Below are positions 1 to 34,876 of a stretch of DNA of 34,876 nucleotides, in pieces. The stretch is taken from contig JAUSEV010000018.1 in the NCBI GenBank assembly GCA_030649995.1, positions 1 to 34,876 of the forward strand. Reading direction: 5' to 3'. How positions within the stretch are numbered: position 1 is the first letter of the stretch; each line of letters starts with the position of its first letter. Below the pieces are notes generated by a model. That model saw only the letters and a program-made list of their open reading frames with translations, made no database searches and had not been told where the DNA came from. The stretch comes from Candidatus Uhrbacteria bacterium (GTDB lineage: Bacteria > Patescibacteriota > Patescibacteriia > 2-12-FULL-60-25). The position numbers and the translations under genes were made by a program.

Positions 1-41
1 TCGATGTCTTGTTTGGACATAGCGAGAAGTGTAGTAGTCAT
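1..41 (-). CDS. N-terminus of a transposase/integrase, cut by the window edge
   Basis: Read on the minus strand from an ATG at position 41, the frame stays open to the window edge and gives MTTTLLAMSKQDI. An MSK(K/Q)(E/D)-type start is common in IS transposases of the ISNCY and related groups, where it opens a helix-turn-helix. Only 13 codons are visible, so the family call depends mainly on the repeat-rich, IS-end-like DNA just upstream (49-139). It could equally be an unrelated short peptide. Everything that would settle it lies beyond the left edge. Confidence 0.35.
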   Translation of the reverse strand, partial: MTTTLLAMSKQDI

Positions 42-48
42 TCTCTGA

Positions 49-139
49 TTGTGACACGGGAGCCTAAGACTCCCGTGACGTATCAGAAATGTGACATTCT
101 AACTTCCCGCAAAAGGGACATTACAACTTCCGTGGGACA
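49..139. mobile_element. Probable insertion-sequence end with repeated GTGACA/GGGACA sites and a hairpin
   Basis: Two near-identical units, GTGACATTCTAACTTCC (91-107) and GGGACATTACAACTTCC (115-131), lie 24 bp apart, and a partial third GGGACAT starts at 134. Further GTGAC copies occur at 51 and 76. CACGGGAG (55-62) and CTCCCGTG (70-77) form a perfect 8-bp hairpin with a 7-nt loop. Such arrays are typical of transposase-binding sites at IS termini. They end only a few bases before the comM stop codon, so the element appears to have inserted right at the 3' end of comM. The opposite end is outside the window. Confidence 0.4.
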
Positions 140-142
140 TCG

Positions 143-1654
143 TTAGCTGCCGGGTCTATATTGTAAGGCTTCGGCCACGTGAGAGGCTTGCACCGAATCC
201 ATCTCCTCCAGATCGGCAATCGTTTGTGACACTTTCAGGAGTCGAAAATAGGCTCGAGCCGATAAATGATAGCGATCCACCGCCTGTTTGAGCAAGTCTT
301 TGACTTCTTGAGAGATGGTGATCAGTCGCCTCACTTGGTCGCTCGACAGTTCGGCGTTCGTAGAGATGTGCCACGGACTCCATCGCGTCATTTGGCGATC
401 ACGCGCTTTTTGAACACGCGCGCGAATGCTCTCGCTTGATTCGGCGGGAGAGAGCTCCGTAAGTTCTTGCGTTTTGACTTTTGGCACTTCGATAAATAAA
501 TCAATGCGATCAAGCAAGGGGCCGCTCAACCGTTTTCGATATTTCATCACTTGCAGCGGTGAGCAACTGCAGGCCTGATCCGGATCAGTGAGAAAGCCGC
601 AAGGACACGGATTCATGGCGGCAATGAGCGTAAAGCGAGCTGGAAACGTGACGGTTCCTTGCGCTCGACTGACGGTGACCGAGCCATCCTCCAGAGGTTG
701 CCGCAGGCTTTCGATCACCAGGCGCGGAAATTCCGGGAACTCATCAAGAAAAAGAACGCCGCGATGGGCGAGAGAGATTTCTCCCGGGTGAGGGATCGTG
801 CCCCCTCCCACAAGCGACGGCATGCTCGCGCTGTGATGAGGCGATCGAAAAGGTCGAGAGGTGATGACCCCTTCTCCAGGCAGGAGTTCAGCTACGGAAT
901 GGATGCGCGTGACTTCGAGCGCTTCTTCTTGAGTGAGAAGAGGGAGAATGGATGGGAATGATCTGGCCAACAGGGTTTTGCCGGATCCGGGCGGTCCTTG
1001 CATGAGCAAGTTGTGACCACCGGCCGCTGCAATTTCCATGGTTCGTCGTGTCTGCTCTTGCCCACGAATAGAGGTAAAATCCAAATAAGAGGAAAAGGTG
1101 GTTGAAAATTGGATGGGACGAGGCGATTCCAGCGGTAAGATTTCTTTTCCAAGAAGATGGTCAATCACCCCTTTGAGGGTTTGCGCCGGTCGAACATCAA
1201 TTCCCTCAACCAAAGCCGCTTCTTTGGCATTTGAGGCCGGTAAAATCAATTCTTGCACGTGACGATCACGCGCCAAAAGCGCAAAGGACAGCGCTCCATG
1301 AATGGGTCGCAAGCTTCCGTCTAAACCGAGCTCACCGGCAAACATGCGAGAGATTGATCCTGCGGCGGGCAATTCGCCTTGAGCGACTAAAAGAGCGATG
1401 GCAATGGGCAGATCAAAAGGCGTTCCGCTTTTTTTAAGATGCGCCGGAGCCAGATTGACCGTAACCCGCGTGCGAGGAAACGGAACATCCGCGTGCTTCA
1501 TGGCGCTCCTCACCCGTTCTCTCGCTTCCTGTACAGCCGTATCCGGCAATCCAACAATAACAAAAGCGCCCAAGCCCGGAGAAATGTCCGTTTCAACATC
1601 AACGGGATAAGCATCGAGCCCCAAAATTGAGGCCGTGAGTACATGAGAAGCCAC
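143..1654 (-). CDS. comM: YifB/ComM family Mg-chelatase-like AAA+ ATPase
   Basis: A 503-residue protein of normal length for the ComM/YifB family. ComM is a hexameric AAA+ helicase that promotes branch migration when incoming DNA is integrated during natural transformation. The N-terminal ChlI-like domain covers roughly residues 1-170. Walker A (GPPGSGKT) is at about 220-227 and Walker B (LFLDEF) at about 301-306. A Cys-rich segment (CPCGF...CSCSP) and the C-terminal Mg-chelatase domain follow. The start is GTG at 1654, with an AGGT stretch 6-7 nt upstream. The protein ends normally (ALQYRPGS), so the IS next to its 3' end has not visibly truncated it. With comEC elsewhere in the window it suggests a DNA-uptake capacity, which is an inference. 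Confidence 0.93.
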   Translation of the reverse strand: MASHVLTASILGLDAYPVDVETDISPGLGAFVIVGLPDTAVQEARERVRSAMKHADVPFPRTRVTVNLAPAHLKKSGTPFDLPIAIALLVAQGELPAAGSISRMFAGELGLDGSLRPIHGALSFALLARDRHVQELILPASNAKEAALVEGIDVRPAQTLKGVIDHLLGKEILPLESPRPIQFSTTFSSYLDFTSIRGQEQTRRTMEIAAAGGHNLLMQGPPGSGKTLLARSFPSILPLLTQEEALEVTRIHSVAELLPGEGVITSRPFRSPHHSASMPSLVGGGTIPHPGEISLAHRGVLFLDEFPEFPRLVIESLRQPLEDGSVTVSRAQGTVTFPARFTLIAAMNPCPCGFLTDPDQACSCSPLQVMKYRKRLSGPLLDRIDLFIEVPKVKTQELTELSPAESSESIRARVQKARDRQMTRWSPWHISTNAELSSDQVRRLITISQEVKDLLKQAVDRYHLSARAYFRLLKVSQTIADLEEMDSVQASHVAEALQYRPGS

Positions 1655-1707
1655 CTTATACCTCGTTCCATATTTCTAAAAACCTGTCCAGAGGGTAAAA
1701 GGAGCTT

Positions 1708-2163
1708 CTAGTTAGCGGTTTTTTTGGCTGTGTATAAAAAATACAACAAAATTCCAATGACAATACTCACATCAGCCAGATTTATGGCTGAACGATTAAA
1801 TAATAACAACCAATCGCGAACATAGCTCAAGATGAGTCGATCAAAGGTATTGCCCAAGGCTCCTCCCAAGATTAGGCTCGCGATAATGAGAGAGAATTGA
1901 TGGGACTGTCGGATAGACAAGATGATGCCGATGACCAATAGAAGAATGACCATCAAACTGATTGAGAGAATGAGTGATGATGGCAGAGCGATATTTGCAA
2001 TGATCCCGGCATTGCGATGCTGCACGCTTTTGATCCATCCGCCAAAAAAAGAAAAACTCGGAGCGTGATCCGAGGCAAACATTATGGTTTTGGTAAATTG
2101 ATCGAGAAAAAAAATGATGCCGATGATCGCGAAGCTTACACACGTTAACCAAAATCGCCTCAT
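1708..2163 (-). CDS. lspA: Signal peptidase II (prolipoprotein signal peptidase)
   Basis: A 151-residue integral membrane aspartic protease that removes the signal peptide of lipidated prolipoproteins. Four hydrophobic segments are visible (about 9-28, 62-84, 91-108, 128-146). The two catalytic aspartates sit in the expected motifs: GNTFDR (Asp108) and NLADVSI (Asp131). The NxG motif is present as NAG near 51-53. The start lies only 2 nt after the stop of the upstream DksA-like gene, so translational coupling is likely. Its substrates probably include the lipobox proteins in this window (18525-20711, 20838-21215, 28043-28654). Confidence 0.93.
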   Translation of the reverse strand: MRRFWLTCVSFAIIGIIFFLDQFTKTIMFASDHAPSFSFFGGWIKSVQHRNAGIIANIALPSSLILSISLMVILLLVIGIILSIRQSHQFSLIIASLILGGALGNTFDRLILSYVRDWLLLFNRSAINLADVSIVIGILLYFLYTAKKTAN

Positions 2164-2165
2164 GT

Positions 2166-2540
2166 TTATATCTCCTGGGTCAAAGTTTTTTTACAGGCAA
2201 TGCACGTGGCAGACGTTGGCCGCGCTTCCAACCGTTTTGGATCAATTTCTTTGCCACAATATTTGCACACGCCATAAGAACCCTCCTCAATCGCTTGCAA
2301 AGCTTTTATGGTATCTCGTAATTCCGCTTCTAATTTTGTGCCGATCGAGAGCTCGTCGGCATATTCGGAAATTTCCACGGCATTATCATCATCAGAGCTT
2401 CCGCCGGATTCAGGGTAATCCACGTTAAATTGTTTCTTATCTTTTTGATCTTTGGTGCCTATATCGCCAAGATCACGTTCCAAACGTGATTGGTTCTCTA
2501 AGAGGCGGAGCTTAATTTGTGCGAGGAAATCCTGGGTCAT
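2166..2540 (-). CDS. TraR/DksA-type C4 zinc-finger protein
   Basis: A 124-residue protein beginning MTQDFLAQIK, with an N-terminal helical hairpin, an acidic middle (SGGSSDDDNAVE) and a C-terminal DksA/TraR zinc finger (CKYCGKEI...CIACKK). DksA-like proteins act in the secondary channel of RNA polymerase; whether this shorter form does so is inferred. An in-frame start farther upstream (2612) is possible, but its extra 24 residues do not resemble the family, so the ATG at 2540 was chosen. No SD is visible before it. It is the first gene of an operon with lspA. The DksA/TraR-lspA pairing recurs in many bacteria. Confidence 0.85.
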   Translation of the reverse strand: MTQDFLAQIKLRLLENQSRLERDLGDIGTKDQKDKKQFNVDYPESGGSSDDDNAVEISEYADELSIGTKLEAELRDTIKALQAIEEGSYGVCKYCGKEIDPKRLEARPTSATCIACKKTLTQEI

Positions 2541-2585
2541 ATGATTAAACAATAGTGTAGCAGATAGGCGATACAGAGCAAGGGA

Positions 2586-2615
2586 TTGACAAAATTCATC
2601 TTTTTGAGTCATATT
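2586..2615 (+). promoter_or_regulatory. Possible sigma70 promoter for the 2707 gene
   Basis: A perfect -35 (TTGACA, 2586-2591) is followed after 18 nt by CATATT (2610-2615), or after 20 nt by TATTAG. The -10 match is imperfect. It faces the small SD-led gene at 2707 and would give a leader of about 85 nt. Confidence 0.3.
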
Positions 2616-2706
2616 AGATATTGTCTAAATGACAACCGCATCGGTGCGGACCGCCGAGAACTCTCCTCCTTAGCTCATTGGGCGAAAGGATCATGGGAGA
2701 CGCACA

Positions 2707-2894
2707 TGGATAACCCGATCAGGATCTTGAAAGCGACGGCAAGGATGCGCAAGAGGATCGATGGCATGCTCCGTTCAGGAACCATTCCGCGGGAGGAAGC
2801 TCAAAGAATCATCGAGAGAACCACGTGCAATATCATCGATCGGCGCGTCTTCGACGGCGGCTGGTTCGATAACGGGTGGTGGTGGCACCTGTGA
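2707..2894 (+). CDS. Small orphan protein, unknown function
   Basis: Encodes 62 residues starting MDNPIRILKATARMRK. The ATG at 2707 has GGGAGA about 7 nt upstream; a longer reading from 2586 uses a TTG codon and covers a likely promoter, so it was rejected. The first 45 residues are basic and probably helical (LKATARMRKRIDGMLRSG), with an EEAQRIIERT segment suggesting a small helix-turn-helix. The C-terminus is rich in Trp, Gly and Asp (GGWFDNGWWWHL). It is monocistronic, bracketed by a possible promoter at 2586 and a strong terminator at 2992. GC-rich codons and an SD place it with the orphan class described in the summary. I do not recognise a family. Confidence 0.55.
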
Positions 2895-2991
2895 TCGTTT
2901 CCTGTTCGTCCGCAAGTAGCACTTGGACCCTCGTGACCCTCGGCCCTTCAAACAAGGCGCTGGGACACTTGGCCCCTTCTCCACTTCTGGA

Positions 2992-3036
2992 CCCTGTCCC
3001 GCTTCGATTCATATCGAGGTGGGCAGGGTTTTTTAT
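2992..3036 (+). terminator. Rho-independent terminator of the 2707 gene
   Basis: A long stem (CCCTG, CCC and CTTCGAT pairing with ATCGAGG, GGG and CAGGG around a TCAT loop) is followed immediately by TTTTTT. It lies about 100 nt after the stop of the 2707 gene. Confidence 0.8.
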
Positions 3037-3054
3037 TCTCTTTTAGAGTCAATA

Positions 3055-3075
3055 CTCCGCAGCTTGCTGCGTGAG
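3055..3075. repeat. Short palindromic intergenic repeat
   Basis: CGCAGC and GCTGCG (3058-3071) form a perfect palindrome with a two-base centre, inside CTCCGCAGCTTGCTGCGTGAG-like sequence. It is one of three distinct palindromes clustered between 3055 and 3215. Confidence 0.5.
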
Positions 3076-3079
3076 CCAT

Positions 3080-3173
3080 CTGTCATCCTGAGTGAAGTCC
3101 GACGAATCGAAGGATCTTCGACCGATCGGAGCCGAAGATTCTTCACTCCATCGAATTACGTTCAGAATGACAG
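3080..3173. repeat. 94-bp inverted-repeat element (REP/MITE-like)
   Basis: The ends are CTGTCATCCTGAG at 3080 and, inverted, TTCAGAATGACAG ending at 3173. Internal arms include GTGAAGT against CTTCACT and AAGGATCTTCG against GAAGATTCTTC. There is no coding potential. It resembles a family of repeats seen between genes in many CPR and other environmental genomes; that likeness is from memory, not from a search. Confidence 0.6.
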
Positions 3174-3194
3174 CATTTGGGTTGAAGGGTGATA

Positions 3195-3215
3195 CCCCGT
3201 CCGCTTGCGGCGGGG
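3195..3215. repeat. Short GC-rich palindrome
   Basis: CCCCG(T)CCG and CGG(C)GGGG pair around CTTG. It is adjacent to the 94-bp element and probably part of the same repeat-rich spacer. Confidence 0.45.
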
Positions 3216-3263
3216 AGGTTCATTTTGATCAAAATAGTTGACGAGTTTTTATTGAAATTTTAA

Positions 3264-3450
3264 GAGCGCCGGTGTTCGCTCGAAAAGTAAATCGGCGTCC
3301 TGGCGCTCAAGCCAAGACGTTGATCGAAGAGTCATCACAGGGCAACGAGGCCGTGCGATAAGCTCAAGATACAGTAGCGTCCTAGCCTAAAGAGGAACTG
3401 CTCCATGAACCGGCATCTTGGCAATGCCTCCGGAGGATGTAAACATCCTC
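3264..3450 (+). ncRNA. Possible structured RNA or leader
   Basis: A gene-free stretch with strong pairing potential. GAGCGCC (3264-3270) and GGCGCTC (3302-3308) form a perfect 7-bp stem, with competing GCCG/CGGC pairing inside. A perfect hairpin GAGGATG-TAAA-CATCCTC (3433-3450) closes the region just before the ORF at 3464. TTGACG at 3238 with a 17-nt spacer to TAAGAG is only a weak promoter. I could not assign it to RNase P RNA, tmRNA, SRP RNA or a known riboswitch by eye. It may be a leader of the 3464 ORF rather than a free RNA. Confidence 0.25.
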
Positions 3451-3463
3451 ATAATTGGAGGAT

Positions 3464-3676
3464 ATGCCGAAGAACTTTGTTTTTGTATTTGGTTTTTTGT
3501 CCCCATTGCTGGGAACGAGATGCAGTTCGTGGATGAGATCGGTCGCCGTCATAAGGAAAATGGCCCGTAGGCGATTTTCTGTGAACACAAAGGTGTTCGG
3601 GACGGAGATCGATCGTTTGGCAGCTTTTAAGGTGCGAAAAGGGCATGGATATCTTCATGCGAAGAAGAATCCATAA
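3464..3676 (+). CDS. Small hypothetical ORF
   Basis: Encodes 70 residues (MPKNFVFVFGFLSPLLG... to ...GHGYLHAKKNP). The N-terminal 20 residues are hydrophobic and the remainder is basic, so a small membrane-anchored or exported basic peptide is conceivable. GGAGG lies only 2 nt before the ATG, which is too close for efficient initiation; a TTG nine bases upstream is an alternative start. It follows a perfect 7-bp hairpin that could control initiation. No homologue is recognised, and overlapping minus-strand frames are almost as long, so it may not be a gene. Confidence 0.3.
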   Translation: MPKNFVFVFGFLSPLLGTRCSSWMRSVAVIRKMARRRFSVNTKVFGTEIDRLAAFKVRKGHGYLHAKKNP

Positions 3677-3776
3677 TCAGTATAACCCTTTTTTTGTTTT
3701 GTTTCAAATGTAGGGGAAATATGCTGAAAAACAGCTTTATTGTGAAGAAAAGTTATCCACAGGGATGTTCATAACT

Positions 3777-4964
3777 CTAATCAATCTCAAAACATACAAC
3801 CATCTTTTTTTTGTAAGAACCGATCTGGAAGGCCGGAGCCTGATTCATGGGAATGGCAAAATTTTTCAATAACACGGTCACCAGTTTACCGGAGAAACGT
3901 CCCCAAAGAGCCGTTTTTTTCGGACAGGTTTGGGGAGCCGCTTCCGCAGGCTCCAAAAGAGGCGATACGCCAACACGAATTTTATTTTTTTGGATGGACA
4001 CGACTTGATGATCAGATCCTTCCAAGGATCTTCCTTGGAGTGTAGACGGATTTTCCGGGAGCCGTTGTTCTATCACGACCGTTCCATCAGCCAGTTGCAC
4101 GGTTTTACGTTTGATGATTCCAAGGCTTGCCAGAGTATTTTTTATTTGTTGATCGTCGAGCGGCGTTGAAAAAACAAAGGATGCGCGCGTGGGCTTGAGC
4201 GTCTGATCAAAGGTAAGATTGACTTGCAACGGCTGCAAGCCAAGATGAGCCAGCGACCAGTCCCCGAGCCGGATCGATCGAAAAAGCATTTCCAATAATT
4301 CCGGCGCGGAATTTTTTTGCGGAAGAAGCAAGCTTATATCGTCTACCGTGGGAGAGAGGGGAGAGATGGGGGGAGAAAGAGGGAGAGAAGTAGAAAGAAT
4401 ATTTTTTCGTCCCCAGGCAAAAAAAGGTTTTAAATCAGGCATCAAGAAATGCAAATCGTTCCACACGACATAATCGGAAAAAGGATGAACGGTCCACCAA
4501 CCAAACGCTTCGCGATAGCGGATTTTTTTTTCTTCTTGAGGGAAGGATCGGTCTTTGATGATGGTGAAAAATCGTTGGTTGATCGGGAAGAATTTATCGC
4601 TTTTTTGCCAACGAGGAATGACGGCAAAATGACCCCAGCGTCCTTGGTCAAGATAGGCGCCAAGGACAACGGGCACGCGCGAGTCATTTTCCAGAGCGGA
4701 TCTCCACACGGGAGGGAATGCGGACAGGCGTTGGCGGTTTACAAGTTGTTGCGCCGTTTTTGGAGTCGTCACGATCAGAATGTTTGTCGTGGATGGGATC
4801 AAAAAGGACGCGCCAAGCCCCCACCACGACAGGAGCATGAAGACAAAAAAACCGCCGAGGATGATCGTGAGAATCGTTAAGGATTTTTTATGCCGACCAC
4901 CAACCGTTCCATAGCCCAAAAGGGTCGTGGAAGTCGTGATATCCGAGAGGATGACGGGTTCCAT
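3777..4964 (-). CDS. Single-pass membrane protein, unknown function
   Basis: A 395-residue protein with a short cytoplasmic N-terminus (MEPVILSDITTS...GGRHKKS), one transmembrane helix at about residues 29-55 (LTILTIILGGFFVFMLLSWWG), and a large outside domain of about 340 residues. The outer domain has a Ser/Pro-rich low-complexity linker near the middle (LSPPISPLSPTVDD) and alternating hydrophobic segments that look like beta-strands. It begins 18 nt after the pnp stop codon, so it is likely co-transcribed with pnp. No SD is seen. Topology resembles CPR envelope proteins of unknown function; no catalytic motif is recognised. Confidence 0.75.
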   Translation of the reverse strand: MEPVILSDITTSTTLLGYGTVGGRHKKSLTILTIILGGFFVFMLLSWWGLGASFLIPSTTNILIVTTPKTAQQLVNRQRLSAFPPVWRSALENDSRVPVVLGAYLDQGRWGHFAVIPRWQKSDKFFPINQRFFTIIKDRSFPQEEKKIRYREAFGWWTVHPFSDYVVWNDLHFLMPDLKPFFAWGRKNILSTSLPLSPPISPLSPTVDDISLLLPQKNSAPELLEMLFRSIRLGDWSLAHLGLQPLQVNLTFDQTLKPTRASFVFSTPLDDQQIKNTLASLGIIKRKTVQLADGTVVIEQRLPENPSTLQGRSLEGSDHQVVSIQKNKIRVGVSPLLEPAEAAPQTCPKKTALWGRFSGKLVTVLLKNFAIPMNQAPAFQIGSYKKKMVVCFEID

Positions 4965-4982
4965 TCAAACGAGAAAAAAAAC

Positions 4983-7175
4983 TTAAAATCTGGAGCGAGG
5001 TTTTCCATTGCGCAACGGCCGTTCATCTGCCGGACCGGCTTTGTAATCGGGGCGAGCACGCTTCATGGATAAGTTTAGTCGTCCCATGGCGTCAATTTCG
5101 TACACCAATACTTTGACCATTTGGCCAATCTTGACCACATCCTCCACCCGTTCGACGCGCGTGGGCGCAAGCTCGGAAATGTGAACCAGCCCCTCCGTTT
5201 TCGGCAAAATTTCCACGAACGCGCCAAAATCCATGATGCGCGTGACAGGACCTTCAAAAATTTCTCCGGCTTTTACCTCACGCGTGAGCTGTTTTATCCA
5301 CTCAACGGCTTTTTGCATGGATTCCGGATTGACGGATGTGACCATCACCAAGCCGTCATCTTCGATGTCGATCTGAACGTTATGCGTGGCGATAATTTCG
5401 TTGATGATCTTTCCTCCCGGGCCGATGACATCGCGAATGCGTTCCGGATTGATGTGGAAAGAGACGATGCGCGGGGCGTATTTGGAAAGCTCGGAACGCG
5501 GGGTCGGAATCGTTTTTTCGATGAGATCGAGAATTTGCATCCGCGCGGTTTTTGCTTGAGCGAATGTTTGTGTGATGACCTCCCATGGCAAACCGGAAGT
5601 TTTTGTATCCATTTGCATGGCGGTGATGCCGTCTCGCGTTCCGGCGATTTTAAAATCCATGCCGCCGGTTCCATCTTCCAAGTCTTGCAAGTCGGTCAGA
5701 ACCTGATAGCGGCCGTTCGGTTCATCGCTCGCAAGTCCCATAGCAATGCCGGCAACCGGCGCGGCAAGCGGCACGCCCGCATCCATGAGAGCGAGGGTCG
5801 AACCGCACACCGCTCCCATGGAGCTCGAACCGTTTGAACCCAAAACTTCTGACACAAGACGAATGGTATAGGGAAACGGTTCGCGTTCCGGCAGAACCGG
5901 TATGAGTGCGCGTTCCGCCAAAGCTCCGTGTCCGATTTCACGCCGTCCCGGACCGCGATTTCCACGGGTTTCTCCTACAGAATAACTGGGAAAATTGTAG
6001 TGATGAAAGAATCGTTTTTTCATCTGGAATTCCATGGTATCCAGAGTTTGTTCCATGCCAGGTGATCCCAAGGTTACGCTCGAGAGGACTTGCGTTGATC
6101 CGCGTTCAAATAAACCGGAACCGTGCGTACGCGGCATGAGCGCGATCAAACAGCCAAGCTCTCGGATTTCCGTCAGTTTTCGACCATCAGCACGCAACCC
6201 CTCATCTAAAATTTTTCTGGTGACCTCTTGATCCACAAAATCGTTGACAACATCTTCAGCCTTGCGTCGATGATCTTTGCCGATTCCAAGTTCGCCCAAA
6301 TGATCTTGCAACTCTTTTTTGAGACGGCTGACCGCGGCTTTGCGATCCGCTTTTGTTTTGAGTGGTTCCGCGAACAGCAGACCGACGCGTGACAGTAAAA
6401 AGGCGCGAGCTTTGTCGTGAATAACTTTTATTTCTTCGCGTTTGGCAGCCTCTTCTTCGTTCTTCGGTTTTTGCGGATCGAGTTTTTGTTTTCCAGCTTC
6501 CGCGACCACGCGTCCGATCAAATCTAAAACAGGTTGCAGTTGCTTGGAGGCAAAGGCCATGGCTTCCAGCATCTCTTCTTCCGGAACACGTTTGGCGCCC
6601 GCTTCCACCATCAATGTTTTTTCCGGAGTCCCGGCCACCACCAAATCAATATCTCCTTGATTCGTTTCCGCATAGGTGGGCATGATGATGAGTTTTCCAT
6701 TTTGGCGACCAACGCGTATCGCCGCAATCGGACCATTCCACGGAATGTTGGAAAGCGCGAGAGCGCAAGAAGCGCCGATCAATCCTGGAATATCCGCGTC
6801 ATTTTCTTGGTCATGGGAAAAAACCGTGGCAACAACGGCAATGTCATTTCGCAAAGCATCCGGAAACATCGGTCGAATGGCGCGATCAATTAACCGACCG
6901 GAAAGGATCGCCTCATCCGTCGGACGGCCTTCGCGTTTGATAAAACGAGAACCCTTGATGCGGCCGGCCGCGTACATGCGTTCTTCAAAATCCACGCTTA
7001 ACGGGAAATAATCGATTTCATCGCGCACCTCTCCCATGGTTGCGGTGCATAAAACCACGGTGTCGCCATAGCGCACCGTGCAAGAACCGTTGGCCTGTTG
7101 AGCCAGTTGCCCGATCCCGATCGTTAATGTCCGTCCGCCCCATTCAATGGAAAATTCTTTGGCAGGTGAAATCAT
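4983..7175 (-). CDS. pnp: Polynucleotide phosphorylase
   Basis: A 730-residue trimeric 3'-5' exoribonuclease that phosphorolyses RNA to nucleoside diphosphates. All expected domains are present in order: RNase PH-like 1 (about 12-145), an all-helical linker (about 150-330), RNase PH-like 2 (about 335-480, with SNGSSSMGAVCGSTLALMD), a KH domain with GPGGK (about 565-620) and an S1 domain (about 630-695, ending in a LNLSMKRA-type strand). The start MISPAKEFSIEWGG fits the family. A stem-loop lies in the leader. In many bacteria rpsO and pnp are adjacent; here two other genes lie between them. Confidence 0.97.
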   Translation of the reverse strand: MISPAKEFSIEWGGRTLTIGIGQLAQQANGSCTVRYGDTVVLCTATMGEVRDEIDYFPLSVDFEERMYAAGRIKGSRFIKREGRPTDEAILSGRLIDRAIRPMFPDALRNDIAVVATVFSHDQENDADIPGLIGASCALALSNIPWNGPIAAIRVGRQNGKLIIMPTYAETNQGDIDLVVAGTPEKTLMVEAGAKRVPEEEMLEAMAFASKQLQPVLDLIGRVVAEAGKQKLDPQKPKNEEEAAKREEIKVIHDKARAFLLSRVGLLFAEPLKTKADRKAAVSRLKKELQDHLGELGIGKDHRRKAEDVVNDFVDQEVTRKILDEGLRADGRKLTEIRELGCLIALMPRTHGSGLFERGSTQVLSSVTLGSPGMEQTLDTMEFQMKKRFFHHYNFPSYSVGETRGNRGPGRREIGHGALAERALIPVLPEREPFPYTIRLVSEVLGSNGSSSMGAVCGSTLALMDAGVPLAAPVAGIAMGLASDEPNGRYQVLTDLQDLEDGTGGMDFKIAGTRDGITAMQMDTKTSGLPWEVITQTFAQAKTARMQILDLIEKTIPTPRSELSKYAPRIVSFHINPERIRDVIGPGGKIINEIIATHNVQIDIEDDGLVMVTSVNPESMQKAVEWIKQLTREVKAGEIFEGPVTRIMDFGAFVEILPKTEGLVHISELAPTRVERVEDVVKIGQMVKVLVYEIDAMGRLNLSMKRARPDYKAGPADERPLRNGKPRSRF

Positions 7176-7204
7176 AGGAAAGCCTTGGATAGATGGCTCA
7201 CCCG

Positions 7205-7239
7205 GAGACGAAAACTGCCAAGGGCAGGCTCGATGTCTC
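7205..7239 (-). promoter_or_regulatory. Stem-loop in the pnp leader
   Basis: On the minus strand GAGAC and GTCTC (7235-7239 and 7205-7209) enclose an inner TGCC-CTT-GGCA hairpin. It lies about 30 nt upstream of the pnp start. In E. coli a leader hairpin is the target of RNase III and PNPase autoregulation; a similar role here is only inferred from position. Confidence 0.35.
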
Positions 7240-7270
7240 AGGGCGAGGGAATTAAGTGTAGGAAACTAGC

Positions 7271-7885
7271 TTAGTACGTAACTCTTATTTTGCGCAAGCC
7301 AGATGCTCCTTCGTGCGGTCCGCGTCGGCGAGGAATGGATTTATCGTGAGCCGGGGTTCGATTTTCTGTTTTTGGTCGAACGGCATGCGCGTGAATCAAG
7401 AATTGTTCCGTATTTGCCGAGACATCAAGAAAAGAATCCGCCACTTCGCGCAACCGGCTGTTGGTTGATTCGGCAAAGGCCACAACCTCGCATCGCACTC
7501 CATGTCCGCGAAGATATTCAACGAGCGGCACAAAATCCCCATCGCCGGTCGCGAGAATTACCGTGTCCACGCGTGGAGCGATGGACATGGCATCCACGGC
7601 CATGCCCACGTCCCAATCGGCCTTTTTTTCACCGCTCGCAAATTCTTGGACATCTTTAATTTTGAGTTCAATGCCGCTTTGAGTCAGCGCATCAAAAAAA
7701 GCTTGTTCTTCGCCGGTTTTGGATTTTGCCACATAGGCGATGGCGCGAATGATGGGGCGACCGGCTGCCGCTGTTTCCACGAGTTCGGCAAAATTTACCC
7801 GCGCTTGATACAGATGCTTGGCCGAGTGATACATGTTTTGCGCGTCAATAAAAACGGCGACGCGTTGGTCTAATCGTTGAAACAT
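7271..7885 (-). CDS. NYN-domain (LabA/DUF88-like) putative ribonuclease
   Basis: A 204-residue protein. The NYN/PIN-like fold is evident from the metal-binding acidic residues in VFIDAQNMY (near residue 12), KKADWDVGMAVDA (near 95) and LATGDGDFVPLV (near 118). NYN domains are Mg-dependent RNases of the PIN superfamily. The C-terminal 45 residues are basic and probably disordered (PRRRGPHEGASGLRKIRV), suited to RNA contact. The ATG at 7885 was chosen because the 12-residue extension reachable upstream is hydrophobic and off-family. It lies 95 nt upstream of pnp on the same strand, consistent with a role in RNA processing. Confidence 0.85.
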   Translation of the reverse strand: MFQRLDQRVAVFIDAQNMYHSAKHLYQARVNFAELVETAAAGRPIIRAIAYVAKSKTGEEQAFFDALTQSGIELKIKDVQEFASGEKKADWDVGMAVDAMSIAPRVDTVILATGDGDFVPLVEYLRGHGVRCEVVAFAESTNSRLREVADSFLDVSANTEQFLIHAHAVRPKTENRTPAHDKSIPRRRGPHEGASGLRKIRVTY

Positions 7886-7964
7886 AAAAATGTATAAAGA
7901 GAAGTATGAAAAATTGAACAAAACAAGGATAACACAGAATAGATTATTTGTCGAATTTTGATGG

Positions 7965-8055
7965 CCTACGAAAGTACGAATGGATCATACGAAATTATGC
8001 ATATCTGATTTGATTTATACATTCGTCTATTCGTGCTGATTCCTCATTTCGTAGG
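7965..8055. repeat. 91-bp inverted-repeat element in the NYN upstream region
   Basis: CCTACGAAA at 7965-7973 and TTTCGTAGG at 8047-8055 are perfect inverted ends. Several TACGAA and TTCGT copies lie inside (7975, 7987 and 8020-8030). It occupies the spacer between the NYN gene and the terminator of the preceding gene and has no ORF. Confidence 0.55.
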
Positions 8056-8057
8056 AA

Positions 8058-8087
8058 TAAAAAAAATCCACCGATGAGTGTCGATGG
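8058..8087 (-). terminator. Terminator of the 8610-8110 orphan gene
   Basis: On the minus strand CCATCGA and TCGGTGG pair around CACTCA, followed by A and a run of eight T. It lies about 25 nt past the stop of the orphan gene. Confidence 0.75.
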
Positions 8088-8109
8088 AGAGGTTGTGGGG
8101 TGTCTTGAT

Positions 8110-8610
8110 TTATCCCTTCTGTACGAGAGGCAGAAGCTTTTTTACGATTACGTCAGCGGAGGCTCGGATCATGAGGGTGATTTCCGTGATGAATCCCGAC
8201 AAATCCTTGGGCGTGGTGTTGGGGAAGCCTGGGATTTTGTTCAACTCACGCAAGACCGCGTGACGGAGGACATCCCACTCCAGATGGTCGAGGCGGTTTT
8301 CGAAGATGTCCGTAAAAAACCCACCGGCATCTCCCGTCTGTACGGTGAGCGATTTCCCGGCGCAGTAGCTGCTTACCGCCAAACACACCCTGCGGGCAAT
8401 CTCCTGCTCATTCGGGTCAGGAGCCTTGCGTCCAGCCGCGTTGACAGACGCCTCACTCGCCCCTTTCAACTTCAAGGTCGCCTGTCGAACCCACGTTGCC
8501 GTAGTCGGAATCGGCCGCTGGAGAAAATCCCAAGAAATCTTGTGTAGATCACGGTAGAACACAGACGTACTGCTGATGCCGATCGTGAAGCCTTTCTCTT
8601 TTTCTTCCAT
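8110..8610 (-). CDS. Orphan protein, unknown function
   Basis: Encodes 166 residues starting MEEKEKGFTIGISS. It appears soluble and mostly helical, with no signal peptide, no transmembrane segment and no recognisable catalytic motif. The segment FITEITLMIRASADVIVKKLLPLV at the C-terminus is a likely amphipathic helix. GAAGGAG lies about 12 nt upstream of the ATG, a clear SD but somewhat far. It has its own terminator (8058-8087), and a hairpin separates it from rpsO upstream, so it is a single-gene unit placed inside the usual rpsO-pnp interval. GC-rich third positions differ from rpsO and pnp on either side, which fits later insertion. Confidence 0.7.
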   Translation of the reverse strand: MEEKEKGFTIGISSTSVFYRDLHKISWDFLQRPIPTTATWVRQATLKLKGASEASVNAAGRKAPDPNEQEIARRVCLAVSSYCAGKSLTVQTGDAGGFFTDIFENRLDHLEWDVLRHAVLRELNKIPGFPNTTPKDLSGFITEITLMIRASADVIVKKLLPLVQKG

Positions 8611-8649
8611 GATTTTTTCCCGCTCCTTCAGCCTTTTTTCTGTTTTTGT

Positions 8650-8674
8650 TTTGAAAGCGCCTCAAGTGAGGCGC
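8650..8674 (-). terminator. Hairpin terminator after rpsO
   Basis: On the minus strand GCGCCTC-ACTT-GAGGCGC is a perfect 7-bp stem followed by TTTC and an A-rich stretch. The T tract is short, so termination may be partial and allow read-through into the orphan gene. Confidence 0.5.
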
Positions 8675-8711
8675 TCAAGGCTTACCACGATTTTTGTTTA
8701 AATGTCAAGGG

Positions 8712-8972
8712 TTAAATTTTTAACCTTGCCATCAGATCATCGTAGGCTTTTTGATCTTCACGTTTGAGATATTTCATCAACCGACGTCGTTCACCAACTT
8801 TTTTGATGAGACCGCGCCGAGAAGAAAAGTCTTTTTTGTGGGTTTTAAGATGTTCTGTTAATTCGCGTATCTCTTCGGTCAAGATAGCGATCTGTACTTG
8901 CGGCGAACCGGTGTCTGTGGCGTGCGTCTTAAATTTATCAATAACCTTCTTTTTTTTGTCCGGGTTCAACAT
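8712..8972 (-). CDS. rpsO: 30S ribosomal protein S15
   Basis: An 86-residue protein of standard uS15 length. The recognisable signatures are the HATDTGSPQVQIAILTEEI segment, LKTHKKDFSSRRGL and RRRLMKYLKRED. It binds the central domain of 16S rRNA and nucleates the platform of the small subunit. The start is MLNPDKKKK at 8972; longer in-frame readings upstream run through hairpin-rich leader DNA and were rejected. The upstream leader is structured and could mediate S15 autoregulation. Divergent to it is the promoter of the 9.1-14 kb cassette. Confidence 0.95.
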   Translation of the reverse strand: MLNPDKKKKVIDKFKTHATDTGSPQVQIAILTEEIRELTEHLKTHKKDFSSRRGLIKKVGERRRLMKYLKREDQKAYDDLMARLKI

Positions 8973-9042
8973 ACGTATATGGGCCCAAGGAGGCCGGTCA
9001 GCGCTCCTGCCAGAGAAGCCGGCAGGGCGTAATGAATGAGTA
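8973..9042 (-). promoter_or_regulatory. Structured rpsO leader, possible S15 autoregulatory element
   Basis: On the minus strand the leader holds CCTGCC-GGCTTCTCT-GGCAGG and, just before the start codon, GGCCT-CCT-TGGGCC, which includes a possible G-U pair. S15 represses its own translation through unrelated leader structures in different phyla. A similar role is plausible from position alone. Confidence 0.35.
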
Positions 9043-9048
9043 AAGATT

Positions 9049-9077
9049 AAGATACCGAAAGGCCGATGAAATAGCAA
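9049..9077 (-). promoter_or_regulatory. Probable rpsO promoter
   Basis: On the minus strand TTGCTA, 17 nt and TATCTT match sigma70 hexamers moderately well. Transcription would begin near 9042 and give a leader of about 70 nt. Confidence 0.45.
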
Positions 9078-9150
9078 GGTTTTTCTCAATATTTTTTTGG
9101 CTTGTTTAAGCAAAAATGGCTCTATGAAGCAAAATATACACTTTCACCTC

Positions 9151-9179
9151 TTGACAATATTCTTAATATGTGATATTCT
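9151..9179 (+). promoter_or_regulatory. Near-consensus sigma70 promoter of the accessory cassette
   Basis: TTGACA (9151-9156), a 17-nt spacer and TATTCT (9174-9179). This is the best promoter match in the window. It points into a gene-free leader and then the GC-rich gene cassette. A second copy of the same design (TTGACG, 17 nt, TATTCT) stands at 13983. Confidence 0.75.
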
Positions 9180-9186
9180 ATTTTGA

Positions 9187-9400
9187 TTTGAAGATGAGAA
9201 ACCGACCCAGAAGACTCATAGATCAAGGGGTGTACAGGAACATCATCTTCACGTCATACCATTACAATTTGAGCTAATAACGTCTCGGAAAGGAGAGCCT
9301 GAGCGTTGCAAATAGGGAGGTTAAGCCAAGGGAGGCTTAATCGTCCTATTATTGCAGGCCTATCCTTAAAGAGACGCGAAAGAATCGCGTCTTTCTGTTT
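9187..9400 (+). ncRNA. Candidate small RNA or long leader between promoter and terminator
   Basis: The stretch begins at the predicted start of the 9151 promoter and ends at a terminator-like hairpin: AGACGCG (9372-9378), loop AAAGAAT, CGCGTCT (9386-9392), then TTCTGTTT. A second perfect hairpin TTAAGCC-AAGGGA-GGCTTAA lies before it (around 9321-9340). Only weak short ORFs lie inside. The layout (strong promoter, about 210 nt, hairpin with a T-rich tail) is that of a small RNA gene or an attenuator leader. I could not match it to a known RNA family. Confidence 0.45.
9372..9400 (+). terminator. Terminator or attenuator hairpin
   Basis: A perfect 7-bp stem AGACGCG/CGCGTCT with a 7-nt loop is followed by TTCTGTTT. 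Because genes follow downstream on the same strand, it may act as an attenuator. Confidence 0.55.
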
Positions 9401-9537
9401 CCTACAGTTGTCACTGTTTCCTACGAGCGTTTTGGAGGAAAACCAAGCGTTGAACCGGTTTCCGGTTTCAGCGATTGGAGGATTCTGAACTGACCGGATT
9501 TGGCCACGCCGACGGCGGAGGCTGAACCCTCTCAAAG

Positions 9538-9684
9538 ATGAATCCATGGGATGTCGGATCGATTTATCGAGACGCTCCATCCCGCCCCGCCTCCAAAACC
9601 CTCGTAGTAAATGATGGCGATCATTGGAAGCATCAAGAGATGTGGAGGAGGAACTCGTTCAGGAACCGAACACGGATTTCTTGA
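9538..9684 (+). CDS. Very small hypothetical ORF
   Basis: Encodes 48 residues (MNPWDVGSIYRDAPSRP...NRTRIS). It has no SD at a normal distance and no recognised motif. It is listed because it is the only reasonable ORF in the 460-base interval between the 9400 hairpin and the 9861 gene. The interval otherwise holds a perfect hairpin ATCCAA-CTTAGC-TTGGAT near 9776. It may well be non-coding. Confidence 0.2.
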   Translation: MNPWDVGSIYRDAPSRPASKTLVVNDGDHWKHQEMWRRNSFRNRTRIS

Positions 9685-9860
9685 CGAGCGCAGGACTGAA
9701 GTCAGATTAAATGGATCGCTCTGCTTGTCGGAGCGCATCTGTCACCTCTGATCGGTAGGTCCTCACGGAGCAAGAATCCAACTTAGCTTGGATACCTTGC
9801 CCCACGCCTCTACATCTCTCGGTGTTTCCACATTCCACAACGGAAAAAGGAGGCGGCGGA

Positions 9861-9998
9861 ATGCGCGTGACGTTCGCGTTCGCTTTGATGGGGATCTTCT
9901 CGATCGTCCTCGGCATCGGAGTGGGTTCGGTGTCGAGCCACGCGGCCGAGCAGCTGTTCGGTCGGGTCAGCGTGGCGCTCAACCACATCGAGCGCTGA
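9861..9998 (+). CDS. 45-residue membrane peptide
   Basis: Encodes MRVTFAFALMGIFSIVLGIG and then a short polar tail ending NHIER. The first 25 residues form a single hydrophobic helix, either a membrane anchor or an uncleaved signal; the tail is amphipathic. A strong SD (AAGGAGG) lies 7 nt before the ATG. It is the first well-supported gene of the cassette. GC-rich codons match the genes downstream. About 15 nt after its stop comes a second strong SD (AAAGGAGGTGA) with no proper start codon. No family is recognised; a small membrane partner for the next TM protein (10174) is one possibility. Confidence 0.65.
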   Translation: MRVTFAFALMGIFSIVLGIGVGSVSSHAAEQLFGRVSVALNHIER

Positions 9999-10065
9999 AA
10001 AAACAACGAAACGAAAGGAGGTGAACCGGAAGAAGAAGCGAACTAGCTAGCTCTTTAGATCTAAA

Positions 10066-10088
10066 CGGGAGTAAGTCCTTTTCTCCCG
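10066..10088 (+). repeat. Post-gene hairpin of the cassette (copy 1)
   Basis: CGGGAG and CTCCCG pair around an 11-nt loop. No T tract follows, so it is not a classical terminator. The sequence after it (TTTCCGGAAGTTGAT) recurs after other hairpins of the cassette, making this one of four related spacer modules. Confidence 0.5.
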
Positions 10089-10173
10089 TGTCGTTTCCGG
10101 AAGTTGATTCTCATCGACTTTCGAAAACGGAAGAAAAAGAAAGTTCTTTGACCCTTCAACAGAAGAGGTGACG

Positions 10174-10605
10174 ATGAAAGCAAACGAGTTGCTGGCACTG
10201 TTGCTGATCGTGATCGGTATCGTCGTTCCGTTCTGTGGCGTGCTCGCGCTTCTCGGCTGGCAGATGTTGCGCCAGCGCAAGCTCGTCGTGCCGGAGGATC
10301 TCGAGAAGGCGCCCCCGCCGGTGGCAAAGCCCATGCCGCGGATCGAGGAACCGCGTCAGGTCATCAAGAAGGTGGTCGAGGCCAAGATCAAGAAGGGTCC
10401 GTCTGGGTACGACCGGCGGCGGGATCGGCGAGTGGTGCGGTCGGCACTGGCGCAGGCCTGCCGACTGGCGCGTCTGCAAATCCGGCGTGGCATGACGATC
10501 GACCAGCTCGAGACGCTGCTCGACTCGACGCTGATCCGGAGCAAGCGACCGCTGCCGGTCGCGTCGCCGGTGCGCGTTTCCATCCCGGAACGCATGGCTG
10601 CCTGA
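10174..10605 (+). CDS. Membrane-anchored basic protein, unknown function
   Basis: Encodes 143 residues. One transmembrane helix covers about residues 6-28 (LLALLLIVIGIVVPFCGVLALLGW). A proline-rich acidic/basic linker follows (EDLEKAPPPVAKPMPRIEEP), then a strongly basic helical region of about 75 residues (YDRRRDRRVVRSALAQACRL...). The start is the ATG at 10174, with GAGGTG about 7 nt upstream; the GTG six bases earlier belongs to that SD. The basic tail would face the cytoplasm by the positive-inside rule, so binding to nucleic acid or ribosomes is conceivable. No family is recognised. It is the second gene of the cassette. Confidence 0.7.
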   Translation: MKANELLALLLIVIGIVVPFCGVLALLGWQMLRQRKLVVPEDLEKAPPPVAKPMPRIEEPRQVIKKVVEAKIKKGPSGYDRRRDRRVVRSALAQACRLARLQIRRGMTIDQLETLLDSTLIRSKRPLPVASPVRVSIPERMAA

Positions 10606-10635
10606 TCGAAGGTTTTTCCTTCACAAGGAGGGTCA

Positions 10636-10731
10636 ATGGAAAAGGTTCTCCGCTTCATCGCACTGCTCGACTTCTGCGGGTTCCGGCCCGTGGCGGCGAA
10701 AAAGCTCGGCCTTCAGGTCATCGAGTTCTGA
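10636..10731 (+). CDS. 31-residue peptide with strong SD
   Basis: Encodes MEKVLRFIALLDFCGFRPVA then AKKLGLQVIEF. AAGGAGG ends 4-5 nt before the ATG, an excellent SD at normal spacing. It starts 30 nt after the 10174 gene ends and is probably co-transcribed. The peptide has a hydrophobic N-terminal helix and a short basic-to-acidic tail. No homologue is recognised. Its reality rests on the SD, the codon style and the position inside the cassette. Confidence 0.55.
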   Translation: MEKVLRFIALLDFCGFRPVAAKKLGLQVIEF

Positions 10732-10759
10732 ACCTCTCAACATCGGAAAGGAGACTCGC

Positions 10760-10855
10760 ATGGATTAAGTGTTAGCAGAAGCGATCCCTGACTCGGATCC
10801 GTCCGAGGAAGTCCCAGAGGGGAACGTGGATACAAAAAAGGGATCCCGGATTTAA
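10760..10855 (+). other. Strong-SD two-codon ORF (Met-Asp-stop) with an in-frame continuation
   Basis: AAAGGAG lies 6 nt before ATG GAT TAA. The same frame resumes at once with GTG and runs 28 codons to a stop at 10853 (VLAEAIPDSDPSEEVPEGNV then DTKKGSRI). It is either a minimal leader ORF, a small gene broken by a nonsense codon, or a stop/restart arrangement in which GTG is reused. The continuation is acidic and polar. See the finding on minimal ORFs. Confidence 0.35.
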
Positions 10856-11038
10856 GTCTACCGGGTTAAAAAAAGAAGACTCCTCGGCGACGTGGAGGTC
10901 AACGTCGATGTCCCTTGAATTCTGGCGGAGACACAACTTGTTTCCGCCGCTGTTCTGAAGAGTGAAGATCAAATCTTGACTTTTAAGAACAGATGATATG
11001 GAATTATAGATGTACTTTACATCAAAATTGAGATGTCG

Positions 11039-11095
11039 GACGTCTCTTGAATTGAGTGGATGATTGGATAACGCCCTTTCAATTCAAGGGACGTC
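11039..11095. repeat. 17-bp inverted repeat before the 11158 gene
   Basis: GACGTCTCTTGAATTGA (11039-11055) and TCAATTCAAGGGACGTC (11079-11095) are inverted copies with one mismatch, separated by 23 nt. Another CCCTTGAATT copy lies at about 10912. It can act as an operator or as a strong mRNA hairpin in the leader of the 11158 gene. Confidence 0.6.
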
Positions 11096-11117
11096 ATGTG
11101 GCGTCTCAAGTAAATGC

Positions 11118-11138
11118 GGCCTTCGACAAGCTCAGGCC
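11118..11138. repeat. Hairpin with ACAAGCT apex (copy 1)
   Basis: GGCCT and AGGCC enclose TCGACAAGCTC. It lies shortly before the SD of the 11158 gene. Related hairpins with different stems but the same ACAAGCT centre occur at 13508 and 34074. Confidence 0.45.
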
Positions 11139-11157
11139 AAATAAAGGAGAAGTGGAT

Positions 11158-12588
11158 ATGGCGACCAAGAAGATGTTGAGCCTCGCGCTCGTCACGGCCA
11201 TTCTCCAGAAGATCGGAGAGTGGATCAAGACCGAGCCGGAGGAGATTCCGGCGGGCACCATCACGAAGAAGATCATGAGGCTCGTTCTCGGCTCCAAGTC
11301 GCTGCCGCCGGCGATCGACAAGGGCTTCGAGATGATTCTCCGGTCGAGGTGGACCAAGGATCGGCCGGGACAGGAGGAGATCTTCTCCGCGCTCAGGACC
11401 ATCACGGTACCGCTCGACAGCTGGATCAATCTGGTCATGGATCGGAAAGAAGCTTGCGACGACGGAAATCGCATGGCCACAGAAGCAGAGCTGTCTGGCA
11501 TGGCCTTCGGCCGGATCGATGGGATGAACATGGTCGAGCTCCAGAAGATCGGGTCGGTCATCGAGGCGCGACTCGCTGAAGTCTCCGAAGCCTACGCCGC
11601 GTTCAAGCTGGCCGAGGCGGTCGAGCCGACCGAGTCGCCGGACGTGGTCCGGGCGAAGAAGGCGCACATCCGCGCTTGCGGGGACATCGTCAAGAACATC
11701 CATCACATCGGTCGCAAGCAGGAACTGACGGCGGGCGTGGACGTGTCCATGGCGCTCGAGGCGATCCAGCAGCGTAACCGTCTTCTGCAGGACATGTTCG
11801 ACCGGTTGGTGGACGCGAGGGACTACAAGCCCGTCATCGTCTATCTCTTGCCGAGCAAGTCGTGGATCGATCCGTACAGGGTCGAGGTCGTGAAGGCGGC
11901 GAACCCGGTGGCCAAGCCCGCGCAGGTCAGGCCGGTGATCGACAAGCCGTTCGTGCCGACGACGCAGCAGGTCGCGGCGCAGGCGGGGCAGGATGTCAGG
12001 AAGAAGGTCGAGCCGGAGGTGCCGTACGAGAACCTCGACCTGTTCGGTAAGTGCCAGTGGCTCGAGCGCAAGTGCGCGGCACTGGGCAAGCCGGTCAACA
12101 AAGGCAAGCTCGTCAGCCGTGGCATGCAGCAGGTCAACCTCGAGAAGCGCCGGGCGGCCATGCTCGCACAGGTGGCGGAGCTCGAAAGGGCCTCGGCGAC
12201 CGCGCCGAAGCTCGGTCCGTTGCGCGAGCGCCGGGCGGCGGTGCTCGCGAAGGCCGTCCAGATCGGACGCAAGCTCGAGGGCGAGGCACTCGCGGCGCTC
12301 GAGGTGAAGGACACCATGTCCGACGCCGAGATCACCGGTCTCGAGATCCTCCTCACCCAGTGGGAGAAAACCCTTCTGGACGAAGAGAAGCGCGCTCGCA
12401 GGCAGGTGCCGGTCAAGTCGTCGCCGGTGCCGGTCGTGTCAGTGGCAGACGCGCGTGACGTGGCGGACGCGTTGCGTTCGCAGCGCGAGCAGATCGCTCT
12501 CCCGACGATCGAGGAGTCGTCGGCCGGAAGGGTGCTGGTCAGCCTGATGGACGCGGGCGACCAGAACGGAAAGGGCAAGAGCAACTAG
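11158..12588 (+). CDS. Large helical orphan protein of the cassette
   Basis: A 476-residue protein, the largest of the cassette. The ATG at 11158 has AAGGAG 8 nt upstream; 34 extra residues readable upstream cover the inverted repeats and were rejected. It appears soluble and almost wholly helical. Residues about 1-260 form one block (ILQKIGEWIKTEPEEI near the start), a Pro/Ala/Val-rich linker spans about 255-285, and a charged coiled-coil-like block follows at about 295-425. That block contains two related units: EKRRAAMLAQVAELER near 328 and RERRAAVLAKAVQIGR near 357. The tail is polar. No enzymatic motif is seen; a structural or scaffold role is an inference. Codons are strongly GC-rich, unlike the core genes. 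Confidence 0.85.
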   Translation: MATKKMLSLALVTAILQKIGEWIKTEPEEIPAGTITKKIMRLVLGSKSLPPAIDKGFEMILRSRWTKDRPGQEEIFSALRTITVPLDSWINLVMDRKEACDDGNRMATEAELSGMAFGRIDGMNMVELQKIGSVIEARLAEVSEAYAAFKLAEAVEPTESPDVVRAKKAHIRACGDIVKNIHHIGRKQELTAGVDVSMALEAIQQRNRLLQDMFDRLVDARDYKPVIVYLLPSKSWIDPYRVEVVKAANPVAKPAQVRPVIDKPFVPTTQQVAAQAGQDVRKKVEPEVPYENLDLFGKCQWLERKCAALGKPVNKGKLVSRGMQQVNLEKRRAAMLAQVAELERASATAPKLGPLRERRAAVLAKAVQIGRKLEGEALAALEVKDTMSDAEITGLEILLTQWEKTLLDEEKRARRQVPVKSSPVPVVSVADARDVADALRSQREQIALPTIEESSAGRVLVSLMDAGDQNGKGKSN

Positions 12589-12627
12589 TTCCGCGGTAAG
12601 CGAAACACATAGCACTTTGACGCTCTT

Positions 12628-12654
12628 GGGGGCAGGAAGAAACTTTTCTCCCCC
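12628..12654 (+). repeat. Post-gene hairpin of the cassette (copy 2)
   Basis: GGGGG and CCCCC pair around a 17-nt loop, then TTCGTCTCCGGAGATCGAA. It matches the layout of the hairpins after 10066, 13457 and 13935. Confidence 0.45.
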
Positions 12655-12762
12655 TTCGTCTCCGGAGATCGAACACACTTTCAATCTTCGAAGACGGAAG
12701 TAAAGGTTCAGAAGTTCATTTTATGGGGTAGCCAATCCCCAAAAAAGAAAGGATGGAGTGGA

Positions 12763-13431
12763 ATGGCACTTTCGGAAAAGCAGAAGGTCAGGCAGGCGTT
12801 CGTGCTGATCGAGATGTTGTTTGTCGCGGCCAAGGCGATCGGCAAGGAGATGGGGCTCGACGGAATCCTCCCGGACACGGAGCTCCAGAGCCTGAAGGAG
12901 ACCATCCTGGCCAAGGCGACTCCGCTCCTGAACTTCGTCGCGAAGGAGATGAAGCTCTCCCTGCCGAACGGGACGGTGATGGAGAAGATCAGGGAGGTGC
13001 ATGCCTTCCAGGTGAAGGTGATGCAGACGCTGGTCGCCAAGTGCAACGGGACGGCCGGTTCCGGCGGGAAGTTTTCGTCGTTGCCGGAGGACAGCAACAT
13101 CGTCGTGCTCCACCAACAGATCATGTGGCTGGGGGAGAAGTACAAGGAGCTCCAGCAGCAGGTGCCCGGTGTGTACGACTTTCCGACCTCGGCTCCTCTC
13201 GCCGTCGCCGCACCGGCCCCCGCGCAGGCGGGACCGGCGGCGAAGCCCAAGAGCGGCGGCGAGGGCGGTGGGAAGGACGACGGGAAGGGCGCGGCTTCGG
13301 CCGAACCCGTCCCCGCGTCCGGCGGCGGGAACAACGAGGGTCGCGCCACCATGGGCGACGCGCTCGGGGATCAGCTCAAGTCGCTCCGGGACAGCCTGCC
13401 CTCGGGCAAGGGCGAGGAGGTCGTGCACTAG
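12763..13431 (+). CDS. Orphan protein with helical domain and disordered Gly/Ala/Pro tail
   Basis: Encodes 222 residues starting MALSEKQKVRQAFVLIEMLF. Residues 1 to about 135 are predicted helical with no transmembrane segment. From about 145 onward it is low complexity (APLAVAAPAPAQAGPAAKPK, then GGEGGGKDDGKG), ending in a short helical segment (MGDALGDQLKSLRDSLPSG). GGAG lies about 5 nt before the ATG. It follows the 11158 gene by 174 nt, which contain a hairpin and a palindromic GGGG-TAGCCAAT-CCCC near the start. A perfect terminator hairpin follows its stop. No family is recognised. A helical core plus disordered tail suggests a binding or assembly protein. Confidence 0.8.
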   Translation: MALSEKQKVRQAFVLIEMLFVAAKAIGKEMGLDGILPDTELQSLKETILAKATPLLNFVAKEMKLSLPNGTVMEKIREVHAFQVKVMQTLVAKCNGTAGSGGKFSSLPEDSNIVVLHQQIMWLGEKYKELQQQVPGVYDFPTSAPLAVAAPAPAQAGPAAKPKSGGEGGGKDDGKGAASAEPVPASGGGNNEGRATMGDALGDQLKSLRDSLPSGKGEEVVH

Positions 13432-13456
13432 CACCAAGCAGTACCTTGCGCATCAC

Positions 13457-13493
13457 GGGAAGCGAGTAATCTTACTCTCGCTTCCCGGTTTTT
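13457..13493 (+). terminator. Terminator after the 12763 gene (spacer module copy 3)
   Basis: GGGAAGCGAG and CTCGCTTCCC form a perfect 10-bp stem with a 10-nt loop, followed by GG and TTTTT. TCTCGGAAGTTGAT follows, as in copy 1. Confidence 0.75.
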
Positions 13494-13507
13494 CTCGGAA
13501 GTTGATC

Positions 13508-13524
13508 TCTCGACAAGCTCGAGA
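13508..13524. repeat. Hairpin with ACAAGCT apex (copy 2)
   Basis: TCTCG and CGAGA enclose ACAAGCT exactly. It lies about 75 nt before the 13600 start codon. Confidence 0.45.
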
Positions 13525-13599
13525 AATAAATTGACTGTCGAGAAAAGTTGTAACGGTTGAATGTTCGTTGACCTATTCCGAAGATCGGAGAGTGCTGCC

Positions 13600-13932
13600 A
13601 TGGATCTTGAACTTTTAACGTTGTGCGTCAATTTATTGCATCAAGCTCGTCAGTCCGTTCGTCGTAGTGGGTGTCTGTCTTCGTTGACAGTTAATCCCGA
13701 AAGGTTACCCAACCAATTCAGGCAGTTCGTTACAAGACAGCGTTTGTGCCATGCGCTCGGCATCGATATTCGAACGTTGCCGGATTCGCTGTGTAAGGCA
13801 TTCCGGATCGTGGAGCGCGTTTGGCAATCTTTTCATCGGCCCACATCAGTGGAATTTGTGGACGCTCTCGACGATTTGAAAAGAGTTCTGGAGAGGCATC
13901 AAACGTCCGTTCACCGGTCTCGTGTCGCCTAG
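13600..13932 (+). CDS. Small orphan protein closing the cassette
   Basis: Encodes 110 residues starting MDLELLTLCVNLLHQARQSV. It is basic and helical, without a transmembrane segment. The ATG at 13600 was preferred because GGAG lies about 9 nt upstream; an ATG at 13561 would add 13 residues but has no SD. Base composition is closer to the chromosome backbone than that of the preceding genes. A textbook terminator begins 3 nt after the stop codon, which marks the end of the cassette. No family is recognised. Confidence 0.65.
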   Translation: MDLELLTLCVNLLHQARQSVRRSGCLSSLTVNPERLPNQFRQFVTRQRLCHALGIDIRTLPDSLCKAFRIVERVWQSFHRPTSVEFVDALDDLKRVLERHQTSVHRSRVA

Positions 13933-13934
13933 TA

Positions 13935-13968
13935 GCGGGAGCATTTCTTTGTCTCCCGCACTTTTTTT
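13935..13968 (+). terminator. Strong rho-independent terminator (spacer module copy 4)
   Basis: GCGGGAG (13935-13941) and CTCCCGC (13953-13959) form a perfect 7-bp stem with an 11-nt loop, followed by AC and TTTTTTT, then GGAAGAA. Confidence 0.9.
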
Positions 13969-13982
13969 GGAAGAACCCGCTC

Positions 13983-14011
13983 TTGACGGAACATAAAAAA
14001 TTTTCTATTCT
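13983..14011 (+). promoter_or_regulatory. Near-consensus promoter of a structured RNA candidate
   Basis: TTGACG (13983-13988), a 17-nt spacer and TATTCT (14006-14011), the same -10 hexamer and spacing as the 9151 promoter. No ORF follows, only the structured region at 14034-14171. Confidence 0.7.
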
Positions 14012-14017
14012 TGAGTT

Positions 14018-14175
14018 TGCCATTCGTCCCTCGAAAACTGCGAAGCGAAGTACGTCTCTTGGTTTTTCTTGAAAGCGGTGTCCCCCGAAGCTTTATGCGT
14101 AGGGGGATAAACTCTCTCCTCCCGCCGTCAGGAGGAACCTCCTTATAGATGTGGCCTCGCTTTGCAGTTTTTAAG
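14018..14175 (+). ncRNA. Candidate structured RNA with 15-bp closing stem
   Basis: AAAACTGCGAAGCGA (14034-14048) and TCGCTTTGCAGTTTT (14157-14171) pair with one mismatch and close a region of 138 nt. Inside are CCCCC/GGGGG (around 14082-14106) and CTCCT/AGGAG hairpins. The 3' arm ends in TTTTT, so it can double as a terminator. A near-consensus promoter sits upstream and no ORF is present. It was not recognised as tmRNA, SRP, RNase P or a known riboswitch. The opposite strand vaguely recalls the palindromic ends of IS200/IS605-type elements, so a transposon relic is the main alternative. Confidence 0.45.
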
Positions 14176-14190
14176 GGATGATTAAACAGG

Positions 14191-14272
14191 CATCAGGCAT
14201 CAGGCATCAGGCTTTAGGCTCTAGCTAGCGCCTAAAGCCTAACGCCTAACGCCTAGTGCCTAGCCTAACGCC
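14191..14272. repeat. Heptanucleotide repeat array (array 1)
   Basis: Ten consecutive 7-mers in phase (14191-14260): CATCAGG three times, CTTTAGG, CTCTAGC, TAGCGCC, TAAAGCC, TAACGCC twice, TAGTGCC. Two more follow after a phase shift. The second half is inverted relative to the first, so AGGCTTTAGGC can pair with GCCTAAAGCCT. It fills the spacer next to the 3' end of the RodZ-like gene. Confidence 0.7.
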
Positions 14273-14275
14273 TTT

Positions 14276-14965
14276 TTATTTAAAAGAAGGCAATGGCCTG
14301 TCAAAGATCACTCGTCGCGAGATTGTTGCAGCTTGTCCGTGGCGTCGTTTTGCGGAAATGGTGATAATGACGGTTCCTCGTGGAATATCAATATCAATCA
14401 AAAAAGTGCCATCCGTTTGGACAATGGCTTGGCGGTCATTGACCACCACCGTTGCTTCAGGCGATGTTTTTCCTTGCACGCGCACGATAGGTTCGTCTAA
14501 GCGCGCTCCATCTATCGGGGTTTCAACGAATAGTGGCGGTGGTACGCGGATCGTGCGTACTTGAAAGTACACGTATCCTCCCAAGATGAGCGCGAAAAGC
14601 AAAAATCCGCCGATGGCGACAAAGCGCGAGAGAACGGCCAAATCTAAAGCGCGAATGTGTCGTTTGCGCGGCGATCGCTCGGAAGAGTGGCTTCCGAGTT
14701 GATGCTCTCGTAAGCAGGCGCGATATTTTTGAACGAAATATTTTTCTTTGCCGCCCAAAAATTTTACATAGGCACGCACCAAACGCTCCGCGTATACGGG
14801 ATCAAGAATCTCATTCCACCGTTCTTCTTCGAGAGCGCGAATGGATGATTCGTGAATTTTTGTTTCACGCGCGACCGCTTCGCGGCTCCATCCGGAACGT
14901 TCCCGCAATTCTCGAAGATCGTGCCCTACATGGGAAGAGGGATTGATGGATTTATGGGTAAACAT
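14276..14965 (-). CDS. RodZ-like membrane protein with N-terminal HTH
   Basis: A 229-residue protein. Residues about 14-88 form a RodZ/HTH_25-type helix-turn-helix (LRELRERSGWSREAVARETK then IHESSIRALEE). A basic juxtamembrane stretch (PRKRHIRALD) precedes one transmembrane helix at about 112-136. The outside part has a beta-rich domain of about 75 residues (PIDGARLDEPIVRVQGKTS...) resembling Ig-like or glucodextranase-B-type modules. RodZ links the MreB cytoskeleton to cell-wall synthesis; that role is inferred from architecture. The ATG at 14965 was chosen over a TTG six bases upstream. It lies 45 nt after the ftsK stop and is likely in an operon with recA and ftsK. Confidence 0.8.
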   Translation of the reverse strand: MFTHKSINPSSHVGHDLRELRERSGWSREAVARETKIHESSIRALEEERWNEILDPVYAERLVRAYVKFLGGKEKYFVQKYRACLREHQLGSHSSERSPRKRHIRALDLAVLSRFVAIGGFLLFALILGGYVYFQVRTIRVPPPLFVETPIDGARLDEPIVRVQGKTSPEATVVVNDRQAIVQTDGTFLIDIDIPRGTVIITISAKRRHGQAATISRRVIFDRPLPSFK

Positions 14966-14974
14966 GGGCAAGGG

Positions 14975-15016
14975 TCAGCTTACAGCTATCAGCTTACAGC
15001 GGACAACTTTCAACTG
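14975..15016. repeat. Heptanucleotide repeat array (array 2)
   Basis: Six 7-mers in phase: TCAGCTT, ACAGCTA, TCAGCTT, ACAGCGG, ACAACTT, TCAACTG. The array overlaps the ftsK stop codon, so the last codons of ftsK are made from the repeat. Confidence 0.6.
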
Positions 15017-17241
15017 ACGGTTTCTTGGCGATCCGCTTCCATCGCTTCATCTTGTGGATTTGTTGGTAAGGAGGGGAGTTGGTTGGTGAAGTCCGCTTTC
15101 AAAAGTTCTCGGGGTTTTGCGCCGTCACCCGGACCGATGAACCCTTCTTCTTCCAAGAGATCCAAAAGGCGAGCGGCGCGAGCGTATCCGACTTTTAAGC
15201 GACGTTGCAAAAGAGAGGCCGAGGCTTTTCCGGCACGTAAAATTTCCTCTTTGGCTTCCGGCAAAAGGTCATCCGAATCTTCGTCGCTCACATCTCCTCC
15301 TCCGCCAAACACCGTTCCGCTTTGATGGCGTTCCGTCACCGTAAAATCATAATCGGCCGGTTCATATTTTGATTTGATAAATTCCACCACGCGATGGATT
15401 TCCGTTTCGGATACAAAAGAATCCTGAATGCGTTTGGGCGTGGCAAGTTCTGCGGTCGAAAACAACATATCTCCTCGACCCAACAGTTTTTCCGCCCCTT
15501 GCTGGTCAAGAATGGTGCGCGAATCCGTGGACGAAGCGACGGCAAAGGCGATGCGCGCGGGAAAGTTGGCTTTAATGAGACCGGTGATGACGTCTACGGA
15601 AGGACGTTGTGTCGCGAGTACCAAATGAATGCCAACGGCTCTGGACATTTGCGCCAATCGAACGATCGGGCCTTCCACATCTGCCGCGGCTGTGGCCATA
15701 AGATCGGCCAATTCATCGATCAGGATCACGAGATAAGGAAGCCGGTCTTGCACGCGGCTGTTGTAACCCGCAAGATCACGCGCCCCGAATTTTGCGAGCA
15801 GATCATAGCGCCGATCCATTTCACGCAAAGCCCATTTGAGCGCGTTCACGGTCTCGCCGACTTTTGTGATGACCGGAGTAATGAGATGCGGAATCCCGTT
15901 ATAGATTTGCAACTCAACGCGTTTTGGATCCACCATAATCAGCTTGAGATCATCCGGTCCGTTGGTGTAGAGCAAGGACATGATGATGGTGTTCAAGCAG
16001 ACGGATTTTCCGGAACCGGTCGCGCCCGCCACAAGCAGATGCGGCATGCGGCCGAGATCCGTCACCCACGGTTTGCCGGACACATCTTTTCCCAGAGAAA
16101 AGACCAAAGAGGTTTTTCGATCTCTAAATTCTTTTGATTCCAAAATTTCCCGCAAACCCACGGTGGCAACCGATTGATTAGGCACCTCAATTCCGACCAG
16201 AGATTTCCCCGGGATGGGAGCTTCAATGCGAATCGGATGCGCGGCGAGCGCGAGCGCCAAATCATTGTGAAGGCTGGTGATCCTCGTGAGTTTAATGCCA
16301 TCTGACGGTTTGAGAGTAAACTGCGTGACCGTTGGCCCCACCGATACCTCGGCCATTTCCACGGGAATGCCGAATTTATCCAGAGTGCGCCGGATGACCT
16401 CGCGATTATAGGTAATGTCTCCGGAGGTCGGGCGTTGATCTCGACGTTCCAGCAGTTCCAAAGGAATGGCGATGAGAGGATGATGTTTTTTTGGTTTCCG
16501 TGGAGGTGTTTGTTCTTTTGTTTCATGATCTTGATTCTCTTCTTGATCTTCATCAGCAAGGGATTTTCTCGCGATGCCGGGAAGTTCTTCCGTCGCCAGT
16601 CTATCCGATCCTTGTTCTTGAGGGATGACGGTCAGGAGTTGCGCCGCCACTTGCGCTTCGCGTCGTTTGATTGACCATTGTTTGAAAGGATAAAGAAGCG
16701 CATGACCAAAAAGACACAAAATTTTCCACATCCAACGCAAGGCGAAAAAAATTTGTGACAGCGTGGTATTAAAGATGAGAAGCAGGGAAACGATAAAAAG
16801 GGCGAAGGTGACGGTTATGGCACCGGCAAGTCCAAGCATTTGGATGAGTGGCAAAGCGAGTAACTCGCCGAGTTTTCCACCGGCTACTCGTATGACCGCG
16901 TCATCAAATGGCGGTCGTCGATCCGGAAAGCTCACGGCATGCACCAACGGATTGAGGGTGAGGAAGAGGAGAAAAAAACCAACGGTATTGGTGAAACGGA
17001 GTCGGAGTTTTTCCGGATCGATCAAAAAGAAACCCCAAGCGATGAGAATAAAAGGAAGAAGAATTTTGTCCCAACCAAAAACATGGGAAATCCCCTCATC
17101 AAGAACTTTGCCAAAAGCTCCGGCAGCATCAAACATGCCGAGCAGGAGCAGCGCGGCAAAAGCGAACAAAAAAACCACCGCGATCCCACGGCGGGTTTTT
17201 GGGTGTAAGGAAAGATGGGAGTTTTTTCTTCGACGAGACAT
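15010..17241 (-). CDS. ftsK: DNA translocase FtsK/SpoIIIE
   Basis: A 743-residue protein. The N-terminus has four transmembrane segments (about 18-40, 55-72, 82-100, 132-160), then a charged linker (about 185-265). The motor follows, with Walker A GATGSGKSVCLN near residue 400 and Walker B LVILIDELADLM near 495. The C-terminal gamma winged helix (ILRAGKASASLLQRRLKVGY..., about 655-715) reads DNA polarity. FtsK pumps DNA at the septum to clear and segregate chromosomes. It begins 41 nt after recA. The stop codon falls within a heptamer repeat array. The start has a moderate SD-like GGGGGA. Confidence 0.95.
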   Translation of the reverse strand: MSRRRKNSHLSLHPKTRRGIAVVFLFAFAALLLLGMFDAAGAFGKVLDEGISHVFGWDKILLPFILIAWGFFLIDPEKLRLRFTNTVGFFLLFLTLNPLVHAVSFPDRRPPFDDAVIRVAGGKLGELLALPLIQMLGLAGAITVTFALFIVSLLLIFNTTLSQIFFALRWMWKILCLFGHALLYPFKQWSIKRREAQVAAQLLTVIPQEQGSDRLATEELPGIARKSLADEDQEENQDHETKEQTPPRKPKKHHPLIAIPLELLERRDQRPTSGDITYNREVIRRTLDKFGIPVEMAEVSVGPTVTQFTLKPSDGIKLTRITSLHNDLALALAAHPIRIEAPIPGKSLVGIEVPNQSVATVGLREILESKEFRDRKTSLVFSLGKDVSGKPWVTDLGRMPHLLVAGATGSGKSVCLNTIIMSLLYTNGPDDLKLIMVDPKRVELQIYNGIPHLITPVITKVGETVNALKWALREMDRRYDLLAKFGARDLAGYNSRVQDRLPYLVILIDELADLMATAAADVEGPIVRLAQMSRAVGIHLVLATQRPSVDVITGLIKANFPARIAFAVASSTDSRTILDQQGAEKLLGRGDMLFSTAELATPKRIQDSFVSETEIHRVVEFIKSKYEPADYDFTVTERHQSGTVFGGGGDVSDEDSDDLLPEAKEEILRAGKASASLLQRRLKVGYARAARLLDLLEEEGFIGPGDGAKPRELLKADFTNQLPSLPTNPQDEAMEADRQETVS

Positions 17242-17282
17242 GGGAAATTTCCCCCTGATTGTAACCCAAGATCAGGTCACTA

Positions 17283-18365
17283 TCAACTCTCTTCCGGTGG
17301 CGGCACGTCTTCTTCCGCATCTTTATCCGCCGGACGTGAAGGGAGTTGGTGTGATTCTTCTCGTGTTTGCCACGCCTCAATGCATTTTGCCCGCAGGTCT
17401 TTCATGAGATCAGGTCGTTCGCGCAAGGTGGCTTTGGCGTTTTCGCGGCCAACTCCCAATTTCTCTCCTTGATAGGAGTAGGAATTTCCACTCTTATTGA
17501 TCACATTGAGTTCTACGCCCGAATCGAGCAGATCACCCGGGATGGAAATGCCTTCGTTATACATGATGTCGAATTCACAGGTGCGGAACGGCGCCGCCAC
17601 TTTATTTTTGACGATTTTTGTTTTCACACGATTGCCGATAATACGTTCGCCTATTTTGATTTGCGCCGAGCGTCGGACCTCGATGCGAACGGAGGAATAA
17701 AATTTGAGAGCCATGCCGCCGGTGGTCGTTTCCGGATTGCCGAACACAACCCCTATTTTTAATCGAATTTGGTTGATGAAGATGACGATCGTTTTAGAAC
17801 GCGACACGATGCTCGTGAGTTTACGCAGCGCCTGACTCATGAGGCGTGCCTGCAATCCCATGTGGGAATCGCCCATCTCACCCTCGATTTCAGCCTTGGG
17901 AGTCAGTGCCGCGACTGAATCAACAACGACCACATCAATCGCGTTAGATCGCACGAGGGTCTCAACGATATCAAGCGCTTGTTCACCGGTATCCGGTTGT
18001 GAGATCAGCATCTCGTCCACGTTCACACCGATTTTTTTTGCATATTCAGGATCAAGCGCATGTTCGGCATCAACAAAGGCGGCAATGCCACCCATTTTTT
18101 GAGCCTGGGCAATGATATGTTGCGCGAGCGTCGTTTTTCCAGAAGCTTCCGGGCCATAAATTTCCACGATGCGTCCGCGGGGAACGCCAAAAACACCGAG
18201 CGCGAGGTCTAAGGAAAGACAACCTGTTGGAATGGTTTCGACTTGCATGCGATGCGCTTCGCCTAATCGCATGATGGAGCCTTCACCGAATTTTTCTTTG
18301 ATTTGATCAATGGCGGTTTGCGCGGCAAGACCCCGACTGTCGCGTTCGTCAGATTTTTTAGACAT
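17283..18365 (-). CDS. recA: Recombinase RecA
   Basis: A 360-residue protein of normal length. Walker A is GPEASGKT (about 71-78), Walker B is [10 protein letters not shown], and the L2/Q-rich signature [20 protein letters not shown] is intact. RecA forms filaments on single-stranded DNA, performs strand exchange and induces SOS. The C-terminal tail is acidic, as usual ([13 protein letters not shown]). No SD is visible before MSKKSDERD. No LexA box was identified by eye upstream. It is first in the recA-ftsK-rodZ-like series. Confidence 0.97.
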
Positions 18366-18467
18366 AAGATTAAAATGAAGATTGAGTGTTCTATTTTAGT
18401 TCGATAGATACTTTAGCATTTCTTCTGTGGGGAGGGGGAGGAGGGTCGTCAAGGGTGGAAGGTCAGC

Positions 18468-18505
18468 CAAAGAAAAGCCTCACTCGAGATCAGGAGTGAG
18501 TGAGG
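18468..18505 (-). terminator. Terminator of the M23 lipoprotein gene
   Basis: On the minus strand CCTCACTC and GAGTGAGG pair around a 12-nt loop, followed by CTTTTCTTT. It lies 20 nt after the stop codon. Confidence 0.7.
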
Positions 18506-18524
18506 CGAGAGAAGCGTGTGAGCA

Positions 18525-20711
18525 TTACCGGGGGCAGGAACCCTCGTCTTCTCCGGCGAGAGGGACCGCAATCTTGAAGTCGAAGAGGCCGTCGTACGGA
18601 TCCGCGCAAACCATCTGCGCGTTCCCCACCAGTTCTTTTCCGTCGAGACGAACCGAGGCAAATCCGGCATCACGCGCCGAACCGCCTTTCGGAATCCATC
18701 CGCCATGGTACTGGTTACCGCACACGGTCGTGGTCATGACCCATCCGTGCCAGTTGATGCCGATCGGGACATCGAGTGCCGCTCCGGGAACGGAGCGCAC
18801 CTGCTTTCCCTGCGGATCCCAGATGACGATGATGAGTCCTTGCGGGCATGAGGCTTTGAGGTTTGCCCCGGCCTCGATCCACAGGCGGCGTTCCACGAGG
18901 TTGGGTTTTGCGACATCGACGAGTCCGGGCATGACCAAGTCTCGGAAGGCACTCATGTCCGGAGGTGACGAGACCATGTCGGGAGGCGCGAAACCCATGT
19001 CCGGCTTCGGTGCGCACAAGGGGTTCTTCAGGCAATCCCCGTCCGCGCAGTCCGTTTTTCCATCGCAGTCATCATCGAAGGCGTTGTCGCAGACTTCCGA
19101 GAATGTGTAGCAGGTCAGGCTCCAGTCGCAGGCAGGGGCTTCGCACACGCGAAAGCCGGCGACACCACACGAGGTCACGCAGAGGGGTCCGTGACGACCG
19201 AGCGGGCACAGAAAGATTTCATCAATCGATCCGTTTCCGTCATCGTCGAGACCGTTGCAGATCTCGGGCTGCTTGAGAACCTGTTTCATGTCCGGAACGT
19301 TCACGGAGAGATCGGACGGTACGCTTGCATCCGCTTCGATCCCACCGCCACCGACTCCCGCGTCGCAAGAACCGTTTCCGCACCGCTTCGGGTAAGCGCA
19401 ATAGGCGGCGGTCTCGGGAGTGATCGTCGGTCCTCGCGGAAAGGCGACTTCATCCAGCGTGAGCGGATCGACTTCGATGATCTGTTCCGCTCGATATCCC
19501 ATGGCGAGAAAGGTCGTCCAGTCGAAGATCGGGAGCCGACGACCGTTTGATACCACCGAGACCTCACTTGCCCATCGGCCTTTGACCAGGCTGCCGTCTC
19601 GCAGACGACGGAACCCCTTGTCTTGGTAGCGGGCAAAAAAGGCAGGGCGCTCACTTGCGGGTTTTGTCACGATCTGAGCGTTCTTCCAGCCCCAAGAGTT
19701 GAAGGCTTCCTGGGAGATAAAGACGTAGCGTACGGGGCTCGGTCTGTTTTGGTACTCGTAGACCGCGGAGGCGTCGTCGAACTTGAGCAGCTGAGAAGCG
19801 GTCAGTTCCGGCTGATAGGCCGAACCTTTGGCGTAGCAAGCCAGCTCTTCTTCGCTCGTCGGGATACAGTGAGACGTGAGATGCTCCGACTCCATGTCGA
19901 ACGGATCGATCTGGAGCAGGTCGTCGTGTTCGCCCACCATCCAGGCAAGACCCGTTTCGCGCTGATTGGTCAGCACCGTTCCCATCGGGTGGGAACGAAC
20001 GGCAATACCCTGGGTCATGAGAACATCGAGGAAACCCGCGGGGTCAGCGAACCACCGGAGCTGGGAGGGCGTGGTGTCATACCCACGAAACCAGCTCTGA
20101 TCCGTTGCCTGGGCGGCAGACATGGTCTGCAGCCGAATGCCGAAGTGCAGATGTTCGGCTCCATCGCCGTTACGGGCGTCGTTCTCGATGTAACCGATGA
20201 CATCTTCCGGGCTCACCGTGTCACCGACGCGGATGGCGAGCCGTGTTCCGTCGTTCTTGAGCATGGTCATGTGTCCGTAGATGGACAAGAAGCTCGTGAC
20301 CGTGACCTGTTCTTCCAGACCGTTCTTGACGATGCGCGGCTCGGAGAGCCGGTGTTCGATGACGACCACGAGCGTGCCGTAACCGGATGCCGGTCCGAAG
20401 TAGCGCACCGTGCCACAGGCGATGGGGTGGATGGGCGTGCCTTCCGGAAGCGCGAGGTCACGTCCCAGGTGGTTGCCATCCTTGTAGAAGCCGCGGTTCT
20501 GGTAGAGGCGATCGAAGCCTTCGCGGTTCGTCGGATATCGAACCGTGGACACGCCGCAGGCGACGAGGTTGCTTTTCGTCTGACTGCTCCAGTCCTCGAG
20601 CAAGCTCTGACGGCAGGCCGAGAGGAAGGCCGCGAAGAACAGGCACCAGGAGATGAGAGCAACGAACACCGGCCAGGACGAGGGAACGTGGAACGACAGG
20701 ATGCGACGCAT
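18525..20711 (-). CDS. Large secreted lipoprotein: M23 peptidase domain plus MopE-like Asp-rich repeats
   Basis: A 728-residue protein with a hydrophobic N-terminal segment and a lipobox-like FLSAC (Cys33). A LytM/M23 metallopeptidase domain follows at about 60-200, with Zn-binding HLGRD (His81, Asp85), YGHM (146-149) and HLHFG (His187, His189), so cleavage of peptidoglycan cross-links is likely. The middle (about 200-430) is unassigned. Two MopE-type motifs, CNGLDDDGNGSIDE near 482 and CDNAFDDDCDGKTDCADGDC near 537, are Asp/Cys-rich and probably bind metal. A Pro-Asp-Met linker (PPDMVSSPPDM) leads to a C-terminal beta-rich domain. The SD AAAGGAG lies 7 nt before ATG. Codons are GC-rich. MopE modules are best known from myxobacteria-like genomes, so transfer is possible. 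Confidence 0.85.
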   Translation of the reverse strand: MRRILSFHVPSSWPVFVALISWCLFFAAFLSACRQSLLEDWSSQTKSNLVACGVSTVRYPTNREGFDRLYQNRGFYKDGNHLGRDLALPEGTPIHPIACGTVRYFGPASGYGTLVVVIEHRLSEPRIVKNGLEEQVTVTSFLSIYGHMTMLKNDGTRLAIRVGDTVSPEDVIGYIENDARNGDGAEHLHFGIRLQTMSAAQATDQSWFRGYDTTPSQLRWFADPAGFLDVLMTQGIAVRSHPMGTVLTNQRETGLAWMVGEHDDLLQIDPFDMESEHLTSHCIPTSEEELACYAKGSAYQPELTASQLLKFDDASAVYEYQNRPSPVRYVFISQEAFNSWGWKNAQIVTKPASERPAFFARYQDKGFRRLRDGSLVKGRWASEVSVVSNGRRLPIFDWTTFLAMGYRAEQIIEVDPLTLDEVAFPRGPTITPETAAYCAYPKRCGNGSCDAGVGGGGIEADASVPSDLSVNVPDMKQVLKQPEICNGLDDDGNGSIDEIFLCPLGRHGPLCVTSCGVAGFRVCEAPACDWSLTCYTFSEVCDNAFDDDCDGKTDCADGDCLKNPLCAPKPDMGFAPPDMVSSPPDMSAFRDLVMPGLVDVAKPNLVERRLWIEAGANLKASCPQGLIIVIWDPQGKQVRSVPGAALDVPIGINWHGWVMTTTVCGNQYHGGWIPKGGSARDAGFASVRLDGKELVGNAQMVCADPYDGLFDFKIAVPLAGEDEGSCPR

Positions 20712-20837
20712 GAGAAATCTCCTTTGGCTTTTTGCGTTGAGTTGTTAAGGAACATGGCCCACTTCACCGATAGATTCGGTGGAGAAGCCCGCCCTTTGCA
20801 TCCGCTACGCGTTACGGACACAAGGAGAGGGGCTTCT

Positions 20838-21215
20838 TTAAGGCGAAAGATTATTCCATAAAATGTTTTTGATTTCCGTTTCAGATAAAGCGGTTTGGTC
20901 AGGACAGTAAGTGAGAAAGACGAATCCGTGATTCCATGGTCGAGCAAACCTCACGCGTGAGCCATTACCCGGGGTGACGGGCGGCACTTGACCATCATCC
21001 ATCTGGAGTTCAATGGCGCAACGTTCGGTGTTGGTCGTATCCGGTTCCAAGCGCAAAATCGATCCCTCGACGCGAGCCGTCAGTCCATTCGGGATGAGGA
21101 GGTGAGGACCGGATGGAATCCGCACGGGAGTTTTGGCGCATCCCATCGCGAGCGAGGTGAGGGAGAGCAACGCCCATGGCATGAGCCTATGAGGAGAAAA
21201 GTTGGAAGAGTTCAT
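20838..21215 (-). CDS. Small lipoprotein
   Basis: Encodes 125 residues with a short basic N-terminus, a hydrophobic segment and a lipobox LAMGC (Cys26). The mature part of about 100 residues looks beta-rich and contains one further pair of cysteines (Cys66 in ERCAIEL and TYCPDQ near the end). It is upstream of the M23 lipoprotein gene on the same strand with a gap of 126 nt that holds an ACCGA-TAGA-TTCGGT hairpin, so the two may share a transcript. No SD is visible. No family is recognised; a partner of the M23 protein at the envelope is a guess from position. Confidence 0.7.
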   Translation of the reverse strand: MNSSNFSPHRLMPWALLSLTSLAMGCAKTPVRIPSGPHLLIPNGLTARVEGSILRLEPDTTNTERCAIELQMDDGQVPPVTPGNGSRVRFARPWNHGFVFLTYCPDQTALSETEIKNILWNNLSP

Positions 21216-21318
21216 ACGAGGTTGAGGGGGAGAGCGGATCGGAGGGAATCATGACCCGCTCTTTCGATAGGGATCTGACAAAGAAAAATTGTTCTTGAGG
21301 AGAGGGCGAGGAGGAAAG

Positions 21319-21564
21319 ATGCCCTTTTTTATGACGAGACAGCGAGACCCTTCCTTGATTCCGTGGAATACGGTCAGTATCTTATGTCGTGACCAGCGGA
21401 TTCGATGTTTGTCGAATCGTATGCCCCACAACACAGACGCTCCACTGTCTTTTTTGATCAAACGAGAGAACGAAAGTTTTTGTTTTGACGCGCGAGGTTT
21501 GAATGCGGAAACCCGGACACGTGGTGAACACTTTGAGTCGAGAGTGCTCGAAGGTCACCGCTGA
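21319..21564 (+). CDS. Possible small gene on the plus strand
   Basis: Encodes 81 residues starting MPFFMTRQRDPSLIPWNTVS. GGAGG lies about 5 nt before the ATG. It is basic and contains three scattered cysteines and no transmembrane segment. A strong plus-strand terminator at 21761 implies some plus-strand transcript in this 575-base interval, and this is the ORF with the best SD. A T-run directly after GCCC at 21321-21330 could instead be a terminator. No homologue is recognised. Confidence 0.3.
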   Translation: MPFFMTRQRDPSLIPWNTVSILCRDQRIRCLSNRMPHNTDAPLSFLIKRENESFCFDARGLNAETRTRGEHFESRVLEGHR

Positions 21565-21760
21565 AGCGAACGAAGAAGTCAACGTTCGTTTTCGTTTGTA
21601 TGGATCAGGAAAGAACTATTCTTTTTTGTCGTTGTCGATGAAGGCTTGCTGCCTTGCATTTACGATAAGGCGGATCGAAATGTCGGTCAAAGTTTTTGTT
21701 TATACATGCTAACAATGGCAAAAACAAACGCACCATCGTTCGGATAAAACGAGAGAATCC

Positions 21761-21793
21761 AAGGGTGATGATTGGATGATCACCCTTTTTTAT
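21761..21793 (+). terminator. Strong plus-strand terminator overlapping the comEC 3' end
   Basis: AAGGGTGAT and ATCACCCTT form a perfect 9-bp stem around a 9-nt loop, followed by a T-rich tract. It cannot serve comEC, which is on the other strand, so it marks the end of a plus-strand transcript from 21.2-21.7 kb. Confidence 0.8.
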
Positions 21794-23088
21794 TTTTTGT
21801 TAAACTCGTCTGACAGTCGGTCGGTTGTTGACATTTTTTTTGAAAAAAATGCGTGATGACCGTGGATAAGTCGTTTTTTTCGCTGTACAAAAAGCCAAAT
21901 GGCATATAAAAGAGCGTAGGCGCCAAGCATCACCCAGCCGGGAGTGGATAACTTTGACCACGTCCCAAACGGGAAGAGATTTGGAATACGCGCGATCACA
22001 AGAATCAGATCTAAAAAACCGCGCGCGGGTAAAATAAAAATAATAGATGGGAGAAGAAGAGACAAAATTCCCAAGATCATAATCCATGGGACAAGCGGTA
22101 ATGCCAAAAGACCCGTGAGAAGACCAAAGAGCGTTACCTGCCGAAAGGCCCACGCGGTATAGGGAATGGTCATGAGCGTGGCACCCAAAGTTGTGGCGGT
22201 TGTTTGTCGAATAAATGACCATGGGATGACTCGTTCCAGATGTTCTTGAAACCACGGAGTCCATGTGAGCAGTCCCCACATCGCCAAAAAAGACAGAGCA
22301 AAGCTCGCGTCATAAAAGAGACCCCACGGTTGCCAAGCCACAAAAACAACAGCAGCCACAAGCAGCAAACGTGAAGGACGCGGGATGCGACCCACAAGTG
22401 GAGCAAGCTCCAAGAGCCAACCCATGAGAGCCGCGCGTACCACGGAGGCATAGGGGTTTACAAATAAGACAAAAAGAAAAAGAGCGGTCGAAAGAAACAC
22501 AAAAGCGATTTTGCGCGACAAGCGAAAGGCCAGAAAAATGGGCATGAGAAGAGCAACAATAATGGTGACGTTTGAACCGGAGACGGCGACGATATGAAGG
22601 AGCCCTGCTCGCCGAAATTGCTCTTTAAGCGTTGGAGAAAATTGGCGTTCGCCATATAAGATGCCTGTTAAGAGAGCCGCTTCGTTCGGTGTAAAGAGTT
22701 GTTGGGCTCGTCCGGTAAAAAATTTTCGTCCGCGGCCTAACCAAGAAGAAAGTTCTTGAGAAGGGGAGAGGGATCGCGGAACACTCAAAAAAGCCAACCC
22801 TCGCGATGAAAAGGGGATGAGTCCTCTTGGCAGAGATGGACGGATCATGTCAAAACGCCATACACCCAGAGCCATACCTAACACGCAAAAAGCGATGCAA
22901 CGCAGCCGCGCATGAGACCAAAAAAATGCCAGAAGAGCTATCGCCCCTACGATGAGAAAGGTTAAAAGAAGATGATCAAAGGATCGATAGGGCCAAAAAC
23001 TGTGCAATGCAATCCCCATCAAGAACGCCGTGCCGGCATAACCGGCGAGAGAGGAAACGGTTGAAGGCGGATGCCAGTCAAATTGCAT
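21790..23088 (-). CDS. comEC: ComEC/Rec2 competence-domain membrane protein
   Basis: A 432-residue polytopic membrane protein. It has an N-terminal set of three hydrophobic helices, a loop region and the Competence domain, with the typical GILYGERQFSPTLKEQFRRA and LLHIVAVSGSNVTI segments. About eight more transmembrane helices follow. ComEC forms the inner-membrane channel for single-stranded DNA in transformation. The C-terminal metallo-beta-lactamase domain of many ComEC proteins is missing, a short form common in several phyla. The start at ATG 23088 was chosen; a GTG at 23115 adds nine residues. No SD is seen in either case. comM in the same window supports a transformation capacity. Confidence 0.9.
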   Translation of the reverse strand: MQFDWHPPSTVSSLAGYAGTAFLMGIALHSFWPYRSFDHLLLTFLIVGAIALLAFFWSHARLRCIAFCVLGMALGVWRFDMIRPSLPRGLIPFSSRGLAFLSVPRSLSPSQELSSWLGRGRKFFTGRAQQLFTPNEAALLTGILYGERQFSPTLKEQFRRAGLLHIVAVSGSNVTIIVALLMPIFLAFRLSRKIAFVFLSTALFLFVLFVNPYASVVRAALMGWLLELAPLVGRIPRPSRLLLVAAVVFVAWQPWGLFYDASFALSFLAMWGLLTWTPWFQEHLERVIPWSFIRQTTATTLGATLMTIPYTAWAFRQVTLFGLLTGLLALPLVPWIMILGILSLLLPSIIFILPARGFLDLILVIARIPNLFPFGTWSKLSTPGWVMLGAYALLYAIWLFVQRKKRLIHGHHAFFSKKMSTTDRLSDEFNKK

Positions 23089-23200
23089 GCGCAGACGATA
23101 GCATAAGAGAGGCACTTGATGCGATTTGTAGTCTTAAATTTGACGGCCATCATCGGGGGTAACATAGAATGTATGATTTTTTTTGAAAAATAATATAGTC

Positions 23201-23249
23201 AAAAAATCGCAGCGAGTGTGCGTACGTTGAAAACAATCCCGATCGCTGC
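23201..23249 (-). terminator. Terminator of the GluRS-like gene
   Basis: GCAGCGA and TCGCTGC pair (23243-23249 with 23209-23215 on the minus strand), followed by GATTTTTTG. The 27-nt loop is long. The hairpin begins a few bases after the stop codon. Confidence 0.5.
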
Positions 23250-23253
23250 TTTT

Positions 23254-24648
23254 CTATTGGGGCAACGTATCCATTAAGATTTTTTTTGCAAAAGCAACAC
23301 GCTGATTGAGCATCTTATTATCTTTCAAATACTCAAAAACATGAGCGATATTTGGAAAGGTGTATTTTCCAACCAATATCCATCGTATGGAATCGTATAC
23401 AGCCTTCTGATCCAGTCCAAGCGTCTTTGCGGATGGCATTGTTTCAGTATCTTTCTCAAGTTCTGAAATCACTTGTTGCGTCACCGCTCGATCGTCCTCT
23501 CGGATTGGTTCGAACTGTGGTTCGATAATACTTTTCATGATCTGGGCACTTTCCCCAGGTTCTCTTCTGAGCACGATGAGAATTTTTTGAAGTCCTTGAT
23601 CACTCTTCAGGATTTCGATCAATCGGTCCTCTCCGCACTTTGAGAGATAGAGCACAATGGAGGAAATATATACTTCAGGAGAGATTTTTCTTAGGAGTTT
23701 TCCGTTAATATCTTCTAATCTTTTTGGATCAAACTTGCCACTATTTTTATGTATTTTAGTATGATCAAATCCCCTTATGAATGTATCCATCGAAGGGTAT
23801 AGTTTTTCCGGGTTCCCATATCCGGAAGAGATCATGTAGGAAATGAGTGCATGAGGTACAATCCCTTGTTTTATAAAATCATCAAATTTGACTGTACCTT
23901 TCAGTAGTTTGCCATCCGTATCGAGAAGCATCGGGGTGTGGAGATAGCGCTTCGGCTCAAATCCAAGTGCGACGCGTACCATTTCCTGAAATTCAGCAAT
24001 TGAAAGTTTATCTTCTCCTCGCACAACATGCGTCACGCCAAAAGTTTCATCATCAACAACGGAGGTCAGGTGATAGAGGGCGCTTGTATCGGATCGCAGT
24101 AGAGGGAAAAACTTTTGACCGTGTCTCAAATTTTCCTCTAACTTAAATTTAATTGTTCCCCGAAGGAGATCTTTTATTTCGAGCGTATCCGCATATTCAT
24201 CTATAAATTTTTTGATATCAAACAAAACGAGCCCAGAATCCTTATCGAGAAAAGCGACCTGTTTGTCGAAAAGTTCCTCGACATATCTCCGATAGATTTC
24301 TTGACGCTCTGATTGAAAGACGGACTGCCCCGTTTCTTTTTCCGCGTTCTCCGGCGTAATGTCAAAATGAAACCCTAAAGTGTCGGAAAAAAAACGAAAG
24401 AGGTCTTCAGCTTTTTCTCGCGTGTGCTTCTTTTTGTTTGTATCATCAACGCGGAAAATGATCGTTGAGTCCTTTCCTTTCCACGCCTCGCTTTTTGCGA
24501 AGGCGTAATTATAAAGGTGTGATCGTACCGGGCCAATTTTTTTGTTTGATTCTGTCGGAGAGATACCCGCTCGAAATACAAGCCTCTCTCTTTTTTCCGG
24601 AGCGCCCTCCCCGGGAGTTATGAGAGGTGCAATGGGAATTTTTTCCAT
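23254..24648 (-). CDS. Glutamyl-tRNA synthetase-like protein with degenerate catalytic motifs
   Basis: A 464-residue protein clearly of the GluRS family. ISPTESNKKIGPVRSHLYNYAF aligns with the SPTGxLHIGGARTALFNYLF region, IFRVDDTN with LRIEDTD, and SALYHLTSVVDDETFGVTHVVRGED with the core of the Rossmann fold. However, the HIGH-like motif reads KKIG with a one-residue insertion, so its first His is lost, and the KMSKS-like motif (KLSKR) reads KLLKG. These residues bind ATP, so ordinary aminoacylation is doubtful. The C-terminal region is shorter than in a full discriminating GluRS. It lies 19 nt after the S51-like gene in one operon, in an AT-rich block. It could be a GluRS paralogue recruited for another activation reaction, or a decayed enzyme. 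Confidence 0.8.
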   Translation of the reverse strand: MEKIPIAPLITPGEGAPEKRERLVFRAGISPTESNKKIGPVRSHLYNYAFAKSEAWKGKDSTIIFRVDDTNKKKHTREKAEDLFRFFSDTLGFHFDITPENAEKETGQSVFQSERQEIYRRYVEELFDKQVAFLDKDSGLVLFDIKKFIDEYADTLEIKDLLRGTIKFKLEENLRHGQKFFPLLRSDTSALYHLTSVVDDETFGVTHVVRGEDKLSIAEFQEMVRVALGFEPKRYLHTPMLLDTDGKLLKGTVKFDDFIKQGIVPHALISYMISSGYGNPEKLYPSMDTFIRGFDHTKIHKNSGKFDPKRLEDINGKLLRKISPEVYISSIVLYLSKCGEDRLIEILKSDQGLQKILIVLRREPGESAQIMKSIIEPQFEPIREDDRAVTQQVISELEKDTETMPSAKTLGLDQKAVYDSIRWILVGKYTFPNIAHVFEYLKDNKMLNQRVAFAKKILMDTLPQ

Positions 24649-24667
24649 ATAGTGTTGACAGCACCAT

Positions 24668-25246
24668 TCAAAAGATCAGCGTAACATACGCATTATCTCC
24701 TATAGGGAAAACAGGCCCCCCCTTCAAGGATAATAAAGATGCTTTCTCATTTTTTTCACTCGAAAAATGGCATATTGTTTTGATTGGTAAAACCCCAAGA
24801 CCGGCCTCAATCATTCCTCGATCATTGGAGAAATAAAATTTTGATAAAAAATTTGTTCCGGCAGAAGTGCCAATAATTATTTTATCCGTTTTGGGGATTA
24901 CTCTACGATTGAAAATTTTTTTTAAATTCAATTCGCTCCCACCACCAAAAAATAATATGTCGGCATGAAGCAACTGCCCCTGTAATGTTTTGGGGTTTGT
25001 GCTTGCGGTCGATATGGACACCCTCTTTTCTTTCAGGAGTTTTGAAAAAATTGACTTTTTATACTTGTTCAGAGTTTTTTCCCAATCGGTTTGATCTTTT
25101 GCGAATGGTATAAAAAGTAATTTTGCAACAGTAATTTTTTTCAATATCAACCACCCCTCAATTTCAGTGACCAGCTTCGTCTTTGCATGCCCGGTATGAC
25201 AGCCACCGCCGATGAGTATATAAATATTCTTGTTTGATGATTTCAT
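24668..25246 (-). CDS. Peptidase E / S51-family-like protein (type 1 glutamine amidotransferase-like fold)
   Basis: A 192-residue protein. The nucleophile elbow GTSAGTNF and the upstream FFGGGSELNLKKIF match peptidase S51 (aspartyl dipeptidase PepE, cyanophycinase). The N-terminal strand IYILIGGGCHTGH also fits. The ATG at 25246 was chosen because it lies about 45 nt downstream of a good extended -10 promoter. A longer reading to 25375 would run through that promoter and the divergent one. Members hydrolyse Asp- or beta-aspartyl-linked peptides; activity here is inferred. It is the first gene of the minus-strand operon with the GluRS-like gene. Confidence 0.8.
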   Translation of the reverse strand: MKSSNKNIYILIGGGCHTGHAKTKLVTEIEGWLILKKITVAKLLFIPFAKDQTDWEKTLNKYKKSIFSKLLKEKRVSISTASTNPKTLQGQLLHADILFFGGGSELNLKKIFNRRVIPKTDKIIIGTSAGTNFLSKFYFSNDRGMIEAGLGVLPIKTICHFSSEKNEKASLLSLKGGPVFPIGDNAYVTLIF

Positions 25247-25296
25247 ATGAATCGCTTCATTAATTTTTCCAGGGAGTATCTGCTCATGATAAGGAA

Positions 25297-25305
25297 AGTA
25301 TAGCA
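25297..25305 (-). promoter_or_regulatory. Extended -10 promoter of the S51/GluRS-like operon
   Basis: On the minus strand TGCTATACT is an extended -10 (TGnTATACT). The -35 is poor (CTTTCA at 17 nt). Transcription would begin near 25290 and leave a 45-nt leader before the ATG at 25246. Confidence 0.5.
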
Positions 25306-25359
25306 AATTTTGCAAAAAATGAAAGGATGTGAGGGGCTCAATGACCCGCATTTTCTTAA

Positions 25360-25388
25360 TAGACAATCTCACCATATTCCCCTATGCT
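25360..25388 (+). promoter_or_regulatory. Promoter of the AdoMet synthetase/GT4 operon
   Basis: TAGACA (25360-25365), a 17-nt spacer and TATGCT (25383-25388). Transcription would begin near 25395, before the ATG at 25440. It is divergent from the extended -10 promoter 55 bp to the left. Confidence 0.5.
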
Positions 25389-25439
25389 CTTCACGAGAGA
25401 CATCAATACGTCCCAGTTTTTACCATAAAAAATAAAGGT

Positions 25440-26678
25440 ATGAAAATCGATATTATTCTGAACGACAAGCCGCGTATAGACAAGCAGGAGATCGAAATTG
25501 TGGAAAGGAAAGGTTTTGGGCATCCGGATACTTTAGCGGATGGTGTCGCCGACGTTATTTCGTATAAATATGCGCAATACTGCTTAAATAAATTTGGATA
25601 TATTCTCCATCACAATGTCGATAAGATTGCTTTGCTCGGCGGGCAGTCGCGCGCGGGATTCGGCTTTGGATCACTTTTGAAGCCAATGCGGGTTCTCATT
25701 AATGGGCGGATGAGCACGTCATTTGGAGGGGAAGAAATCCCCATTTTTGAAATTGCGAGAAGTGCGACAAAAGAATTTCTATCCAATGCGTTGCCTACCA
25801 TCAACACGGAGCATGATCTTGATTTTTATGATTTTCTGAATCGCGCCGCCGGCAATCCGCATAAAGGGCAAAAGTGGTTTAGACCCGAGTCGGTCGATGA
25901 TCTCCCGGAGGTGTGGCTTCCTCGTGCCGGCGATACTGCGTGCTTGGTCTCATATTGGCCGTACTCAAAAATGGAGCATCTTGCTGAGAATATAGAAAAA
26001 ATTATTTTTTATGACAAACCTTTTCAACCAAAATATCCCCATATTGGGTTCGATATAAAAACAATGATTGTGCGAAAGGGCAAGAGGGTTTCGGTCACCA
26101 TGTGCATTCCGTTTATTGGTGAAAAAACCCCATCGCTCGTATTTTACAAGTCTGAAAAAGAGCGATTGAAAACAAAAATACTTGCCTACGTGGAAAATTA
26201 TTTAGGGGTCGAGTACAACGCTACGGTTGATTTGAATACAAGAGATAATGAGGATATAGGCGATTTATTTGTACTGGCAAAGGGAACTGCGCTGGAATCG
26301 GGAGATGAGGGGATCGTTGGCCGGGGTAATCGCTCAGTTGGATTTATTCCCAGCGTGCGACCCTACACCGTTGAAGCTCCGAACGGTAAAAATCCCACAT
26401 ACTTTGTCGGAAAGGTTTACGATTATTATACTCGGATACTGGCTCGAAAAATCTCTACAGCATTGGACCAGCATGTTAATGTGTATATGATGGCACAGAC
26501 GGGAACCGCGTTGGAAAATCCATCACAGTTTATCGTTGAAGTCGAAAAAGGTGGCGCTGAAGTTTCACGAATTATTAAAGATATCAGTGATGAGGAATTA
26601 AAAAAGACGCCAAAAATCTCCTCATTTATTCTTGCAGAAGTTGAGAGTAAATATCCGTTTTTAACGGATTATAAATAA
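25440..26678 (+). CDS. Archaeal-type S-adenosylmethionine synthetase
   Basis: A 412-residue protein of the length of archaeal MAT. Diagnostic segments are EIVERKGFGHPDTLADGVAD near residue 18, NVDKIALLGGQSRAGFGFG near 60, DTACLVSYWPYSKMEH near 165, TRDNEDIGDLFVLAKGTALE near 265 and GDEGIVGRGNRSVGFIP near 285. Archaeal MAT makes S-adenosylmethionine from methionine and ATP and is almost unrelated in sequence to bacterial MetK. The ATG at 25440 was chosen because the 37-residue upstream extension overlaps the promoter. The next gene starts 1 nt after its stop, so coupling is likely. Finding this form in a bacterium-like genome suggests transfer or an old CPR trait. Confidence 0.9.
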   Translation: MKIDIILNDKPRIDKQEIEIVERKGFGHPDTLADGVADVISYKYAQYCLNKFGYILHHNVDKIALLGGQSRAGFGFGSLLKPMRVLINGRMSTSFGGEEIPIFEIARSATKEFLSNALPTINTEHDLDFYDFLNRAAGNPHKGQKWFRPESVDDLPEVWLPRAGDTACLVSYWPYSKMEHLAENIEKIIFYDKPFQPKYPHIGFDIKTMIVRKGKRVSVTMCIPFIGEKTPSLVFYKSEKERLKTKILAYVENYLGVEYNATVDLNTRDNEDIGDLFVLAKGTALESGDEGIVGRGNRSVGFIPSVRPYTVEAPNGKNPTYFVGKVYDYYTRILARKISTALDQHVNVYMMAQTGTALENPSQFIVEVEKGGAEVSRIIKDISDEELKKTPKISSFILAEVESKYPFLTDYK

Positions 26679-26679
26679 T

Positions 26680-27858
26680 ATGAGAATACTCCACTGCTAT
26701 CCGCATGCCTGTTTCGGTGGTGGTGCGTCGAATGATTTCCGCAGTTTAACGATCTCTCTCCTAAAATACTATTCGACGATTGAAGTTCATGTCGTATTTC
26801 CAACGCCGCCAAATGTGAGCATCACACAGCGGCAACATAGTTGGGAGTTGCCGTTTCAGGTGACGGGTGCTTCCAGTACATATTGGCCGGAGGCGAAACA
26901 ATATGATCAATTGAGTGATCACGAATTGGAAGAATACTTCAATGGTGCATATCGCAGTCTTCTCAAATTGGTTGATATGATAAAGCCCGACCTTATCCAT
27001 GGCCATCTCTTATTGCCGGGTGGATGGGCTGCCGCAAGAATCGGTGAGGAGTATGGAATTCCTACCATCATTACGTCGCACGGAGCGGATGTAAAAGTGA
27101 CGGAGGCGGATGACCGGTACTTAAAAAGATCAATACACTATTTTCGGAACGTAAAATATTTGATCGGGTATTCGCCTGATCATAAGGAATGGATACAGTC
27201 TCTGTTGCCAAAAAGTTTTAAAAACAAAGTGACGTATATTCCGGGCGGCATTGATACGGATTCCTTTTTGTCGCATGTCGACTCGACGAGTATAGAAAAA
27301 AAATACGGATTACCGCACAAAGGTTTCGTGCTCGCGGTCGGTCGTTTTCAAAAACGGAAAGGGTTCCATCTTTTGTTAGAGGCTGCACAAAAAATTCATT
27401 TCCCGATCGTTCTCATCGGCGGTGGGTGGGAAGCGATTGCTTTACGAGAACAAGCGGTGCGCCAAGGGCTAACAAATGTCCGCATTCTTGATTTTTTAGG
27501 GCCTCGCCAATCAGCGGTTTTAAAAAAATTCTACTCAGCGGCTGGCGTTGTGGTCATCCCGTCATTAACTCGAGAAGAAACTTTATGCTTTGTTGGGCTG
27601 GAAGCCATGGCTTCGGGCACTCCCGTGATCGCGAGTAACGTTGGTGGGCTGAAGTTTATACTAGATGAGGGGAGAACGGGGGTGCTCATTCAACCGGGTG
27701 ACGTCAATATTTTAGCGAATACAATCAACGAAGTCATGCATGATCCTGATCTGCGAATGAACTTAGTGAAAGCAGCTCGTCTTTATGTTGAAAAACAGTT
27801 TCGTTGGGAAAGAGTGGCTCAAGAGTATTTCAATCTCTATAAAAAAGTTTTGCGATAA
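26680..27858 (+). CDS. GT-B glycosyltransferase, family 4
   Basis: A 392-residue protein. The N-terminal Rossmann domain begins MRILHCYPHACFGGGAS with a glycine-rich acceptor-side loop; IIKPDLIHGHLLLPGGW and IITSHGADVK follow. The C-terminal donor domain begins near FVLAVGRFQKRKGFHLLLEA and has the E-x7-E retaining signature (REETLCFVGLEAMASGTPV, near 310). It transfers a sugar from a nucleotide or lipid donor; the substrate cannot be told from sequence. It starts 1 nt after the AdoMet synthetase stop with no SD, so translation is probably coupled. An AT-rich spacer with a ychF relic follows. Confidence 0.92.
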   Translation: MRILHCYPHACFGGGASNDFRSLTISLLKYYSTIEVHVVFPTPPNVSITQRQHSWELPFQVTGASSTYWPEAKQYDQLSDHELEEYFNGAYRSLLKLVDMIKPDLIHGHLLLPGGWAAARIGEEYGIPTIITSHGADVKVTEADDRYLKRSIHYFRNVKYLIGYSPDHKEWIQSLLPKSFKNKVTYIPGGIDTDSFLSHVDSTSIEKKYGLPHKGFVLAVGRFQKRKGFHLLLEAAQKIHFPIVLIGGGWEAIALREQAVRQGLTNVRILDFLGPRQSAVLKKFYSAAGVVVIPSLTREETLCFVGLEAMASGTPVIASNVGGLKFILDEGRTGVLIQPGDVNILANTINEVMHDPDLRMNLVKAARLYVEKQFRWERVAQEYFNLYKKVLR

Positions 27859-27957
27859 ATATTCTACGGCATTCACTTGGACGCTGAGTGTAGTCAAAAA
27901 AAAGAGCCTTCGGAACCGATCGTCAATAACATTTCTACATAGCGGATCTACCCGAAC

Positions 27958-27983
27958 ATAACACACGTCCCCATCTTGGATGA
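27958..27983 (-). pseudogene. Relic of the ychF 3' end
   Basis: The 26 nt at 27958-27983 match 28683-28708, inside the 3' end of intact ychF, at 25 of 26 positions and in the same orientation. The minus-strand frame here reads SKFIQDGDVCYVRVDPLC, against DYVIQDGDVCYFRIGI at the end of YchF. It is a small remnant of a ychF C-terminus, 700 bp from the intact gene. Confidence 0.75.
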
Positions 27984-28042
27984 ATTTTGACAGTTTTTGA
28001 GAATGTTGTCGTAATGAATACATTAATCATTGATTGTGATGT

Positions 28043-28654
28043 ATGAAAAATGTTTATTTTATTTTGTTTTCGCTTATCCTATTCGGGGCCGGATGCGCTC
28101 AATCGAAAAACGTTGCTCCAAAACTACCGTCTGCATCAGAGCCTGTTTATGCAACGCAAGCGGATATTGCACGACTGAATAATTTGGAGGACAAGGGAGA
28201 GAATTGCTCAAATATCAACTCTCATCTGCGTATGGATGCGAAGCCGGTCTGGACGCGTGTCACTATCCCCCAAGCACAGGTATCTTTAGAAGTTCCTTAC
28301 TCCTCTGACTGGATGATTGATGATAAGCGCGTGAAAGAATTTGATCAAAGAGAATCCAGTATCCATTTTGGTCCTTATACAACCTTTGAGGCTTGCGGGG
28401 TGATTCGGCCGCTGTATTTTTCTTGGAAAAAACAAGTTTCTCTTGATGAACTTGCCAAACGAAACGAGGATAAGACAAAACCAGCTCAAAAAATAAAAGT
28501 TGGTTCTTGGGATGCTGTAATCTACTCGGAAACAGGGTTGTGTGACAGCCAAAACTTAGCTGTAAACGTTAAAGACAAAACTTTTATTATCTCTCATGCG
28601 TGTGGTGATGTGACAGATGAGGATAAATATATTGCGGCGAGTATTCGTTTTTGA
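28043..28654 (+). CDS. Lipoprotein, unknown function
   Basis: Encodes 203 residues. The signal segment MKNVYFILFSLILFGAGC ends in a lipobox with Cys18, so it should be lipidated and processed by LspA. The mature part is about 185 residues, mixed alpha/beta, with a segment QVSLEVPYSSDWMIDDKRV that recalls the start of the small lipoprotein domains seen with PsbP-like or DUF-type folds, too weak to name. No SD is visible. TTGACA at about 27987 could be a -35 but lacks a good -10. It sits between the ychF relic and intact ychF, convergent with the latter by 10 nt. Confidence 0.8.
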   Translation: MKNVYFILFSLILFGAGCAQSKNVAPKLPSASEPVYATQADIARLNNLEDKGENCSNINSHLRMDAKPVWTRVTIPQAQVSLEVPYSSDWMIDDKRVKEFDQRESSIHFGPYTTFEACGVIRPLYFSWKKQVSLDELAKRNEDKTKPAQKIKVGSWDAVIYSETGLCDSQNLAVNVKDKTFIISHACGDVTDEDKYIAASIRF

Positions 28655-28664
28655 GCCACAGAAT

Positions 28665-29735
28665 TTAGATTCCTATCCGGAAATAACACACGTCGCCATC
28701 TTGGATGACATAATCTTTCCCCTCAATCCTCGTCAAACCTTTGGCGCGACAACCGGCTTCGCCGCCATTTGCGAGATAATCTTTCCAGTTAGTGACTTCC
28801 ACGCGAATAAAGTTTTTTTCAAAATCCGTGTGAATAACGCCGGCAGCTTGTGGGGCTTTTGTTCCTTTTTTGACCGTCCATGCACGCGCCTCGTCCGGGC
28901 CGCTGGTTAAAAAAGTGATGAGACCGAGCAAAGTGTAGGCTTCTTTGATTAAACGATCGAGTCCGGATTCGGTTTGATTCATGGTCGCGAGATATTCGTG
29001 TTTTTCATCTGGCGACAAAGAAGCCAGCTCTGATTCCATTTTGATGCAGATGGGAATGGCGCTCCCTCGTAGGGGCAATTCATGAATTGCCCCTACATCT
29101 GATTCGCTCACGTTGGCAACATACATCATCGGTTTCATCGTGAGCAGACTCAACGGTTTAAGAATCATCCGCTCTTCATCCGTCCACTCAAAATCACGCA
29201 ACATTTTATTTTGATCAAGCGCGTCAATCGTTTTTTTGATCGTCGCAATTTCAAATTCGAGCGCTTTTGTCACGCCGGACTTCATCTGTCTTTCCGCGTT
29301 TTGTAGGCGTTTGGTCAACACTTCCAAGTCCGCGATGGCGAGTTCCGTGTTGATCGTGTCTGCATCGCGTTTTGGATCAATGGAATTTTCTACATGCAAG
29401 ATATTTGTGTCTTCAAACGCGCGTACCACTTGTGCAATCGCATCCACCTCGCGGATATGCGACAAAAATTTATTTCCCAAACCCTGTCCCTCGGATGCGC
29501 CTTTCACAAGGCCAGCAATATCCACAAATTCGATCACCGTTGGCACAATCTTTGCGCTTTTATCGAGCGCCGCAAGTTTCATCAACCGTTCATCCGGAAC
29601 TTCCACTACGCCGACATTCGGATCAATAGTACAAAACGGATAGTTAGCACAATCCACCTGCTTTTTTGTGATCGCCGAAAACAGCGTGGATTTTCCCACA
29701 TTCGGAAGGCCGACGATACCGATTTGGAGAGGCAT
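28665..29735 (-). CDS. ychF: Ribosome-binding ATPase YchF (Obg-like) with an inserted repeat peptide
   Basis: A 356-residue protein. The P-loop is GLPNVGKST (near residue 8), switch and G3 regions are VEFVDIAGLVKGASEGQGLG, and the specificity motif is NVSE in place of NKxD, as is usual for the ATP-preferring YchF/OLA1 group. The C-terminal TGS domain ends KDYVIQDGDVCYFRI. Between NVSES and ICIKMESEL the protein carries GAIHELPLRG, encoded by a perfect 28-bp palindrome (29069-29096), a site that is variable in the family. The start MPLQIGIVG at 29735 was chosen; a longer frame runs into heptamer repeats. YchF binds ribosomes and takes part in stress responses. Confidence 0.95.
   Translation of the reverse strand: MPLQIGIVGLPNVGKSTLFSAITKKQVDCANYPFCTIDPNVGVVEVPDERLMKLAALDKSAKIVPTVIEFVDIAGLVKGASEGQGLGNKFLSHIREVDAIAQVVRAFEDTNILHVENSIDPKRDADTINTELAIADLEVLTKRLQNAERQMKSGVTKALEFEIATIKKTIDALDQNKMLRDFEWTDEERMILKPLSLLTMKPMMYVANVSESDVGAIHELPLRGSAIPICIKMESELASLSPDEKHEYLATMNQTESGLDRLIKEAYTLLGLITFLTSGPDEARAWTVKKGTKAPQAAGVIHTDFEKNFIRVEVTNWKDYLANGGEAGCRAKGLTRIEGKDYVIQDGDVCYFRIGI
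29069..29096. repeat. Perfect 28-bp palindrome inside ychF
   Basis: The left half starts GTAGGGGCAATTCA and the right half is its exact reverse complement. It adds codons in frame (GAIHELPLRG) without a stop. It is the type of dispersed palindrome normally found between genes. Confidence 0.85.
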
Positions 29736-29750
29736 AGCATCAACGATTAA

Positions 29751-29795
29751 GTAATGCGCAATGCGTAATGAGTAATGACTAATAATGAGTAATGT
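29751..29795. repeat. Heptanucleotide repeat array (array 3) upstream of ychF
   Basis: GTAATGC, GCAATGC, GTAATGA, GTAATGA, then three bases, then ATAATGA, GTAATGT. It has the same 7-bp period as the arrays at 14191, 14975, 31931 and 33174 and nearly the same unit as the 31931 array. Confidence 0.65.
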
Positions 29796-29838
29796 GGATG
29801 GTAACAGATTTAAGAAGAGAGACAAGAGGAGGAATAAT

Positions 29839-29866
29839 AAAAAACACCCCGATGAGCATCGGAGTG
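29839..29866 (-). terminator. Terminator of the 30366-29890 gene
   Basis: On the minus strand CACTCCGA and TCGGGGTG pair around TGCTCA, followed by TTTTTT. It lies 23 nt after the stop codon. Confidence 0.8.
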
Positions 29867-29889
29867 ATGATGTTGCAGAAAGGACGAGG

Positions 29890-30366
29890 TTACTTGGACG
29901 CGGGAGTTTCGGCCGGAGCCGCAGCCTTTGCCTGCTTCGCGCGGAACTCCTCGTTCAGGATGTCCCACATGCGAGCGATGACCGTTGTCGTGGCGATCAG
30001 GATGAGGAGATGATCGCCGGAGTCCTGTTCTTCAAGCCATGGTTGACAGTTGTGAACCTGGTAGAGCGATGTGCTTTGAGCACTGAGGTTGTCATAGGAA
30101 CCGGTGCTCGCGATTCGACCCATGGTCTCCGCGCTCATTCGGCAGACCTTGTTGCGGACTTTATTCCAGATCAGTTGGCGCAGGTGCCCGACGTACGCCG
30201 CGGTGTCGGGTCCGGGCAGCAGAACGTGGGTACGAGTGAGGATCTTTGTGTAGCGATCCCTGTCACTCGTGAGCACGATCCGCTCCTCTCGAATGATCTC
30301 GCGCGCGATGCTGTCCACCAACCCGCGGTTCTCACGAGCCGAATGCGGTCTCTGTTCCTCTCCCAT
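29890..30366 (-). CDS. Orphan protein, unknown function
   Basis: Encodes 158 residues starting MGEEQRPHSARENRGLVDSI. It is helical, with a hydrophobic segment at about 118-132 (HLLILIATTTVIARM) that is short for a transmembrane helix. The C-terminal tail is Ala/Lys/Pro-rich (RAKQAKAAAPAETPASK) and probably disordered. A strong SD (AGGAGGTGA) lies 4 nt before the ATG. GC-rich codons and a private promoter and terminator mark it as one of the orphan class. The surrounding genes ychF and tig are core genes with weak SD. No family is recognised. Confidence 0.7.
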   Translation of the reverse strand: MGEEQRPHSARENRGLVDSIAREIIREERIVLTSDRDRYTKILTRTHVLLPGPDTAAYVGHLRQLIWNKVRNKVCRMSAETMGRIASTGSYDNLSAQSTSLYQVHNCQPWLEEQDSGDHLLILIATTTVIARMWDILNEEFRAKQAKAAAPAETPASK

Positions 30367-30431
30367 GGGTCACCTCCTGTTTGTTTTTCCGTTTTGAGTG
30401 CGAATCTCGCAGCCTTATCCGTGATGAATAA

Positions 30432-30460
30432 TATGTATAACAAAAATCGGTTGATGTCAA
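30432..30460 (-). promoter_or_regulatory. Promoter of the 30366 gene
   Basis: On the minus strand TTGACA (30460-30455) is followed by TATACATATTAT, giving a -10 of TATACA at 15 nt or TACATA at 17 nt. It lies about 65-70 nt upstream of the ATG. Confidence 0.5.
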
Positions 30461-30470
30461 GCGGCCTATT

Positions 30471-30582
30471 CCTCCTCTTAACATAAGAGGAGGTTAGGAG
30501 GAGTTAAAAATAAAAGGGTTATGTGGGTAACGCCTGATTAAATTTTAACTCCCTCCAACTCCCTCTTACGCTAAGAGGGAGA
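30471..30582. repeat. 112-bp palindromic element with hairpin-bearing arms
   Basis: The left arm (30471-30510) and right arm (30542-30582) are imperfect inverted copies. Each has its own hairpin: CCTCCTCTTA-ACA-TAAGAGGAGG on the left, CTCCCTCTTA-CGC-TAAGAGGGAG on the right. It can fold as a cross-shaped structure. It lies between the 30366 promoter and tig. Confidence 0.7.
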
Positions 30583-30638
30583 GTCAGAATCAGCGATTGA
30601 CGGGTCTGACGTTTTCGCGTACCCTCAACGTACAATTT

Positions 30639-31940
30639 ATGTCTGAAACAAAAATCACCCAACTCCCAAAGTCCGAAGTCAAAATCGAATTCACCATCAC
30701 GCTCGAAGAAGCCAAACCGTATCTTGATGAAGCGGTTAAAGATTTAACGACCGCCAAACCGATTGCGGGATTTCGTCCGGGTAAGGCGACGTATGAAGAT
30801 GCCAAACGTGCGTTTGGCGAGATGAAGATTTTGGAAACCGCGCTTGAGCGCATGGTACGCGCTTTTTACGTCAAAACGATTTTGAGTGAGGGGATTGATA
30901 CGATTGGGTCGCCGGCGATCTCCGTCGAGCAGCTTGTACCCGGGCAGCCCATAAAATTTACGGTCATCGCTCCGGTGGAACCGAAAGTGATGGAATTTCC
31001 GGATCTCACCAAATGCCGTGTCACCATCAAGCCGCACAACATTAAAGATGAGCAGGTGGACGATGCCATTAAAGAGATGCGCAAAATGCGTCGCACGGAA
31101 GCGCGAGTGGATCGTGCCGCCACCATGGAAGATTTGGTGCTGATTGATTTGGAGATCAAAAAGGATCGGGTGATTTTGGAGGGCGGAGTCAGTCGCGACT
31201 ATCGCGTGTATTTGAACGAGAACCACTATGTCCCAGGATTTACCAAACAGTTGGAGGGGATCAAGACTGATGAAGAGCGGACATTTACGCTTCCGTTTCC
31301 GACCGAACACTATCAAAAACATTTAGCCGGTCAGCAGGTGGATTTTACGGTGAAAGTAAAAGGCGTGTTCGAGTTACAGTTGCCCGAAGCGAATGACGAG
31401 TTTGCCAAAGGCGTTGGCATCGAAAGTTTGATCAAGTTGCGCGAAAAGCTCAAAGAAAATTTGACGATCGAAGCCGAACAAAAATCACAAGAAGCTGGAG
31501 AGATCGAATTATTGGAAAAAGTGGTGGATGGCGCCTCATTTAGTGAGATTCCCGATCTGCTCGTGAACGAGGAAGTACGTCGAATGCTTGCGGAATTGCA
31601 ACAGGGGATTGAGGAACAAGGAGCCAAGTGGCAGGATTATCTTTCTTCCATCAAGAAAACGATGGATGAATTAAAAATCGAGTTTGTGCCGCAAGCAATG
31701 CGTCGCATCAAGGCCGCCATCTTCATCAAAGCGTTGGCGAAAAAAGAAAATATCACGACGAGCGAAGAAGAAGCAGATAAAGAGGTTGATCGTATCTTGA
31801 CCCACATCAAACCGGAAGATAAAGAAACCCGCGAACGCGTTTCTTCGGCAGAGTATCGTGAGTATGTGGCGGTCCAGCTGCGCAATCGGAAAACGGTGGA
31901 GTGGTTAAAGGGGATGTGTATCGGGATGCGTAATGAGTAA
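30639..31940 (+). CDS. tig: Trigger factor (peptidyl-prolyl isomerase chaperone)
   Basis: A 433-residue protein. The N-terminal ribosome-binding domain carries GFRPGKAT (near 44-51), corresponding to the GFRxGKxP docking loop to L23. The PPIase domain spans about 145-240 (VLIDLEIKKDRVILEGG..., PGFTKQLEGIKTDEERTF). The C-terminal helical chaperone arm follows. It catches nascent chains at the tunnel exit. MSETKITQLPKSEV at 30639 is a typical start; there is no SD. The last residues (GMCIGMRNE) are read from the beginning of the heptamer array at 31931, which has extended the C-terminus. Confidence 0.95.
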   Translation: MSETKITQLPKSEVKIEFTITLEEAKPYLDEAVKDLTTAKPIAGFRPGKATYEDAKRAFGEMKILETALERMVRAFYVKTILSEGIDTIGSPAISVEQLVPGQPIKFTVIAPVEPKVMEFPDLTKCRVTIKPHNIKDEQVDDAIKEMRKMRRTEARVDRAATMEDLVLIDLEIKKDRVILEGGVSRDYRVYLNENHYVPGFTKQLEGIKTDEERTFTLPFPTEHYQKHLAGQQVDFTVKVKGVFELQLPEANDEFAKGVGIESLIKLREKLKENLTIEAEQKSQEAGEIELLEKVVDGASFSEIPDLLVNEEVRRMLAELQQGIEEQGAKWQDYLSSIKKTMDELKIEFVPQAMRRIKAAIFIKALAKKENITTSEEEADKEVDRILTHIKPEDKETRERVSSAEYREYVAVQLRNRKTVEWLKGMCIGMRNE

Positions 31941-31986
31941 TGCGTAATGCATCACTCTCCATTACCCATTACCCATTACTCATTAC
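31931..31986. repeat. Heptanucleotide repeat array (array 4) between tig and nfo
   Basis: Eight consecutive 7-mers in phase: TAATGAG, TAATGCG, TAATGCA, TCACTCT, CCATTAC three times, TCATTAC. The unit switches strand in the middle while the 7-bp phase is kept, so the halves can pair. The array supplies the tig stop codon. Confidence 0.75.
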
Positions 31987-31999
31987 ACGTTTCACACAT

Positions 32000-32830
32000 A
32001 TGCTCTTCGGTGCCCATGTTTCGATCGCCGGTGGGATTCAAAACGCGCCCTTGAACGCGGCCAAGATCGGCTGTGAAGTTTTTCAGATGTTCAGCCGTTC
32101 GCCACAAGGCGGGTCAGCGCCGAAAATTACGGATGTGATGATGGAGGAATTTCAAAAAAATTGCGTGGAGCATCAATTAAAAGAATGGGTGATTCACGCG
32201 CCGTATTATATTAATTTTGCGAGCGCGGAAGAACGTATTCGAAAAAATTCGATCCGCATCGTACGTGAGGAGCTGGAGCGCGGTTCGCTCATCAACGCAA
32301 AATATGTGATGTTCCATCCGGGGAGCGCGAAAGACATGGGGGAAGCGCAGGCGATGAAATTTGTCGTAGATGGGATCAAAAAAATTTATGACGGGTACAA
32401 AGGATCAACACAGCTACTCGTGGAAATTTCCGCCGGAGCCGGCATGGTGATTGGTGATACGTTTGAGGATGTGGCACAAATCATCGAGGGCGTGGATCAT
32501 CCGGAGTTGGGCGTATGTTTTGATACGCAACATGCGTTTGGGAGCGGATATGATTTAAGAACAAAAGAAACGGTGAACGCGACATTCAATCAATTTGATA
32601 AAATTATCGGTCTCAACAAACTTAAGATGAGCCATTGCAACGACTCGAAAGTGGAACTTGGCGGACATAAAGATCGCCACGAACATTTGGGAAAAGGCTT
32701 TATCGGACTTGCGGGTTTTCGCGTCATGGTCAACCATCCAAAACTGAAAAACCGCATCAATTTTTATTTGGAAACCGATCCGGACGGTGTGGTGGAAGAT
32801 TTGAAAAAATTAAAAAAGATGCGCGTATGA
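32000..32830 (+). CDS. nfo: Endonuclease IV (AP endonuclease)
   Basis: A 276-residue TIM-barrel enzyme of the Nfo family. It cuts 5' to abasic sites in base excision repair. Zn-ligand motifs are all present: IHAPYYIN near 70, MFHPGSA near 113, LLVEISAG near 145 (Glu), CFDTQHAFGSGYD near 180, MSHCNDSK near 213 and KDRHEHLGKG near 230, LETDPD near 258. The ATG at 32000 is used without an SD; upstream residues in the same frame come from the heptamer array and were rejected. The next gene overlaps its stop by 4 nt. Confidence 0.95.
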   Translation: MLFGAHVSIAGGIQNAPLNAAKIGCEVFQMFSRSPQGGSAPKITDVMMEEFQKNCVEHQLKEWVIHAPYYINFASAEERIRKNSIRIVREELERGSLINAKYVMFHPGSAKDMGEAQAMKFVVDGIKKIYDGYKGSTQLLVEISAGAGMVIGDTFEDVAQIIEGVDHPELGVCFDTQHAFGSGYDLRTKETVNATFNQFDKIIGLNKLKMSHCNDSKVELGGHKDRHEHLGKGFIGLAGFRVMVNHPKLKNRINFYLETDPDGVVEDLKKLKKMRV

Positions 32831-33081
32831 TTTTATCGGTCATCATTATCCCAAACGCGAGTCGAGATGAAATAGTCGGTTGGCAGGGAGAGTCGTTAAA
32901 AATTCGCATTGCCGCGCCTCCGGTGGAAGGGAAAGCAAATGAGGCGGTGTTGCGTTTTCTCGCCAAACAACTCGATCTCGCGCCGTCAGATCTCTCCATC
33001 GTTGGTGGCGCTACAGGTAAACGTAAAAAAATGAAGATTCCTTTGACGGAAGAGGATGTGAGAGAGGTCTTTCCAAAATAA
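32827..33081 (+). CDS. DUF167 (YggU) family protein
   Basis: An 84-residue small alpha/beta protein. The diagnostic core is LKIRIAAPPVEGKANEAVLR, followed by SIVGGATGKRKKMKI. The function of this widespread family is not established. ATGA overlap with nfo indicates translational coupling. A hairpin with an A-run on its left and no T-run on its right follows, so it works better as a terminator for the opposing strand. Confidence 0.9.
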   Translation: MILSVIIIPNASRDEIVGWQGESLKIRIAAPPVEGKANEAVLRFLAKQLDLAPSDLSIVGGATGKRKKMKIPLTEEDVREVFPK

Positions 33082-33082
33082 A

Positions 33083-33107
33083 AAAGCCCACGATTGAGTA
33101 TCGTGGG
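33083..33107 (-). terminator. Minus-strand terminator between DUF167 and the 33972 gene
   Basis: CCCACGAT and ATCGTGGG form a perfect 8-bp stem around a 5-nt loop. On the minus strand it is followed by CTTTTTT, so it should stop transcripts from the 33972 gene. On the plus strand it may still stabilise the nfo-DUF167 mRNA end. Confidence 0.7.
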
Positions 33108-33173
33108 TTCGTGAAGGGACAAGAAGGAAAGGGTGGACGGCGCGTTTGAGTCAGCATGAACGGATTTTGATAA

Positions 33174-33215
33174 ACGCTTAGCGCTTAGACCTTATCGCTC
33201 AGGGCTTTGGGCTCA
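33174..33215. repeat. Heptanucleotide repeat array (array 5)
   Basis: Six 7-mers in phase: ACGCTTA, GCGCTTA, GACCTTA, TCGCTCA, GGGCTTT, GGGCTCA, with more diverged units after. All keep CT at positions 4-5. It lies in the 354-base gene-free interval 33082-33435. Confidence 0.55.
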
Positions 33216-33278
33216 GATTCTGAAGTCTGAACTCTCACCGCTGGGATTCGGTATCGGCATCGGCGTCGATCACAATCG

Positions 33279-33305
33279 CGTCTCGTTGTACGAGACGGAT
33301 TTTTG
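33279..33305 (+). terminator. Possible plus-strand terminator
   Basis: CGTCTCG and CGAGACG form a perfect 7-bp stem around TTGTA, followed by GATTTTTG. No plus-strand gene precedes it directly; it may be a backup for nfo-DUF167 or part of the 3' region of the opposing gene. The rest of 33216-33435 shows nothing else. Confidence 0.35.
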
Positions 33306-33435
33306 AGCTTGCGCTCAAAGTTTCCTGTTTCACGAATTCCATGAGCCCATGCAGGCACCCACTTCCTTCGATCCCCGAGGAAACGAAATCCGGTCACACG
33401 TCATCTCCCGCGCCGCCACCGCAAAGGGTTACCGG

Positions 33436-33972
33436 CTAGGCCGTGGCCACCTCCCACTCGATCTTGGTCATGTGGTTGGCGGTCTCGACGGCGTCGTTCA
33501 GCCGGTCGAAGTAGTTCCGCAGGCGCTCGACGTCGGCCACGCGGTCCACCTCCTTCAGCTCGGTCTTGTGCACGACCTCCGTGACACGCGGGACCGAGCG
33601 TCCCGTGGCCTCGTCGTACTCGCTTTCGCGGCGCTTCTCGACGCCCTCGGTCAGCCGCAGCCCCTGGAGCCAGACGATCTCCGCCTTGGTCTCCTGGAGC
33701 CGGCGCACCGCCTCGGCGATCGTCATCCGCTTCCCGTCGATCTCGACGGTGGCGGTGGCGTTCGCGCGGGCGATGGCGGCCTCGAGGGTCACGAGCTGCT
33801 CGCGGGTCGTCCGCAGCTTCTCGCGGGTTTCGCCGAACGCCCACACGGGCTTCTGCGATTCCTCGTACGAGACGCACGCGGCGGCGCGGCTGCCGAACTC
33901 GGCCATCTGCCCCTTGAGCTGCTTCACGCGACGGAGCCCCTGCGAAATCGTCTTCGGCTGAACGTTGGTCAT
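33436..33972 (-). CDS. Helical protein, possibly DIP1984-like
   Basis: A 178-residue, highly charged, almost all-helical protein starting MTNVQPKTISQGLRRVKQLK. The middle (ANATATVEIDGKRMTIAEAV, about 90-110) and the C-terminal part (RNYFDRLNDAVETANHMTKI) resemble the DIP1984 family, where an INxTN...DGxTLTEAL segment and a final IQEANWxTEL segment are typical. That likeness is from memory. Function of that family is unknown. An SD-like GGTAGG lies about 6 nt before the ATG. Its leader holds two hairpins (34025-34053, 34074-34093). GC-rich codons place it in the orphan class. It has a private terminator at 33083. Confidence 0.7.
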   Translation of the reverse strand: MTNVQPKTISQGLRRVKQLKGQMAEFGSRAAACVSYEESQKPVWAFGETREKLRTTREQLVTLEAAIARANATATVEIDGKRMTIAEAVRRLQETKAEIVWLQGLRLTEGVEKRRESEYDEATGRSVPRVTEVVHKTELKEVDRVADVERLRNYFDRLNDAVETANHMTKIEWEVATA

Positions 33973-34073
33973 GGGACACCTACCTTTCTTTCGTTGTCAG
34001 TTGTGAGGTGCAAAAGGGTTTTACGCGCTCACCATCTCTCCTCGGTGACGAGCGTTCCCTCCAACAGTCTTCA

Positions 34074-34093
34074 TGTTCGGACAAGCTCGAACA
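34074..34093. repeat. Hairpin with ACAAGCT apex (copy 3)
   Basis: TGTTCG and CGAACA enclose GACAAGCT. It lies in the leader of the 33972 gene, so in that mRNA the loop is read as the complement. Confidence 0.45.
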
Positions 34094-34139
34094 GTAAAGA
34101 CTTGTGGAGGGAGCTGTACGAATAGGCCCTCCGCACAGC

Positions 34140-34370
34140 TTATATAAGTTCCGAAAAAAGAGCGGTTTTGTTTGGACGGGGAATTGTTTCGGACACCCCG
34201 CCGGACCTTTTGGGTCCCATTACGTAGAGCTTCGCTTTTGGCTTGGCTCCATCGCACGCGGACCGCCACCGCGTCCCTTCTCTTGTTTCCATCCTCCCTC
34301 ATTGGGGAGTAGGCCGATCCGTGAGGATGGCCGCGATGACGAAGAGTTGGGAACCCGACTCATTTTTTTA
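34140..34370 (+). ncRNA. Possible plus-strand RNA ending at a strong terminator
   Basis: No credible ORF stops before the terminator at 34344, yet the terminator is strong, so some plus-strand transcript should end here. The stretch holds CCGGACCTTTTGGGTCC-type pairing and CATCCTC/GAGGATG arms (around 34290 and 34322). The start is not defined: no good promoter is seen. It could also be the 3' part of an unrecognised leader. Confidence 0.25.
34344..34370 (+). terminator. Rho-independent terminator
   Basis: GAGTTGG and CCGACTC pair (one G-U) around GAAC, followed by ATTTTTTTATT. Confidence 0.75.
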
Positions 34371-34520
34371 TTCTCGCTGTTGACGAGAGGTGATTGAGTA
34401 TTTTATTTCGCCGCCCTCTTGGAAACCATCCGGCGGCTAGTCAGTTATTCCGTCTGACAACGTTCGGTTCCATCCCACCGAAAAGCTGTTCTGGATTTAA
34501 AAGGCCACATCCCGTGGCAG

Positions 34521-34670
34521 TTCGGTCAGCGAACCTCTTCACCGTGAGTTGGATGAACAACAAAGAGAAGAGACGCTGGAGCGCGGTTCGGTCAACGAGT
34601 ATTTCGTCCATCTGACCGAAGCGCGAGATCGGGCACGGTATAGTCAAGTAGTGGCTAGATCGGTCAACAC
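34521..34670. repeat. TCGGTCA(A/G)C motif repeated before the 34688 mini-ORF
   Basis: TTCGGTCAGCG (34521), TTCGGTCAACG (34587) and ATCGGTCAACA (34659) are direct copies, and TGACCGAA (34613) is inverted. The spacing is about 66-73 bp. They could be operator sites or parts of an RNA structure. Confidence 0.35.
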
Positions 34671-34687
34671 CTGCCAAGGAGGTGACC

Positions 34688-34702
34688 ATGATCGGCGGCT
34701 AG
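34688..34702 (+). other. Four-codon ORF (Met-Ile-Gly-Gly-stop) behind a perfect SD
   Basis: AAGGAGGTGACC stands directly before ATG ATC GGC GGC TAG. The SD is among the strongest in the window. A GC-rich hairpin terminator follows at 34746. The unit has the same pattern as Met-Asp-stop at 10760. Confidence 0.4.
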
Positions 34703-34745
34703 GGGGTCCTTCAGGGGGGACTGACCCACCCCCACAACCTCTCCG

Positions 34746-34785
34746 CGCCGGTCCCGCATTCCTCGGGGGCCGGCGTATTAATTTT
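34746..34785 (+). terminator. GC-rich terminator at the right end
   Basis: CGCCGGTCCCG and CGGGGGCCGGCG pair around a short loop, followed by TATTAATTTT. The last 90 bases of the window are AT-rich and hold no ORF. Confidence 0.65.
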
Positions 34786-34876
34786 AAAAAATTATTTTTT
34801 TGGAGCTAATAGACATTTCGTGTTGGTGATTTAGTTGTTTTTCTTGTAGATGTAGCTCCGTTCTGAAATAATTAGG

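Follow-up and report, generated by a model that had tools for sequence, protein, structure and literature searches.

A putative new class of structured RNA heads a locus of variable genes in Patescibacteria of the class ABY1

The window, a stretch of DNA of 34,876 nt, belongs to a 1.08-Mb genome (99% complete) from the Uhrbacteria-related Patescibacteria, class ABY1. A 5-kb cassette (9151–14175) lies in it between rpsO on one side and rodZ-ftsK on the other. The original prediction described this cassette as an undescribed accessory locus of unrecognised genes, with a promoter in front and a terminator behind. The promoter, the ORFs and the terminator with its T7 tract are all present. The six ORFs of 45, 143, 31, 476, 222 and 110 aa begin where they were predicted to begin, several of them behind a clear Shine-Dalgarno (SD) sequence. 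The following features were identified.

9151..9179, plus strand: promoter of the large RNA, TTGACA-17-TATTCT (motif search and related loci)
9187..9257, plus strand: 5'-terminal hairpin of the transcript (predicted fold)
9370..9394, plus strand: terminator-like hairpin ahead of the first domain, attenuator candidate (10 bp; weak T-tract)
9425..9601, plus strand: RNA domain 1, CGTTTTGGAGG...CCTCCAAAACC (R3 match with a rough E of 2.0e-16; R1 match)
9625..9830, plus strand: RNA domain 2 with extended closing helix, core 9635–9818, GATGTGGAGGAGGAAC...CCTCTACATC (R1/R3 match, covariation)
9861..9998, plus strand: ORF of 45 aa with one transmembrane segment (ORF calling; no family)
10067..10135, plus strand: two-hairpin spacer module, GGGAG..CTCCC then CGTTTCCGG.. 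(direct-repeat family D2/D5; z −3.1)
10174..10605, plus strand: ORF of 143 aa with an N-terminal transmembrane segment, strongly basic (+15), weak SD (no family)
10636..10731, plus strand: ORF of 31 aa (ORF calling)
10760..10768, plus strand: Met-Asp-stop with SD (sequence)
10880..11139, plus strand: structured non-coding spacer ahead of the 476-aa ORF (z −6.2 and −6.7; inverted repeat I5)
11158..12588, plus strand: ORF of 476 aa, predicted to be largely helical, low-confidence model (no relative found)
12629..12703, plus strand: two-hairpin spacer module (repeats; z −4.3)
12763..13431, plus strand: ORF of 222 aa with a low-complexity C-terminal part (no family)
13457..13545, plus strand: two-hairpin spacer module (repeats; z −4.6)
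13600..13932, plus strand: ORF of 110 aa, GC3 0.52 (ORF calling)
13935..13968, plus strand: intrinsic terminator GCGGGAG..CTCCCGC followed by T7 (sequence)
13983..14011, plus strand: promoter of a second RNA, TTGACG-17-TATTCT (motif search)
14018..14170, plus strand: second structured RNA, rod-shaped, about 150 nt (fold z −9.9; covariation; model R2)

The first promoter reads as predicted, with TTGACA at 9151–9156, a spacer of 17 nt and TATTCT at 9174–9179. Between 9100 and 14300, only one other promoter-like site occurs. The spacers of the cassette are folded (z −3 to −6.7), unlike most of its coding parts, and the two-hairpin module is common to three of these spacers. The predicted GC-rich codon usage holds for the first five ORFs (GC3 of 0.81–0.91, with most neighbouring genes at 0.40–0.56) but not for the 110-aa ORF. 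An unrelated gene at 33436 has a GC3 of 0.96. The predicted Met-Asp-stop unit exists, but such mini-ORFs are not convincingly enriched in related loci, where 10 lie on the sense and 5 on the antisense strand.

The surroundings of the cassette are conserved. Within the family of the host, the RNA usually sits in the gap between rpoB (rpsO in the window) and rodZ-ftsK, and a comparison of loci gives a typical order of promoter, folded RNA, GC-rich ORFs and rodZ on the opposite strand. Across the family, both this site and the RNA at the 5' end are met again and again, which supports the predicted undescribed accessory locus, and the rpoB neighbourhood of the RNA is found again in several other families. 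Most of the named relatives that share this rodZ-like gene belong to Candidatus Uhrbacteria.

The cassette proteins were compared to known proteins. Except for a marginal match in PHROGs (E 0.006, unknown function), the window proteins tested have no recognisable relative in Pfam, PHROGs, NCBIfam, PADLOC, PDB sequences, phage records (tblastn) or viral contigs, which agrees with the prediction that they belong to no recognised family. The proteins of related loci likewise gave one weak match to phage and defence families. Three window proteins have no relative in 57 related genomes, and the cassette proteins are not conserved even inside the genus. As a whole, 85 ORFs of different genomes are unrelated save for four small clusters, with isolated ORFs matching known families, e.g. 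a RecR/Toprim domain in genome G027 (L106). The AlphaFold model of the 476-aa protein (mean pLDDT 47) was set aside. In the best related cluster (L086, L089 and L090), the N-terminus folds with fair confidence and has a best PDB match at E 0.9. A likeness by eye between this domain and the 110-aa and 476-aa proteins of the window did not exceed that of shuffled decoys and was rejected.

Ahead of the ORFs, a gene-less leader of 210 nt ending in a hairpin had been described and taken as empty. The 10-bp hairpin at 9370–9394 exists, but the gene-less stretch continues to 9860 and is largely taken up by a conserved structured RNA. This RNA (9187–9830, ~640 nt) contains two tandem multi-helix domains and has a predicted fold of −263 kcal/mol versus −198 kcal/mol for shuffled sequences (z −11.5). 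The domain measures about 160 nt, occurs in one to four copies and consists of a closing helix and three hairpin arms, of which arms A and C form in the sequences examined. In the closing helix, the 5' strand UGGAGGAGGA varies less than the 3' strand with which it pairs. The invariant strand of the domain is SD-like, yet mostly paired within the closing helix. One arm, often capped by a UUCG loop, retains a G-U pair in 27 of 28 sequences, which speaks for selection at the RNA level and not at the level of the DNA.

When the leader was used as a DNA query, the equivalent site of G002, a member of the same genus, was retrieved (68% identity, E 2e-12). Two models of the domain were built, R1 from seven sequences and the broader R3 from 29. 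Among 55 distinct R1 matches, two-sided changes occur in 31 of 33 pairs, 89.8% of the cells pair compared to 39–45% (maximum 44.5%) when the partners are slid by 1–3 columns, and the covariation score is 0.577 versus 0.186 when shuffled, with the pairing and covariation figures inflated by the fitting of this alignment to the structure. The covariation was found again with 29 sequences. A MAFFT alignment of the seven sequences, unfitted to the structure, still contains compensatory changes in 18 of the 33 pairs. Minus-strand R1 matches at true sites are palindrome echoes and were discarded. An Rfam 15 scan, at the gathering threshold and in E-value mode, gave no match for the window domain or for those related loci that were scanned.

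R1 matches were obtained in 31 of the 41 family genomes and the R3 domain in 30 of the 36 sampled. The R3 domain is also present in 22 genomes of about 12 other ABY1 families, with a best E of 6e-21, although E-values of these models are rough (short calibration). In eight genomes that do not belong to the family, the match is weaker than 1e-6, and some of these matches may be due to chance. The weak matches in G353 and G460 are probably chance and were not retained. A phylum-wide sample yielded a single weak match outside the class ABY1. Essentially, there is one RNA locus per genome.

The RNA is found in two settings. Within the family, it usually heads 1–10 GC-rich ORFs, with extra domain copies between small ORFs at some loci (four in G007); in G018, the interval from the RNA to rodZ has no called ORF. 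In G243, outside the family, the promoter-domain-ORF unit is present twice, with paralogous ORFs (31% identity, E 2e-9). In other families, the RNA can also lie at other sites without cargo. In G200, a promoter, two domains and an intrinsic terminator, with no ORF, lie between frr and the glycyl-tRNA synthetase gene, and in G045, a promoter, one domain and a terminator, again with no ORF, lie downstream of lepA; these neighbours were named by reading the encoded sequence and not by profile search.

A near-consensus promoter with exactly 17-nt spacing precedes the first RNA domain in 27 of 30 related loci, and 5' hairpins similar to that of the window are seen in G002, G003 and G010. An intrinsic terminator just before the first domain was found in 10 of 27 related loci, compared to 0.5 expected from shuffled leaders, and all ten have leaders of more than 100 nt. 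The corresponding hairpin of the window is weaker than these. This pre-domain terminator looks like an attenuator.

Terminated versions without any ORF occur, and base pairing has been maintained while the proteins have not, so that selection most likely acts on the RNA itself. The RNA is probably the functional product of the locus, with the ORFs as variable cargo. Based on these sequence comparisons, we put at roughly 0.6 the probability that the RNA at the head of the locus represents a new class of structured non-coding RNA from Patescibacteria ABY1, which acts in trans while the ORFs are cargo. The near-consensus sigma70-type promoter would then make an abundant transcript. At loci with long leaders, attenuation by the pre-domain terminator would make the production of domains and ORFs conditional. 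As the selected product, the folded domain would work in trans and most likely scaffold a partner, either a protein or a ribosomal one, as suggested by the SD-like invariant strand. The ORFs would be quickly changing cargo riding on the promoter, some of them perhaps partners of the RNA. Our best guess is a trans-acting RNA or RNP scaffold. Given the SD-like invariant strand and the many genes of translation and transcription nearby, binding to the ribosome or to a protein is a reasonable role to test first. Against this reading, any trans partner, the ribosome included, is suggested by a single conserved motif, most of which is paired in the closing helix.

The main rival, possible but doubtful in our view, is a cis-regulatory leader, i.e. 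a riboswitch-like or protein-sensing 5' UTR which controls the variable genes with the leader terminator as its switch. As in some tandem riboswitches and attenuators, the domains occur in tandem copies, precede the ORFs in most family loci and in G243, and are accompanied by attenuator-like terminators. Moreover, in the window domain 2 is not separated from the first ORF by a terminator. However, riboswitch classes normally precede related genes at many loci, whereas here about one locus per genome is found, followed by genes which are mutually unrelated, so that cis control of a coherent gene set was not observed. The terminated stand-alone units of G200 and G045 also argue against a leader; such copies would have to have lost their genes or to control the next housekeeping gene.

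Another possibility, which we consider unlikely, might be a membrane ribonucleoprotein like the OLE RNP, in which small transmembrane proteins from the adjacent downstream genes would anchor the RNA (in the window, the 45-aa protein and the basic one of 143 aa). The OLE RNA of the Bacillota is large, ornate and non-coding; membrane protein genes come after it, oapA being the most common immediate downstream neighbour (PMC12265935). The window resembles this arrangement, as its first two ORFs both have transmembrane segments (with no Pfam match) and the second has a net charge of +15. In G009, a transmembrane ORF of 77 aa directly follows the first domain. The comparison, attractive for the window, does not appear to hold across the family: a transmembrane ORF is present in only 7 of the 22 related loci with called ORFs, there is no homology among these ORFs, and the stand-alone copies have none. 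Furthermore, the present RNA differs from OLE in its repeated ~160-nt domain, its unconserved downstream genes and its bacterial class, and the OLE consensus gave no match when all Rfam families were scanned. The membrane-linked protein assembly suggested by the original prediction is not supported in general, as the cassette proteins differ even inside the genus and only the said 7 of 22 loci have a transmembrane ORF.

Least probable is a recombination hot spot or integron-like array, with the structured repeats as sites of cassette exchange behind a strong promoter; same-strand ORFans with repeated structured elements between them, their high turnover and the repeated units in G243 would fit, but there is a conserved G-U pair and RNA-level covariation, the domain is a multi-arm junction and not an attC hairpin, none of the cassette proteins was recognised as an integrase, the locus occupies essentially one fixed site, and other families carry the RNA at other sites without cargo.

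As a broader kind, orphan structured bacterial RNAs are already known. The RNA described here would be categorically new in that it falls in no catalogued family and that conserved domains heading a hypervariable ORF locus match no system known to us. A full-text search of the open literature found no paper on such an RNA in Patescibacteria. The large, multi-helix orphan RNAs ROOL and GOLLD form RNA-only multimers (PMC12286853). The present RNA is likewise large, multi-helix and orphan, but the consensus of these two families gave no match in the Rfam scan; unlike them, it has stand-alone versions that can consist of a single domain, and no phage genes or phage-record matches were found for it. 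With no Rfam family, presence in about a dozen families and, in part of these, a dedicated promoter and terminator, the present RNA is a concrete case of an orphan RNA gene, and this in organisms with genomes of about 1 Mb, from a phylum which makes up a large, mostly uncultured share of bacterial diversity. A conserved RNA next to proteins that are fully replaceable is an unusual contrast, and one that opens the way to direct tests.

The second promoter and the second RNA (13983–14170) were overlooked originally. In the second RNA, 15 of 57 pairs covary (3 sequences), and its model R2 matches about 20 of the 41 family genomes, adjoining rodZ where this was checked. It resembles 6S RNA in being rod-shaped, about 150–190 nt long and equipped with its own promoter. 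However, the Rfam scans of the window gave no 6S match for it, and the canonical model RF00013 matched none of the 41 family genomes (controls: 5 of 14). We give about even odds to a fuller description of the new ABY1 RNA class, namely that it forms discrete terminated genes and, in Uhrbacteria-related genomes, the fixed head of a hypervariable protein locus whose partners or cargo are quickly replaced and which is closed by this second RNA. A similar promoter arrangement is seen in G001 and G002, and in G002 the second RNA is inverted.

Accessory genes of high GC3 (GC at third codon positions) are also found beyond the cassette, as illustrated by the gene at window 33436-33972 (-), with a GC3 of 0.96. 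A phage tail-fibre profile matches a short stretch of this gene (E 4.9e-8), and its likeness to DUF6847 falls below the cut-off (E 3.8e-5). The large gene at window 18525-20711 (-) has a GC3 of 0.73, with its neighbours well below this value.

Among the cassette proteins scanned, only the product of the ORF at L106:2297-3886, in a related genome, is clearly recognisable, with a RecR/Toprim domain. In another related locus, a promoter-RNA-ORF unit occurs twice in succession (L122:7541-8675), the two ORFs being paralogous. At window 10760, a Shine-Dalgarno sequence is followed by the very short ORF Met-Asp-stop, and in related locus L050 by another such ORF, Met-Asp-Val-Met-stop.

The canonical 6S RNA model matched none of the 41 genomes of the Uhrbacteria-related family. 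Positions 81-109 of the second-RNA model (about 29 nt) recur many times in the related genomes G016, G057 and G031, among others, which suggests that this piece is a small hairpin repeat of the dispersed kind. In the gap separating rodZ from the second RNA, AGGCATC-type repeats form a long imperfect hairpin (window 14188-14261).
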